Origin: a candidate division WOR-3 bacterium
GTDB taxonomy: Bacteria > Hydrothermota > Tepidihabitantia > Tepidihabitantales > DTDR01
Length of the DNA: 35,107 nucleotides
Direction of reading: 5' to 3'
Assembly: GCA_039801725.1 (NCBI GenBank)
Contig: JBDRVE010000017.1
Span: forward strand, 1-35,107
In this document: positions 1 to 35,107 of the stretch, one piece after another
Position numbering within the stretch: position 1 is the stretch's first letter
How the letters are laid out: every line of letters begins with the position of its first letter
Position numbers and translations under genes: made by a program
The notes under the pieces: generated by a model
Seen by the model: only the letters and a program-made list of their open reading frames with translations
Told to the model about the DNA's origin: nothing
The model's database searches: none

Positions 1-179
1 CTCTTGGCTATTTTATTTATAAGGCAAAGAAAAATAATGAAAAGGAAAGGTTTTCGGATTTATTGTGGATACTTGCTGGTATTCATATTTATAATATGGC
101 TGACGCCTATATCTCTGCCCATTTCTATCGTTTTAAAGAGGAGACAAGATTAACTTTAAATATAAATTATGCTTACTAA
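1..179 (+). CDS. C-terminal end of a small membrane protein (DUF5683-like), 5' truncated
   Basis: An open frame enters from the left edge (codons in phase with position 3) and stops with TAA at 177-179. The visible 58 residues contain a charged stretch, then a hydrophobic segment with an N-M-A-D-A-Y-I-S-A-H-F run, and end in Tyr. That pattern resembles the end of DUF5683-type membrane proteins, in which a final helix ends in a D-A-Y/H-rich motif (family match from memory). The last 11 bases overlap the start of the bioY-like gene, so the two are probably translationally coupled. The start, length and function cannot be judged from this fragment. Confidence 0.55.
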   Translation, partial: LGYFIYKAKKNNEKERFSDLLWILAGIHIYNMADAYISAHFYRFKEETRLTLNINYAY

Positions 180-705
180 AAGTTTAACATTTGTTAAAGA
201 AGAAATAAAAGAGATAGTTCTTATTTTATTCTTTTCTTTGCTAACGGCTATTTCTTCCAAAATTAAAATTGAAATTGGTGTTGTGCCGATAACTTTTCAG
301 ACCTTTGCTGTTTTTCTTTCCGGTATTATTTTAGGTGGTAAAAGAGGTGCCTTATCCCAATTAACTTATTTAATTTTAGGTCTTTTGGGATTACCTCTTT
401 TTTCTCGCGGTGGCGGAATATATTATATTTTCTCACCAACCTTTGGCTACATTATCGGTTTTATCTTTGCTTCTTACATTAGTGGATTTATAAAAGAATA
501 TAAATTGAACCTTTTACTCTCTTTATTAGTTTTAATTTTTGCTAATATTACAATTTATATCTTTGGACTTTTATATCTTATAAACTTTATTCCTAAAGAG
601 AAATTATTAATGATAGGTCTATATCCCTTTATTATTGGTGACCTATATAAAATTTTCTTACTTCTTTTATTAAAAACCACCCTTCCGCAAGTCCATCTTG
701 AGTAA
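169..705 (+). CDS. bioY: BioY-family biotin transporter S component
   Basis: A 178-residue, very hydrophobic protein with about six membrane segments. It carries the BioY signature: V-P-I-T-F-Q-T-F-A-V near residue 40, then G-G-K-R-G-A-L-S and L-G-L-L-G-L-P-L-F, a G-G-G-I-Y-Y...P-T-F-G-Y-I-I-G-F loop, and a late P-F-I-I-G-D-L-Y-K motif. BioY is the substrate-binding membrane subunit of biotin ECF transporters; it works with an energizing module encoded elsewhere or, in some bacteria, alone. The length is normal for the family. The start overlaps the preceding gene by 11 bases. No biotin synthesis genes are nearby, which fits scavenging of biotin, though this window cannot prove auxotrophy. 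Confidence 0.9.
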   Translation: MLTKSLTFVKEEIKEIVLILFFSLLTAISSKIKIEIGVVPITFQTFAVFLSGIILGGKRGALSQLTYLILGLLGLPLFSRGGGIYYIFSPTFGYIIGFIFASYISGFIKEYKLNLLLSLLVLIFANITIYIFGLLYLINFIPKEKLLMIGLYPFIIGDLYKIFLLLLLKTTLPQVHLE

Positions 706-918
706 TTATTTATACTTTTTTTGTGCCAAAATATAAAGTAATAAATTTTTGTTTTTTATGAACTTACAATTAAGAGATTATTAAGAAAAGATAAAGGGAT
801 TGCGACAAAAATCATTACTGATTTTTAAATCTAAAAAGTTCAAAAATTTATGAAAATGCGACAGATTTATTGAATTCATCTTATTTTTTATTATTCTTTA
901 TTTTTAAAAGGAGGAATT
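706..918. other. Intergenic region with a hairpin and a repeated heptamer
   Basis: This 213-base AT-rich spacer separates bioY from the porin gene. It contains a perfect 8-bp stem with a 4-base loop at 807-826 (AAAAATCA-TTAC-TGATTTTT). It also has two copies of TGCGACA in direct orientation, at 801-807 and 857-863; the first touches the hairpin. No gene or tRNA is visible. The hairpin could be a weak terminator for bioY or part of a binding site; neither is certain. Confidence 0.4.
870..897 (+). promoter_or_regulatory. Possible promoter of the porin gene
   Basis: TTGAAT (870-875) and TATTCT (892-897) are separated by 16 bases. Transcription would begin near 904, giving a leader of about 15 bases that contains a good Shine-Dalgarno site (AAGGAGG, about 909-915). 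The -10 box matches consensus at only 4 of 6 bases. Confidence 0.4.
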
Positions 919-1890
919 ATGAGGATCTTGGTGCTTTCTTTCTTTTTGATTAATATTATTTTAGCCTTTAGTTTCCAACAGGAGGAATATAAATTATCTT
1001 TAAATTCTTTGCTTATTTTTAATTACGATTATGCCCAAAGAAAAATGGATAGTAAAATTATAAGCTCAAACTCTTTTTATTTTTCAAAAGTATACTTAGA
1101 TATTATAAATGAATATCAAAAATTCTTCCTTTTAAAATTTTCCTTAGATGTGAGTGATTTAGCAGGTAAACCTTCCTATGAGTTATCTATTGAAATAAAA
1201 CCCAAAAAAGAAATGAAAGTGATTTTAGGAAAATTTAAGCAACCTTTAGGTTACGAAATTTCTCTTTTGCCAAAAGAAAACTACCTTTTTGAACCATCTT
1301 TCATTTATTATTGGAAAGAGCCCTTTATTTATGATTTAGGGATTGGCTTTTTTTACATTTTTAATAATTTAGAAACAAATATTAATTTAGTAAACGGAAG
1401 CGGCAGACTATTCTATTGGGATAATAACGAATGGAAAAATGTTTCCGGAAGGATTTGTTATACACCTATTAAGGATTTATCATTGGGTGTGAATTTCTAT
1501 TATGGAAAAACTGGTTGGGGTAAAATAAAAGATCTATTGCCCTTCTTCTGGTTAGGTGGCGAATTGGTTTATTTGAAGTTTCCTAATATTTTTATTTTTG
1601 AATATCTTTTTGGTCAAGATAAAGATAAAGAATATAAAAAATATCAGAGGCAGGGTTTCTATTTTCTTTTTGGTCGCCAAATTGACAGACTTTTGCCGGT
1701 TATTCGTGTTGATTTTAAAAGAGAAAAAAAAGAGGTGAGAGAACTTCTAAAAGATATTGGCTTTACTTTTGGGTTAAATTATTTTTTAAAAGATGAAAAT
1801 TTGAAAATTGCTCCCAATTTTTGCTTTCACTCCTATAGCCGAACCGATTATTTGATAAAATTTGTTCTTCAATTTCAAGGATATATTTGA
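919..1890 (+). CDS. Porin-like outer-membrane beta-barrel protein (phosphate-selective porin O/P type)
   Basis: A 323-residue protein with a clear signal peptide (M-R-I-L-V-L-S-F-F-L-I... with likely cleavage around residues 17-20). After it come many alternating hydrophobic and aromatic strands typical of an outer-membrane barrel. The stretch K-V-I-L-G-K-F-K-Q-P-L-G-Y-E near residue 105, followed by a short loop and an F-Y-I-type strand, resembles the G-Q-F/K...P-F-G-L-E region of porin O/P proteins. ATG 919 is favoured by an AAAAGGAGGAATT site just before it. It appears monocistronic. The substrate cannot be read from sequence. It lacks the C-terminal Phe that many barrels carry, ending in G-Y-I. 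Confidence 0.65.
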   Translation: MRILVLSFFLINIILAFSFQQEEYKLSLNSLLIFNYDYAQRKMDSKIISSNSFYFSKVYLDIINEYQKFFLLKFSLDVSDLAGKPSYELSIEIKPKKEMKVILGKFKQPLGYEISLLPKENYLFEPSFIYYWKEPFIYDLGIGFFYIFNNLETNINLVNGSGRLFYWDNNEWKNVSGRICYTPIKDLSLGVNFYYGKTGWGKIKDLLPFFWLGGELVYLKFPNIFIFEYLFGQDKDKEYKKYQRQGFYFLFGRQIDRLLPVIRVDFKREKKEVRELLKDIGFTFGLNYFLKDENLKIAPNFCFHSYSRTDYLIKFVLQFQGYI

Positions 1891-1894
1891 TTTA

Positions 1895-1923
1895 TTGACA
1901 AAATAAAAATTTTTGTTTAAATT
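1895..1923 (+). promoter_or_regulatory. Promoter of the coiled-coil orphan gene
   Basis: A perfect -35 TTGACA (1895-1900), a 17-base spacer and TAAATT (1918-1923). The predicted start, near 1930, falls at the first base of the hairpin at 1930-1952. Confidence 0.65.
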
Positions 1924-1929
1924 TTTCTG

Positions 1930-1952
1930 TTCCTGTTGATTAAAAACAGGAA
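1930..1952 (+). promoter_or_regulatory. 5'-terminal mRNA hairpin just upstream of the Shine-Dalgarno site
   Basis: TTCCTGTT (1930-1937) and AACAGGAA (1945-1952) form a perfect 8-bp stem around a 7-base loop. The AAGGAGG site (1952-1958) begins at the last stem base. Because the predicted transcription start is at about 1930, the stem would sit at the extreme 5' end of the mRNA. It could stabilise the transcript, or be a protein or operator site. Confidence 0.55.
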
Positions 1953-1962
1953 AGGAGGAAAT

Positions 1963-2391
1963 ATGAACGTATCAAAAATAAAAACAATTAATGAAGCAAA
2001 TGGCAAAGTACTAATAGATATGGCAATTAAATTAGAATATTCTCCTGCTGAGGCGTTAGTTATTCAAGAGGCACTTAAAAATCTTCCCGAAATCATCGCT
2101 AATAATGAAACATTAGAAGTTATCACTAATGAGCGGGTCACCCAATTACATTTTAGTGTCGACACCGAAGAGGTCCCCGAAAACACAATCAGCCAATTAG
2201 TTAACTCTTGGTTGAATGAATTAAATCTCGCCTTAGAAGAAAAAAAGCATTTGTTGCCTCTGATGGATGAGATATTAAAATTGAGAAAAGAAATCAACGA
2301 AATAAGTAGAAGGATAAAAAATTTAGAAGGTGAGAATTCTTTAATTAAGGAGGCATTAATAAAGAAAAAGATTATCAAAGAAGAATTTTAA
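1963..2391 (+). CDS. Conserved-looking orphan with C-terminal coiled coil
   Basis: I do not recognise this 142-residue protein. The N-terminal part (about 1-80) is mixed alpha/beta and acidic, with no signal peptide or membrane segment. From about residue 85 there is heptad-rich helix (L-N-L-A-L-E-E-K-K-H-L-L, then L-K-L-R-K-E-I-N-E-I and I-K-N-L-E-G-E-N), predicting a coiled coil and oligomerization. A longer reading from TTG 1936 is possible, but ATG 1963 is chosen because a strong AAAGGAGG lies five bases upstream and the hairpin would otherwise be coding. It has its own promoter and is followed directly by the separate tolQ promoter, so it is probably monocistronic. Function unknown. Confidence 0.75.
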   Translation: MNVSKIKTINEANGKVLIDMAIKLEYSPAEALVIQEALKNLPEIIANNETLEVITNERVTQLHFSVDTEEVPENTISQLVNSWLNELNLALEEKKHLLPLMDEILKLRKEINEISRRIKNLEGENSLIKEALIKKKIIKEEF

Positions 2392-2404
2392 TTTTTCCCT
2401 TTAT

Positions 2405-2432
2405 TTGACTTATCCTTTAGAAGTTATATAAT
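2405..2432 (+). promoter_or_regulatory. Leaderless promoter of tolQ
   Basis: TTGACT (2405-2410), a 16-base spacer and a perfect TATAAT (2427-2432). Only six bases separate the -10 box from ATG 2439, so transcription should start at or within a base or two of the start codon. No Shine-Dalgarno sequence is present. Confidence 0.75.
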
Positions 2433-2438
2433 AATTAA

Positions 2439-3029
2439 ATGATAAATATTTTTTTAAATTTAGGTCTTTTTGCTAAAATTATTGTTATTATTCTTGTTCT
2501 TTTTTCCATCATCTCTTGGGGGATAATTTTTTCTAAATGGCGTCTTTTTAAAAAATTAAACAAGGAGAATGAAGGGATAAGAAGAAGGTTATATTATTTT
2601 AAAAATCTTGAGGATTTAAAGGGATATTATAATTTTAAACAAAAAAATTATTTCTCTTTATTAATTTCGGTTTTGGAAAGCGAGAAAAATGATTATCGAA
2701 TAAAAGAAGTGATTGATGATTTGGTTGATAAAGCTGGTAGAAGTTTGCCTTTTTTAGCCACTGCCAGTAGTGTCTCACCTTTTTTAGGTTTATTAGGAAC
2801 TGTTTGGGGAATTACCAAGGTTTTTTTTGATGTAAAAGATTTACCTATGATAACTTTACAAGCAATTGCACCAGGAATGGCAGATGCTTTGATTACCACT
2901 ATTGCCGGTCTTTTGGTTGCTATTCCGGCAGTAGTTGCTTATAATTATTTTATAATAAAATTAGAAGAATTTAGAAAAAATCTGGAAAAAATAGTGAACT
3001 ATTTAATAGAAATAAAAGAAAGAAAATGA
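2439..3029 (+). CDS. tolQ: TolQ/ExbB-family proton channel subunit
   Basis: A 196-residue inner-membrane protein with three membrane segments at about 10-31, 103-128 and 148-170. It has the family hallmarks L-A-T-A-S-S-V-S-P-F-L-G-L-L-G-T-V-W-G-I in the second segment and I-A-P-G-M-A-D-A-L-I-T-T-I-A-G-L-L-V-A-I-P in the third. With TolR it forms the proton-driven motor that energises the outer membrane through a TonB/TolA-type protein. It is slightly shorter than enterobacterial TolQ. First gene of a tolQ-tolR-tonB-dnaE unit. The start lies directly behind a -10 box, implying leaderless translation. ExbB is an alternative name; the sequence cannot settle it. Confidence 0.92.
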   Translation: MINIFLNLGLFAKIIVIILVLFSIISWGIIFSKWRLFKKLNKENEGIRRRLYYFKNLEDLKGYYNFKQKNYFSLLISVLESEKNDYRIKEVIDDLVDKAGRSLPFLATASSVSPFLGLLGTVWGITKVFFDVKDLPMITLQAIAPGMADALITTIAGLLVAIPAVVAYNYFIIKLEEFRKNLEKIVNYLIEIKERK

Positions 3030-3436
3030 GAAATGTTTATCAAAAATTAATTGCCTTTATCAATATTACCTCTCTGGCTGATATATCGATCACTTTAATG
3101 ATAATCTTTTTAATTGCTGGAATTACTGCTGCTTTTTCGCGAGCAGGTCTTTCGGTTAGATTGCCTCAAAGTGCTTATTTGCGACCACAAGTAAAGGAAG
3201 GAGTTTTAATAACAATTGATGAGCAAGGAAGAATATTTGTTGAAGAAGAGGAGGTGAATAAAAAAAATCTAATAAAAACAATTTATAAATATCTGGAAAA
3301 AAAGGAAAGTGACAAGATTTATCTACAGGCAGATAAAAATTTGCCCTATGGTCAAATTATTGAAATTTTAGGCGAAATCAAAAACGCTGGCATTACCGAT
3401 GTGGGACTTTTAGCAACCCAAATTAAAAAACGCTAA
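3026..3436 (+). CDS. tolR: TolR/ExbD-family biopolymer transport protein
   Basis: A 136-residue protein with one N-terminal membrane helix (about 18-36) and a periplasmic domain. The helix contains the conserved, proton-carrying aspartate (S-L-A-D-I-S-I-T-L-M-I-I-F, Asp19). It is followed by the usual L-P-Q-S turn and the V-L-I-T-I-D-E-Q-G-R-I-F-V-E strand pair of the ExbD/TolR fold. The start overlaps tolQ by four bases (ATGA), the classic coupling arrangement. The length matches the family. It partners TolQ in the stator of the proton motor. Confidence 0.92.
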   Translation: MRNVYQKLIAFINITSLADISITLMIIFLIAGITAAFSRAGLSVRLPQSAYLRPQVKEGVLITIDEQGRIFVEEEEVNKKNLIKTIYKYLEKKESDKIYLQADKNLPYGQIIEILGEIKNAGITDVGLLATQIKKR

Positions 3437-4024
3437 ATGAATGGTAATTTTAAAGGTTATTTTTACTCAATTATCCTTCATTTCTCTCTTTTGGCTATTT
3501 TCTCATTTTTGCCAATGTTAAAAAAAACAAAAAATATTGAATATCCAGTTGTTTTTGAAGTGAGTATCGCTCCCAAGATTAGCGAAGAAAATATCGAAAG
3601 AAAAAGTGATGTAGCTGTTCAAAAAGAAGGACTAAAAGAAATAAAGAAAGAAGAAAAGAAAGATACTTTAAAAGTAAAAACTAGTAGCAAAAAACAAGAG
3701 GTAATAAAATCACAGGGATTCAGTTTAAAAACCGAAGGCGGAGTTGTTTCTTCATTTTATTTAAACATTGTTCTCAATAGGATTGCTGAAAACTGGTATA
3801 ATCCTTATCAAAATACTAATTTAAATTTGAAAGCAATTATCTTTTTTAAAATTACTCGGGATGGAAGGATCGAAGAAGTAAAAATTGAAAAAAGTTCGGG
3901 AAAGGAGGATTTTGACGAATATTGTAGGCGGGCAGTTCTGTTAACAAAAAATTTACCGCCCTTGCCTGAGGAATTTCAGGCAGAAGCGTTGAAAATCCAT
4001 TTAGAATTTGAATATAAGCCTTAA
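3437..4024 (+). CDS. TonB/TolA-like energy transducer
   Basis: A 195-residue protein that starts on the base after the tolR stop. It has a single N-terminal membrane anchor (about residues 8-27). A Lys/Glu-rich periplasmic linker follows (about 45-95; many K-K-E-E repeats rather than the usual Pro repeats). The C-terminal domain (about 105-195) reads like TonB_C: W-Y-N-P-Y-Q, then K-I-T-R-D-G-R-I-E-E-V-K-I-E-K-S-S-G and A-V-L-L-T-K-N-L-P-P-L-P-E. It should span the periplasm and pass motor force to an outer-membrane partner. Whether it serves a TonB-dependent receptor or a Tol-Pal role is open: no TolB, Pal or receptor gene is seen here. Confidence 0.85.
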   Translation: MNGNFKGYFYSIILHFSLLAIFSFLPMLKKTKNIEYPVVFEVSIAPKISEENIERKSDVAVQKEGLKEIKKEEKKDTLKVKTSSKKQEVIKSQGFSLKTEGGVVSSFYLNIVLNRIAENWYNPYQNTNLNLKAIIFFKITRDGRIEEVKIEKSSGKEDFDEYCRRAVLLTKNLPPLPEEFQAEALKIHLEFEYKP

Positions 4025-4027
4025 ATT

Positions 4028-7000
4028 ATGGAATTTGTTCATCTTCATAATCATACTGAATACAGTTTATTAGATGGTGCTAATAAAATTGCTAATTTGA
4101 TTTTAAAAGCAAAGAAAGAAAACATGAAAGCCTTGGCAATTACTGACCACGGTAATCTTTTTGGTGCCATTGAATTTTATAATGAATGTTTAAAAGAAGG
4201 AATAAAACCAATAATTGGGATGGAGGCATATGTAGCGGTCGGTAGGCGCGACGAAAAGAAGCCCCATCCCACTATTCAGGAATCCAGTTTTCATCTTACT
4301 CTATTGGCATTAGATTTAGAAGGTTATCATAATCTTTTAAAATTAGCCTCTTATGCCTATTTGGAAGGGTTTTATTATAAACCCCGTGTGGATAAAGAAC
4401 TTTTAAACGAATATCATAAAGGGATAATTGCTCTTTCCGGTTGTCAAAAAGGAGAAATAAATTATTATTTAAGAATTGGTGATTACGAAAACGCCCAAAA
4501 AGCCCTTTTTGATTATTTAGATATTTTTGGCCGAGAATATTTCTTTTTGGAGATAATGAAAGTTGGTTTAGAAAATGAAGATAGAATAAATTCCCAAATT
4601 ATTAAATTAGCTCAAGATAATAAAGTAAATTTAGTAGCAACTAATGATTGTCATTACTTATCAAAAGAAGATTACTATGTTCACGATATTTTATTATGTA
4701 TCCAAACTAATAAGAAATTAACCGACCCTAAAAGATTAAAGTTTGAGTCTAAGGAACTCTATTTTAAATCAAAAGAAGAAATGATTAATATTTTTCAAGG
4801 AATAGAGGAGGCTTTAAAAAATACTTGGGAAATTGCCGAAAGAGTAACTCTTTATTTAGATACCTCTGGAAAAAACTTTCACTTGCCAAAATTTATTAAA
4901 CCAAAAGGTTTTGAAAGTAATTACCAATATTTAGATTATTTAGTAAAAGAAGGATTGAAAAATTTAAAAGAAAAAAATCCAGAAATTAAAAATAATTTTG
5001 ATAAATATCTTTCTCGGTTAGATTATGAACTTTCATTAATAGAAAAAATTGGTTTTACTGATTATTTCTTGATTGTTAAAGATATTATTGATTTTGCTAA
5101 AAAAGAAAATATTCCAGTTGGTCCCGGAAGAGGAAGTGCAGTCGGTAGTTTGGTTTTGTATGCTTTAGGAGTTACTAATATTGATCCATTAAAATACGGA
5201 TTGATGTTTGAAAGGTTCATTAATCCCGAAAGAGTTACAATGCCAGATATTGATATTGATTTTTCTGACGAAAAAAGAGATAAGGTGATAGATTATTTGA
5301 GAAAAAAATATGGTGAAGAAAACGTCGCCCAAATAATCACCTTTGGTCGGATGATGGCTAGAGGTGTAATTAGAGATGTTGGCCGGGTGATGGGAATTCC
5401 TTTAGAGGAAGTTGATACGATTGCTAAAACCTTGCCAGCTAATGTGGAATTAACTGAAGCCTATGAGAGGATACCGGAATTTAGGGAGTTGATTAATAGC
5501 AAAGAGATATATAAAAAACTTTATGAAACTGCTTTGAAATTGGAAGGGGTGGCTCGCCACGCTTCTATCCACGCTTCCGGGATTGTCATCGCTCCGGGAA
5601 GGTTAATTGATTATGTGCCTTTATATAAATCTACTGATGGCGATATCTGTACTCAATATGATATGGATTCTTTGGCAGCGGTGGGTCTTTTAAAGATGGA
5701 TATATTAGGTTTAAAAACTTTGAGGGTGATTGAAGAGACCTATCAATTGGTAGAAAAAAATGGTAAAAAGATCGAAAGAGAAGTTTCTTTGGACGATAAA
5801 AAAACTTATCAGCTTTTAAGCGAAGGAAGGACTTTGGGAATATTTCAATTAGAAAGTATGGGTATGAGAGAGATTTTAAAAAAGATCAACCCAGAAAAAA
5901 TCGAAGATCTAATAGCAGTTTTGGCACTTTATCGACCAGGACCCCTTTTGAGCGGCGATGTGGATAGATTTATCAAAAGAAAAAAAGGGAAAGAAGAGGT
6001 TACCTATCCACATCCTTTATTAGAAGATATATTAAAAGAGACCTACGGAATGATTCTTTATCAAGAACAGGTGATGCAAATTGCTGCGAAGATTGCTGAT
6101 TTTACTTTGGGAGAAGCTGATATTTTACGAAGGGCAATGGGCAAAAAAATTCCCGAGTTAATGGCTGAGATGAAAGAGAGATTTGTTTTAAAAGCAAAGA
6201 GTAAAGGAATAAGTGAAGAAGAAGCCTCTCAAATTTTTGAATTACTTATTCCTTTTGCTGGTTACGGTTTTAATAAATCCCACGCGGCAGGCTATGCCTA
6301 TTTAAGTTATCTTACTGCTTATTTGAAAGCCAATTATCCAAAGGAATTTCTTTGTGCTACATTGACTAGCGAAATAAATACACCAGAAAAAATTGAAGAG
6401 ATTATTAAAGAGGCGAAGTCTCTGGGGATAGAAATCCTTCCGCCGGATATTAACAAAAGTTATTATGAATTTGTTATTGAAAAAGAGGGTATTCGTTATG
6501 GTTTGGGAGCATTAAAGGGAATTGGCAAAAGTTTTTGTGATGCCTTGGTGAAAGAAAGAAAAAGAAAAGAATTCACTTCTTTTGAAGATTTTATTATGCG
6601 AACAAAACCCTTTGGCAATAAAAAAGCCTACGAAGTTTTAATTAAAGCCGGTTGCTTTGACTGTTTTAATATAAAAAGAGAAATCTTATTAGCTCGGTTA
6701 CCTGAATATCAAAGAGGAAGTAAAGAGGCGGTTGGTGTTTTACAATTTTCCTTATTTGAAGAAGATAAAAAGAAAAAAATAAAAGAAAAAAGGGAAATAA
6801 AAGAAAAACCAAATTTTGAATATGAAAAAGAAGTGTTTGGGTTTTATTTTTCTTACCATCCTTTAAGGGAATACCAAGAACTCTATCAAGCCCTTGCTTT
6901 AAAGAATTTTGATGAGTTAGAATATTTAGATAAAAATGAAGAGTATCTTTTCTTAGGAGTGCTTACTGAACGGAAAACAAAATATGATAAAAATGGCAAA

Positions 7001-7423
7001 AATTTTGCTGTTATAAGTTTAGAAGATTTAAATAGAAAAATAACAGGTTTTCTTTTTAACGAAGTTTACGAAGGAAAGTATAAAAGTTTAAAAAAAGAAG
7101 AAGTTTATATAATTAAAGGTCGATTAAAAAGCAATAAGGATCTAAGTATTGTTGTGAAAGATATCTATCCGATAGAAAAATTATGGGAGAGAATTAAAAG
7201 AATAAATATTGAAGTGAAAGAGAATGCTGAATTAAAAAATTTGCCTATTTTAAGAGATATTCTTTTAGAATATCCGGGAGAAGCAGAAGTGATAATTGCT
7301 TATTACGAAGAAGGTAAAAGGAAGATAGGCAGGCTCACCAATTTGAAAATCAAACCAAATATGGAACTTCTTAAAAGATTAAAAGAGATAGCGATAATAA
7401 AAGATGTAAGATTTCTTTTTTAA
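4028..7423 (+). CDS. dnaE: DNA polymerase III alpha subunit
   Basis: A 1131-residue replicative polymerase, close to the usual DnaE length. The N-terminal PHP domain begins V-H-L-H-N-H-T-E-Y-S-L-L-D-G-A with metal-binding His residues. The polymerase core has G-P-G-R-G-S-A-V-G-S and the catalytic P-D-I-D-I-D-F at residues 406-412. Y-G-F-N-K-S-H-A-A-G-Y-A-Y follows near residue 755. The C-terminal part has a helix-hairpin-helix-like region and an OB-type domain (Y-L-F-L-G-V-L-T-E-R-K-T-K-Y-D-K-N-G). It lies three bases after the tonB-like gene with no Shine-Dalgarno site, so it is probably co-transcribed with the Tol motor genes. It is DnaE rather than PolC: no internal exonuclease domain is seen. 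Confidence 0.97.
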   Translation: MEFVHLHNHTEYSLLDGANKIANLILKAKKENMKALAITDHGNLFGAIEFYNECLKEGIKPIIGMEAYVAVGRRDEKKPHPTIQESSFHLTLLALDLEGYHNLLKLASYAYLEGFYYKPRVDKELLNEYHKGIIALSGCQKGEINYYLRIGDYENAQKALFDYLDIFGREYFFLEIMKVGLENEDRINSQIIKLAQDNKVNLVATNDCHYLSKEDYYVHDILLCIQTNKKLTDPKRLKFESKELYFKSKEEMINIFQGIEEALKNTWEIAERVTLYLDTSGKNFHLPKFIKPKGFESNYQYLDYLVKEGLKNLKEKNPEIKNNFDKYLSRLDYELSLIEKIGFTDYFLIVKDIIDFAKKENIPVGPGRGSAVGSLVLYALGVTNIDPLKYGLMFERFINPERVTMPDIDIDFSDEKRDKVIDYLRKKYGEENVAQIITFGRMMARGVIRDVGRVMGIPLEEVDTIAKTLPANVELTEAYERIPEFRELINSKEIYKKLYETALKLEGVARHASIHASGIVIAPGRLIDYVPLYKSTDGDICTQYDMDSLAAVGLLKMDILGLKTLRVIEETYQLVEKNGKKIEREVSLDDKKTYQLLSEGRTLGIFQLESMGMREILKKINPEKIEDLIAVLALYRPGPLLSGDVDRFIKRKKGKEEVTYPHPLLEDILKETYGMILYQEQVMQIAAKIADFTLGEADILRRAMGKKIPELMAEMKERFVLKAKSKGISEEEASQIFELLIPFAGYGFNKSHAAGYAYLSYLTAYLKANYPKEFLCATLTSEINTPEKIEEIIKEAKSLGIEILPPDINKSYYEFVIEKEGIRYGLGALKGIGKSFCDALVKERKRKEFTSFEDFIMRTKPFGNKKAYEVLIKAGCFDCFNIKREILLARLPEYQRGSKEAVGVLQFSLFEEDKKKKIKEKREIKEKPNFEYEKEVFGFYFSYHPLREYQELYQALALKNFDELEYLDKNEEYLFLGVLTERKTKYDKNGKNFAVISLEDLNRKITGFLFNEVYEGKYKSLKKEEVYIIKGRLKSNKDLSIVVKDIYPIEKLWERIKRINIEVKENAELKNLPILRDILLEYPGEAEVIIAYYEEGKRKIGRLTNLKIKPNMELLKRLKEIAIIKDVRFLF

Positions 7424-7525
7424 ATAATCGGTCTTAAGCTCTGAGAGTAACAACTTTATGCTAATATTTTGATTTTTCGATAATTAGATTTTAAAAAATT
7501 TTAAATCAAAACATTAATTTTCCCC

Positions 7526-7554
7526 TTGACAAAAAGGTAATTTTTGACTATATT
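7526..7554 (+). promoter_or_regulatory. Promoter of the speD-bpsA unit
   Basis: A perfect TTGACA (7526-7531), a 17-base spacer and TATATT (7549-7554). Transcription should begin near 7561, giving an mRNA leader of about 42 bases before ATG 7603. Confidence 0.7.
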
Positions 7555-7602
7555 TATATAGTTATGTAGATATAAAAGGTTAGGTAGTTATGGATAAGGA
7601 AG

Positions 7603-7974
7603 ATGGCCGACGTTTATACCAAACCAAAAAAGACGGTCCATATTGTGGCCGATCTTTATGGAATCGAGGAGGGACTTATTTCGCGCGTAAAGGAAGTAAA
7701 GAGGATTTTAAGAGGGGCAATAGAGAAAGCAAAATTATCAGTGGTTGGTTCCCGATTTTTTCAATTTAATCCTCACGGAGTGACAGGAATATTTTTATTA
7801 AAAGAATCTCATATCAGTATTCATACTTGGCCGGAATATGGCTATGCGGCGGTAGATATTTTTACTTGTAAAAATGATAAAAGCGCTTTTATCGCTTATA
7901 ATTATTTATTAGAAAAATTAAAACCAAAGAAAGTGAAAAAGAAGATAATGGTTAGAGAGGTATGGAAAAAATAA
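7603..7974 (+). CDS. speD: S-adenosylmethionine decarboxylase proenzyme
   Basis: A 123-residue class 1B bacterial/archaeal SpeD. The self-cleavage site is visible as L-L-K-E-S-H-I-S-I-H-T-W-P-E: cleavage between Glu68 and Ser69 creates the pyruvoyl cofactor. The proton-donor Cys is in V-D-I-F-T-C (Cys89). The product is decarboxylated AdoMet, the aminopropyl donor for polyamines. ATG 7603 gives the canonical length; an AAGGA lies only two bases upstream, unusually close. The 3' end overlaps the BpsA gene by 13 bases, tying donor synthesis to its use. Confidence 0.95.
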   Translation: MADVYTKPKKTVHIVADLYGIEEGLISRVKEVKRILRGAIEKAKLSVVGSRFFQFNPHGVTGIFLLKESHISIHTWPEYGYAAVDIFTCKNDKSAFIAYNYLLEKLKPKKVKKKIMVREVWKK

Positions 7975-8996
7975 TCTCTCACATAATTAATTTCATTGGT
8001 CAAAAAGAAAAAGTTTTGTTTCCCGAACTTTTGGAATTTTTAGCCGATTATTATCCCTTAAAAGATACTATAAAAGTTCTAAATAAAATGGTTAAAGTTG
8101 GCTTGCTCACTTCCGAAAACTCCCATTTAATTTTGACAGAAAAAGGAAAAGAGTTATATTTTCAGATAAAATCACCCTTCCGGACCGGTCTTTGCGAAAA
8201 TTGTTTAGGCAAAAGGATTATTATTAATGAAGATTTTCAAAAGATTTTGGAAAAGTTTAAAGAAATTGTGAAAGAAAGACCCCAACCAATTGTTGAATAT
8301 ATTCAAGGTTATATGAAAGAAGAAGATGTTATAAGAAGAATTGTTTTTATGCATTCTTATAATGATTTAAAAGAAAAGAATATTCTTATTATTGGTGACG
8401 ATGATTTATTAAGTGTCGCTTTGGCATTAACTAAATTGCCTAAAAGAATAGTAGTATTAGATATTGATAAAAGGTTAGTTGATTTCTTAGAAGAAATAAA
8501 TAAAAAATACGATTTGAAAATTGAGATTTTTCAATATAATATTAGTGAGCCTTTTCCTAAAAAATTAAAAAAGAAATTTGATGTCTTTTCTTGTGAACCT
8601 TTAGAAACCTATAGTGGCTTAAAATTATTTATTGGACGGGGAATAAATGCTTTAAAGAAAAATGGTGTTGGTTATTTCGGTTTAACAATTCAAGAGGCTT
8701 CTTATCCTAAATGGCAATTTATTCAGAAATTTATTAATCAATCAAATGGTGTGATTACTGATATGATAAAGGGTTTTTCCTCTTATCCAGTGAATAGTTA
8801 CGAAAGTTTTAACTGCGAAGAGGTTTTGTTAAAAAGATTAAAGATGGTAATAAATCCTTCCGGTAAAGAAATTGCTTGGTATAAATCCACCTTAATCCGT
8901 TTTGAAATCTTGGGAGAGCCTAAGAATTTAATAAAGCCAGAAAAAAGGTATAAATTAATTTTTAAAGACGAAGAAGAGGATATTACCATTCCTTAA
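7962..8996 (+). CDS. bpsA: Branched-chain polyamine synthase (N4-bis(aminopropyl)spermidine synthase type)
   Basis: A 344-residue protein of the BpsA family, which adds two aminopropyl groups to the same nitrogen of spermidine to make branched polyamines in thermophiles (family knowledge). Visible parts are an N-terminal winged-helix-like domain (about 1-66), a C-E-N-C pair (Cys78, Cys81), R-P-Q-P...Y-I-Q-G-Y-M (106-118), the Rossmann motif I-L-I-I-G-D-D-D-L-L with catalytic acidic residues at 145-148, V-V-L-D-I-D-K, and C-E-P-L-E-T...G-L-K-L-F-I-G-R-G-I at 211-228. It overlaps speD by 13 bases, which supports the call. The C-terminal tail is acidic. A different aminopropyltransferase is possible, but the G-D-D-D and E-P-L-E-T motifs argue for BpsA. 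Confidence 0.88.
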   Translation: MEKIISHIINFIGQKEKVLFPELLEFLADYYPLKDTIKVLNKMVKVGLLTSENSHLILTEKGKELYFQIKSPFRTGLCENCLGKRIIINEDFQKILEKFKEIVKERPQPIVEYIQGYMKEEDVIRRIVFMHSYNDLKEKNILIIGDDDLLSVALALTKLPKRIVVLDIDKRLVDFLEEINKKYDLKIEIFQYNISEPFPKKLKKKFDVFSCEPLETYSGLKLFIGRGINALKKNGVGYFGLTIQEASYPKWQFIQKFINQSNGVITDMIKGFSSYPVNSYESFNCEEVLLKRLKMVINPSGKEIAWYKSTLIRFEILGEPKNLIKPEKRYKLIFKDEEEDITIP

Positions 8997-9009
8997 TTTA
9001 TTATTTTTA

Positions 9010-9038
9010 TTGACTTTAAAATTTTTTTTTATTATAAT
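9010..9038 (+). promoter_or_regulatory. Leaderless promoter of perR, with overlapping palindrome
   Basis: TTGACT (9010-9015), 17-base spacer, perfect TATAAT (9033-9038), then six bases to ATG 9045. An imperfect 16-base palindrome, ATTATAATTTTGTAAT (9031-9046; 12 of 16 positions symmetric), covers the -10 box and the start codon. It is a candidate autoregulatory Fur/PerR operator. Confidence 0.72.
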
Positions 9039-9044
9039 TTTGTA

Positions 9045-9458
9045 ATGATTACAGATTTGGATAGAATTAAAGAAATGCTTCAAAAAGCAAAAATCAAACC
9101 GACCTATTTAAGAATGCGTCTTTTAAAATATCTCTTAGAGAAGAAAAATCATCCAACAGGTAAAATGATTTATCAAGTATTGAAGAAAGAATTGCCCACG
9201 ATTTCTTTAACCTCTATTTACAATAATTTAGAACTTTTTGCCGAAAAAGGTTTAGTAAAGATTATTTTGCTGGATCCAAAGGAAATAAGATTTGATGGCG
9301 AAAAGGGGCATCATCATTTCTTTTGTGAAAAATGTCGGAAGATAATTGATTTACCAATTGATTGTAGTTTGATTAAAAAGAAAAAAATTTATGGCCATTT
9401 GATAAAAGATTGGGATGGTTATTTTTTTGGGATTTGTAAAGATTGTCAAAATGATTGA
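9045..9458 (+). CDS. perR: Fur-family regulator, PerR type
   Basis: A 137-residue Fur-family repressor: N-terminal winged helix (about 1-80) and C-terminal metal-binding domain. Structural zinc cysteines are C94-E-K-C97 and C131-K-D-C134. Aligning by eye with Bacillus PerR, the regulatory metal ligands correspond to His36, Asp84, His89, His91 and Asp102. Asp at 102, where Fur proteins have Glu, is the residue associated with peroxide sensing in PerR (established for B. subtilis). The downstream genes for rubrerythrin, peroxiredoxin and a disulfide oxidoreductase support a peroxide-response role. It is likely autoregulated through the palindrome over its start. The start has no Shine-Dalgarno site and follows a -10 box by six bases. 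Confidence 0.88.
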   Translation: MITDLDRIKEMLQKAKIKPTYLRMRLLKYLLEKKNHPTGKMIYQVLKKELPTISLTSIYNNLELFAEKGLVKIILLDPKEIRFDGEKGHHHFFCEKCRKIIDLPIDCSLIKKKKIYGHLIKDWDGYFFGICKDCQND

Positions 9459-9723
9459 TAAAAATTTATTAGAAAAGATAAAAGAAGAATTTAATTCCTT
9501 ACGTCAGCCAGAGTGTTATGCTGAAATAAAAGAAATAGGTGATGATTATTTGGTAGTAGAATTTTCAGGAACAAAAGTTAATCTGGCTTGTTGTTTTGAT
9601 GAGAATTTTGTTGACTTTCAATACTATTTAAAAGATTTTAGTAATTTAGAATTCTTAATTGATGAGGTAAAAAGAGAGAGCGATAAATTTATTATAAAAT
9701 ATATTAAGAAGGAGGAGAAATGA
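9451..9723 (+). CDS. Small orphan protein in the peroxide-defence unit
   Basis: A 90-residue soluble protein I do not recognise. It starts at ATG 9451, overlapping perR by eight bases; a longer in-frame reading from 9415 lies inside perR and is not needed. It ends in a TGA that overlaps the rubrerythrin ATG by four bases, and its last codons supply the AAGGAGG site for that gene. It has two adjacent cysteines in [10 protein letters not shown] (near residue 50) and one more in R-Q-P-E-C-Y, within a mixed alpha/beta sequence. Tight coupling on both sides implies a redox or metal role, but this is inference. Confidence 0.8.
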
Positions 9724-10295
9724 AGACAATTAAAGGAACAAAAACCGAGAAGAACTTATTAATTGCTTTTGCTGGTGAAAGCCAGGCAAGAAATCGTTAT
9801 ACCTTTTTTAGTGAACAGGCAAAAAAGGAAGGTTATTATCAGATTGCTTCAATCTTTTTGGAAACAGCCGATAATGAGCGAGAGCATGCTCAAAGGTTAT
9901 TTAGTTTTTTAGAAGGTGGTTTGATAGAAATTACTGCTTCTTTTCCGGCAGGTAAAATCGGCACTACTGAAGAGAATTTAAAAGCAGCGGCCGAAGGGGA
10001 GAATTACGAATATACTCAAATGTATCCCAGTTTTGCTAAAATTGCTGAGGAGGAGGGGTTTAATGAAATTGCTGCTGTTTTAAAAGCGATTGCGGTTGCT
10101 GAAAAACAGCACGAAAAAAGATATCTTGCTCTTTTAGAAAACTTAAAGAATGGCAAAGTATTTAAAAAAGATAAAGAAGTAGTTTGGAAATGTCAACGAT
10201 GCGGATATATTCATATGGGTAAAGAAGCACCAAATATTTGTCCTTCTTGTGGTTATCCGAAAAATTATTTTGAATTATTATGTGAAAATTGGTAA
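9720..10295 (+). CDS. rbr: Rubrerythrin
   Basis: A 191-residue non-haem di-iron peroxidase that reduces hydrogen peroxide in anaerobes. The N-terminal four-helix bundle supplies the iron ligands: Glu20 in [12 protein letters not shown]53-R-E-H56, the G-E-N-Y-E-Y segment (Glu94, Glu97), and E128-K-Q-H131. The C-terminal rubredoxin domain binds one iron through C158-Q-R-C161 and C174-P-S-C177. The length and domain order are canonical. A strong AAGGAGG precedes the start, which overlaps the orphan gene by four bases. An extra Cys sits near the end (L-L-C-E-N-W). Confidence 0.97.
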
Positions 10296-10318
10296 AATAA
10301 TTTAAAAAGGAGGAAGAG

Positions 10319-10990
10319 ATGAATAAAGAAGAGAAAAAAGGTATTCCCCTTTTAGGGGAAGATTTTCCAGAAATGAACGTTTTAACCACTCATGGTTTAA
10401 TGAGTTTACCACAAGCCTATAAGGGAAAATGGTTTGTGTTATTTAGCCATCCGGCTGACTTCACGCCTGTTTGTACTACGGAATTTTATGCCTTTCAAGT
10501 TCGGTATCCGCAATTTCGCAAATTAAATTGCGAACTTATTGGATTAAGTGTTGACCAAGTCTTTTCTCATATCAAATGGATTGAATGGATAAAAGAAAAA
10601 CTGAATATTGAAATTGAATTTCCAATAATTGCTGATACTGGCGAAGTGGCTGAAAAACTTGGTTTAATCCATCCGAAAAAGGGAACAAATACTGTGAGAG
10701 CAGTTTTTGTGGTCGATCCCGAAGGAAAAATCAGAGTAATTTTATATTATCCACAAGAATTGGGAAGAAATATTGATGAAATATTAAGAATTGTTGAAGG
10801 AATTCAGATTAGCGATAAAAACAAGGTTGCCTTACCAGCAAATTGGCCTAATAATGAATTGGTAAAAGATAAGGTAATAATCCCACCGGCAAATAATATT
10901 AAACTAGCGAAAGAGCGTTTAGAGAAAGCCAAAACCGGTGAATTTGAATGTTATGATTGGTGGTTTTGTTACAGAAAGTTAGAGAAATAA
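10319..10990 (+). CDS. Thermophile-type 2-Cys peroxiredoxin
   Basis: A 223-residue peroxiredoxin of the Prx6-like family common in thermophilic archaea and bacteria. The peroxidatic cysteine is in [10 protein letters not shown] (Cys52). The C-terminal tail has E-C-Y-D-W-W-F-C (Cys211 and Cys217), the layout described for Aeropyrum pernix thioredoxin peroxidase, where the first of this pair resolves the disulfide. It should reduce peroxide using electrons from a thioredoxin-like donor; the PDO gene starts two bases after its stop and is the obvious candidate. AAAAAGGAGG precedes ATG 10319. Confidence 0.93.
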
Positions 10991-10991
10991 A

Positions 10992-11663
10992 ATGGGCGTA
11001 TTACAAGATAGTGTTAAAGAACAAGTAAAGGAACTGTTTAAGGATTTAAAAAATCCGGTTAAGTTGGTTGTTTTTACTCAGGAGAGTTTAGTTACCCTTC
11101 CGACTTTTGAATGTGAGACCTGTCGGGATAACCGAATTTTAATGGAAGAACTTGCCTCTCTTTCCGATAAAATAAGTATTGAGATTTATGACTTCTTAAA
11201 AGATGAAGAAAAGAAAAATCAATATGGGATTGATAAGATACCAGCGACCGCAATAGTTGGTGAAAAGGATTACGGAATTAGATTTTACGGCTTGCCGGCA
11301 GGTTATGAGTTTTCGACAATCATCCACGCAATAAAGTTGGTATCAGAAGGAGAAAGCAAGATAAGCGAAACAAACAAAGGGAAATTAGCCACCCTTACTA
11401 AACCAATACATATTCAGGTTTTTGTTACTTTAACTTGTCCTTATTGTCCCCAAGCAGGTTATCTTGCTTATCAATTGGCAATGGCAAATGATCTAATAAA
11501 GGCTGATGTGATCAACGCTGGTGAGTTTCCCCAATTGGCTCAAAAATATAATGTCTTTGCGGTGCCCAAAATCGTGATTAACGAAATTGTCCAATTTGAA
11601 GGTGCGGTGCCAGAGGATGTTTTTGTGGAAAAAGCGATTATGGCTCATAACACCACGATTTAA
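10992..11663 (+). CDS. Protein disulfide oxidoreductase with two thioredoxin folds
   Basis: A 223-residue protein made of two tandem thioredoxin-like units, the arrangement of thermophile PDO proteins. The active sites are C41-E-T-C44 in the N-terminal unit and C149-P-Y-C152 in the C-terminal unit; C-P-Y-C is the usual PDO motif, while C-E-T-C is less common. Cis-Pro loops follow (K-I-P-A-T-A and A-V-P-K-I-V). PDOs form or reduce protein disulfides and can feed electrons to peroxiredoxins. Here it is packed between the peroxiredoxin (one base gap) and the ttuA-like gene (one shared base), so an electron-donor role to Prx is a reasonable inference. Confidence 0.92.
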   Translation: MGVLQDSVKEQVKELFKDLKNPVKLVVFTQESLVTLPTFECETCRDNRILMEELASLSDKISIEIYDFLKDEEKKNQYGIDKIPATAIVGEKDYGIRFYGLPAGYEFSTIIHAIKLVSEGESKISETNKGKLATLTKPIHIQVFVTLTCPYCPQAGYLAYQLAMANDLIKADVINAGEFPQLAQKYNVFAVPKIVINEIVQFEGAVPEDVFVEKAIMAHNTTI

Positions 11664-12553
11664 TGAAATGCGTTGTTTGTAAAAGAAATGCTGAGATAAA
11701 AGTTCTTGCTTCCTTTTGTCCTGATTGTTTTATAACCCACTACGAAAGAAGGGTTGAAAGGTTAATTAAAAAATGGCGATTGGTTAGCAAGGGTGACCGA
11801 ATTCTTATTTGTGTTTCCGGTGGTAAAGATTCTCTAAGTTGTGCGGAAGTTCTTTATCGATTAAAAAATCGGTTTCAGTATGAGATTGGTGTTCTAAATT
11901 TAGATGTAAATATTCCTCAATGTTCTAACGAAAGGACAAAAAAAGTAGTCGAGGAATTTTGTAAAGAAAGAGGGATTCCCTTTTATTTTACTTCCTTTGC
12001 TGAATATTTAAAAATTTCGGAGATTGATAAGATTTTTAAAGTTTCCCGTCGACCAATTTGCGGCACCTGCGGAATGATAAAAAGATATATCTTTAATCGT
12101 TTTGCTCGGGAAAATAATTTTAATAAAGTAGCCACTGGTCATTGTGCCGATGATATAATAAAATTCTTCTTTAAAAATTTTGAGAGCGGTTATTTTTCTT
12201 GGATAGATAAATTAAAGCCTTTTACTCCTTCTTTTCATCCAAAGGTATTGCCCCGTATCCGACCTTTATATAACTGTTTGGAAATAGAAAATTATGCCTA
12301 TGTTAAGTTTAAAAGAATAGAAATTGCCACTTGCGTTATGTGCTCTTATTTTACGAGAAAAGATGAATGGGATGAGATATTCAGGTTTATTGATGAGAAA
12401 AAACCCCAATTCAAATTAAACTTTGTGAGAAATTTAGCCGAAGTAAAGATAATTGGACCGGACAAGGAAAAGGAATATTATGAGTGCGAAATCTGTGGTG
12501 AAATAACGGATAAAAAAATCTGTACAGTCTGTAATTTGAAATCAAAAATTTAA
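11663..12553 (+). CDS. ttuA: TtuA-like tRNA 2-thiolation enzyme (TIGR00269 type)
   Basis: A 296-residue adenine-nucleotide alpha-hydrolase with the layout of TtuA, which makes 2-thiouridine (as s2T54) in thermophile tRNA. An N-terminal zinc site (C3-V-V-C6, C19-P-D-C22) is followed by the ATP loop S-G-G-K-D-S (52-57), C133-G-T-C136 and Cys224, which match the three ligands of the 4Fe-4S cluster, T-G-H-C-A-D-D (158-164), and a C-terminal zinc site (C275-E-I-C278, C287-T-V-C290). Its ATG shares one base with the PDO stop. No ubiquitin-like sulfur carrier (TtuB) is in the window. An oxygen-labile cluster enzyme in a peroxide-defence unit makes sense but is unusual. A Ctu1/Ncs6-type target (U34) is the alternative. 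Confidence 0.85.
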   Translation: MKCVVCKRNAEIKVLASFCPDCFITHYERRVERLIKKWRLVSKGDRILICVSGGKDSLSCAEVLYRLKNRFQYEIGVLNLDVNIPQCSNERTKKVVEEFCKERGIPFYFTSFAEYLKISEIDKIFKVSRRPICGTCGMIKRYIFNRFARENNFNKVATGHCADDIIKFFFKNFESGYFSWIDKLKPFTPSFHPKVLPRIRPLYNCLEIENYAYVKFKRIEIATCVMCSYFTRKDEWDEIFRFIDEKKPQFKLNFVRNLAEVKIIGPDKEKEYYECEICGEITDKKICTVCNLKSKI

Positions 12554-12563
12554 TTTATATAAT
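12536..12563 (+). promoter_or_regulatory. Promoter of the lipoprotein gene
   Basis: TTGAAA (12536-12541), 16-base spacer, perfect TATAAT (12558-12563). A second TATAAT lies at 12568-12573 without a matching -35. Transcription near 12570 would give a leader of about 20 bases containing AAAGGAG (12576-12582). The -35 lies inside the end of ttuA. Confidence 0.55.
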
Positions 12564-12589
12564 AAATTATAATTTAAAGGAGAATTTGA

Positions 12590-13075
12590 ATGGCAAAATT
12601 AAATTATTTTATTTTATTTTTAATAATAATTTTTAGTTGCTCCCAAAAGAAAACCGAGGAAAGAAGAGTTGAAAAAATTTTTGCTTACGGAATAACTTTG
12701 ACAAAAGAGAGTTCTCCGAAAGAGGTGGCTAATCTTTTAATTAAGGGTTTAGATAATGAAGATGAGGAACTATTAAAAAAATTGGTGGCGGTAAATTATG
12801 AGATAAAAGAACTGACAAAAATTTTTAAAGAGCACGGTAAGAAAGTGAAAATCAAAAAGGAAGATGTTATAGATTTAACGGTTAGCGGTTGGCTTTTAAC
12901 TTATACCTTTTTTGAGAAAGGAAAGACAAGAGTAATAGAGGAGGAAATAGAAGGAGATTTTGCTTATGTTTATGCTTCGGGAATAAAGCCTAATGGAAAA
13001 GAAAGAACAATAGAGATTAGAATGGTTAAAGAAGAGGGATTTTGGAAGATTCAAGCGGGATTAAAAGAATATTAA
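12590..13075 (+). CDS. Putative lipoprotein with NTF2-like (DUF4878-type) domain
   Basis: A 161-residue protein with a short lipoprotein signal: a hydrophobic run ends in I-F-S-C, making Cys17 the likely lipidation site. A charged linker follows. The remaining ~120 residues start with S-S-P-K-E-V-A-N-L-L-I-K-G-L-D-N-E-D and end G-F-W-K-I-Q-A-G-L, a pattern typical of small NTF2-like export proteins such as DUF4878 (family resemblance from memory). The ATG is set by AAAGGAG seven bases upstream. It has its own probable promoter. The role is unknown; such domains often bind small molecules or act as envelope scaffolds. Confidence 0.7.
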   Translation: MAKLNYFILFLIIIFSCSQKKTEERRVEKIFAYGITLTKESSPKEVANLLIKGLDNEDEELLKKLVAVNYEIKELTKIFKEHGKKVKIKKEDVIDLTVSGWLLTYTFFEKGKTRVIEEEIEGDFAYVYASGIKPNGKERTIEIRMVKEEGFWKIQAGLKEY

Positions 13076-13324
13076 TCTTTGCTAAGATATTTTTGTAACG
13101 GACTGGGCAATCGTTATCGGTTATGTAAGGGCAGTAATCAAAAACATTATAATTCCAAATAACAACTAAGGGATTGGTAGAAAATAAAATAAGATTCTAA
13201 AAGGTAGTATGAGAATATTATAAAATCGAAATATTTATTCAAGAAATTTTAAGATATTTAACCGATTTCTTAGTTATCCTTATAAATCCTTATATTTCTT
13301 ATTATTATCTTTTTATAATTTGTG
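13076..13324. other. AT-rich intergenic segment before repeat copy B
   Basis: No convincing gene. On the minus strand about 20 codons (13090-13160) look protein-like (N-V-F-D-Y-C-P-Y-I-T-D-N-D-C-P), but the frame has no start, meets a stop upstream and runs antisense into the lipoprotein gene. It could be a decayed fragment or chance. Confidence 0.3.
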
Positions 13325-13429
13325 AAAACTAAATACTATAATATCTCCTATACTGCTCCCTTTTTAATAGAAAGTAAAATCCCCTTGTTCTAATTAAGAT
13401 AGATTTTAAAAAATATCCAAAAGAGAGAT

Positions 13430-13579
13430 TTATTTAAGTATTAAGTAAAGAAAAATCAATACTTTAAGCACCTCCTTTTTAGGTTTATCTTTTAGTAATT
13501 CTTTCTTAATCAAAATCCCAAAATCTAATACTTTCCTTCTTCCATAATACCAATATTTTGATTTCCAAATTCTCCCCAT
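13430..13579 (-). pseudogene. Small ORF inside repeat copy B (49 residues)
   Basis: An ATG at 13579 opens a 49-codon frame ending in TAA at 13430. The product is aromatic and basic at the start (M-G-R-I-W-K-S-K-Y-W-Y-Y-G-R-R-K) and contains K-P-K-K-E-V-L-K. Copy A has a different 70-residue frame that ends in phase with the same K-K-E-V-L-K stretch. This suggests a remnant of a once-longer coding region or a fast-evolving small protein. I cannot assign a family. Confidence 0.3.
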
Positions 13580-13591
13580 ATATATAATACG

Positions 13592-13622
13592 AAAAAAGAG
13601 CCCAAAAGGTTACCACTTTTTT
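13592..13622. terminator. Hairpin with A and T runs at the end of repeat copy B
   Basis: AAAAAAG (13592-13598) pairs with CTTTTTT (13616-13622) around an inner loop containing CCCAAAAGG, which could extend the structure. Runs of A and T on both arms make it a possible two-way terminator that would insulate the DUF5916 promoter six bases further on. Copy A has the same structure at 28368-28398. Confidence 0.45.
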
Positions 13623-13627
13623 ATTAC

Positions 13628-13655
13628 TTGAAATTTAAATTCAAATTTCTATAAT
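13628..13655 (+). promoter_or_regulatory. Leaderless promoter of the DUF5916 gene
   Basis: TTGAAA (13628-13633), 16-base spacer, perfect TATAAT (13650-13655), then seven bases to ATG 13663. No Shine-Dalgarno site. The -35 box abuts the end of repeat copy B. Confidence 0.68.
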
Positions 13656-13662
13656 CAAATAA

Positions 13663-15783
13663 ATGATATTATTATTTCTTTTTCTCCTAAATAAGGATTT
13701 TTTAGAGGTTAATAAAGTTGATAAGATTTTTATTGATGGAATAGAGGAAGAGGTTTGGCAAATTGCCGATTCAATAATTATTGAAAAGCAATTTTACCCC
13801 TATTATGATTCTCTTGCCAGTTATAAGACTATTGTAAAGGTTCTACAGGATAAAGATAACTTGTATTTTCTTATTAAAACTGATTTCCAAAAGGATAGAC
13901 CTAATACTTCTTTAAGTGGCGATTTAGATTGTTATCATATTTACCTTGACCCTGTTCTTTCTAAATTAAATGCTTACTGTTTTAGTGTCAATGCTGTTAA
14001 TGAGCGAAGCACTGGCTTTTTATTGGATGATGGAAGAAGGACAGATATTTGGGAAGGGGTGTATGATAGTAAAACAAAAATTTATAAAGATGCCAATAAT
14101 AATTATCTATTAATTTGCGAAATTAAAATTCCTTTTAAGAATTTTCGTTATAGAAAAGATATAAATAAATGGGGTTTTCAAATAAAGGTATATTATCAAA
14201 AAAAGCGAGAGACTTGTTATTTTCTTTTGCCCGAACAAGAAGAAGGATTAAGGGTATCAAAATTTGGTACTTTAAGAAATGTTTTGCCCTATTCCCAAGG
14301 AATTGGTATGGAAATATATCCGGTTGGAGTTTTAAAGAACGAATATTATGTTGGTCGGGATAAGAAAAGATTAGGGAAGATTTTACCTTGGGTTGGTTTA
14401 GATATTGCTTATAAAAAAGAAGATAAACAGATAAATTTAACTTTCTTGCCCGATTTTGCCGAAATTGAGTCCGACCCATTCACAATGACTTTAGGCAAAT
14501 ATGAAATTTATTATTCAGAAAGAAGGCATTTTTTTATAGAAGGTAAAAACTATTTTGAACCAGCAACAATGGGTGTGGGTTTTTATTCACCAATTAAAGT
14601 TTTTTATTCAAGAAGGATTGGTAGAAAAATGCGTGATTATTCGGGCGAAGTGCCGATTTTAAGTGGTCTAAAATTTACTGGTCGGTTTGAGAAGTATGAG
14701 ATTGGTTTTCTAAATTCTCTTACTGGTGAGAAGTTTGGTGAATGGGATACCTCTTTTTATAATACTTGGAATGTATTTCGGATAAAAAGATATTTCTTTA
14801 CCAATTCAGAAATTGGTCTTCTTGCTACTCATAAATATGATATAGAAAGAAAAGAAAGTTTCTTTAACTTTGATAACGATGGTGCTTTAAGATTTGGGAA
14901 AAATCAGTTTTTATGGCAGATAGTGGGCAATAAAAATAAAAACGAAAAATTTGGCTATGCTATTCAAAATGGCGGAGTTTATTATTTAACAAAAAATATT
15001 ACTACTTTTTATAGTTTGCAATATGTAAGTAATAATTTTGATATTAGTTCAATGGGTTATGCTAATTTCGCTTCTGGCGATAGAGATATAAATTTAGGAA
15101 TTGCCTATACAAATTTTCCTCAAAGTGGGATAGTTTCTTTTTATTCTTTAACACCTTTCCTTTGGCAAAATAAAGAGATTAATGAAGTTGATTGGTCAAG
15201 AATATTGGGAATAGAGTTTAATTTTCAATTAAGAAAACCAGAAATTTTTTATAATAGTCATTTTTATTATGGAAAAGGGATCGAAGATACCATTAAATAT
15301 TCTTATATTGGCGTCAATCCTGCTTTATCTTTCTCTTTTGGTCAAGTAAGTTTTTGGTTCGGAAGTTGGTTTGGAAAAAATTATAATTATTTAAGGAGAT
15401 TTGTTGCTTGGCAGGCACAAAATTGGGCCGGGCTTCATTTGCCAATTTTAGAAAGGGTATCTTTAAATTTTTATTGTAGTAATTGGATAGAATTTGATAC
15501 TTTAAATAGGCATTTATCAACTACTTTAAGTCCTATCTTTTCTCTTGGTTATAAATTTACTCCCTATATGGGAATAACCTTTTATTCTAACCCTCCTTTA
15601 AGTTACCAAAATTCTCAATTTACTCTCTTCCAATTAAGAACCGCCTTATATTATTATTGGGAGATAAAACCAAAATCAAAGGTTTATTTTGTGATAAATG
15701 AACTTCTTATAAAAAATAATAATAAATGGCAAGAGAATGAGCGGATATTAGCGATAAAAATAAAGTACTTTTACTGGTTTTAA
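13663..15783 (+). CDS. DUF5916 outer-membrane protein with N-terminal CBM9-like domain
   Basis: A 706-residue envelope protein. A very short hydrophobic start (M-I-L-L-F-L-F-L-L) serves as signal peptide. Residues ~15-200 resemble the carbohydrate-binding family 9-like module: V-D-K-I-F-I-D-G-I-E-E-E-V-W, D-K-D-N-L-Y-F-L-I-K-T-D, then W-E-G-V-Y-D and I-P-F-K-N-F-R-Y. Next come the DUF5916 hallmarks, D-F-A-E-I-E-S-D-P and R-R-H-F-F-I-E-G-K-N-Y-F. The rest (~300-706) is a long series of aromatic beta strands consistent with a barrel. Such proteins are common in Bacteroidetes and relatives; the substrate is unknown. The short signal is consistent with the leaderless start, since no upstream in-frame extension is available behind the -10 box. 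Confidence 0.85.
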   Translation: MILLFLFLLNKDFLEVNKVDKIFIDGIEEEVWQIADSIIIEKQFYPYYDSLASYKTIVKVLQDKDNLYFLIKTDFQKDRPNTSLSGDLDCYHIYLDPVLSKLNAYCFSVNAVNERSTGFLLDDGRRTDIWEGVYDSKTKIYKDANNNYLLICEIKIPFKNFRYRKDINKWGFQIKVYYQKKRETCYFLLPEQEEGLRVSKFGTLRNVLPYSQGIGMEIYPVGVLKNEYYVGRDKKRLGKILPWVGLDIAYKKEDKQINLTFLPDFAEIESDPFTMTLGKYEIYYSERRHFFIEGKNYFEPATMGVGFYSPIKVFYSRRIGRKMRDYSGEVPILSGLKFTGRFEKYEIGFLNSLTGEKFGEWDTSFYNTWNVFRIKRYFFTNSEIGLLATHKYDIERKESFFNFDNDGALRFGKNQFLWQIVGNKNKNEKFGYAIQNGGVYYLTKNITTFYSLQYVSNNFDISSMGYANFASGDRDINLGIAYTNFPQSGIVSFYSLTPFLWQNKEINEVDWSRILGIEFNFQLRKPEIFYNSHFYYGKGIEDTIKYSYIGVNPALSFSFGQVSFWFGSWFGKNYNYLRRFVAWQAQNWAGLHLPILERVSLNFYCSNWIEFDTLNRHLSTTLSPIFSLGYKFTPYMGITFYSNPPLSYQNSQFTLFQLRTALYYYWEIKPKSKVYFVINELLIKNNNKWQENERILAIKIKYFYWF

Positions 15784-15812
15784 TTGACTTTTAAGCAATT
15801 TTATGTTAAAAT
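15784..15812 (+). promoter_or_regulatory. Leaderless promoter of clpC
   Basis: TTGACT (15784-15789), 17-base spacer, TAAAAT (15807-15812), five bases to ATG 15818. No Shine-Dalgarno site. No CIRCE or CtsR-type operator was seen. Confidence 0.7.
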
Positions 15813-15817
15813 AAAGT

Positions 15818-18250
15818 ATGCAGGATAGATTTACCAACCGTTTAAGAAAAGTTATTAACATTGCCCGTCAGGAGGCAATTAGAATGCATCATGATTATAT
15901 TGGTTCCGAACATTTACTTTTGGGAATTATAAAGGAAGGCGAGGGAGTTGCGGCGTTGGTCTTATCCAATTTGGGAATTGAAAGAGACGAGTTGATTTCG
16001 GCAATTGAAAATGCCATAAGTTATGGCAAAACACCAATTATTTTGGGAGAAATTCCTTTAAATCAGGAGGCGAGGAGGATTTTAAATTATGCGATGGAAG
16101 AGGCGAGGAGGATGAACCATTCTTATATTGGTACTGAACATCTTTTGTTAGGAATTTTAAGAGAAGAACAATCAGTAGCGGCGCAAGTTTTATTCTCGTT
16201 GGGAATTGATATTGATATTGTCCGTAGCGAAATAATGAAAGTCTTAGAGGGCGAATCCACGGGGCAAGCAATTCCGCGAGGTAAATCTAAAACACCCGCC
16301 TTGGACTATTTCTCTCGAGATTTAACCCAATTGGCAAGGGAAGATAAACTTGACCCAATTATTGGCCGTGAGAAAGAGATTGAAAGAGTAATTCAAATAT
16401 TGGTGAGAAGAAAGAAAAATAATCCCGTTTTAATTGGTGAAGCGGGAGTGGGTAAAACCGCAATTGTTGAAGGGCTTGCCCAAAGGATTGTTGAAGGTCG
16501 GGTTCCTTCTTTATTGAAAAATAAAAGGGTTTTAGCATTAGATTTGCCAGCCTTAATTGCCGGTACAAAATATCGAGGCCAGTTTGAAGAGAGAATGAAA
16601 ACAGTGCTTAATGAGATAACAAAATCAGGTGATGTGATTCTTTTTATTGATGAACTACACACAATTGTTGGTGCCGGTGCTGCCGAAGGAGCGATTGATG
16701 CTTCTAATATTTTAAAACCAGCATTGGCAAGAGGAGAAATTCAATGTATTGGCGCTACCACTTTTGAAGAGTATCGGAAATATATTGAAAAACATTCAGC
16801 CTTAGAAAGAAGATTTCAGCCAATTATTGTTGAGCCCCCATCGGTAGAGGAAACGATTAAGATTTTACAAGGGCTTAAAGAGAAATACGAATTACATCAT
16901 GGGGTGATATATACCGATGAGGCTTTAGAAGCCTGTGCCTATCTTGCTGATAGATATATTACTGACCGCTATTTACCCGACAAAGCAATTGATGTGATGG
17001 ATGAGGCTGGTGCTCGCGTGAAATTATTGAGACCGGTTTTTAATCCGGAGATTGAAGAGTTAGAAAGAAGATTAGAAAGAATAAAAAGAATGAAGGAAGA
17101 GGCGGTAAGAAAACAGGAATTTGAAAAGGCAGCCGAAATCCGAGATGAGCAGCGAAGATTAACAGAACTTTTGAAGAAAAAAAGAAAAGAGATGGAAAAG
17201 AAAGGTGGTTTTCCAGTGGTAATGCCGGAAGATGTTGCTCAAGTGGTTTCAATGTGGTCAGGAATTCCGCTGCAAAGAATCGAAGAGAGTGAACAACAGC
17301 GACTTTTAAAGATGGAAGAAGAGTTAAAGAAGAGGATCGTTGGTCAAGATCACGCAATTGAAGCGGTTGCTCAAGCGACAAGAAGAAGTCGGGCAGGAAT
17401 TAAAGACCCAAGAAGACCGATTGGTTCTTTTATTTTCTTGGGTCCTACTGGCGTTGGTAAAACCGAATTAGCAAGGGTTTTGGCAAAATTTCTCTTTGGT
17501 CACGAAGATGCCCTTATTAGAATAGATATGTCGGAATATATGGAAAAATTCAATGTTTCTCGCTTAATTGGTGCACCACCTGGTTATGTGGGTTATGAAG
17601 AAGGTGGTCAACTAACTGAGAAAGTGAGAAGAAAACCTTATTCGGTTGTTTTATTTGATGAAATTGAAAAAGCCCATCCGGATGTTTTTAATATTTTATT
17701 ACAAATTTTGGAAGACGGTCAATTAACCGATGCCTTTGGTCGGAGAGTCAATTTTAGAAATTGTGTGATTATAATGACATCAAATATTGGTACTGCGGAA
17801 ATAAAGAAATCAAGTGGGTTTGGTTTTACTTCAGGTAGCCCAGAGGAGAGTTATGAGAAGATGAAAGAAAGGATTTTAATGGAAGTAAAAAAGGTCTTCC
17901 GACCGGAATTTATTAACCGGGTAGATGAGATTATTGTTTTTAGACCTTTAGGAAAAGAGGAAATGGAAAAGATTGTTGATATTCAGATTAATGATATAAA
18001 TGAGAGATTAAAAGAGAAAGGTTTAAAATTGGTTTTATCTCCGGAAGCAAAGGAGGTTCTTGTTGAACAAGGTTTTGACCCGGAATATGGTGCCCGACCA
18101 TTAAAGAGAGCAATCAGAAGATTGATTGAAGACCCCTTAGCCGAAGAGATATTAAAAGGAAAATTTAAAGAAAGTTCTATTGTCTATATTGAAAGGGAAG
18201 GGAACGAATTACGTTTTGTTGCCAAAAAACCAGAGGAATTAAAAGTTTAA
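15818..18250 (+). CDS. clpC: ATP-dependent Clp protease ATPase subunit ClpC
   Basis: An 810-residue AAA+ unfoldase of normal ClpC length. It has two Clp-N repeats (about 4-70 and 78-143, each with H-x-Y-I-G-x-E-H-L-L-L-G). First ATPase domain: Walker A G-E-A-G-V-G-K-T at 207-214 and [10 protein letters not shown] middle UVR-type segment (about 410-455, [10 protein letters not shown]) distinguishes ClpC from ClpB. Second ATPase domain: G-P-T-G-V-G-K-T at 542-549. The S-G-F-G-F loop near residue 670 is where ClpP docks. It feeds unfolded proteins to ClpP. McsA, McsB and CtsR are not adjacent. bamA follows eight bases later, so the two are likely co-transcribed. Confidence 0.97.
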
Positions 18251-18258
18251 ATAAATAG

Positions 18259-20466
18259 GTGCTTAAAAAGTCTTTATTTTTATCTTTCTTTATTTTCTCT
18301 TTTCTTTTTTCACAAATAATTTATCAAGTTCGAGCAAAAACTGAATTTATTGATACTTTAACTGTCCTTAATCTATGCGGAATAAAACCAGGAGAAATTC
18401 TCTCTTCCGAAAGGGTCGCCGAGGCAATTAAAAAAATATACAAAAGCGGACTTTTTAGTGATATAAAAGCAGAAACAACAATTACTGATAAAGGAATAAT
18501 TTTAATTTTTACTACTAAAGATAATCCATTATTAAAAGATATCATCTTTTCGGGCAATCAAAAAGTTAAAACTAAAGAGTTAAAAGAAAAAATTAAATAT
18601 AAAAAAGGAGAAGTGATTAGTGAATATAAGATATTTAATTATCAAAAAGAAATTTTAAACCTTTATAAAGAAAAAGGTTTTGTGGCACCAAAGGTTTTTT
18701 ATACCAAATCAGAAAGAGATTCCCAGAATATGGTAACAATCACCTTTCATATTGAAGAAGGTAAGAAATATAAAATAAGAAAAATAAATCTGATTGGTGT
18801 TAAAAATTTAAAAGAAAATAAGATAAAAAGAAAATTAGTTAATCGAGAAAAGAGATGGTATCGGAAAGGGATTTTTAAAGAAGAGGAGTTTAAAAAGGAT
18901 TTGACAAGGATAACCGATTATTACAAAGAGAATGGTTTCTTACAAGTAAAGATAGTTGACTACGAATTAAAAAGCGAAGGTGATTGGTTAGAAATTAATA
19001 TTCAATTAGAAGAAGGGAAAAAATTTTATTTAGGAGATATTAATTTTAGTGGTAATAATTCTATTGGCATAGAAAGTTTAAAGAAAGCAATAAAATTGAA
19101 AAAAGGTGATTATTATAATGTCAAAAAGATGAATTTAAGTTTGCAGGAATTGTATAATCTCTATCAAGAAGAAGGTTATTTATATTGTCAGATTAATCCG
19201 ATTGAAGAAATTAGAAATGATACCGTTGATGTGAATTATGAGATAAAAGAAGGAAATCCGGTTAAGATTAGATTGGTTAATATTGAGGGTAATGAGCGGA
19301 CAAAAGATAAGGTTATCAGAAGGGAGATAGTTACTTTACCGGGAGATTTATTTAAGAAATCTTTATTGATAAGAAGTCAAAGAAATATTTTTAACTTAGG
19401 ATTTTTTGAGGATATCAGTGTTGATTTTACACCGGTAGATAGCGAATATATTGATTTAAATTATAAAGTAAAAGAGAAAGTAACTTTTGGACAGGTAAGT
19501 GCCAGTGTTTCTTATTCTCAAAAAGAGAAGATTGTCGGCGGTTTTGAAATATCTCAGCCTAACTTATTTGGTAAAGGTCAAAAGATATACTTAAAATTAG
19601 AAAAGGGTGGAACGGTTACTAATTTACAAATGGGTTTTGAAGAACCTTATCTTTTTGATATTCCTTTTTCTTGTGGTTTTAATTTGTTATACTATTCCTA
19701 TGCTTATGATTATTATGATAAACTTGACCGAAATCTTTCTTTTAATTTCTCCTATCCAATAATTCTTGATTATACAAGAATTTATTGGGGATTGAAATTT
19801 GGTAGTAGTTATATTCCACCAAAAAGTATTAAAGATACCAAAGTGCCAAAAGAAGTATATCGGGATACAATAAAAAAGATATATCTCTCACCAAATTTTT
19901 CTATTATTCGGGATGCTCGGGATTATGTTTTTAACCCCAGTGCTGGTTCTTATTATTTATATTCTTTTGATATCTCAACTTTAAAGATTAACTTTTTAAG
20001 ACAGATAATAGATGTGCGGGTCTATTTCCCCTTATTTTGGAAATTTTCTTTGATGGCAAGAACAAGGATTGGTTATATTACTGAATTGAAAAGAAACGAT
20101 ACTGTACCTTTATACGAACGATTTTATTTAGGTGGTGTTGGTGAAGAAGGTATTCGTGGTTATCCTGACCGTTCAATTTCACCAGTAAAAGATGGTTATT
20201 TAGTGGGTGGCAAGGCAATGACCATTTTCAATTTAGAATATAAATTAAAATTGGCTTATTATCTTTCCTTTATTGCTTTCTTTGATTGTGGAAATTGTTT
20301 TGAAGATTTAAATAAGATAAATTTTGGAACCTTTAAAAGGGGAGTTGGTGTCGGTGTCCGAGTAGAAGTACCAATGTTAGGATTGATTGGCTTTGATTTA
20401 GGCTACGGTTTTGACCGCGAAGGAAATAAATTAGAACCCCATTTCCAATTTGGCAAGACTTTTTAA
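18259..20466 (+). CDS. bamA: Outer-membrane protein assembly factor BamA
   Basis: A 735-residue Omp85 protein: signal peptide (about 1-19), about five POTRA domains (roughly 20-400) with repeated I-x-G-N/V-x-K...K-K-G-D/E-x-x patterns, and a C-terminal 16-strand barrel. Its lid-loop motif is G-I-R-G-Y at 631-635, the equivalent of the conserved V-R-G-F; Arg633 is the key residue. The protein ends in Phe, as expected for a barrel insertion signal. BamA folds outer-membrane proteins, here presumably including the porin and the DUF5916 barrel. The start is GTG 18259, eight bases after clpC, with only weak AGG-type pairing. The two genes appear to form one unit. Confidence 0.93.
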   Translation: MLKKSLFLSFFIFSFLFSQIIYQVRAKTEFIDTLTVLNLCGIKPGEILSSERVAEAIKKIYKSGLFSDIKAETTITDKGIILIFTTKDNPLLKDIIFSGNQKVKTKELKEKIKYKKGEVISEYKIFNYQKEILNLYKEKGFVAPKVFYTKSERDSQNMVTITFHIEEGKKYKIRKINLIGVKNLKENKIKRKLVNREKRWYRKGIFKEEEFKKDLTRITDYYKENGFLQVKIVDYELKSEGDWLEINIQLEEGKKFYLGDINFSGNNSIGIESLKKAIKLKKGDYYNVKKMNLSLQELYNLYQEEGYLYCQINPIEEIRNDTVDVNYEIKEGNPVKIRLVNIEGNERTKDKVIRREIVTLPGDLFKKSLLIRSQRNIFNLGFFEDISVDFTPVDSEYIDLNYKVKEKVTFGQVSASVSYSQKEKIVGGFEISQPNLFGKGQKIYLKLEKGGTVTNLQMGFEEPYLFDIPFSCGFNLLYYSYAYDYYDKLDRNLSFNFSYPIILDYTRIYWGLKFGSSYIPPKSIKDTKVPKEVYRDTIKKIYLSPNFSIIRDARDYVFNPSAGSYYLYSFDISTLKINFLRQIIDVRVYFPLFWKFSLMARTRIGYITELKRNDTVPLYERFYLGGVGEEGIRGYPDRSISPVKDGYLVGGKAMTIFNLEYKLKLAYYLSFIAFFDCGNCFEDLNKINFGTFKRGVGVGVRVEVPMLGLIGFDLGYGFDREGNKLEPHFQFGKTF

Positions 20467-20492
20467 AATATTTATAGATTTTTTATTATTCT

Positions 20493-21023
20493 TTACCAAA
20501 TAAAAGTAATCTTTTTTATTTCATAATAGTCACCGGTTTGAAATTTTGAAAAATAGATACCGGGATTAACCTTTTGCTGAAAGTTATTTTCGCCTTGCCA
20601 GTTGACTGAGTAGATACCAGGTTTTTTATTTTCATTAATCAATATCTTTATAATCCTTCCCATTCGGTCATAAATAAAAAGTTTTACATTACTTTGATTT
20701 TTAAGGGAAAAAAGAATTCTTGTTTTATGAAAGAAAGGATTAGGAAAGGGGTTATATAATTTTGTTTCTAATTGATGGGGATTTGGTAATTCTTCCTTTT
20801 CCTTAATACTTACTTGTGGCTCTCTTATCCAGAAACCAATAAAACCAAGATAATTAGGGTTTGTTAGATAGCTGATAGCATTTTGGGAGAGAGAATTTTT
20901 TGCTTGATAATTGGTATTAGTTAAATTTTTTCCATCGCTGTTTATTGTATACCAATCACAATAATATTGAGAAAAAGCATAAGAGATAAAAAGAAGATAA
21001 AGAAAGATTTTTAGTTTACTCAT
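20493..21023 (-). CDS. Small secreted protein with C-terminal sorting/FlgD-Ig-like domain
   Basis: A 176-residue exported protein: signal peptide (about 1-18, ending A-F-S-Q), a middle of about 70 residues without a recognised fold, and a C-terminal ~90-residue domain. That domain reads L-Y-N-P-F-P-N-P-F, I-L-F-S-L, V-K-L-F-I-Y-D-R-M-G-R-I-I-K, N-P-G-I-Y-F-S-K-F-Q-T-G. This is the pattern of type IX secretion type A sorting domains and FlgD-like Ig domains found through the FCB group. Its ATG overlaps the stop of the large repeat protein by eight bases, so the two are made together. It could be a partner or anchor for that protein (inference). Only 26 bases separate it from the converging bamA gene. 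Confidence 0.75.
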   Translation of the reverse strand: MSKLKIFLYLLFISYAFSQYYCDWYTINSDGKNLTNTNYQAKNSLSQNAISYLTNPNYLGFIGFWIREPQVSIKEKEELPNPHQLETKLYNPFPNPFFHKTRILFSLKNQSNVKLFIYDRMGRIIKILINENKKPGIYSVNWQGENNFQQKVNPGIYFSKFQTGDYYEIKKITFIW

Positions 21024-23043
21024 TCTTCCTCCCCTTTTCTTTTTCCCTTAACAATTTTCTCCATTCCTCTTTTGCTTTTTGGGATGTTTCGTATTCTTTT
21101 AATATACCAAAGGCAATCCAATCAAAAGAGATATTAGTATTTTCTCCCCAGGTAGGAATTTTCTTTAAGATAATTTCAAAACCGTTTGTTTTAATTCTGC
21201 TTACATAAAGTAAACCAGTAGGTTCCTCTTTCGGAGTAACAACAATTCTAACCGGAATGTCAGTTCTAATATTTTGGGAAAAGACTTCCGGAAAAGAGAT
21301 TTCGGCTTTGCCATTATTGAGTCTTCCGCTACCAGCAGTAATTATTGATAAGTCAGGACTGATAATACAAGGTGCTTCTTTATCATCCCAAAGACCACCA
21401 GTATACCAACCACCAGTCGCATAACCACGACCATAGGCTTGGATAGCAGTATCAGTCGCAACATTGCCATAGGCATGGGCATAAAGTCCTTCGGCTCCGC
21501 TATTACTGGCAAAAAAATCACCGCCTGCTATGTCTCCGATAGCATACACACCGTAACTGCCGGCATTATAAACAGTTACTCCATTAAGCCCAGCCTGGTT
21601 AATATGTAAACCATAATTTGTAGCATTGTCAATATAGATACCATAAAAAGAAGAATTGGAAATACGGACACCAGAACTGGCTCGATTGATTATTATCCCA
21701 TTTGAGGCAGTATCAATATAAATACCATTAGAGGTACTATCAATATAAACACCATTAAGAGATGCTCGATTTATTCCTAAACCAACACTTGTTCTCTGAA
21801 TATTTAAACCTGTTGGTGCATAGCGGATATAAATACCGGTATTGGCACTGTCAATTTCAAGACCAAAATTGGCACTGTCAATAAAGACACCACTTCCTGA
21901 ACAGCGATATACCCGCAGACCGTTATTCCCTGCTCGGGAAATATTTACAGCATAAATAGCATTACCAATGTTAATTCCTCTATTTGCGTTGCCAATATAA
22001 ACACCATCAATTGTACTGTCAATATAGCTACCATAATTACTTGCCCGGTAAACCCTTATACCTGTTTGGGCGCGATTTATATTAATACCATAAATAGCAG
22101 CACTGTCGATATTGACACCAGTATAAGTTATCCGACCAATAGCAAGACCAGTGCCGACATATCCAACCGAAATACCGGCACTAAAGGCAGTATCAATTGC
22201 TAAACCATGACCAGCAGGATTTTTAATCCGCATAATTGCATTAGGATAACTAACATTTCCACTGAGAGTACAAGGTTTAAAAATATCAACTCCTCTTATT
22301 GAATTATCAGTAATTTTTGAGGAATTGACAACTTCGTTAGCAATTAATGGGTTTGGATAATTACCAGTTAAATCGCCACCGGCTGGACCAGTTGGTGGTA
22401 AGCCAGTAATAGCAACATTAGCGGCATTGGTTATCTGTCCTTTTTCATTTACAGTGATTTGGGCAACATTTGTCGCATCACCATAAGTGCCAGCAGTAAC
22501 ACCGGTAGCAGATAAATCGTCAGCAATAATTGTGCCGTCTTGAATTTCATCGGTATTTATTGGTGGACTAATTGGTCTTTGGATTTGGGCATTTAAGGCA
22601 TAATTGGCGCTATCAGCTTTTCTTGATAGATAAGAGTAGGCATTACTAACAATTCTTATTCTTGGTATCATTGGTGAATGAGGGTTTACTTGCATTTCTA
22701 AATAACAATTGCCATCTATCGGAAGAGAAGAAATTGGCACAACACTTCCTAAAAGGACATTAAAAAGCCCAGATTGGGTTTGAACATTTTGGGTTTCGTT
22801 CCAAAAAGCAATGCCACCAGTAGGAGAAGTAAATAAGCGAAAAGTTATTGAATAAATAGAATCTAAAACTGGTTGACCATTAATATCAGTAAGTTTTCCT
22901 TGAAAATTAAGCATCAAGGGAATAGTAATTTGGTCGGTATTAGGAGAGATAGGTTTTAAGGAATTTAAAGAACTGAGTGTCGGAGGATTAGCAAAAACAA
23001 TAAAAAAGAGAATTGATAAGAAAATTAAAGAATTTTTAAACAT
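21016..23043 (-). CDS. Large secreted protein with tandem 9-10-residue repeats
   Basis: A 675-residue exported protein. Signal peptide about 1-20. Residues ~43-145 form the domain seen at the start of many surface or tail-fibre-like proteins (L-N-F-Q-G-K-L-T-D-I-N-G-Q-P, G-L-F-N-V-L-L-G-S, N-A-Y-S-Y-L-S). A Gly/Asn/Thr-rich linker (~165-260) has G-G-D-L-T-G-N-Y-P-N-P, known from fibre proteins. Residues ~280-505 hold about 23 short repeats of the type G-[VIL]-x-I-[DNR]-x-A-x-x. A Gly/Ala-rich zone (505-550) and a final beta domain (about 560-648: P-V-R-I-V-V-T-P and T-N-G-F-E-I) follow, then a charged helix. AAGGGGG precedes the ATG. Probably a surface fibre or adhesin; function unproven. Confidence 0.75.
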   Translation of the reverse strand: MFKNSLIFLSILFFIVFANPPTLSSLNSLKPISPNTDQITIPLMLNFQGKLTDINGQPVLDSIYSITFRLFTSPTGGIAFWNETQNVQTQSGLFNVLLGSVVPISSLPIDGNCYLEMQVNPHSPMIPRIRIVSNAYSYLSRKADSANYALNAQIQRPISPPINTDEIQDGTIIADDLSATGVTAGTYGDATNVAQITVNEKGQITNAANVAITGLPPTGPAGGDLTGNYPNPLIANEVVNSSKITDNSIRGVDIFKPCTLSGNVSYPNAIMRIKNPAGHGLAIDTAFSAGISVGYVGTGLAIGRITYTGVNIDSAAIYGININRAQTGIRVYRASNYGSYIDSTIDGVYIGNANRGINIGNAIYAVNISRAGNNGLRVYRCSGSGVFIDSANFGLEIDSANTGIYIRYAPTGLNIQRTSVGLGINRASLNGVYIDSTSNGIYIDTASNGIIINRASSGVRISNSSFYGIYIDNATNYGLHINQAGLNGVTVYNAGSYGVYAIGDIAGGDFFASNSGAEGLYAHAYGNVATDTAIQAYGRGYATGGWYTGGLWDDKEAPCIISPDLSIITAGSGRLNNGKAEISFPEVFSQNIRTDIPVRIVVTPKEEPTGLLYVSRIKTNGFEIILKKIPTWGENTNISFDWIAFGILKEYETSQKAKEEWRKLLREKEKGRKNE
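21529..22206 (-). repeat. Coding repeat array: about 23 units of 9-10 residues
   Basis: Covers residues ~280-505 of the large secreted protein. Units start with Gly, then hydrophobic-x-Ile, then Asp/Asn/Arg-x-Ala/Ser, for example G-V-Y-I-D-S-T-S-N, G-I-Y-I-D-T-A-S-N, G-I-I-I-N-R-A-S-S. Alternating hydrophobic residues and a fixed Gly suggest a beta-solenoid in which each unit is one strand and one turn. The DNA is diverged between units, so the array is old rather than recently expanded. Confidence 0.75.
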
Positions 23044-23119
23044 TTTTTTTACCCCCTTGATATCCTTTGCACCTAAAGATATCCTTTGTCGTTTTAGGCT
23101 CGGTGCCGCCGATAAAACT
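23044..23119 (-). promoter_or_regulatory. Structured mRNA leader of the large secreted protein gene
   Basis: About 75 bases of leader follow the predicted start near 23119. On the minus strand the 11-mer CAAAGGATATC occurs twice (complements at 23078-23088 and 23059-23069; spacing 19). CCTAAA (23093-23098 complement) pairs with TTTAGG (23072-23077 complement) to form a 6-bp stem whose 15-base loop holds the first 11-mer. The second 11-mer abuts the AAGGGGG ribosome site (23052-23058 complement). The first part is GC-rich (GGCGGCACCGAGCC) in an otherwise AT-rich spacer. It may be a regulatory leader; I could not match it to a known riboswitch class. Confidence 0.5.
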
Positions 23120-23125
23120 TTCTAA

Positions 23126-23154
23126 AATTTAAACTAAAAATATTTTTATGTCAA
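23126..23154 (-). promoter_or_regulatory. Promoter of the large secreted protein unit
   Basis: On the minus strand: perfect TTGACA (23149-23154), 17-base spacer, TAAATT (23126-23131). This is the same -35/-10 pair as the promoter at 1895-1923. Confidence 0.65.
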
Positions 23155-23297
23155 TAAGAAAAATATTAAATTAGATTTTTATTAAATGTATCTTAAAATA
23201 TGATTGACAAGCAGTAGTATAGCTAGTATCTGAATGGTAAATTTAACTAACAAAAATTATTGAGTAGATTAAAAATTTCCTTATAGAAACTTCAAAA

Positions 23298-23924
23298 TTA
23301 GGTAATTAATTTAATCCGCCATTTTGTACGGATTATTGGTAGACAGTAATTGTAATATTTTCTTAGAAATTCCATTGTTTTTTTATCACTGGGATAGCCC
23401 GAACCGAAATCGCCGTATTTCTTTTTAAAATTTCTTATAATCCTATCCCTTTCTACTTTGGCAATTATTGAAGCAGCACTTACTACTTCATATTTTTTAT
23501 CTGCCTTATTTTCGCCAATAATTTTTGGTGTGATATTCTTCTTATTTAATAAATTTTTTAATTCTTCACAATACTTTTTAATTCCCCTTTGATTTACAGG
23601 ACAATCAAAATAGATAATATCGGGATTTAATTTCTCAATAATTTTTGCCATATTTTTCAGTTCCAGAAAATTGAGGTTATATCTGTCAATAACTTTTGGT
23701 GATATTCTTTTGATAACTATTCTTTCAGCAATATCTTTTATTTTCTTTGCTAATCTTTCTCTTTTATCGGGTTTAAGTTGTTTAGAATCCTTTACACCAA
23801 TCTCTTTTAATTTTACAATATCTTTTTCTTCAACCAAAATTCCACAAATAACCATTGGACCAATAACACATCCTCTACCAGCCTCATCAATTCCTAAGAT
23901 ATAATTTTCTTTATTCAACTTCAA
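23298..23924 (-). CDS. rnhB: Ribonuclease HII, archaeal type
   Basis: A 208-residue enzyme that cuts RNA in RNA-DNA hybrids and at single ribonucleotides. Catalytic residues are visible as Asp13-Glu14 in G-I-D-E-A-G-R-G, Asp107 in I-I-Y-F-D-C-P and Asp142 in G-E-N-K-A-D-K-K-Y. Several stretches follow the archaeal rather than the usual bacterial pattern: V-I-G-P-M-V-I, the K-A-D-K-K-Y-E-V-V-S-A-A-S-I-I-A-K block, and G-D-F-G-S-G-Y-P-S-D-K-K-T. Last gene of the glmM-glmS-DUF167-DUF4837-rnhB run; it overlaps DUF4837 by 14 bases. Archaeal origin by transfer is an inference from motifs only. Confidence 0.95.
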   Translation of the reverse strand: MKLNKENYILGIDEAGRGCVIGPMVICGILVEEKDIVKLKEIGVKDSKQLKPDKRERLAKKIKDIAERIVIKRISPKVIDRYNLNFLELKNMAKIIEKLNPDIIYFDCPVNQRGIKKYCEELKNLLNKKNITPKIIGENKADKKYEVVSAASIIAKVERDRIIRNFKKKYGDFGSGYPSDKKTMEFLRKYYNYCLPIIRTKWRIKLIT

Positions 23925-24864
23925 AAGTTCTGAGAATTACATCTAATTGGAGTAAGTTATTTAACTTCTTTTCGCCGGGATAAAACAAGGTGCCATCAAT
24001 CAAATAGAATTTATCCTGATAATTAAAGGCATAAGAGATAAAAGGACCGCCAATAATATCTTTATCATTCTGCCAGACACCAATAAGTTTCAAAGCAGGT
24101 TGGTTTAAAAAATAGGTGCTTTCGGCATAAGTATATTCCCTTAAAATGTAATCGCCATTATAAAATTTTATCGTTAAACTATCTCTTAAATTGGCAATCT
24201 TTTCGGGCAATAATTCCCTTCTTGTGTTATCAAAATAGATAAATATTGATCTATCAGGATAATGGGTAAAGAGATAGATAAAATTATCTTTTTTATATTC
24301 TTCTTTTAAAATATATCTTTTTGGAATTTTAAAAGTAAAATGGTAATTTTCTTTCAGATATTTTATTTTTTCTTTATCAATACCAATAGAATAAGTATAA
24401 AGATGGATAAGGTCATAAATATGTTCTAAAAGAGAATAAAAAATTCTTTTCTCGTATCTTTTTAAGCCTTCTTTTAATAGATTTTTCTCACTACTGACAA
24501 AAATAAATATCTGTTGATTTTTGGTATATAAGTCTTTTAAACGAAAGAAGCCAAAGGTATCTCTTTTGATAATCTCAATTTTATCGCCAATCAAATCCGA
24601 AATAAATTCGTCAGATATTGTGCCAACTAAAAAGAGGGTAGTAAAATCTTTTAATAAAGGAAAACTTGCTAAGTTTTTATATTTAATAGTAAAATAAGGT
24701 TCAGGTTGGGGAGTATAAACTTTCTTTTCTAATATTTGCGAGATTAGATTTTCTATTTCATTTTGATATTCAGTAAAGATAATAACTTCTCTTAATTTAC
24801 CAATTGTTGGTGGTAGGGGAGAGCAAGAAAATAAGAAAAATATAAAAACCAATATTTTTCTCAT
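23911..24864 (-). CDS. DUF4837-family lipoprotein
   Basis: A 317-residue protein with a lipobox L-F-S-C (Cys14), so probably anchored in the envelope. The C-terminal region carries the DUF4837 pattern: L-K-L-I-G-V-W-Q-N-D, G-G-P-F-I-S-Y-A, D-G-T-L-F-Y-P-G-E-K-K, L-L-Q-L-D-V-I-L (family recognised from Bacteroidetes members). Earlier regions include F-K-I-P-K-R-Y and a D-R-S-I-F-I-Y-F segment. The biochemical role of the family is not known to me. It is encoded ten bases after DUF167 and overlaps rnhB, inside a unit otherwise devoted to amino-sugar synthesis. Confidence 0.8.
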   Translation of the reverse strand: MRKILVFIFFLFSCSPLPPTIGKLREVIIFTEYQNEIENLISQILEKKVYTPQPEPYFTIKYKNLASFPLLKDFTTLFLVGTISDEFISDLIGDKIEIIKRDTFGFFRLKDLYTKNQQIFIFVSSEKNLLKEGLKRYEKRIFYSLLEHIYDLIHLYTYSIGIDKEKIKYLKENYHFTFKIPKRYILKEEYKKDNFIYLFTHYPDRSIFIYFDNTRRELLPEKIANLRDSLTIKFYNGDYILREYTYAESTYFLNQPALKLIGVWQNDKDIIGGPFISYAFNYQDKFYLIDGTLFYPGEKKLNNLLQLDVILRTFEVE

Positions 24865-24873
24865 ACTTTTATT

Positions 24874-25122
24874 TTAAAGGGAAGTATTTATTATTTCAAT
24901 TATTTTATCTTTACTTTTTTCGCCTTTAATAATTTTTATTTGTCCTTTTTTCACATTAAAATATTCAGCTAAAATTTCAATCAAAACTTTATTTGCTTTT
25001 CCTTCAATGGGTGGAGCGGTTAAATAGACTTTTAATCTATCTTTTTCTTTTACTATCTCATTCTTTTTGGCGTTAGGAATAACTCGTATTTTTATTATTT
25101 GTGACTTATAATACTGTGACAC
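24874..25122 (-). CDS. DUF167 (YggU-family) small protein
   Basis: An 82-residue protein with the complete DUF167 pattern: I-K-I-R-V-I-P-N-A-K-K-N, L-K-V-Y-L-T-A-P-P-I-E-G-K-A-N-K, then I-K-I-I-K-G-E-K-S-K-D-K. The family is widespread and small, and its role is unknown. It overlaps the end of glmS by 17 bases. The first ~8 residues (M-S-Q-Y-Y-K-S-Q) fall in the overlap; there is no later Met before the conserved region. Confidence 0.9.
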   Translation of the reverse strand: MSQYYKSQIIKIRVIPNAKKNEIVKEKDRLKVYLTAPPIEGKANKVLIEILAEYFNVKKGQIKIIKGEKSKDKIIEIINTSL

Positions 25123-26965
25123 TTTTTGCTAAATGTCTTGGTTTATCAACATCGCAACCACGGAGGCAGGCGATATGATAGGCAAAAAGTTGAAGGGGAA
25201 TTGCTACTAAAATTGGTGTTAAAAATTCAATCGTTTCTGGTAGATAAAAAATATCTTCGGAGATTTCTTTTAGTCTTTTATCATTCTCATTGCCGATAGC
25301 AATAATTTTGCCACCCCTTGCCTTTGCTTCCATTATATTGGAAATCATTTTCTCATAAGTTGAGTCTTTTACGCAAATACAGATAACCGGTATTTCTTCG
25401 GTGATTACCGAAATTGGTCCATGTTTCATTTCACCGGCAGGATAGCCAGCAGCGTGGATATAAGAAATCTCTTTTAATTTTAAAGCGCCTTCTAAAGCAC
25501 TGGGATAGTTAATTCCTCTTCCTAAAAAGACAAAATGGGGTGAATTATAATATTTCCTTGCTACTTTTTTGATTGTTTTATCTAAAAGTAATGCTTTCTT
25601 AATCTTTTCTGGGATAATTTTTAATTCTTTCAAATAGTCTTCTAATTTTTCTCTGTTAATTTTTTCTCTTATTAAGGCAAAATATAGTGCTAAAATAAAT
25701 AGATTAAAAATTTGGGCAGTATATGCCTTGGTAGAAGCAACACCAATTTCCGGACCAGCATTGATAAAAATAACATTATCGGCTTCTCTATCCATTGATG
25801 ATCTTTTCACATTTAAGATTGCTAAATTTTTTATCTTTCTCTCTTTTGCCTCCCTTAATGCCATTAAGGTATCAGCAGTTTCACCCGATTGGGAAATGGC
25901 AATCATTAAGGTATTGTTATTAAATAGAAAAGGTCTTGATAATAATTCAGAAGCAATCTCCACATTGGTTGGTATTTCACTTATCTTTTCAAAATAATCT
26001 CTGCCGATTAAACCTGCGTGATAAGAAGTGCCACAGGCTTGGATAACAATATTACTGATATTTTTTATATCTTCGGGATAGAGATGGAAACTTTCACCTA
26101 AAAGAATTTCTTTTTCATATATCCGTTTTTCTAAATTCTCTTTTAAGATTTTAGGTTGTTCGTATATCTCTTTTCTCATAAAATGGCGATATCTTCCTTT
26201 ACTTACTTCTTTCGCTTTCAAGTCAATTTTTACGCTTTCCTTTTCTATTTCTTTACCTTCTTCATTATAAAAATTTACTCTATCCTTTCTTAAGAAACAG
26301 ATTTCACCATCTTCCATAATATAAACCTTTTTACAGATACCAACTAATGCCAAAATATCTGAAGCGATCATTCCTTCATTTTTACCAATTCCGCAAAGGA
26401 GTGGACTCCCTTTTTTTATACCAATAAGAAAATCAAATAATGGAGAAATAAGGCAAAGGGCAAAACTACCTTTTAATTCCTTTAATGTTTCACAAAGACC
26501 TTTTAAGAAATCTTTTTCTGTTAAATTATCTTTTTTTATCTTTTCTTCTAAAAGATGAACAATCACTTCGGTATCGGTTTCGCTTTCAAATTTATGACCA
26601 TTGTTAATAAGTCTCTCTTTTAATTCCTGAAAATTTTCAATTATTCCATTATGGACAATTGCTAAAATCTTTTGGCAGTCTAAAAAGGGATGGGCATTTT
26701 CGTCGCTTACCTTTCCGTGGGTTGCCCAGCGGGTATGGCCAATGCCAATTAAAGTATCTCCTTCTTGATAAGAAAATAGGGGAGTAGAATTTAAAATCTC
26801 CTTTAATTTAAATAACCTGCCAGCAGTCTTTTTCACAAAGATTTTCCCTTGATAATTTACCGCAATACCGCAGGAATCGTATCCCCGATATTCCAATCTT
26901 TCTAAGGCAACTAATAAAACCGAAGTAATATCCCGTGAACCAATATAGCCAACAATTCCACACAT
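25106..26965 (-). CDS. glmS: Glutamine-fructose-6-phosphate aminotransferase (isomerizing)
   Basis: A 619-residue enzyme that makes glucosamine-6-phosphate from fructose-6-phosphate and glutamine. Cys2, exposed after Met removal, is the glutaminase nucleophile (M-C-G-I-V-G-Y-I-G). The glutaminase domain spans about 1-230 with R-G-Y-D-S-C-G-I-A and H-T-R-W-A-T-H-G. Two SIS domains follow: A-C-G-T-S-Y-H-A-G, S-Q-S-G-E-T-A-D-T and S-T-K-A-Y-T-A-Q. The end is P-R-H-L-A-K-S-V-T-V. The gene starts one base after glmM ends. No glmS ribozyme is visible, and there is no room for one. With GlmM it supplies GlcN-1-P for peptidoglycan and LPS. Confidence 0.97.
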   Translation of the reverse strand: MCGIVGYIGSRDITSVLLVALERLEYRGYDSCGIAVNYQGKIFVKKTAGRLFKLKEILNSTPLFSYQEGDTLIGIGHTRWATHGKVSDENAHPFLDCQKILAIVHNGIIENFQELKERLINNGHKFESETDTEVIVHLLEEKIKKDNLTEKDFLKGLCETLKELKGSFALCLISPLFDFLIGIKKGSPLLCGIGKNEGMIASDILALVGICKKVYIMEDGEICFLRKDRVNFYNEEGKEIEKESVKIDLKAKEVSKGRYRHFMRKEIYEQPKILKENLEKRIYEKEILLGESFHLYPEDIKNISNIVIQACGTSYHAGLIGRDYFEKISEIPTNVEIASELLSRPFLFNNNTLMIAISQSGETADTLMALREAKERKIKNLAILNVKRSSMDREADNVIFINAGPEIGVASTKAYTAQIFNLFILALYFALIREKINREKLEDYLKELKIIPEKIKKALLLDKTIKKVARKYYNSPHFVFLGRGINYPSALEGALKLKEISYIHAAGYPAGEMKHGPISVITEEIPVICICVKDSTYEKMISNIMEAKARGGKIIAIGNENDKRLKEISEDIFYLPETIEFLTPILVAIPLQLFAYHIACLRGCDVDKPRHLAKSVTVL

Positions 26966-26966
26966 A

Positions 26967-28298
26967 TTATTTTAAAATCTCATAAACTTGTTTAACAATC
27001 TTTTCATCATCGGCATTGATTATTATTCGCAAAAGATTTTCGGTATTAGAAGGTCTTAAATGGAATAAGAAATTTCTTTTGAAAAAGAAAAAGCCATCTT
27101 CTTCACTAATAAAATAAGGCTTTTTAAATAACTTAATAAAATTGTTTTTCACTTTTTCCTTCATCTTTAAAAAATTTTTAGTATCAAATGCCATTTTCTC
27201 TTTAATAATTATGTAATCATTAAAACTCTTTTTCAATATTGATAAGGGCTTATCTTTTTCTTTGATTAAAGATAGAATAAAATAGAAAGCAACAAAACCA
27301 TCTCTTGTTAGATTAATATCTTTAACAATCACACCACCGTTTCCCTCACCACCAATAAGGCTTTTTCTTTTTAACATTTGATAAACAACATTACTTTCGC
27401 CAACCTTTGTTCGATACAAAGGGACATTAAACTTTTCACAAACATCATTTACCAAAAGGCTTGTTGAGAAATTACAGACAACAGGTGTTCTTTTCTTTTC
27501 TAAAAAATATAAAAGAGTTAAAGGAAGAGTATATTCTTCACTTAAAATTTCACCATTTTCACAGACAAAAGCAACTCTATCACCATCCGGGTCAAAACCA
27601 ATTCCCAAATCTAATTTTTCTTTCTTTATAAAATTAGCCAATTTTCTTAAAGAATTCTTAGAAGGCTCTGGTGGTCTGGGAAAATCCTTTTTAATTTCCT
27701 TTTCACAAAATAAGAAACTTGCCTTTAAATTTAAATAATTACAGAAATAATTAATTTCTGAACTTGCTGAGCCATTAACACAATCAATTCCGATTTTCAA
27801 GTCCTTAAAAGATAGGTTCTTAAATATTTTATACCTACTAATTTTTAACAGATGTTTTTGATAAATAAGTTCTTTATTAAAACTTTCAATTTTTGGTAAA
27901 TCTTTTCTTTCTAAGTTTTTAATATCATCAAAACTAAATTTTTTAATCTCTTTCTCAAAAAGAAACCTGCCTTTAGAAGATACAAATTTCAAACCATTTT
28001 CATTAATTGGATTATGGGAAGCGGTAATAATAATTCCTGGTAGTTTTAATATCTGAGAGGCAAAAACCAATGTTGGCGTTGGAATAATTCCCAAATCAAT
28101 TACATTTTTACCTGCCTGTAAAATTCCTGATATAACCGATGAATAAAAAATCTTAGAACTTGGTCTAGTATCATAACCTAATAAAATTTTATCTTCCTTT
28201 TGATTTTTAGAAAAATGGTAAGTAAATATAAAAAAATCGTATGGGAAAATATTAAAAAATACCTTTCCTCTTAAACCAGAAACGCTAAATTTATACAT
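26967..28298 (-). CDS. glmM: Phosphoglucosamine mutase-type phosphohexomutase
   Basis: A 443-residue alpha-D-phosphohexomutase. The phospho-serine loop is T-A-S-H-N-P (Ser94), the metal loop is D-P-D-G-D-R (236-241), the sugar-recognition loop is G-E-G-N-G-G (317-322), and the phosphate-binding R-P-S-N-T-E-N lies near residue 417. Position next to glmS supports GlcN-6-P to GlcN-1-P conversion, although phosphomannomutase/phosphoglucomutase activity cannot be excluded from motifs. The N-terminus is compact (F-S-V-S-G-L-R-G-K). First gene of the minus-strand glm unit; its ATG lies eight bases behind a -10 box with no Shine-Dalgarno site. Confidence 0.92.
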   Translation of the reverse strand: MYKFSVSGLRGKVFFNIFPYDFFIFTYHFSKNQKEDKILLGYDTRPSSKIFYSSVISGILQAGKNVIDLGIIPTPTLVFASQILKLPGIIITASHNPINENGLKFVSSKGRFLFEKEIKKFSFDDIKNLERKDLPKIESFNKELIYQKHLLKISRYKIFKNLSFKDLKIGIDCVNGSASSEINYFCNYLNLKASFLFCEKEIKKDFPRPPEPSKNSLRKLANFIKKEKLDLGIGFDPDGDRVAFVCENGEILSEEYTLPLTLLYFLEKKRTPVVCNFSTSLLVNDVCEKFNVPLYRTKVGESNVVYQMLKRKSLIGGEGNGGVIVKDINLTRDGFVAFYFILSLIKEKDKPLSILKKSFNDYIIIKEKMAFDTKNFLKMKEKVKNNFIKLFKKPYFISEEDGFFFFKRNFLFHLRPSNTENLLRIIINADDEKIVKQVYEILK

Positions 28299-28306
28299 TT
28301 GTTATT

Positions 28307-28334
28307 AGTATAAAGAGAAATAAGATTAAGTCAA
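28307..28334 (-). promoter_or_regulatory. Leaderless promoter of glmM
   Basis: On the minus strand: TTGACT (28329-28334), 16-base spacer, TATACT (28307-28312), eight bases to the ATG at 28298. Expected leader of 0-2 bases. Repeat copy A begins about 33 bases further upstream. Confidence 0.65.
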
Positions 28335-28367
28335 GAGTGTTGAATAAGAACTTATTAAGTTAATATA

Positions 28368-28398
28368 AAAAAAGTGGTAACCTTTAGGGGTCTTTTTT
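28368..28398. terminator. Hairpin with A and T runs at the end of repeat copy A
   Basis: AAAAAAG (28368-28374) pairs with CTTTTTT (28392-28398); the loop contains CCTTTAGG, itself able to form a short stem. It is equivalent to the hairpin in copy B. It could stop transcription in either direction. Confidence 0.45.
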
Positions 28399-28423
28399 CG
28401 TATTATATATAGGGAGAGATATT

Positions 28424-28636
28424 ATGGTGATGGACTGTTATCCGAAGGTTAATAAGTATACTATTCCTAATCTGATGGGCAATTTCAAAATAATCCCAAA
28501 GAAAGGTTATTTATCTTTCTACTATTATAATTTCCAACCGGCTTATAACGATTATTGGATAAAGAGGTTATTAATTTTACTAAAAAACAAACTTAAAAAG
28601 GAGGTGCTTAAAACCCAGTATTTTTTTAATAACTAA
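28424..28636 (+). pseudogene. Small ORF inside repeat copy A (70 residues)
   Basis: A 70-codon frame from ATG 28424 to TAA 28636. The product is rich in Tyr, Asn and Lys, and its C-terminal part (D-Y-W-I-K-R-L-L-I-L-L-K... then K-K-E-V-L-K) is in phase with a related segment of the small ORF in copy B, while the N-terminal parts differ. There is no Shine-Dalgarno site before the ATG. The strong AAGGAGGTG near the end of the frame has no obvious gene behind it. I cannot name a family. It may be a fragment of a mobile-element protein. Confidence 0.3.
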
Positions 28637-28744
28637 ATAAATATCTCTTTTATATATTCTAAAAACCTATCTTAGTAATACAGGAGGGTTTTGCTTTCTA
28701 TTAAAAAGGGGGCAGTATAGGAGATATTATAGAATTTAGTTTTT

Positions 28745-28917
28745 AAAGGTATAATAATTTGAGAAAACTATTTTAAAATGGGTAAAGATTTCTTTTAAAT
28801 CTTTTGAAATAAATAAGTTTTGCTTTTGAATGATTATTTTAGTTTTATGAGGATTTTATACTTTGTTTTAGAGTTCCTTTTATTTTTAGGTTAATTATTA
28901 TAAGTAAATAAGATTTT
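28745..28917. other. AT-rich spacer upstream of gcvT
   Basis: Between repeat copy A and the gcvT promoter I see only T-rich sequence with no gene, no tRNA and no clear glycine-riboswitch-like structure. Confidence 0.4.
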
Positions 28918-28945
28918 TTGACTTTTGATGATAATTTATTATAAT
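28918..28945 (+). promoter_or_regulatory. Leaderless promoter of gcvT
   Basis: TTGACT (28918-28923), 16-base spacer, perfect TATAAT (28940-28945), six bases to ATG 28952. This geometry sets the gcvT start at 28952, because the earlier in-frame ATG at 28925 lies inside the promoter spacer. Confidence 0.75.
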
Positions 28946-28951
28946 ACTAAA

Positions 28952-30049
28952 ATGTTAAAGAAAACACCTTTTTATGAGAAACATTTGGAATATAAGGCAC
29001 AGATGATTGATTTTTTTTCTTATTTGATGCCGATTTCTTATCGTTCAATTAAAGAAGAGGTATTAGCGGTAAGAAATAACTGTGGTCTTTTTGATGTCTC
29101 TCATATGGGAAGGATTGAGGTTTCCGGAAAAGATTATAAGGAATTTGTGAATTATCTGATTACTAATGATATTTTTTCTTTAAAAGAGTATCAAGCTTGT
29201 TATGCTTGTATGTTATATGAAGATGGTGGGATTGTTGACGATTTGGTCTGTTATAATCTACCTGAGAGAATTTTATTGGTAGTAAATTGTGCCAATTTAG
29301 AGAAGGATTATAATTATATTTTATCAATAAATAAAAAATTTAATTGTGAAATAAAAAATATTTCCGAAGAGGTTTGTCAGTTGGCTTTGCAAGGCAAAAG
29401 GGCAGAAGAAATTCTTTCTTCTCTTACCAATGATAATTTATCAGAGATTGGTTTCTATTATTCTAAGGAGATAAAGATATTGGATGTTTTAATGTTAGTC
29501 TCCCGAACAGGCTATACGGGTGAAGATGGTTTTGAGTTATATTTTGATAGAAGTTATGCCCATAAGATATGGGATGCTCTTTTTGAGAAAGATTCTTCCC
29601 TTATGCCTTGTGGATTGGGAGCAAGGGATATGTTAAGATTGGAAATGGGCTATTGTTTATATGGTCAGGATATTGATAAGGATAAAAATCCCTTAGAGGC
29701 TAATCTTTCTTTTGTAGTAAAATTTAATAAGGATTTCATTGGCAAAGAAGCATTATTGAAAATAAAAGAACAAGGGCTGAAAAGAAAATTGGTGGGAATA
29801 AAATTTGCTGATAAAGTAATTCCACGACCAAAAATGAATTTATACGATAGTAATAATTCTTTAATAGGTTTTATTACCAGTGGCACTTTTTCTTTTAGTG
29901 TAAATTGTGGGATTGCTTTGGGATATGTCGATATAAATTATTGCCAAATTGGTAATAAAGTTTATTTAGAAAATAAGAAAGAGGGTGAGATTGTGAAATT
30001 ACCTTTTTATCAATTTGGTAGTATTAAAAAATCAAAAAAGGAGGTTTAA
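28952..30049 (+). CDS. gcvT: Glycine cleavage system T protein (aminomethyltransferase)
   Basis: A 365-residue folate-dependent aminomethyltransferase. It takes the aminomethyl group from lipoylated H protein and makes 5,10-methylene-tetrahydrofolate and ammonia. Motifs include K-K-T-P-F-Y-E-K-H at the start, C-G-L-F-D-V-S-H-M-G-R-I-E-V-S-G, Q-G-K-R-A, S-R-T-G-Y-T-G-E-D-G-F-E-L-Y, and G-L-G-A-R-D-M-L-R-L-E-M-G-Y-C-L-Y-G. Start 28952 gives the canonical N-terminus; the upstream nine codons (Met-Met-Ile-Ile...) overlap the promoter. First gene of a glycine-cleavage unit; its last base is the first base of gcvH. Confidence 0.96.
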   Translation: MLKKTPFYEKHLEYKAQMIDFFSYLMPISYRSIKEEVLAVRNNCGLFDVSHMGRIEVSGKDYKEFVNYLITNDIFSLKEYQACYACMLYEDGGIVDDLVCYNLPERILLVVNCANLEKDYNYILSINKKFNCEIKNISEEVCQLALQGKRAEEILSSLTNDNLSEIGFYYSKEIKILDVLMLVSRTGYTGEDGFELYFDRSYAHKIWDALFEKDSSLMPCGLGARDMLRLEMGYCLYGQDIDKDKNPLEANLSFVVKFNKDFIGKEALLKIKEQGLKRKLVGIKFADKVIPRPKMNLYDSNNSLIGFITSGTFSFSVNCGIALGYVDINYCQIGNKVYLENKKEGEIVKLPFYQFGSIKKSKKEV

Positions 30050-30441
30050 TGGCTTTAGTATTAGATAATTTGTATTACACAAAAACCCATGAGTGGATTA
30101 AAGTAGAGAATGATATTGGAATTGTTGGTATAACCGATTTTGCCCAAAAGGAATTACAGGATATCGTCTATTTTGGCATTGAAGAAAGTATTGTTGGCAA
30201 AGAATTAAAGGCAGGAGATAAATTTGGATATGTGGAAGCAGTGAAAACTGCCGCTGATTTGTATTTACCGGTTTCAGGAGAGATTATTGAGATAAATAAA
30301 GAGTTAATTGCTAATCCGGTAATTGCTAATCAAGACCCTTATGGTCAAGGTTGGATATTGAAAATTAAGATAAAAGATAAAGAAGAATTAAAAAATTTAT
30401 TAAATAGTGAAGATTATAAAAAACATATTGGAGAGGCATAA
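30049..30441 (+). CDS. gcvH: Glycine cleavage system H protein
   Basis: A 130-residue lipoyl carrier. The lipoyl lysine is Lys66 in Y-V-E-A-V-K-T-A-A-D-L-Y, followed by the normal P-V-S-G-E-I and N-Q-D-P-Y-G-Q-G-W segments. It begins T-H-E-W-I-K. It shuttles the aminomethyl group between P, T and L proteins. A strong AAAAAAGGAGG precedes the ATG, which shares one base with the gcvT stop. No lipoate-attachment or dihydrolipoamide dehydrogenase gene is in the window. Confidence 0.97.
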   Translation: MALVLDNLYYTKTHEWIKVENDIGIVGITDFAQKELQDIVYFGIEESIVGKELKAGDKFGYVEAVKTAADLYLPVSGEIIEINKELIANPVIANQDPYGQGWILKIKIKDKEELKNLLNSEDYKKHIGEA

Positions 30442-31788
30442 ATGTTTATACCCCATAGTGAAGAAGAGATAAAAGAGATGCTTTCTTATCTTGGACTAAA
30501 GAGTTTAGATGAACTTTTTCAAACTATTCCTGACAATTTAAAAGTAAAATTAGAAGACGAGAAGGTTAAAGTATTAAAAGAGTTGGAAGCAAGAAAAGAA
30601 TTAAAAAAGATTTCCCAAGAGAATAAGACAATTTCTTCTTATATCTCTTTTTTAGGTGGCGGTATTTATGACCATTATATCCCTTCCTGTATTGACCAGA
30701 TTGTTTTAAGAAGCGAGTTTTATACTGCTTATACTCCTTATCAGCCAGAGGTATCCCAAGGGACCTTACAGGCAATGTTTGAGTTTCAATCTTTGATCTG
30801 TGATTTATTCAAAATGGATGTCTCTACTGCTTCCCATTATGATGGTGCTACTGCTTTGGCAGAGGCGATTTATGTTTTAAAAAAGAAAGGTTATAAAAAT
30901 TGTCTAATCTCTTCTGGTGTTTCACCTTTTTATTGGGAAGTTATTAAAACCTACTTTTTAGGTCAAGATATAAATTTTGTTAAAATCCCTTTAAAGGAAT
31001 TTACTATTGATATTGATTATTTAGAAAAAAAGGCAAAGGAATTGGAAAAGAATTTCTTTTTGGTATTTCAAACTCCTAACTTCTTTGGTTTTATAGAAGA
31101 TGTTGAAGTCCTTTCTCAGATTGTTCAAAGATATAATGGAAAATTGATTGTTTCCTGCGACCCAATTTCTTTAGCAATTTTGAAGCCACCGGGAGATTAT
31201 GGTGCTGATTTGGCAACCGGTGAAGGTCAATCATTAGGTCTTTATCCTTCTTTGGGCGGACCCCTTTTAGGAATTTTAACAAGTAAAAAAGAATATATCA
31301 GAGACCTACCGGGTAGGATTTGTGGTAAGACAGTTGACAAAGAAGGAAAAGTTGGTTATGTTACGGTTTTACAAACAAGGGAGCAACATATTAGAAGGGA
31401 AAAGGCCACGTCCAATATCTGCACCAATCAACAACTTTGTGCTTTAAGAGCAGCAATTTATCTTTCTTTAATGGGAAAAGAAGGGCTTAAAAAAGTTGCC
31501 AATTTTTCCTTTCAGAAAAGCCATTATCTTTATGAAAATCTTTTATCACTGCCAATTTTTGAAAAGGTTTCCGATAGACCTTTCTTTAAAGAATTTACAA
31601 TAAAAAGTAAAGTTTCCGTTAGAGAATTGCTTAATAAATGTAAAAAAGAGAAGATTTATGCTGGTATTGATTTATATGAGATAACAAAGGATGAGAATTT
31701 GAAAGATATGCTACTTGTTTGTGTAACAGAAAAGAGAAAGAAAGAGGAGATGGATTACTTTGTAGAAGTGCTAAAAAGGAGTTTCTGA
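30442..31788 (+). CDS. gcvPA: Glycine dehydrogenase (decarboxylating) subunit 1
   Basis: A 448-residue N-terminal-half P protein. It starts with the P-H-S-E-E-E-I-K-E-M-L motif and has G-G-G-I-Y-D-H-Y-I-P, T-A-Y-T-P-Y-Q-P-E-V-S-Q-G, Y-D-G-A-T-A-L-A-E and G-L-Y-P-S-L-G-G-P. Together with subunit 2 it decarboxylates glycine using pyridoxal phosphate; the catalytic lysine is in the other subunit. The split PA/PB form is usual in thermophiles and many anaerobes. It begins on the base after the gcvH stop; its own stop overlaps the next small gene by one base. Confidence 0.96.
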   Translation: MFIPHSEEEIKEMLSYLGLKSLDELFQTIPDNLKVKLEDEKVKVLKELEARKELKKISQENKTISSYISFLGGGIYDHYIPSCIDQIVLRSEFYTAYTPYQPEVSQGTLQAMFEFQSLICDLFKMDVSTASHYDGATALAEAIYVLKKKGYKNCLISSGVSPFYWEVIKTYFLGQDINFVKIPLKEFTIDIDYLEKKAKELEKNFFLVFQTPNFFGFIEDVEVLSQIVQRYNGKLIVSCDPISLAILKPPGDYGADLATGEGQSLGLYPSLGGPLLGILTSKKEYIRDLPGRICGKTVDKEGKVGYVTVLQTREQHIRREKATSNICTNQQLCALRAAIYLSLMGKEGLKKVANFSFQKSHYLYENLLSLPIFEKVSDRPFFKEFTIKSKVSVRELLNKCKKEKIYAGIDLYEITKDENLKDMLLVCVTEKRKKEEMDYFVEVLKRSF

Positions 31789-31982
31789 TGGAGTGTAATA
31801 TTAAAAGAAATTTAAGTTTTTGTAATTGTTCTTATCCGACTTGTGAAAAGAAAGGAAAGTGTTGTGAATGTCTTCATTATCATTTAAAAAGAAGAGAGGT
31901 ACCGGCTTGCTTTTTCTCCAAAGAAGTGGAAAGAACTTATGACCGCTCAATTGAGAATTTTATTAAGCATTATAAAGGATAG
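31788..31982 (+). CDS. Small cysteine-rich protein, DUF6485-like, inside the glycine-cleavage unit
   Basis: A 64-residue protein with eight cysteines (3, 12, 14, 19, 25, 26, 28, 41) arranged as C...C-N-C...C...G-K-C-C-E-C-L-H-Y-H...P-A-C-F-F, ending Y-D-R-S-I-E-N-F. This matches the small DUF6485 family as I recall it. The two His residues and eight Cys suggest zinc or Fe-S binding. ATG 31788 shares one base with the gcvPA stop; an earlier in-frame start at 31719 would lie inside gcvPA. Its place between gcvPA and gcvPB suggests a link to the P-protein or to one-carbon or redox metabolism, but no function is known to me. Confidence 0.85.
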   Translation: MECNIKRNLSFCNCSYPTCEKKGKCCECLHYHLKRREVPACFFSKEVERTYDRSIENFIKHYKG

Positions 31983-31985
31983 AAT

Positions 31986-33425
31986 ATGCTTGAGAAATTA
32001 ATCAAGGAATATTCTAAAAAGGGAAAGTTTAATGACTATTTTGGCGAGATTGATATTCCCGAGAAAGATATTAAAAATTATCTTTCAGAAAATCTTTTAA
32101 GAAAGGATTTTGAATTTATTGAGGTTTCGGAAATAGAAGTGATTAGACATTTTATCCGTCTTTCGGCTTTGAATTACCATTTAGATAAAGGAATCTATCC
32201 CTTAGGAAGTTGCACGATGAAGCATAATCCAAAGGTGAACGAAGAAGTAGCAAGTTACGAAGGTTTTCTTTATCTCCATCCTTTACAAGAAGAAGAGGAT
32301 ATCCAAGGTGCTTTGCGATTGATGTATGAACTTATTTATTTCTTAAAAGAGATTTCGGGAATGGATTATGTTTCTTTGCAGCCGCCAGCCGGTGCGAGTG
32401 GTGAATTAACAGCAATGCTGGTTATCAAGAAATATTTTATGGATAAAAAAGAAGATAGAAAGATTGTTTTAATTCCTGATTCGGCTCACGGAACAAATCC
32501 GGCAAGTGTGAGTATGGCGGGATTTGTTGCTCAAACAATTAAATCTAATAGTGAAGGAATGATTGATTTAGAAGATTTGAAAAAGAATTTAAATAGTCAA
32601 GTTGCCTGTTTGATGATTACCAATCCTAATACTTTAGGAATTTTTGAAAAGAATATTAAATTGATTGCTGAAGAGTTACATAAATACGGTGCGCTCCTAT
32701 ATTTAGATGGTGCCAATTTGAATGCCTATTGCGGAATTCATCGACCAGGTGATGCTGGTGTTGATATTATGCATTTTAATCTTCACAAAACCTTTTCTAC
32801 TCCGCACGGTGGTGGTGGTCCCGGAGCAGGTCCGGTTGGTGCCAAAGATTTTTTAGTTCCCTATTTGCCCAATCCGAAGATTGAAAAAAAGAATGAGAAA
32901 TATTATCTTAAATATGATAAAGAGTCAATCGGCAAGACAGCAAGTTTTTATGGTAATTTTAATGTTTTTGTTAAGGCATATACTTACATAAGAATGAATG
33001 GAATAAAGGGCTTGAAGAAAGTTTCTCAGATTGCGGTTTTAAATGCCAGTTATTTAAGAAAGAGATTAGAAGAACTTGGTTTTTCTTGTGAATATAAAAC
33101 CAACACTTTACACGAATTTGTTTTGACTTTGAAGGATTTTAAAAAACAGGATGTTAGGGCTTTGGATATTGCCAAAAGATTATTAGATTATTATTGTCAT
33201 GCACCAACGGTATATTTTCCGTTAATTGTGTCTGAAGCCTTTATGATTGAGCCGACCGAAACCGAGCCAAAAGAAGAACTTGATAGATTTATTTCGGTAA
33301 TGGCAAGGATAAAAGAGGAGATAAAAGAAAATCCGGAATTAGTAAAGAATGCGCCCCATAATACACCAGTAAGAAGATTAGATGAAGGAAAAGCCGGAAG
33401 AGAATTAATTGTAAAATGGAGTTAA
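31986..33425 (+). CDS. gcvPB: Glycine dehydrogenase (decarboxylating) subunit 2
   Basis: A 479-residue C-terminal-half P protein. The pyridoxal-phosphate lysine is Lys268 in F-N-L-H-K-T-F-S-T-P-H, followed by G-G-G-G-P-G-A-G-P-V-G. Other family motifs are Y-P-L-G-S-C-T-M-K-H-N-P-K, L-Q-P-P-A-G-A-S-G-E and P-D-S-A-H-G-T-N-P-A-S. Near the end are P-T-E-T-E and R-R-L-D-E. It forms a heterotetramer with GcvPA. It lies three bases after the Cys-rich gene, without a strong Shine-Dalgarno site, and overlaps the next small gene by ten bases. Confidence 0.97.
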   Translation: MLEKLIKEYSKKGKFNDYFGEIDIPEKDIKNYLSENLLRKDFEFIEVSEIEVIRHFIRLSALNYHLDKGIYPLGSCTMKHNPKVNEEVASYEGFLYLHPLQEEEDIQGALRLMYELIYFLKEISGMDYVSLQPPAGASGELTAMLVIKKYFMDKKEDRKIVLIPDSAHGTNPASVSMAGFVAQTIKSNSEGMIDLEDLKKNLNSQVACLMITNPNTLGIFEKNIKLIAEELHKYGALLYLDGANLNAYCGIHRPGDAGVDIMHFNLHKTFSTPHGGGGPGAGPVGAKDFLVPYLPNPKIEKKNEKYYLKYDKESIGKTASFYGNFNVFVKAYTYIRMNGIKGLKKVSQIAVLNASYLRKRLEELGFSCEYKTNTLHEFVLTLKDFKKQDVRALDIAKRLLDYYCHAPTVYFPLIVSEAFMIEPTETEPKEELDRFISVMARIKEEIKENPELVKNAPHNTPVRRLDEGKAGRELIVKWS

Positions 33426-33721
33426 CTGAATTAGAAAGAGAAGAATTGATAAAGAAAATTGCCGAAAGGGTAGTTTCTTTGAGGTTAACACCATTAGCGA
33501 TTGTTTTGTTAGAATCAAGTAAGCCATTATCTTTTGCTTTTAATCAACTTTTGGTATTTTTTCAGCCGATTGTTACTTCGGTAATTAATCCGGTACCTTA
33601 TGAAAAGTTGGTTTTATTATTTGAAGATAGAAATAATCTTGAATTATTGATTAAAGAGATTGAAAAAAGAGAGGATGAATATGATCGAGAAAGAAAAAAT
33701 AAAAAGAATATTAGCAACTGA
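33416..33721 (+). CDS. Small conserved-looking protein between gcvPB and mutL
   Basis: A 101-residue protein. The central part, R-L-T-P-L-A-I-V-L-L-E-S-S-K-P-L-S-F then L-V-F-F-Q-P-I-V, is semi-hydrophobic and looks like a conserved membrane-associated motif. The C-terminal part is charged (L-L-F-E-D-R-N-N-L-E-L-L-I-K-E-I-E-K-R). I recall similar small proteins near cobalamin-dependent mutase genes but cannot name a family. The start overlaps gcvPB by ten bases and the end overlaps mutL by about 40 bases, so it is firmly part of this run. Function unknown. Confidence 0.75.
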   Translation: MELTELEREELIKKIAERVVSLRLTPLAIVLLESSKPLSFAFNQLLVFFQPIVTSVINPVPYEKLVLLFEDRNNLELLIKEIEKREDEYDRERKNKKNISN

Positions 33722-35107
33722 TTGTGGCAGCACAACCACAAAAGCAATTTTGATTGAAAAGCGAGGTGAAGAGTATCGTTTAATTGTTCGTGGCGAAGCA
33801 CCAACAACTGTTGAGGCACCTTTTGAAGATGTTACGAGAGGTGTCTTGAATGCAGTTAGAGAAGTGGAAGAGTTGACCGGTGTGAAAATTTTGGAAGGAG
33901 AAAAAATAATTAAACCTTATAAAGATGAAAAAGAGGGAGTTGATATCTATGTCTCCACAAGTTCCGCCGGCGGTGGTTTACAGATGATGGTTGCTGGTGT
34001 TGTTTTGACGATGACGGCAGAAAGTGCTCAAAGAGCAGCATTAGGCGCTGGTGCGATTGTAATGGATGTGATTGCTTCTAATGATGGAAGATTACCTCAC
34101 GAAAAGATTGAGAGGATAAGAAATTTAAGACCGGATATGATTTTGCTTTCTGGTGGTGTTGATGGTGGAACAATTTCTCATGTGGTGGAACTTGCGGAGT
34201 TAATAAGAGCTGCTGATCCAAAACCAAGGTTTGGAATTGGTTACAAATTACCAGTAATTTATGCTGGCAATAAGGATGCGCGAGAACATATCCTAAAAAT
34301 TTTAAAAGAACATACTGCTTTAGAAATAGTGGAAAACATTAGACCGGTTTTAGAAAGAGAAAATTTACAACCGGCAAGGCATAAAATCCACGATTTATTT
34401 ATGGAACATGTAATGGCTCATGCTCCAGGATATAAAAAACTTATGGAATGGACAGATGTGCCGATAATGCCCACACCGGGAGCGGTTGGTCTTTTGATTG
34501 AACAAGTTGGCAGAAGTGAAAATATTGAGGTTTTAGGAGTAGATATCGGTGGTGCCACGACCGATATTTTTTCTTGTTTCCGAGACAGAAGAGCAGAAAG
34601 TGAAGAATTGGTTTTCAATAGAACTGTAAGCGCTAATTTAGGAATGTCTTACAGTATTAGTAATGTTTTAAGAGAGGCAGGTATTGAAAATATTATCCGC
34701 TGGATTCCTTTTAAGATTGATGAAGGTGATTTGAGAAATAGAATAAGAAATAAAATGATAAGACCAACAACTATTCCCCATACCTTAGAAGAGTTAAAAA
34801 TTGAACAAGCAATTGCCCGCGAGGCATTAAGATTGGCATTAGAACAACACAAATCAATGGCAGTTGGTTTAAAAGGTATTCAACAAGAAAGGACAATTTC
34901 TGATGCCTTTGCCCAAGCATTAACTGGTGAAACATTAGTTAATATGATGACTTTAAATTTAATAATCGGTTCTGGTGGGATTTTATCCCACGCACCAAGA
35001 AGGGTTCAAGCAGCAATGATGATGATCGATGGTTTCTTACCGGAGGGAATAACAAGATTGGCAGTTGATAGTATCTTTATGATGCCCCATTTAGGAGTTT
35101 TATCTAC
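33681..35107 (+). CDS. MutL-like actin-fold ATPase (glutamate mutase-associated), 3' truncated
   Basis: At least 475 residues; the frame runs off the right edge. Two phosphate-binding motifs of the actin/Hsp70 fold are visible: A-T-D-C-G-S-T-T-T-K at 12-21 and G-V-D-I-G-G-A-T-T-D at 286-295. Between them lies L-S-G-G-V-D-G-G. This matches the MutL family of glutamate-mutase loci (not the mismatch-repair MutL). Such proteins are thought to act as ATP-dependent chaperones or reactivases for B12-dependent aminomutases; the mutase itself is not in the window. ATG 33681 is chosen; ATG 33675, two codons earlier and in frame, is equally possible behind GAGAGG. Confidence 0.85.
   Translation, partial: MIEKEKIKRILATDCGSTTTKAILIEKRGEEYRLIVRGEAPTTVEAPFEDVTRGVLNAVREVEELTGVKILEGEKIIKPYKDEKEGVDIYVSTSSAGGGLQMMVAGVVLTMTAESAQRAALGAGAIVMDVIASNDGRLPHEKIERIRNLRPDMILLSGGVDGGTISHVVELAELIRAADPKPRFGIGYKLPVIYAGNKDAREHILKILKEHTALEIVENIRPVLERENLQPARHKIHDLFMEHVMAHAPGYKKLMEWTDVPIMPTPGAVGLLIEQVGRSENIEVLGVDIGGATTDIFSCFRDRRAESEELVFNRTVSANLGMSYSISNVLREAGIENIIRWIPFKIDEGDLRNRIRNKMIRPTTIPHTLEELKIEQAIAREALRLALEQHKSMAVGLKGIQQERTISDAFAQALTGETLVNMMTLNLIIGSGGILSHAPRRVQAAMMMIDGFLPEGITRLAVDSIFMMPHLGVLS

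Follow-up and report, generated by a model that had tools for sequence, protein, structure and literature searches.

The window, i.e. the whole stretch of 35,107 nucleotides that was analysed, comes from a candidate division WOR-3 bacterium and contains a fibre gene and a downstream companion gene; all window features described below lie on the minus strand. The fibre gene (P0001, 21016..23043) was defined by its open reading frame and translation and by its membership in a phylum-wide family, and is present in one copy in the home genome. It encodes a protein of 675 amino acids in which a signal peptide is followed by a N-terminal domain of the mosaic adhesive trimer (MAT) type, a linker, a short-period repeat shaft, a lectin-like tip and a charged C-terminal helix. 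The signal peptide (approximately residues 1 to 18, MFKNSLIFLSILFFIVFA, 22990..23043) was read by inspection of the sequence as K/N and then a long hydrophobic stretch, and its position is the same in relatives. A first-pass annotation of this DNA had described a secreted protein with a fibre-type N-terminal region, and this reading is supported. The GGDLTGNYPNP segment to which it had also drawn attention is present (residues 223 to 245, 22309..22377), but its resemblance to DUF5907 (PF19264) reaches just 14 bits, under the cut-off of 27; 22 of 64 relatives carry it as well. The charged C-terminal helix (residues 655 to 674, 21022..21081) was identified in AF2 models, and K/R/E-rich C-terminal tails are present in several relatives of the fibre. 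None of the curated Pfam families matched the fibre above its cut-off, and a search for a T9SS sorting domain (Por_Secre_tail) on the fibre returned no match.

The companion gene (P0002, 20493..21023) was delineated from its open reading frame and the junction sequence and encodes 176 amino acids. Its start codon precedes the stop codon of the fibre gene, resulting in an overlap of 8 nt. In its product, a signal peptide is followed by a conserved module (about 50 residues) and by a sorting domain of T9SS type A.

Upstream of the fibre gene, a promoter-like site (TTGACA-17-TAAATT, 23126..23154) matches the consensus at 10 of 12 positions and constitutes weak evidence for a promoter, as such sites number near the chance expectation. 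In the leader (23044-23120), CAAAGGATATC occurs twice and one stretch is rich in GC. A riboswitch in this region (approximately 23044-23120) was considered and rejected: there is no Rfam match, the fold z is -0.9, and the sequence is unique in the genome and was not found in the leaders of relatives. Riboswitch families were also not found in 17 relative loci.

The short-period repeat shaft

The shaft (residues 280 to 507, 21523..22206), recognized by its periodicity and unit profile, comprises 24 units of 9 or 10 residues; window positions 21529-22206 correspond to residues 280 to 505. Units 1 to 12 start at residues 280, 290, 299, 309, 319, 328, 338, 347, 356, 365, 375 and 385, units 13 to 24 at residues 394, 403, 412, 421, 431, 440, 449, 458, 468, 478, 488 and 498, and the spacings between the 24 starts are 9 or 10 residues, with no others. 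About 23 units of 9 to 10 residues had been proposed initially, and the repeat is real. At a lag of 9 residues the self-identity is 0.235, compared with 0.094 expected (z = 7.2) and a highest value of 0.175 in 2000 shuffles. There are also 23 G-h-x-h motifs, whereas shuffles gave a mean of 6.5 and a maximum of 16. A second method, a chain detector, joined 23 units of the fibre into one regular 9/10 chain, and on shuffled versions of the whole fibre family it returned chains of 3 to 6 units at most.

The unit profile derived from 13 relatives reads G (78-90%) - V/I/L - Y/x - V/I - D/N/x - N/S/x - A/S/T - x - x - (D/N/x), and the initial unit motif, G-hydrophobic-x-I-[DNR]-x-[AS]-x-x, is better written as G-[VIL]-x-[IV]-x-x-[A/S]-x-x-(x). 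Units of 10 residues predominate across these 13 relatives and units of 9 residues are the minority; the present fibre is unusually rich in the latter. At the DNA level, only two short and weak 27-nt duplications are visible in the array, which indicates that the units are old and diverged and did not arise by recent expansion. In relatives, the shaft directly precedes the lectin-like tip and contains about 7 to about 39 units. In a comparison of repeat number within the genus, neither of the same-genus genomes matched a shaft-tip query; one of them has fibres of the family with other shafts. The longest array seen, with about 39 consecutive short units, is found at L044:1268-4078 (plus strand). 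A short-period shaft with a variable number of units would be a new modular rod.

The array was initially interpreted as a solenoid, which for a monomeric adhesin would mean that each unit of 9 to 10 residues forms one face of a single-chain coil. The regular G-h-x-h-x-x-A/S period, with its inward pattern of hydrophobic and small residues, is compatible with such a coil, and known repeat families offer no contrary match: Pfam has no match to shaft and tip of 22 relatives, and a profile search of PDB sequences with the shaft produced chance hits only. Neither Pfam families nor PDB sequences account for the repeat. Two AF2 models, in which pLDDT is about 80 to 88 over much of the array, nevertheless draw no DSSP strands within the chain, although with a pTM of only 0.37 to 0.41 these models are of moderate confidence and the absence of strands is negative evidence. 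AF2 is biased towards solenoids and produces them confidently even for meaningless repeats (PMC11795689), so the missing strands argue mildly against a single-chain solenoid. The likeness of the tip to the trimeric feet of phage fibres, described below, points in the same direction. In a unit-order test of three units per coil versus interleaving, the largest excess similarity was observed at four units and not at one or three; this result is ambiguous, but outward positions showed no excess similarity at three units. In view of these observations the solenoid claim is not supported, and we regard a monomeric coil as rather improbable.

The shaft is more readily pictured as an interleaved trimer with strands paired between chains. 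A comparable structure is the triple-stranded beta-helix of T4 gp5, whose chain is unable to fold apart from the trimer (PMC4576200). Like gp5, the WOR-3 shaft has a short repeat with Gly and an inward aliphatic residue, and it would likewise be built from a strand plus a turn and form a rod between domains. The two differ in their repeat, which in gp5 is an octad VxGxxxxx and in the WOR-3 fibre a 9- to 10-residue G-h-x-h-x-x-A/S unit, and in length: gp5 has 23 strands, whereas one relative of the fibre reaches about 39 units. By its period and motif, the shaft is not of the gp5-type VxGxxxxx octad kind.

The lectin-like tip

The tip domain (residues 531 to 650 with strands at 565 to 650, 21094..21453) was identified with a type-A HMM and with Foldseek. 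Residues 565 to 650 are well predicted in two AF2 models (pLDDT mostly 82 to 95), and the strands drawn there agree with the beta-rich C-terminal domain of the first-pass annotation. Foldseek matches in the PDB include the cyanophage Pam1 tailspike, SLL-2, AP22 gp53, the R1 and R2 pyocin fibres, the Helix agglutinins (HPA), discoidins, and the LKA1 and phi297 tailspikes; the best E-value is only 1.2e-3, with probabilities near 1 and up to 1.00 for the leading matches. Against a viral structure library, phage tail fibres and proteins annotated with an "H-type lectin domain" were retrieved with E-values down to 1e-6. By sequence, no Pfam family, including the H-type lectin family, was found in any of 22 relatives. 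From the modelled structure, the tip is predicted to adopt the discoidin/H-type-lectin jelly-roll fold, as in the feet of R-pyocin and AP22 fibres. Apart from Pam1, these are also the proteins that DALI retrieved for the trimeric foot of R-pyocin (PMC6363177). A trimeric, lectin-like receptor-binding foot is therefore the best reading of this domain. No sugar-binding residues were identified in the tip; binding of a sugar would be in keeping with the predicted fold.

With R-type pyocin fibres and gp53 of phage AP22 (PMC6363177, PMC6116203) the fibre thus has in common a predicted jelly-roll foot of the discoidin/H-type-lectin kind, placed C-terminally after a shaft, and the set of structural neighbours of that foot. 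In contrast, the pyocin shaft is a helix-plus-turn rod without sequence repeat (PMC6363177), and the WOR-3 fibre is a Sec-exported host protein outside any particle that has no sequence match to either fibre. Lectin-like tips also end Bacteroidota proteins, e.g. of Fluviicola and Aquimarina, mostly without a MAT-type N-domain, and one Yanofskybacteria protein (L129, L132-L140).

The likeness of tip and shaft to phage tail fibres in structure searches, together with a match of phrog_36881 to residues 163 to 212, could indicate that the gene is the remnant of a prophage and encodes a phage or tailocin tail fibre. A signal peptide and a T9SS companion are not in line with this origin, and the neighbouring genes are housekeeping genes of the host (ClpC-like, BamA-like, RNase HII, GlmS-like and glycine cleavage). 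Matches to the fibre are, moreover, spread through the phylum, where 66 of 147 genomes contain them and a single genome has as many as 16, and one IMG/VR scan with peptide patterns confirmed no relative. On the host neighbourhood and the phylum distribution we reject a prophage origin of the fibre and assign it a very low probability.

The MAT-type base domain and its mosaic family

The N-terminal base domain (residues 39 to 148, 22600..22929) was delimited with a family HMM and is homologous to the N-domain of Bdellovibrio MAT proteins; its AF2 pLDDT is about 80 to 96 over most of residues 41 to 130. The relevant NCBIfam model, NF053851, represents this domain in the MAT proteins of Bdellovibrio and has a curated cut-off of 60 bits. 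In hmmscan, it matched the whole fibre with an E-value of 7e-4 (19.5 bits) and the isolated N-domain with an E-value of 4.3e-5 (23.4 bits); these scores are below the cut-off, and the fibre is therefore not filed in the Bdellovibrio MAT subfamily. All 40 family N-domains tested were matched at E <= 0.01, with a best E-value of 9.5e-15, and the homology is consistent over the first half of the model; a Zixibacteria relative is matched too. On the basis of these profile matches, the fibre belongs to a MAT-type N-domain superfamily that is broader than NF053851. A search of the whole genome with NF053851 yielded nothing at E <= 0.1 although the protein is matched by hmmscan, and is probably less sensitive. 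A profile search of PDB sequences with the N-domain gave no match.

MAT proteins consist of a signal peptide, a base, a fibre and a S74 or other tip, in this order, and were described as prey-recognition devices of predatory Bdellovibrio (PMC10769870). The WOR-3 family shares with Bdellovibrio bacteriovorus MAT the signal peptide, a conserved beta-rich N-domain of about 110 to 130 amino acids, a fibre region and a tip at the C-terminus that can be exchanged, as well as the occurrence of many paralogues per genome in relatives and of S74-tipped and non-S74 members within one family. The present fibre differs in its phylum, its scores under the NF053851 cut-off, and the short-period shaft and lectin-like foot, which are not represented among the six solved MAT tips.

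Within the WOR-3 family, the N-domain is the constant part, while shafts and tips are exchanged. The 64 fibres with complete ends carry lectin-like (24), "IDHPLDP" (21), S74 chaperone (12) or other (7) tips, and PF13884 confirmed the S74 domain in two fibres, one of which also has a MAT N-domain. Exchanged shaft elements among these 64 fibres include YadA-head-like GGGxxNxAxG repeats (23) and GGDLTG segments (22). A constant base combined with variable and exchangeable tips of S74 and non-S74 type is a feature of MAT fibres, and judged by its domain composition the family has this feature. YadA-type trimeric autotransporters offer a further comparison, because some relatives carry the GGGxxNxAxG head-like repeats instead of the short-unit shaft; the array described here is of another type, and the C-terminus of the fibre lacks a beta-barrel translocator domain. 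The 9- to 10-residue shaft with the same N-domain and tip is also present in Zixibacteria (L117, L126). The presence of a MAT-type base across an uncultured phylum suggests that mosaic fibres are in general use among bacteria.

The IDHPLDP tips carry the motif IDHPLDPxNKxLxHxxVESPDM...WxVTGxRqD and form, among others, the C-termini of L042, L049, L050, L148 and L152; two of these tips were scanned against Pfam, with no match. At L111, L112, L109 and L081, two to four fibre genes stand in tandem together with one or two companions, which suggests local duplication and tip swapping.

The T9SS companion and its probable role in fibre display

The companion contains a N-module with the pattern Y-x-C-x-W ... 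I-G-F-W (residues 18 to 65, 20829..20972), which is conserved across 28 companions, and a T9SS type A sorting domain (residues 93 to 172, 20508..20747), which matches TIGR04183 with 30.8 bits at a cut-off of 23; PF18962 matches 24 of the 28 companions. In the home genome, about 50 sorting domains exceed the cut-off, and a homologue of SprA is encoded as well (290.9 bits at a cut-off of 200). A companion start lies within 100 nt downstream (<=100 nt) in 34 of 64 fibres, and 48 of 63 candidate companions are located directly 3' of a fibre ORF, figures that are not genome-wide rates because the sampling was centred on fibre loci. The other 15 include three sorting-domain-only matches, three at contig starts, and four behind a fibre of another tip class or behind a broken frame. 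For nearly half of the fibres there is no companion this close, so that the companion is either dispensable for some fibres or acts in trans. In two cases (L044:4081-4557 and L076:335-928), the N-module is followed by a dockerin and there is no sorting domain. Thus, the attachment module of the companion is exchangeable, being mostly a T9SS sorting domain and in two proteins a dockerin, as would be expected if the function resides in the N-module and the C-terminal part serves only for its attachment.

A dedicated chaperone gene downstream of the fibre gene is common among phage fibres. With this precedent, the fibre could be as we propose while its companion is a folding or secretion chaperone, or merely a co-expressed independent T9SS protein. 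The roughly one half of fibres without an adjacent companion would fit this alternative. On the other hand, the companion bears an exported surface-sorting domain that in two cases is swapped for a dockerin, an attachment module, while the N-module is kept, and a cytoplasmic chaperone would need neither. We therefore consider a role other than anchoring unlikely, and favour a companion by which the fibre is carried to, or anchored at, the outer surface.

The MAT paper does not settle what holds the N-domain at the surface, and the sections of it that were consulted describe no counterpart of the T9SS companion (PMC10769870). A linked, surface-sorted companion is a concrete candidate for this partner.

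Taken together, the locus probably encodes a secreted, trimeric and lectin-tipped mosaic surface fibre that has an interleaved beta shaft of short period and whose display is aided by a T9SS-sorted companion. The signal peptide would direct export of the fibre chain by Sec, and the MAT-type N-domain would form the base near the cell surface. The 24 short units would build the rod, each contributing one beta strand and one turn, and three chains probably wind about one shared axis, in which case strands pair between chains and not within one. The jelly-roll tip probably brings the three chains into register and binds a glycan on the surface of another cell or of a substrate. The translationally coupled companion would supply the T9SS sorting signal missing from the fibre itself, and most likely holds the fibre at the outer surface via its conserved N-module. 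Of this picture, the repeat, the N-domain homology, the exchange of shafts and tips, the linkage to the companion and its sorting domain are shown by the analysis and the tip fold is predicted, whereas the trimer, the interleaved shaft, glycan binding and anchoring are inferred. A more specific version, which we put forward tentatively, is a two-part system in which a MAT-type trimeric fibre, whose shaft is a long triple beta-helix of 9- to 10-residue units, is displayed by a dedicated T9SS- or dockerin-sorted companion bound to its base domain and holds other cells or substrates. If this were true, an uncultured phylum would hold cells or substrates with triple beta-helix shafts longer than that of T4 gp5.

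The first-pass annotation had suggested a new surface fibre or adhesin architecture. Mosaic fibres of the MAT-like or phage-like kind are already known, but the repeat module, a MAT-type base combined with this tip, and the T9SS companion linked to the fibre, to which that annotation had not referred, appear to be new. In the open-access papers searched, no description was found of the shaft module, of a MAT-type base with this foot, or of a surface-sorted partner. The home genome has a single mosaic fibre alongside its roughly 50 T9SS sorting domains over the cut-off, whereas many fibres are encoded in relatives.
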